Below, piece after piece: positions 1 through 9,554 of a stretch of DNA of 9,554 nt (position 1 is the first letter of the stretch; the number at the start of each line of letters is the position of its first letter). The stretch lies in the NCBI GenBank assembly GCA_030609125.1, contig JAUWCW010000053.1, positions 1-9,554 of the forward strand, in the 5' to 3' direction. The translations under genes and the position numbers were made by a program. The notes below the pieces were generated by a model. That model worked only from the letters and a program-made list of their open reading frames with translations. It searched no databases and was not told the origin of the DNA. The stretch is from JAUWCW01 sp030609125 [NCBI: Candidatus Rokuibacteriota bacterium]. GTDB taxonomy: Bacteria > JAUVQV01.

Positions 1-89
1 ATGGCGCGGGGGGACCAGCGGTTGATGAAAAGCGGCCCCACCGCGTACTGGGGCTTTCTGTAGCGGCTCATCCCTTCCTTGGTCGACAT
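1..89 (-). CDS. Nitroreductase family protein, N-terminus (partial, cut by window edge)
   Basis: Only the first 29 residues are inside the window, reading leftward from ATG at 89. They contain the segment PLFINRWSPRA at residues 19-29. An F-x-x-RWSPRA motif close to the N-terminus is characteristic of a group of FMN-dependent nitroreductase-family proteins, where it lies near the flavin phosphate and dimer interface. The start is well supported: AAGGAGG sits at 95-101 on the same strand, 5 nt before the ATG. The gene diverges from rpiA. The substrate cannot be predicted, because family members reduce nitro compounds, quinones or flavins, or have unknown roles. The family call rests on this short motif alone, so it is moderate; that this is a real gene start is more certain. 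Confidence 0.72.
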   Translation of the reverse strand, partial: MSTKEGMSRYRKPQYAVGPLFINRWSPRA

Positions 90-349
90 TTTCCCCTCCT
101 TCCACCGGAGCGGCCTCTCAGAAGAGAACCCGAAGAACCGTCCCTGAACATTCACCATAACTATACAGCAGAGACGTGCCTGTGTCCTGACAATTCGGCG
201 TGATGTCAGGAAACAACCCCTTTTTCGATCTTTCATGGATAATCGGGGAGAGTCCCGAAAGCCCAACGCAGTCGCAGGCCATTTATGCAATACTTGGGTC
301 AATCCTTTATTATAGGGGACAGACCGAACCGAACTGGGCGGATATCACA
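90..349. promoter_or_regulatory. Divergent intergenic region between nitroreductase gene and rpiA
   Basis: This 260-bp region separates two divergent genes and must hold both promoters. It is visibly more AT-rich than the coding DNA around it. On the plus strand a TATTAT hexamer at 308-313 could be a -10 box for rpiA, giving a leader of roughly 30 nt, but no good -35 box lies 17 bp upstream. On the minus strand TATAGT (160-165) and TTGTCA (188-193) resemble -10 and -35 boxes, but their 22-bp spacing is too long for a standard sigma-70 promoter. The rpiA reading frame happens to stay open back to GTG/ATG codons at 200/203. The encoded 50 residues look unlike RpiA, so I treat this stretch as non-coding. 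Confidence 0.5.
181..215. repeat. 12-bp inverted repeat, operator-like or hairpin
   Basis: The arms are 181-192 (TGTGTCCTGACA) and 204-215 (TGTCAGGAAACA), separated by 11 bp. They match at 11 of 12 positions, and the inner eight (TCCTGACA/TGTCAGGA) are perfect. It lies between two divergent genes, overlapping the possible -35 element of the leftward promoter, which is where a dimeric repressor or activator would bind. It could also be an RNA hairpin if the region is transcribed. No T-run follows, so it is not an intrinsic terminator. The regulator is unknown. Confidence 0.5.
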
Positions 350-1033
350 GTGAGCGATCTGAAGAAAAAAGTGGGCTGCCAGGCGGCGGACATGGTGGAG
401 GACGGGCAGAAGCTCGGCCTCGGCACCGGTTCCACGGTGTTCTACTTTCTGGAGCGCCTCGGGGAGAGAATACGCGGCGAAGGGCTGACCGTGGCGGGTA
501 TACCGACATCGGTTCAGACCGGGAAGCAGGCCGGGGAATTCGGAATCGACCTCATCACCTTCGACGACGCCTGCAGGCTCGACTTCTACGTCGACGGGGC
601 CGACGAAATAGACTTCAGCCTCAACATGATCAAGGGCGGCGGCGGTGCGCTGCTGAGGGAGAAGGTCGTGGCCTCCTCGTCGGACCGCAAGCTCATCATC
701 GTCGACGCCTCAAAACTCGTGGAGCGCCTCGGGTCGGGCTTCGACCTTCCCGTGGAGGTGGCGCCTTTCGGATGGAAACCCTGCTCCGCCCGTCTGGAGA
801 GCCTGGGGTGCGCCCCGTCGCTGAGGATGGATGGAAGCTCGCCCTTCGTGTCGAACAACGGCAACTACATCCTGGACTGCGCCTTTGCCGGGGGCATCGA
901 CGATCCGGCGGGAATGGAGTCGGCCCTGAACCAGATACCGGGCGTGGTCTGCAACGGCCTCTTCATCGACCTTGCCGACGAGGCGCTCGTGGGACGCGAA
1001 GACGGCGTGGAGCACATCCGCCGGGGCGGCTGA
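350..1033 (+). CDS. rpiA: Ribose-5-phosphate isomerase A
   Basis: Interconverts ribose 5-phosphate and ribulose 5-phosphate in the cytoplasmic non-oxidative pentose phosphate pathway. The 227-residue length is normal for RpiA. Recognisable blocks in order are the phosphate-binding GLGTGST loop (residues 23-29), the IPTS segment (51-54), the DGADEID active-site motif (82-88), MIKGGGGALLREK (93-105, with the catalytic acid E104), IVDASK (117-122), LPVEV (133-137) and a C-terminal IPGVVCNGLF block. I chose GTG at 350 because residues SDLKKKVG align with the usual RpiA N-terminus. The frame is open for another 50 codons upstream, but that extension has no RpiA character and lies in AT-richer promoter DNA. 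The ribosome site before GTG is weak (GGGCGGA). The gene seems monocistronic and ends 6 bp from the convergent larE. Confidence 0.95.
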   Translation: MSDLKKKVGCQAADMVEDGQKLGLGTGSTVFYFLERLGERIRGEGLTVAGIPTSVQTGKQAGEFGIDLITFDDACRLDFYVDGADEIDFSLNMIKGGGGALLREKVVASSSDRKLIIVDASKLVERLGSGFDLPVEVAPFGWKPCSARLESLGCAPSLRMDGSSPFVSNNGNYILDCAFAGGIDDPAGMESALNQIPGVVCNGLFIDLADEALVGREDGVEHIRRGG

Positions 1034-1039
1034 GAACCC

Positions 1040-1834
1040 CTAAATTACCTCGTCCATGCTCCCCGTGCGGTACCCCATCAGATCCAGCGTCACGTAGACG
1101 TAGCCGAGCTCCCGCAGGGATCCGCTGATCCTCTCCCGGGCGTCCTCCCCGGCGGCCCTTTCAAGCTCGGCCTCCCTGAACTCAATTCTGGCCGTCTCAC
1201 CGTAGTCCCTCACGCGGGGAGAGGTGAAGCCCAACGAGCGGAGCACGCGCTCAGCCTTCGCGACACGGCGCAGCACCCCGGCCGTGAGAGGGCTTCCGAA
1301 GGGGATCCTCGTTGCCAGGCAGGGGCTCGACGGACGGTCGAAGCCTTTCAGGCCCATCTCTTCCGAGGCCCGCCGTATCTCCTGCTTCGTGAAGCCCGCC
1401 TCCCTCAGGGGGCTTCGAACGCCGAGTTCCTCCAGGGCCCGCAGACCGGGGCGCCGCTCCTGCAGGTCATCGCTGTGGGTGGCGTCGATCAGGACCTCCA
1501 GACCGAGAATCCGGGCCCTTTCCTTCAGGGCGGAAAAGATGGCGCGCTTGCAGAGGTAGCACCGGTCGGGGGGGTGTTCACGGACCCACTCCAGGCCGTC
1601 GAGATCGAGCTCCACCACTTCGTGACGGACACCGCCGCGGGAGGCGAGGCGAACGGCCTGCTCCACCTCTTCCTCTTCGGTCAGGAAGGTGCGGGCCGTC
1701 ACCGCCGCGAAGCGGTCTCCCAGCACTCTGCCGCCGACGCTCATGAGAAAGGTGCTGTCGACTCCGCCGGAAAAGGCGAGGAGGCAACTCTCCATCCCGC
1801 CCAGGGCGGATTCCAGCCGTTTCAGCTTCGACAT
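1040..1834 (-). CDS. larE: ATP-dependent PP-loop sulfur transferase, LarE family
   Basis: LarE proteins adenylate a carboxylate and insert sulfur, classically into the pyridinium dicarboxylate precursor of the nickel-pincer nucleotide cofactor of lactate racemase. This 264-residue protein has the PP-loop SGGVDST (residues 22-28), a DATHSDDLQERRPG block (117-130) typical of LarE, ELGVRSPL (136-143), SSPCLATRIPFG (169-180) and the C-terminal GYRTGSM signature (254-260). Cysteines C92 and C95 (CYLC) plus C172 (PCLATR) give three conserved-looking cysteines. That pattern is associated with LarE homologues that hold a [4Fe-4S] cluster, as opposed to those that sacrifice a single cysteine; cluster use here is inferred. 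The start lies 9 bp after the cysE stop with no clear Shine-Dalgarno, suggesting translational coupling. No larB, larC or larA is visible in the window, so the final target is open. Confidence 0.88.
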   Translation of the reverse strand: MSKLKRLESALGGMESCLLAFSGGVDSTFLMSVGGRVLGDRFAAVTARTFLTEEEEVEQAVRLASRGGVRHEVVELDLDGLEWVREHPPDRCYLCKRAIFSALKERARILGLEVLIDATHSDDLQERRPGLRALEELGVRSPLREAGFTKQEIRRASEEMGLKGFDRPSSPCLATRIPFGSPLTAGVLRRVAKAERVLRSLGFTSPRVRDYGETARIEFREAELERAAGEDARERISGSLRELGYVYVTLDLMGYRTGSMDEVI

Positions 1835-1843
1835 GGAGGAAGT

Positions 1844-2524
1844 TCAGGAGACCCGGGTCCCGTCTCTCTGCTCTTTCCCGGCCTCTCGCCCCCGGAGTTC
1901 CCGCACCTCCCGCTCCAGATCGGCGATCTTCCCGCTCAGACCGTCGATGGCCCTGGCCACGGGGTCCGGGAGACGGTCGTGATCGAGGTCGCCGAGGCGA
2001 CCCTTCTTGGCGTCTTTCGAGGTAGCGCGGCCCGGAACTCCGACGACCGTCGAGTTTGGCGGGACTTCGTGGATGACCACGGAGCCGGCGCCCACCATGC
2101 TGCCCTCCCCGACCGTGAAGGGCCCCAGGACCTTCGCCCCGGCGCCGATCACCACGTTGTCCTCCAGGGTGGGATGTCTCTTCCCCTTGCTGTGCGTCGT
2201 CCCTCCCAGCGTCACTCCCTGGTAGAGAAGCACGTTGTTTCCGATCTCCGACGTCTCGCCGATCACAACACCCATGCCGTGATCGATGAAGAAGCCCTCG
2301 CCTATCCGGGCCCCCGGGTGAATCTCGATGCCCGTGAGGAAGCGGCTCAGGTGCGATGTCCACCGGCCGGCAAGTTTCAGCTCGTGGTTCCACAGCCAGT
2401 GTGCCAGGCGGTGAAACATGATGGCGTGAAGGCCCGGGTAGCAGAAGATCACTTCCAGCCGGCTCCGTGCCGCCGGATCGTGGTCGAAGACCGCGCTGAT
2501 GTCGCTCTTTATCGTCCTGAACAT
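1844..2524 (-). CDS. cysE: Serine O-acetyltransferase
   Basis: Transfers acetyl from acetyl-CoA to L-serine, giving O-acetylserine for cysteine synthesis in the cytoplasm. At 226 residues it is the short CysE/EpsC type. An N-terminal helical part (1-62) includes the conserved FHRLAHWLW stretch (37-45). A left-handed beta-helix of hexapeptide repeats follows (about 65-165), with the catalytic DH pair D81-H82 in [15 protein letters not shown], the GVTLGGT loop (103-109) and KRHPTL (115-120). The family's usual VPGR motif is at 163-166. The C-terminal tail (about 185-215) is charged and heptad-like, probably helical. ATG at 2524 is preceded by an AGGCGGG ribosome site. It is the first gene of a probable cysE-larE operon, which joins cysteine supply to a sulfur-transfer enzyme. 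It is transcribed away from the RNA methyltransferase gene. Confidence 0.95.
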
Positions 2525-2580
2525 GGTCGTCCCGCCTTTTCACACGTTATCATTAATAATATACTCCGTCGTGAGGAAAA
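2525..2580. promoter_or_regulatory. AT-rich divergent promoter region, cysE-larE / RNA methyltransferase
   Basis: This 56-bp gap between divergent genes has an AT-rich core at about 2547-2563 (TTATCATTAATAATATA) in otherwise GC-rich DNA. For the plus strand, TTTTCA (2537-2542) and TATACT (2560-2565) with 17-bp spacing resemble -35 and -10 boxes; transcription would then start only a few bases before ATG 2581. For the minus strand, TATATT (2563-2558) or TATTAT (2561-2556) could be the -10 box for cysE, but no good -35 box is seen. Placement is by eye. No T-box or other leader RNA fits in this space before cysE. Confidence 0.4.
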
Positions 2581-3930
2581 ATGGCACTGCCAAAAAAACA
2601 TCGACGTCACGCACGCCCTCCCGGGAAGAAAGCGGGGTCGGACTCCCCCGCCCCTCCGGTCATTGCCGACCTCTCCATCGAAGCCCTCTCCTGGGGAGGC
2701 GACGGCGTGGGTCGGGCGGAGGGGAAGGTCGTCTTCACGCCCCTCACGGCTCCCGGAGACCGGGCACAGGTGGAGATCGTCTCCGACCACCGCTCCTACA
2801 GCCGCGGCCGGCTCCTGAGCCTGCACCACAAGGGTCCCGGCCGCACTCAACCTCCCTGCACCCTTTTCGCCGACTGCGGGGGCTGCCAGTGGCAGCATGT
2901 TTCCTACAAGGGTCAGCTGGCTGCCAAGAGCGCTATTCTCACCGACTCCCTTCTCCGGATCGCGAAGATCCCCCCTCCCGCCGGGGTCCTCCTTCTTCCC
3001 TCGCCCCGCGTCTACGGCTACCGGCACAGGACCCGCCTTCACAGCGGCCGACGCGGTGGCCGACCCGTGCTCGGGTTTTTCAAGACGGGCTCTCACGAGA
3101 TCGTCCCCGTCGCCCGTTGTCTCCTGCTGCACGACTCCCTCAACGACGTCCTCCGTGCACTCAGAGAGCTCATGGGGAAGCGGCCCTCTTTCGCCGCGGC
3201 ATTCGACACCGTCAACCTTGCCGCCGACTTCGCCGGTACGCGTATCCGGGCGACCTTCCGCGATCGCCGGGGACGGGCCGTCATCCCCCCCGACGCGGCA
3301 GTGCGGGAACTCTCGTTCCTCTCCGGCCGCGACGGTGCCGGCCTTTCACTCGCCGCTCCGGGGGAAAGGCCCCTGGCACTCGGACCCGGGACCGACGGCC
3401 CCTTCTCCACCGGCGACACCTTCACCCAGGTCAACCTCCACCACAACCGGAACCTTGTCCGGGAAGTCGTCTCCATGGCGGCCCCCGCTCCGGGCGAAAG
3501 AATCCTTGACCTGTACTGCGGCACAGGAAACTTTTCCTTCCCGCTGGCGGCGGCGGGATCCGCCGTCCTGGGAATCGACACGGCCGGCAGCTGTGTTCGC
3601 TCTGCCCGGGAAAATGCCGAACACCTCGGCTCTCCTTCCCCCGCCTTTCGAAGGGGAGGCGCCGAATCCGCCGTCGTCACCCTCGCAGCCCAGGGGGAGC
3701 GCTTCGACCTGATCGTTCTCAACCCGCCTCGCACCGGTGCGAGGGACACCGTCGCCGAACTTCCCGCCCTGGAGCCCTCGAGAATAGTCATGGTCTCCTG
3801 CGACCCGGCGACCTTCGCCAGGGACGCCGCCACACTCGCCGGCAGCGGGTATCGCCTCACGGACCTGCGCGCCCTCGATCTCTTTCCCCAGACCTTCCAC
3901 TTCGAAACCATCGGCCTCTTCACGCGGTAA
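2581..3930 (+). CDS. rlmD: Class I SAM-dependent RNA (uracil-5-)-methyltransferase, RlmD/RlmCD type
   Basis: Methylates C5 of a uridine in RNA, most likely 23S rRNA. The 449 residues begin with a basic tail (KKHRRHARPPGKK, 5-17), then a TRAM RNA-binding domain (about 28-83). Cysteines C93, C99, C102 (CGGC) and C180 form the RlmD-type [4Fe-4S] ligand pattern. The methyltransferase domain has FTQVN (281-285), the SAM-binding loop ILDLYCGTGN (308-317), NPPRTG (381-386), the catalytic cysteine C407 in SCDPATFARD, and HFETIGLF (440-447) with the likely general base E442. Two oddities: N381 stands where most relatives have Asp (DPPRxG), and residues 349-362 are encoded by a palindromic stretch. GAGG at 2573-2576 supports the ATG, though spacing is short (4 nt). 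The target position (U1939, U747 or both) cannot be read from sequence, so the gene symbol is family-level. Confidence 0.88.
   Translation: MALPKKHRRHARPPGKKAGSDSPAPPVIADLSIEALSWGGDGVGRAEGKVVFTPLTAPGDRAQVEIVSDHRSYSRGRLLSLHHKGPGRTQPPCTLFADCGGCQWQHVSYKGQLAAKSAILTDSLLRIAKIPPPAGVLLLPSPRVYGYRHRTRLHSGRRGGRPVLGFFKTGSHEIVPVARCLLLHDSLNDVLRALRELMGKRPSFAAAFDTVNLAADFAGTRIRATFRDRRGRAVIPPDAAVRELSFLSGRDGAGLSLAAPGERPLALGPGTDGPFSTGDTFTQVNLHHNRNLVREVVSMAAPAPGERILDLYCGTGNFSFPLAAAGSAVLGIDTAGSCVRSARENAEHLGSPSPAFRRGGAESAVVTLAAQGERFDLIVLNPPRTGARDTVAELPALEPSRIVMVSCDPATFARDAATLAGSGYRLTDLRALDLFPQTFHFETIGLFTR
3626..3665. repeat. Intragenic REP-like palindrome inside the RNA methyltransferase gene
   Basis: Interrupted hairpin within the coding frame: TCGGC (3626-3630) pairs with GCCGA (3661-3665), CTCC (3632-3635) with GGAG (3655-3658), and CCTT (3644-3647) with AAGG (3651-3654) around a TCG loop. 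The unpaired left bulge is C-rich. It encodes a low-complexity segment (SPSPAFRRGGAE) between the SAM-binding half and the NPPR motif, a variable loop in this family. It looks like a small palindromic element tolerated in frame, but chance GC-rich pairing is possible. Confidence 0.4.
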
Positions 3931-4238
3931 ATGCAGACAGGTCCCGGCAGGCGGCCGTTGACTCAGCCGCACAGGCGATGCTTCTTCGCTCCCTTCGCTT
4001 CGATTTGCAACCGCCCGGTATCCTCTCCGGCCCGGCAAGGACCGGCAGGTGTCCCGTGAAGCGGCTTAGCGGAGAGGCCGGGGACCCATCCTGGTGAGAC
4101 CAGCGGAGTCGAGCCGTTGGATGGGCCGGCCTCGGAGCGTTGAGCGAGCGGGACACCTGCCGGGCCTTGCCGACACGGGCGCAGGAAACGAGGGGCCTCC
4201 CCGTGCGGCTGTTGCATGACAAAGCGGCCCTGCGGAAG
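3931..4238. other. 308-bp convergent intergenic region without a convincing gene
   Basis: It lies between the stop of the plus-strand RNA methyltransferase gene (3930) and the stop of the minus-strand thioredoxin/TPR gene (4239). Open frames exist on both strands, for example 84 codons on the minus strand from 4217 to 3963, but they resemble no protein family and coincide with a large palindrome, so I do not call a gene. No classic stem plus T-run terminator is visible for either flanking gene. The palindrome itself, listed separately, could stop transcription from both sides. Confidence 0.7.
3964..4211. repeat. Large nested imperfect palindrome (repeat element or structured RNA)
   Basis: The outer arms CAGCCGCAC (3964-3972) and GTGCGGCTG (4203-4211) are perfect. 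GCCCG (4013-4017) pairs with CGGGC (4176-4180). The core arms 4033-4056 and 4149-4172 pair at 23 of 24 positions. Inside, CTTAGCG (4065-4071) pairs with CGTTGAG (4138-4144) using two G-U pairs, GAGGCCGG (4074-4081) with CCGGCCTC (4126-4133), and CCCATCC (4085-4091) with GGATGGG (4119-4125). The tip carries two small hairpins, TGGT-GAG-ACCA (4092-4102) and one from CGG/CCG at 4104-4116. The order is fully nested, as expected for one long branched hairpin. It could be a non-autonomous mobile element, a REP/BIME-type repeat, a small RNA or a bidirectional terminator. No family is recognised, and the transcribed strand is unknown. Confidence 0.7.
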
Positions 4239-5351
4239 CTACTTCTCCAGGAGTCCGGCGAGGGCGCGGTGGTAGAGAACGGCGGCGACTTCCAGATCAC
4301 CCTGAGAGTCGGCCACCCCTCCCAGCTCGTAGTGCATCCGCGGCTCGGCGGGGAGCAGAGTTTCCGACAGCTCCCTGGCCTTCAGGTACTCTTGCTCGTT
4401 CCCCTGGTACTTGTGCGCCAGAGCCAGCCCGAGGGCGAACTCCTCCCTCTCCGGGAACTCCTCTTTCAGCTCCAGAAAGAGCCCTTCCGCCTCGGCAAAC
4501 CTCCCCGCCCGCAGGCTCACAGCCGCAAGCTGGTAGGCGGCCTCCAGGTTCTTCGCGTCGAGCTCCTTCACCTTCCTGAAATGCTCCAGGGCCTCGTCGA
4601 GGCGTCCCGTCTTCTTGAAGTAGATGCCGAGCAGAACGCGGGGCCGGGTGAAGTCGGGATCCCTCTCCACCGAGACGAGCAGTTGCGCCTCCCCCTTTTC
4701 CTCCTGGCCCTTCTCCATGAGGCGCTTGCCGAAGTTGTAGTACATGAGGGCGTGGTTCTTCGGCTTGTACTCCTCCGGCGGGCGCAGCTCCACCGAGGTC
4801 GGCAGGCCGAGGGCCTTCTTCACCGCGTCGGCGAGGTCGCTTCGCATCGTCATCGGGTACCCGGCCAGGTCGAAGACCACCTTCTGCCTTTCGTCCACCA
4901 CGAGGCTCGAGGGAAGGGCCATGGCCCCGAAATCGTTGTAGGCCGTCAGCCCCTGGTCAAAGAGGAGGACGGCTTCCAGGTTCAGTTCGCCCGCCATTTT
5001 CTTCACCGCCTGGCGGTCGGCGCTGCCGATCTCCATGTGCTCGGCGTTGATGGCGATCACCTGGAAGTCCTCCCGTCCGAGTTCCCGGCGCAGGTTCTCA
5101 AGGTCCTGCAGAATTTCCCTGGAGCGCGGGCTCCAGGTGGCCCAGAAGACCACGACACTGACTTTTCCGGCGTAGAGATCGTCGCTCTTGCGCTCTTCTC
5201 CCTGAAGGTCCGGGAGGGAAAAGGCCGGCGGAGTGTCACCGCGGCCGACCCGCTTGAACGCCGCCGAAACGTCCGGCGTCAGGGCCTGAGAGAGGACCTG
5301 GAGGAAGACGGCCGCCAGCATAACCCTGAAGAAGCAGTGGCCGCTCCGCAT
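4239..5351 (-). CDS. Secreted thioredoxin-fold (TlpA/ResA-like, lacking CxxC) plus TPR protein
   Basis: This 370-residue protein has a basic, hydrophobic N-terminus (about 8-30) that looks like a Sec signal peptide or anchor. Next comes a TlpA/ResA/AhpC-like domain (about 36-182): PPAFSLPDLQG, VVVFWATW (66-73) and the cis-proline region ALPSSLVVD with P147. A C-terminal array of about four TPR-type helical repeats follows (about 198-370). The active site reads W73-S-P-R-S77, so serines replace both cysteines of the usual WCxxC, and disulfide chemistry is not expected. A binding, chaperone or scaffold role in the periplasm is inferred. ATG at 5351 has AGGAGGG (5356-5362) 4 nt upstream. It is the last gene of the redox operon, 18 nt after the DUF2339-like gene, and may help assemble or tether that complex. 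Confidence 0.82.
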   Translation of the reverse strand: MRSGHCFFRVMLAAVFLQVLSQALTPDVSAAFKRVGRGDTPPAFSLPDLQGEERKSDDLYAGKVSVVVFWATWSPRSREILQDLENLRRELGREDFQVIAINAEHMEIGSADRQAVKKMAGELNLEAVLLFDQGLTAYNDFGAMALPSSLVVDERQKVVFDLAGYPMTMRSDLADAVKKALGLPTSVELRPPEEYKPKNHALMYYNFGKRLMEKGQEEKGEAQLLVSVERDPDFTRPRVLLGIYFKKTGRLDEALEHFRKVKELDAKNLEAAYQLAAVSLRAGRFAEAEGLFLELKEEFPEREEFALGLALAHKYQGNEQEYLKARELSETLLPAEPRMHYELGGVADSQGDLEVAAVLYHRALAGLLEK

Positions 5352-5369
5352 GATTCCCTCCTGAGAAAC

Positions 5370-7310
5370 TCAGTCTCCCCCGACGGCGGAGGCCGCAGCC
5401 TCCCCTGCGTCTTCGCTCTTCCCGGGGGGGGGCGCCTTCTGCCACCGGCCGAGAACGTAGGAAGCGGCGGCGGCGACAAATCCGAAGGAAAAGACGCTGA
5501 GCACCCTGGGGATCCCCTCCACCCCCACCAGGTCATAGAGGAAGACCTTCGCCGCGCCGACGAGAGTTATGAGAAGAGCCACGTTTCTCAGCTCGCGGTT
5601 GCGGCTGACGTAGGCGAGAACGAAGAACCCTATCGCCGCTGCGTTTATCAGGAGGGACTGGGCGCCCGAAAAGGCGTTGCCTATCTCTTTCCCGCCTCCG
5701 GTGCTGAGCAGGAAGTTGTAGACCCCGACACGGTAGAGGAAGAACCACCCCGTCAGTGAGGCGAACAGCAGTGAGACGCCGCCCAGGTCCCTTTTGTCGA
5801 TACGCGAAAAGACCACCGAGTCCGCGGGCGGGCTCTTCCGGCGACACCACCGGTAGTGGAGCAGCCCGACAACGGCTACCGTTCCCGAAGCGGCGATCCC
5901 GAGAAGAAGCGGCACGCCGGCCTGACCCCCGGCGAGCACGGCCGCCAGGGCCAGGGCAACGAACACCTGCATAAGGTAAGAGATGACACGCGTTCCTCCG
6001 CTCTGCCAGCGGTCGGAGATGATGGCCAGGTGAAAGGCCGACGCCGACAGCAGGGGCACGGCCGCCAGGAGGGCTCCCGTCGCCGCCGAAAGGGCCAGGA
6101 CGAGCAGGACAACGGCGGCGAAAGTGAAGGAGTTGAACTCCAGGGCGCTGAGTCTCTTCCCCTTGACCATGAAGGAAGCGATCCCCATGAGCGCGCTGGC
6201 CGCCACCACGCCGGTGACGCCGAGCCCGATTCCGCTCTCCCACAGCGGAATCGCCACGTGCTGCGCGGCGGTGAAGAAAACAAAGGCGCTCGCCGCGGGG
6301 GCAACGTAATCGAAGGCGAGCTTCCTCTCCCTGTGGATCCGATACATTCCGAGAAAGGCGCTGCCGAAAAAGAACAGGGCCAGCACCGCCACGGCGGGGA
6401 TGAACCAGTAGGGAAACAGATAGGGGCTCGGGAAATCCGGGTCCAGGAGAACAGCCTTGACCCTGAAGGCCCAGATCTGCATGACGACCCCTGTCAGGGC
6501 AAACAGGGCCCACCTCAGCCAGTCGCGCTTGAGGTCAAGCGCCGAGGCCAACGCCATGGCGTTGGCCGCGAGCAGCAGCACCGCCAGCAGAGGCAGGGAG
6601 GGAACGGGGAAATTCAGGGCCACCCCGGCCAGGGCCATTCCCAGTGTCCCGGCCACCGTCGGCGCCAGGCTCTTCGCCGTCCGGCCCGTGAAAGCCATTC
6701 CGACCCCTGTACCGAGCAGCAGGAGGTAGGCCGGCGCGGTGGGGAGAGACCCGAATCGCGTGTGGGTCTCTATGATAATGGAGAACATGAGCAGGGCCCC
6801 GGAGATGGAGAAGACCGGGGCAATGGAGCTCCCCTTCCGGTAGCGAAACCAGCCGATGAGCATGATGGCGGCGGCGTAGACCATGCCGAGAAGCGAGCCG
6901 ACGTGCTTTTCGATAACGCCGCTGTCGGTGACGGTGCGAAGGGCTAGAGCGACGACGAGAACGAAACAGAGCGTTGAAATCCGGGGAAGCAGGGCGCTCG
7001 AGCCGGCCCAGGCGACGATGCCGTCGGGCTTCTTCGCCGGAGACACGGCCTTTTCCGCAGCGGCCGCGCGCTCTGCCTCGGGGATGACGTCGGTTACCAT
7101 GGTCACCATGCCGGCGGTCATGGTCTCGACCTTCTTCTGCAGCTTGGCCACCTGGGCGGCAAGCTCTTCGACGCGGCGGTTCTCGGCCTCAGGGGCGACT
7201 TCCGTCACCATGGTCACCATGCCGGCGGCCAGCTCGCCAACCCGGTCCTGCAGCTGCTCGATCCTCGCGGAAAGGCCCTCAACACGCTGCTCAAGCGACT
7301 TGTCCGTCAC
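5370..7310 (-). CDS. Polytopic membrane protein, DUF2339-like, with N-terminal coiled coil
   Basis: 646 residues. Residues 1-83 are a charged, heptad-like coiled-coil region built from two tandem 37-residue copies (10-46 and 47-83), each containing AGMVTMVT. After a short linker the rest, from about residue 103 to 625, is a long series of hydrophobic helices, well over ten, with little else. A soluble coiled coil followed by many membrane helices is the layout of DUF2339 proteins, whose function is not established. The resemblance is by overall architecture and style, so the family name is tentative. The start is GTG at 7310, with AAGGAG about 7 nt upstream. The gene lies 43 nt after the NrfD-like gene and 18 nt before the thioredoxin/TPR gene, suggesting a role in the same membrane complex or its biogenesis. 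No cofactor-binding motif is visible. Confidence 0.75.
   Translation of the reverse strand: MTDKSLEQRVEGLSARIEQLQDRVGELAAGMVTMVTEVAPEAENRRVEELAAQVAKLQKKVETMTAGMVTMVTDVIPEAERAAAAEKAVSPAKKPDGIVAWAGSSALLPRISTLCFVLVVALALRTVTDSGVIEKHVGSLLGMVYAAAIMLIGWFRYRKGSSIAPVFSISGALLMFSIIIETHTRFGSLPTAPAYLLLLGTGVGMAFTGRTAKSLAPTVAGTLGMALAGVALNFPVPSLPLLAVLLLAANAMALASALDLKRDWLRWALFALTGVVMQIWAFRVKAVLLDPDFPSPYLFPYWFIPAVAVLALFFFGSAFLGMYRIHRERKLAFDYVAPAASAFVFFTAAQHVAIPLWESGIGLGVTGVVAASALMGIASFMVKGKRLSALEFNSFTFAAVVLLVLALSAATGALLAAVPLLSASAFHLAIISDRWQSGGTRVISYLMQVFVALALAAVLAGGQAGVPLLLGIAASGTVAVVGLLHYRWCRRKSPPADSVVFSRIDKRDLGGVSLLFASLTGWFFLYRVGVYNFLLSTGGGKEIGNAFSGAQSLLINAAAIGFFVLAYVSRNRELRNVALLITLVGAAKVFLYDLVGVEGIPRVLSVFSFGFVAAAASYVLGRWQKAPPPGKSEDAGEAAASAVGGD
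7062..7283 (-). repeat. Tandem 111-bp in-frame duplication in the DUF2339-like gene
   Basis: Residues 10-46 and 47-83 of the encoded protein are adjacent copies of a 37-residue unit, identical at 20 of 37 positions. The most conserved part, AGMVTMVT followed by (E/D)V-x-PEAE, is also nearly identical in DNA: ACCATGGTCACCATGCCGGC appears in both copies 111 bp apart (near 7095 and 7206 on the plus strand). Confidence 0.85.
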
Positions 7311-7353
7311 CCCGCCACTCCTTTTCCGGCATGGACTGATGGTTCTCTGAATT

Positions 7354-8565
7354 TCAAGCGCCTGTGCTTTCGTCCTCCGTCAGCCGCCCCGCGGCGTACG
7401 CCTCTTCAACGCTCCTGAACATGGGGAGCACCTTTTCGAAAAGAACCAGGAGGACCAATGGGGCAACGATGATGACGATCGTCGCCAGGATCCCCTCCTT
7501 TTCGAAGAACCGGGGCTGGAAGGGATCCCGCAGTCCCTTGAGGCTCTTGGAGAAGAGCTGGCCGCCGATGACTACGTTCCAGCGCATCGAGAAAACCTGG
7601 ATGAGCAGGATGAACGAGGCGGCGGCGGCAAGAATGTTCTGGACCCGGGGCTTCATCTGGCCGCCGAGAAGAACCGTGATCATCAGGAGGATGAAGGGGA
7701 TCAGCGAGCCGAAGACGAGCTGCACGGAGAAGAAGCTGAAAGCGAGACGGGTCGTCAGAAGCAGGCTGATGATCTCCCACTCTTCAGCCGACTCGTAGGC
7801 GAGAGTGATGATCTCGAGCAGCTCCAGGGTCACCGTCAGGATCATGAAGAGCCAGAGCCAGCGGACCATGGTGGCCACCGTCTCGCGCACGATGGGCAGA
7901 CCTTTGAGAAGCATGGCGACCTGGTACATCAGGATCATCGCCGCGATCCCCGACACGATCGCCGAGAAGAGGAAGATGATCGGCATGAGCGCCGTCGACC
8001 ACCAGGGATTGGCCTTGATGGCGCCGAAGAGAAAACCGACGTAGCCGTGGAGGAAGCACGCCGAGGGGATGCCGATGGCGGCGAGGACGGTGACTATCTT
8101 GTGGTCCTTCGCCAGGGCCGCGTCGGAGATGTCGTAGGTTCCCAGGGCGAGGGTCGCGAAGACGGTGCGCTTCAGCCCCCGGCTCTGACGGGCCATGAGG
8201 ACGATGTCCTTGCGGAAGACGAACCAGACCTCAAGAACGAGGATCATCAGGTACCAGTTGTAGGCCAGTCCGAAGCCGGCCATGGCCGACGAGGGGTTGG
8301 GAGTGATCATGATGCTCATGGCCCGCTGAGGCTGGCCGAGATGGTTGAGAAGCGGCCAGGTGGCGACGATCATGAAGGCGAGCGACGCCACCAGCGAGAA
8401 CCGCCCGATCGGCCAGAGTTCCTTGCGGTTGAAGACGTGGTAGAGGGAGGAGACGATGAAGGCCCCGGCGACGAGCCCCGTGACATACGGGTAGGTCACG
8501 ATCATCAGCGACCAGGTGATGTGAATGTCGTTGGGAAAGGCGTATCCCAATACCTCCGGTATCAT
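7354..8565 (-). CDS. NrfD/PsrC-family (DsrP-like) quinone-interacting membrane subunit
   Basis: Integral membrane protein expected to exchange electrons between the menaquinone pool and the partner iron-sulfur protein. Its 403 residues contain nine to ten hydrophobic helices: about 17-45, 56-76, 98-117, 156-182, 188-220, 234-257, 273-300, 308-336 and 358-380. Family-like features are an N-terminal WSLMIVTYPYVTGLVAGAF helix, LLNHLGQPQRA (72-82) followed by TPNPSSAM, and RWNVVIGGQ (328-336), which recall DsrP/Hmc-type members more than short NrfD. The start is ATG 8565, not an upstream one: a strong AAGGAGGT lies at 8569-8576, and the ATG overlaps the previous stop as ATGA. This indicates tight translational coupling to the iron-sulfur gene. 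No haem-binding motif is seen. The exact subfamily (DsrP, CbcU, ActC or other) is undecided. Confidence 0.88.
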   Translation of the reverse strand: MIPEVLGYAFPNDIHITWSLMIVTYPYVTGLVAGAFIVSSLYHVFNRKELWPIGRFSLVASLAFMIVATWPLLNHLGQPQRAMSIMITPNPSSAMAGFGLAYNWYLMILVLEVWFVFRKDIVLMARQSRGLKRTVFATLALGTYDISDAALAKDHKIVTVLAAIGIPSACFLHGYVGFLFGAIKANPWWSTALMPIIFLFSAIVSGIAAMILMYQVAMLLKGLPIVRETVATMVRWLWLFMILTVTLELLEIITLAYESAEEWEIISLLLTTRLAFSFFSVQLVFGSLIPFILLMITVLLGGQMKPRVQNILAAAASFILLIQVFSMRWNVVIGGQLFSKSLKGLRDPFQPRFFEKEGILATIVIIVAPLVLLVLFEKVLPMFRSVEEAYAAGRLTEDESTGA

Positions 8566-9350
8566 CTTACCTCCTTGTCGAGAGCGATGTAGAAGCACTG
8601 CGGCTCCGTCAGCAACTCAGGCTGCAGAACCCCCACCCGCTCGGTGAGAATCCGCTTGCGGACGGGGTCGAATGTGTCACGCATGTCGGCCAGCTGCCGC
8701 GCTCCCACGGGGCAGGCCTCGACACAGGCGGTGGTCCGCCCCTTGACAAGGCGGTGGTAGCAGAGGGTGCACTTCTGGGCGATCCCGGCGATGGAGAGGC
8801 TCCTGTCGTGGGTGATGAACCGGGCCCCGTAGGGACAGGCCTGGACGCAGTAGCCGCAGCCGACGCAGTAGTTGCTGTCCACCAGCACCACCCCGTCGCG
8901 GGTGCGGTAGGTCGCACCCACGGGGCAAACCTGCACACAGGGAGGTTTCTCGCAGTGGTTGCAGATTTTCGGAACGAAGAAGGACTTGGCGACCTTCATG
9001 TGGCCGACGTTTTCCTGGAAGCCGTACAGCGCGCCGTCCGGAGAATCCACTTCCCCCTCCCCTTCCTCGCCGATCTCGTAGCGCTCCACCCAGGTCCGGA
9101 CGTACCCGTCGGGGACCAGGTTTTCCTCCTTGCAGCCCTTGACGCACATGCCGCAGCCGATGCACCTGGTGGTGTCCACCAGGTAGGCCCAGCGGTGCTC
9201 GTTCCAGTTGTAATCCTCCAGGGGAACACCGCCAATGGTGCCCGTGGAAGCGCTCCCCTTCTCCCCGGGGCCGAGCACCAGGAAGGTCACACAGCCGCCG
9301 GAGACCAGGGCCGCCTTCCGCAAGAAATCACGTCGTGATACGTTGTTCAT
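8562..9350 (-). CDS. Tat-exported 4x[4Fe-4S] ferredoxin-type subunit (NrfC/DsrO/PsrB-like)
   Basis: Periplasmic electron-transfer subunit that should link the cytochrome c to the NrfD-like membrane protein. It has 262 residues. A twin-arginine signal SRRDFLRK (5-12) is followed by a hydrophobic stretch. Sixteen cysteines form four clusters: C63/C66/C69/C73, C130/C133/C138/C142, C162/C165/C168/C172 and C194/C197/C209/C213, the classical NrfC/PsrB/DsrO pattern with paired CxxCxxCxxxC(P) motifs. I start at ATG 9350 because the Tat motif follows immediately and AGGAGAG/GGCGGAG lies just upstream. A start 26 codons earlier, at 9428, would run back into the cytochrome gene and bury the signal. The gene begins 13 nt after the cytochrome stop and ends in an ATGA overlap with the NrfD-like gene. 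Its partner enzyme, if any, lies outside the window. Confidence 0.92.
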   Translation of the reverse strand: MNNVSRRDFLRKAALVSGGCVTFLVLGPGEKGSASTGTIGGVPLEDYNWNEHRWAYLVDTTRCIGCGMCVKGCKEENLVPDGYVRTWVERYEIGEEGEGEVDSPDGALYGFQENVGHMKVAKSFFVPKICNHCEKPPCVQVCPVGATYRTRDGVVLVDSNYCVGCGYCVQACPYGARFITHDRSLSIAGIAQKCTLCYHRLVKGRTTACVEACPVGARQLADMRDTFDPVRKRILTERVGVLQPELLTEPQCFYIALDKEVR

Positions 9351-9363
9351 CTCCGCCTCTCTC

Positions 9364-9554
9364 CTATGGTGTCGGGTCGTGGGGTGAGTGACAGTCGAAA
9401 CAGACCTCGTCGGAAGCCTCCTCCGCACCCTGCTCCACCGGATGGCTTTTAATGTTCACCTGGGGAAAGCCCTCGGGCCGGGCGTCAAGCTCCGCGTGAC
9501 AGCGGCCGCACAGCTTCAGGACGCTCTTGACCCGCGGCATGTCGGCGTACTTGT
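9364..9554 (-). CDS. Multiheme c-type cytochrome, C-terminus (partial, cut by window edge)
   Basis: The last 62 residues of a leftward gene are visible, ending in TAG at 9366-9364. They contain two covalent haem-binding motifs, CGRCH and CFDCH, 36 residues apart, the latter followed by SPHDP. CxxCH motifs with nearby histidines that can be second axial ligands (for example in IKSHPVEQ) are typical of periplasmic multiheme cytochromes of the NapC/NrfH-partner, DsrJ or Cbc kinds. The total number of haems and the signal peptide are outside the window. It precedes the iron-sulfur gene by 13 nt, so the order cytochrome, iron-sulfur protein, NrfD-like protein resembles DsrJ-O-P and Geobacter CbcS-T-U modules. 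The subfamily cannot be decided from this fragment. Confidence 0.85.
   Translation of the reverse strand, partial: KYADMPRVKSVLKLCGRCHAELDARPEGFPQVNIKSHPVEQGAEEASDEVCFDCHSPHDPTP

Follow-up and report, generated by a model that had tools for sequence, protein, structure and literature searches.

A nested palindrome between convergent genes of a Candidatus Rokuibacteriota genome, probably one copy of a low-copy intergenic repeat

Introduction

The window considered here, i.e. the whole stretch of 9,554 nucleotides of Candidatus Rokuibacteriota DNA that was analysed, contains a long nested palindrome between two convergent genes, and the question raised by this locus is whether such a rod-forming sequence represents a structured RNA, a terminator, a repetitive element or merely chance. 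To our knowledge, the phylum has almost no sequenced members. We consider the palindrome, with a probability of about 0.7, to be one copy of a low-copy, non-autonomous palindromic intergenic repeat that is MITE- or YPAL-like and made of two inverted units, as in BIMEs. The features are as follows, with C82, C245 and C265 denoting places in other contigs of the same genome.

2581-3930, plus strand: upstream convergent gene with TRAM and tRNA_U5-meth_tr domains, an RlmD/RumA-like methyltransferase
3964-4211, no strand: nested imperfect palindrome, whole element; rod fold with RNA and DNA parameters
3964-3972, plus strand: left outer arm, perfect complement of 4203-4211 (9/9)
4021-4090, minus strand: left repeat unit; 24-nt block as in the other copies, inner part as on the left side of C245 only
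4033-4056, plus strand: left core arm, 23/24 complementary to 4149-4172
4064-4071, plus strand: left side of the G-U-containing stem, partner 4138-4145
4092-4118, plus strand: tip; homologous sequence in C245, with about 37 nt extra there
4119-4188, plus strand: right repeat unit, recurring at C82, C245 and C265
4138-4145, plus strand: right side of the G-U-containing stem, partner 4064-4071
4149-4172, plus strand: right core arm, partner of 4033-4056
4203-4211, plus strand: right outer arm, perfect complement of 3964-3972
4239-5351, minus strand: downstream convergent gene for an AhpC-TSA/Redoxin and TPR protein (thioredoxin/TPR)

Architecture and position of the palindrome

The nested palindrome was borne out as the first-pass annotation had described it, with outer arms pairing at 9/9 positions, core arms at 23/24 and a G-U-containing stem, and the predicted fold contains further nested stems at 4074-4081/4126-4133 and 4085-4091/4119-4125. 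The element consists of two inverted units of about 70 bp that flank the 27-nt tip. A two-hairpin tip, which had also been claimed, appeared in the fold with DNA parameters, whereas the RNA minimum-energy fold is a single rod without it; on these models, the branched tip is one of two alternative folds. The convergent intergenic location was likewise confirmed, with the two genes stopping at 3930 and 4239 and leaving a gap of 308 bp between the rlmD-like and the thioredoxin/TPR gene, most of which is occupied by the palindrome. Elsewhere in the window, a DUF2339 gene carries an internal 50-bp duplication (7071-7120 and 7182-7231, 84% identity), in which a repeated TAGMVTMVT..PEAE is encoded.

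Strength of the fold

As RNA, the plus strand of the element folds at -150.8 kcal/mol (z -6.9 against dinucleotide shuffles) and the minus strand at -141.8 kcal/mol (z -5.7), with 0/200 shuffles as good in either case, and the DNA-parameter fold of the plus strand gives a z of -5.9. In a sample of 363 kb, comprising the window and 40 stretches of the same genome, the two lowest fold energies among 5,718 segments of 248 nt both belong to the element, and its core ranks second among the inverted repeats listed. The best inverted repeat of the window scores 21, compared with at most 15 across 300 first-order Markov simulations (spacer <=250). An origin as a chance GC-rich palindrome would be compatible with the observation that other GC-rich segments of the sample come within 3 kcal/mol of the element, its absolute fold energy thus being nearly matched; however, the z of -6.9 and the arm score speak against it, and it is refuted by the existence of repeat copies elsewhere in the genome. 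The fallback of the first-pass annotation, a chance palindrome should no homologues be found, was overtaken by homologues at three further places of the own genome, and its probability is practically nil.

Partial copies at other intergenic places

Searching the own genome (2.3 Mb, 376 contigs) recovered three partial copies, namely C82:1300-1354 (91% identity, E 3e-14) between divergent genes, C245:1225-1294 (80% identity, E 4e-10) between convergent genes, and C265:560-601 (88% identity, E 1e-7) between a permease gene and a tRNA-Leu gene, the latter of which was confirmed at L118:685-769. All four places, including that in the window, are intergenic according to a simple gene caller, which provided the gene positions for the intergenic calls and for the gap counts given below. 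An arm profile built from five arms, i.e. the two arms of the window and those of C82, C245 and C265, recovers its five members, by construction, at E 1.3e-11 or better, including the left unit of the window (45.6 bits, itself a profile member), and the next matches have an E of 0.037. The best two matches below the members, in C79 and C337, lie inside long ORFs and were rejected; 11 weaker matches in the genome range from E 0.1 to 4, and a weak match at window 3941-3976 (E 0.1) was taken as chance. A 15-base segment of the arm was found at 48 places when up to two mismatches were allowed, with 20 expected from a backward control.

The proposal that the palindrome is a repetitive element, such as a MITE or a REP/BIME relative, is supported by these partial intergenic copies at three places and by the other long palindromic repeats that the genome holds. 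Many dispersed copies would, according to the first-pass annotation, support a repeat element; repeat copies are present at three other intergenic places but are only partial and of low copy number. The idea of a recent mobile element found no support, given that the matched parts are only 80-91% identical, that no target-site duplication was recognised and that only four places are known. Inspection by eye around the presumed ends of the window element recognised neither a target-site duplication nor a common end.

Comparison of arms and copies

A block of 24 nt is common to all five arms (17-23/24 in pairwise comparison). In the 19 nt next to it, the right arms of the window, C82 and C245 resemble one another (14-18/19), and C265 (9-10/19) and the left arm of the window (6-9/19) differ from them. 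Since the window's own two arms are alike in the block (23/24) but not in the adjoining part (7/19), the element is readable as two inverted units. All three other copies keep the right-hand block, the left side being lost or blurred. C265 fits the right arm of the window better than the left (score 63 versus 45), is without the inner segment of the right arm (10/19) and retains only the block and its outer neighbour, and C82 has lost all that lies to the left of the right inner stem. Neither C82 nor C265 shows a trace of the tip or the left side, 682/1000 and 229/1000 simulations, respectively, being as good. C245 is without the left outer block and keeps, outside its blastn match, the left-inner arm and the tip, with 0/1000 Markov simulations of the tip-side stretch being as good.

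The window and C245 were compared through a pairwise alignment, checked by simulation, which replaced a MAFFT alignment that had misplaced the left arm. The 64 pairs of the window fold are distributed in C245 over 25 that are unchanged, 25 that fall on gaps and 14 that are changed, and among the latter 11 are broken, 3 are kept via a one-sided change and none is compensated. The C245 stretch itself folds with a z of -0.67, and 48/200 shuffles were as good. Given that the changed pairs of C245 are mostly broken, with no compensation and a fold no better than that of shuffles, the rod is not maintained within the family. As C82 and C265 are without tip or left side, only the window copy and the decayed C245 copy speak for a palindromic element, and the window copy alone still forms a long rod. 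The family as a whole has dispersed and decayed.

The window element can thus be seen as an old two-armed element, of which the other copies lost one arm, or as a unit whose partner was locally made or mended by template switching. The latter would be part of an account without mobility, in which an old dispersed fragment acquired its inverted partner through local inverted duplication or quasi-palindrome correction (template switch). The patch-like agreement of the arms, high in the block and low beside it, and the fact that none of C245, C82 and C265 showed a matching left block are supportive of this account, and template switching is described in passages of two papers as homogenising the arms of inverted repeats or maintaining hairpins (PMC8604942, PMC8794818). 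However, the left block has 22/24 matches to both C82 and C265, and the right block scarcely more (22/24 and 23/24, respectively), so that both blocks could be old, and the dispersal itself would be left unexplained. We regard such a local origin as quite improbable.

RNA gene or terminator

A structured RNA, or a bidirectional 3'-end or terminator hairpin, that is selected at this convergent gene pair would agree with the convergent position and the occupation of most of the gap, with the lowest fold energy of the 363-kb sample, with a plus strand that folds better than the minus strand and contains G-U pairs, and with the location of the C245 copy, likewise between convergent genes. Against this reading, 0 T-run terminators were found at 3850-4350 on both strands (0.5 expected by chance), and Rfam 15 gave 0 matches in the window at gathering score, in line with the earlier remark that no known RNA family was recognised, with only unrelated matches below threshold (E up to 10), at E 0.99 or worse. 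In addition, the pairs changed in C245 are broken in 11/14 cases and compensated in none, and C82 and C265 have one arm only and lie between divergent genes and between permease and tRNA-Leu genes, respectively. Among 24 convergent gene pairs in the sample, 6 have gaps longer than the 308 bp of the window and 12 have gaps of <=38 nt, and convergent pairs in this genome thus do not generally require a hairpin of this sort. The selected RNA fold suggested in the first-pass annotation was thus not upheld, with no compensatory change in the single pairwise comparison with C245, in which 25/64 pairs fall on gaps, and with no second arm in C82 and C265. As such, we consider a selected RNA or terminator unlikely, and the window copy could still have a function peculiar to it. 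No promoter-like sites were found at 3850-4350. An integron attC reading, suggested by a GTTRRRY-like stretch, was dropped by inspection, since this motif is short and lies away from the ends.

The one-sided shortening of the copies would also agree with a structured RNA returning to the genome as 5'-truncated copies, or with a single-strand hairpin that serves as substrate of a transposase acting in trans; both remain very speculative suggestions with little probability.

Likeness to known repeat classes

Returning to the preferred reading of an intergenic repeat, YPAL/RU-2 of Yersinia comes closest among described systems, MITEs and BIMEs being more distantly similar in type, with no claim of sequence kinship to any of them. 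YPAL, of about 168 bp, resembles the window element in size class, internal inverted repeats, a composition that is not A+T-rich and intergenic location; passages of one paper describe these last three traits along with target-site duplications and filled and empty sites (PMC2229807), and a table of another lists it as intergenic and 168 bp long, with 101 sequences, 68 of them complete, in its Y. pestis row (PMC2267715). Unlike YPAL with its 101 sequences, target duplications and filled/empty sites, the window family is known from four places, with no such duplication or site pair recognised. Bacterial MITEs, namely NEMIS/Correia, ERIC/RU-1 and RUP, are short, dispersed, self-complementary and mostly intergenic, as outlined in passages of PMC2229807, and so is the window element, but its inverted arms are not clearly terminal and lack TA ends, and neither a target-site duplication nor, at the two Y1 transposase loci searched, a parent transposon was recognised. 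Of the hallmarks of MITEs and YPAL, dispersed copies at unrelated places are thus present, at four places including the window and hence at low copy number, and inverted repeats that form a long hairpin are present in the window copy only.

REP/BIME elements resemble the window element as inverted, extragenic pairs of units located between convergent genes, sites for which REPs have a preference according to an excerpt of PMC1525189. However, REP units are given as 20-40 bp and high copy in a section of PMC3733652, and as more than 100 per genome in a section of PMC2817692, whereas the unit here is about 70 bp and found at four places. The proposed REP/BIME relationship therefore stands as far as inverted, extragenic units are concerned, but unit size and copy number rule out strict membership. 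Two matches to Y1/RAYT-type transposases occur in the genome, of which one has an open frame and the other an internal stop; the arm profile had no match at these two loci, L136 and L137 (2.1 and 2.0 kb examined), and hence no linkage to a RAYT was found.

Other palindromes and repeats of the genome

Several unrelated palindromic repeats occur in this genome, and the window family is a modest one among them. A family of 190 bp, palindromic over its whole length, is present at L106:1931-2121 (C182) and at 14 other places, giving 15 near-full copies with 81-100% identity; it has conserved CTTAGGGCTCACGCAAGAATAACTTC-like terminal inverted repeats, folds as a rod and is intergenic at both places checked. 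It is thus like the window element in being a whole-length nested palindrome with a rod fold and intergenic location, and unlike it in its 15 near-full copies and conserved terminal inverted repeats, with no sequence match between the two in the searches made. In 3/12 copies read (L141, L144 and L146), this family shows CTWAG at both ends in direct orientation. Compared with the reference fold, the 12 copies contain 13 pair-cells that changed on both sides and still pair and 6 that stay paired after changing on one side; pairing is broken by 46 one-sided and 7 two-sided changes.

A further dispersed repeat, about 180 bp long and with 92-95% identity, lies at L097:7369-7546, L113:556-735, L129:3831-4010 and L106:1773-1937; it is largely intergenic, with 28 nt of ORF overlap in L106, where it abuts the 190-bp palindrome. 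The GGGGTCAGG-type repeat forms a perfect 22-bp inverted pair at L112:2357-2419 and recurs at the 3' end of the open-frame Y1/RAYT-type gene. This gene is located at L136:877-1863; a GGGGTCAGGCACTGAAACGTGA repeat overlaps the gene at the 3' end, and upstream of the gene lies a fragment of the 190-bp palindrome (coordinates listed for the locus: 877-1863, 873 and 2065-2132). A 165-bp palindrome at L118:2775-2939, with 17-bp perfect ends and no other copy in the genome, shares contig C265 with one partial copy of the window element. A hairpin at L116:1209-1277 (GTCATTCC...GGAATCT / AGATCCCTCGG...GGGACGACA), directly upstream of the C82 copy, presumably resembles a widespread intergenic repeat. 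In addition, a cobalamin riboswitch was found at L097:18874-19048 (62 bits).

Searches outside the genome

In the one genome of the phylum that was examined for comparison, no match to the element was found; at rlmD, identity to this phylum-mate is about 49% over the matched part, which is too distant for an empty site to be recognised, and relatives of the thioredoxin/TPR gene are on other contigs there. A further 384 genomes gave no convincing match. Among 60 genomes, including the own, one other had a weak 29-bp match, and among 386, again including the own, two others had weak matches of 23-29 bp, in a less sensitive search that scored at most two candidates per genome and did not recover the C245 and C265 copies. 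An exact 20-base pattern was found in two stretches of genome contigs, from an alphaproteobacterial MAG and from Streptomyces, which were taken as chance, and in none of the viral contigs; the plasmids and phages searched had no match to the element.

Proposed origin and significance

If the palindrome is a low-copy repeat as we propose, it might have spread at a low level, mobilised in trans by a transposase, and come to rest between convergent genes, an insertion site at which it would be harmless. Its present effect would then be passive, namely that of a GC-rich hairpin at the 3' end of both transcripts, which may hinder 3' exonucleases or polymerase. This proposal has to be weighed against a family of only four places, three of them partial, no visible target-site duplication or common end, no arm match around the two Y1 transposase matches, and a palindromic nature for which the window copy and the decayed C245 copy are the witnesses.

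The element is of a known kind, its novelty being that of a low-copy family in a phylum that has been little sampled. The finding would be of greater significance only if the one-sidedly shortened copies were products of RNA-based mobility. A striking palindrome in a little-known lineage is here best read as repeat debris, and this reading guards against the annotation of such rods as RNA genes.
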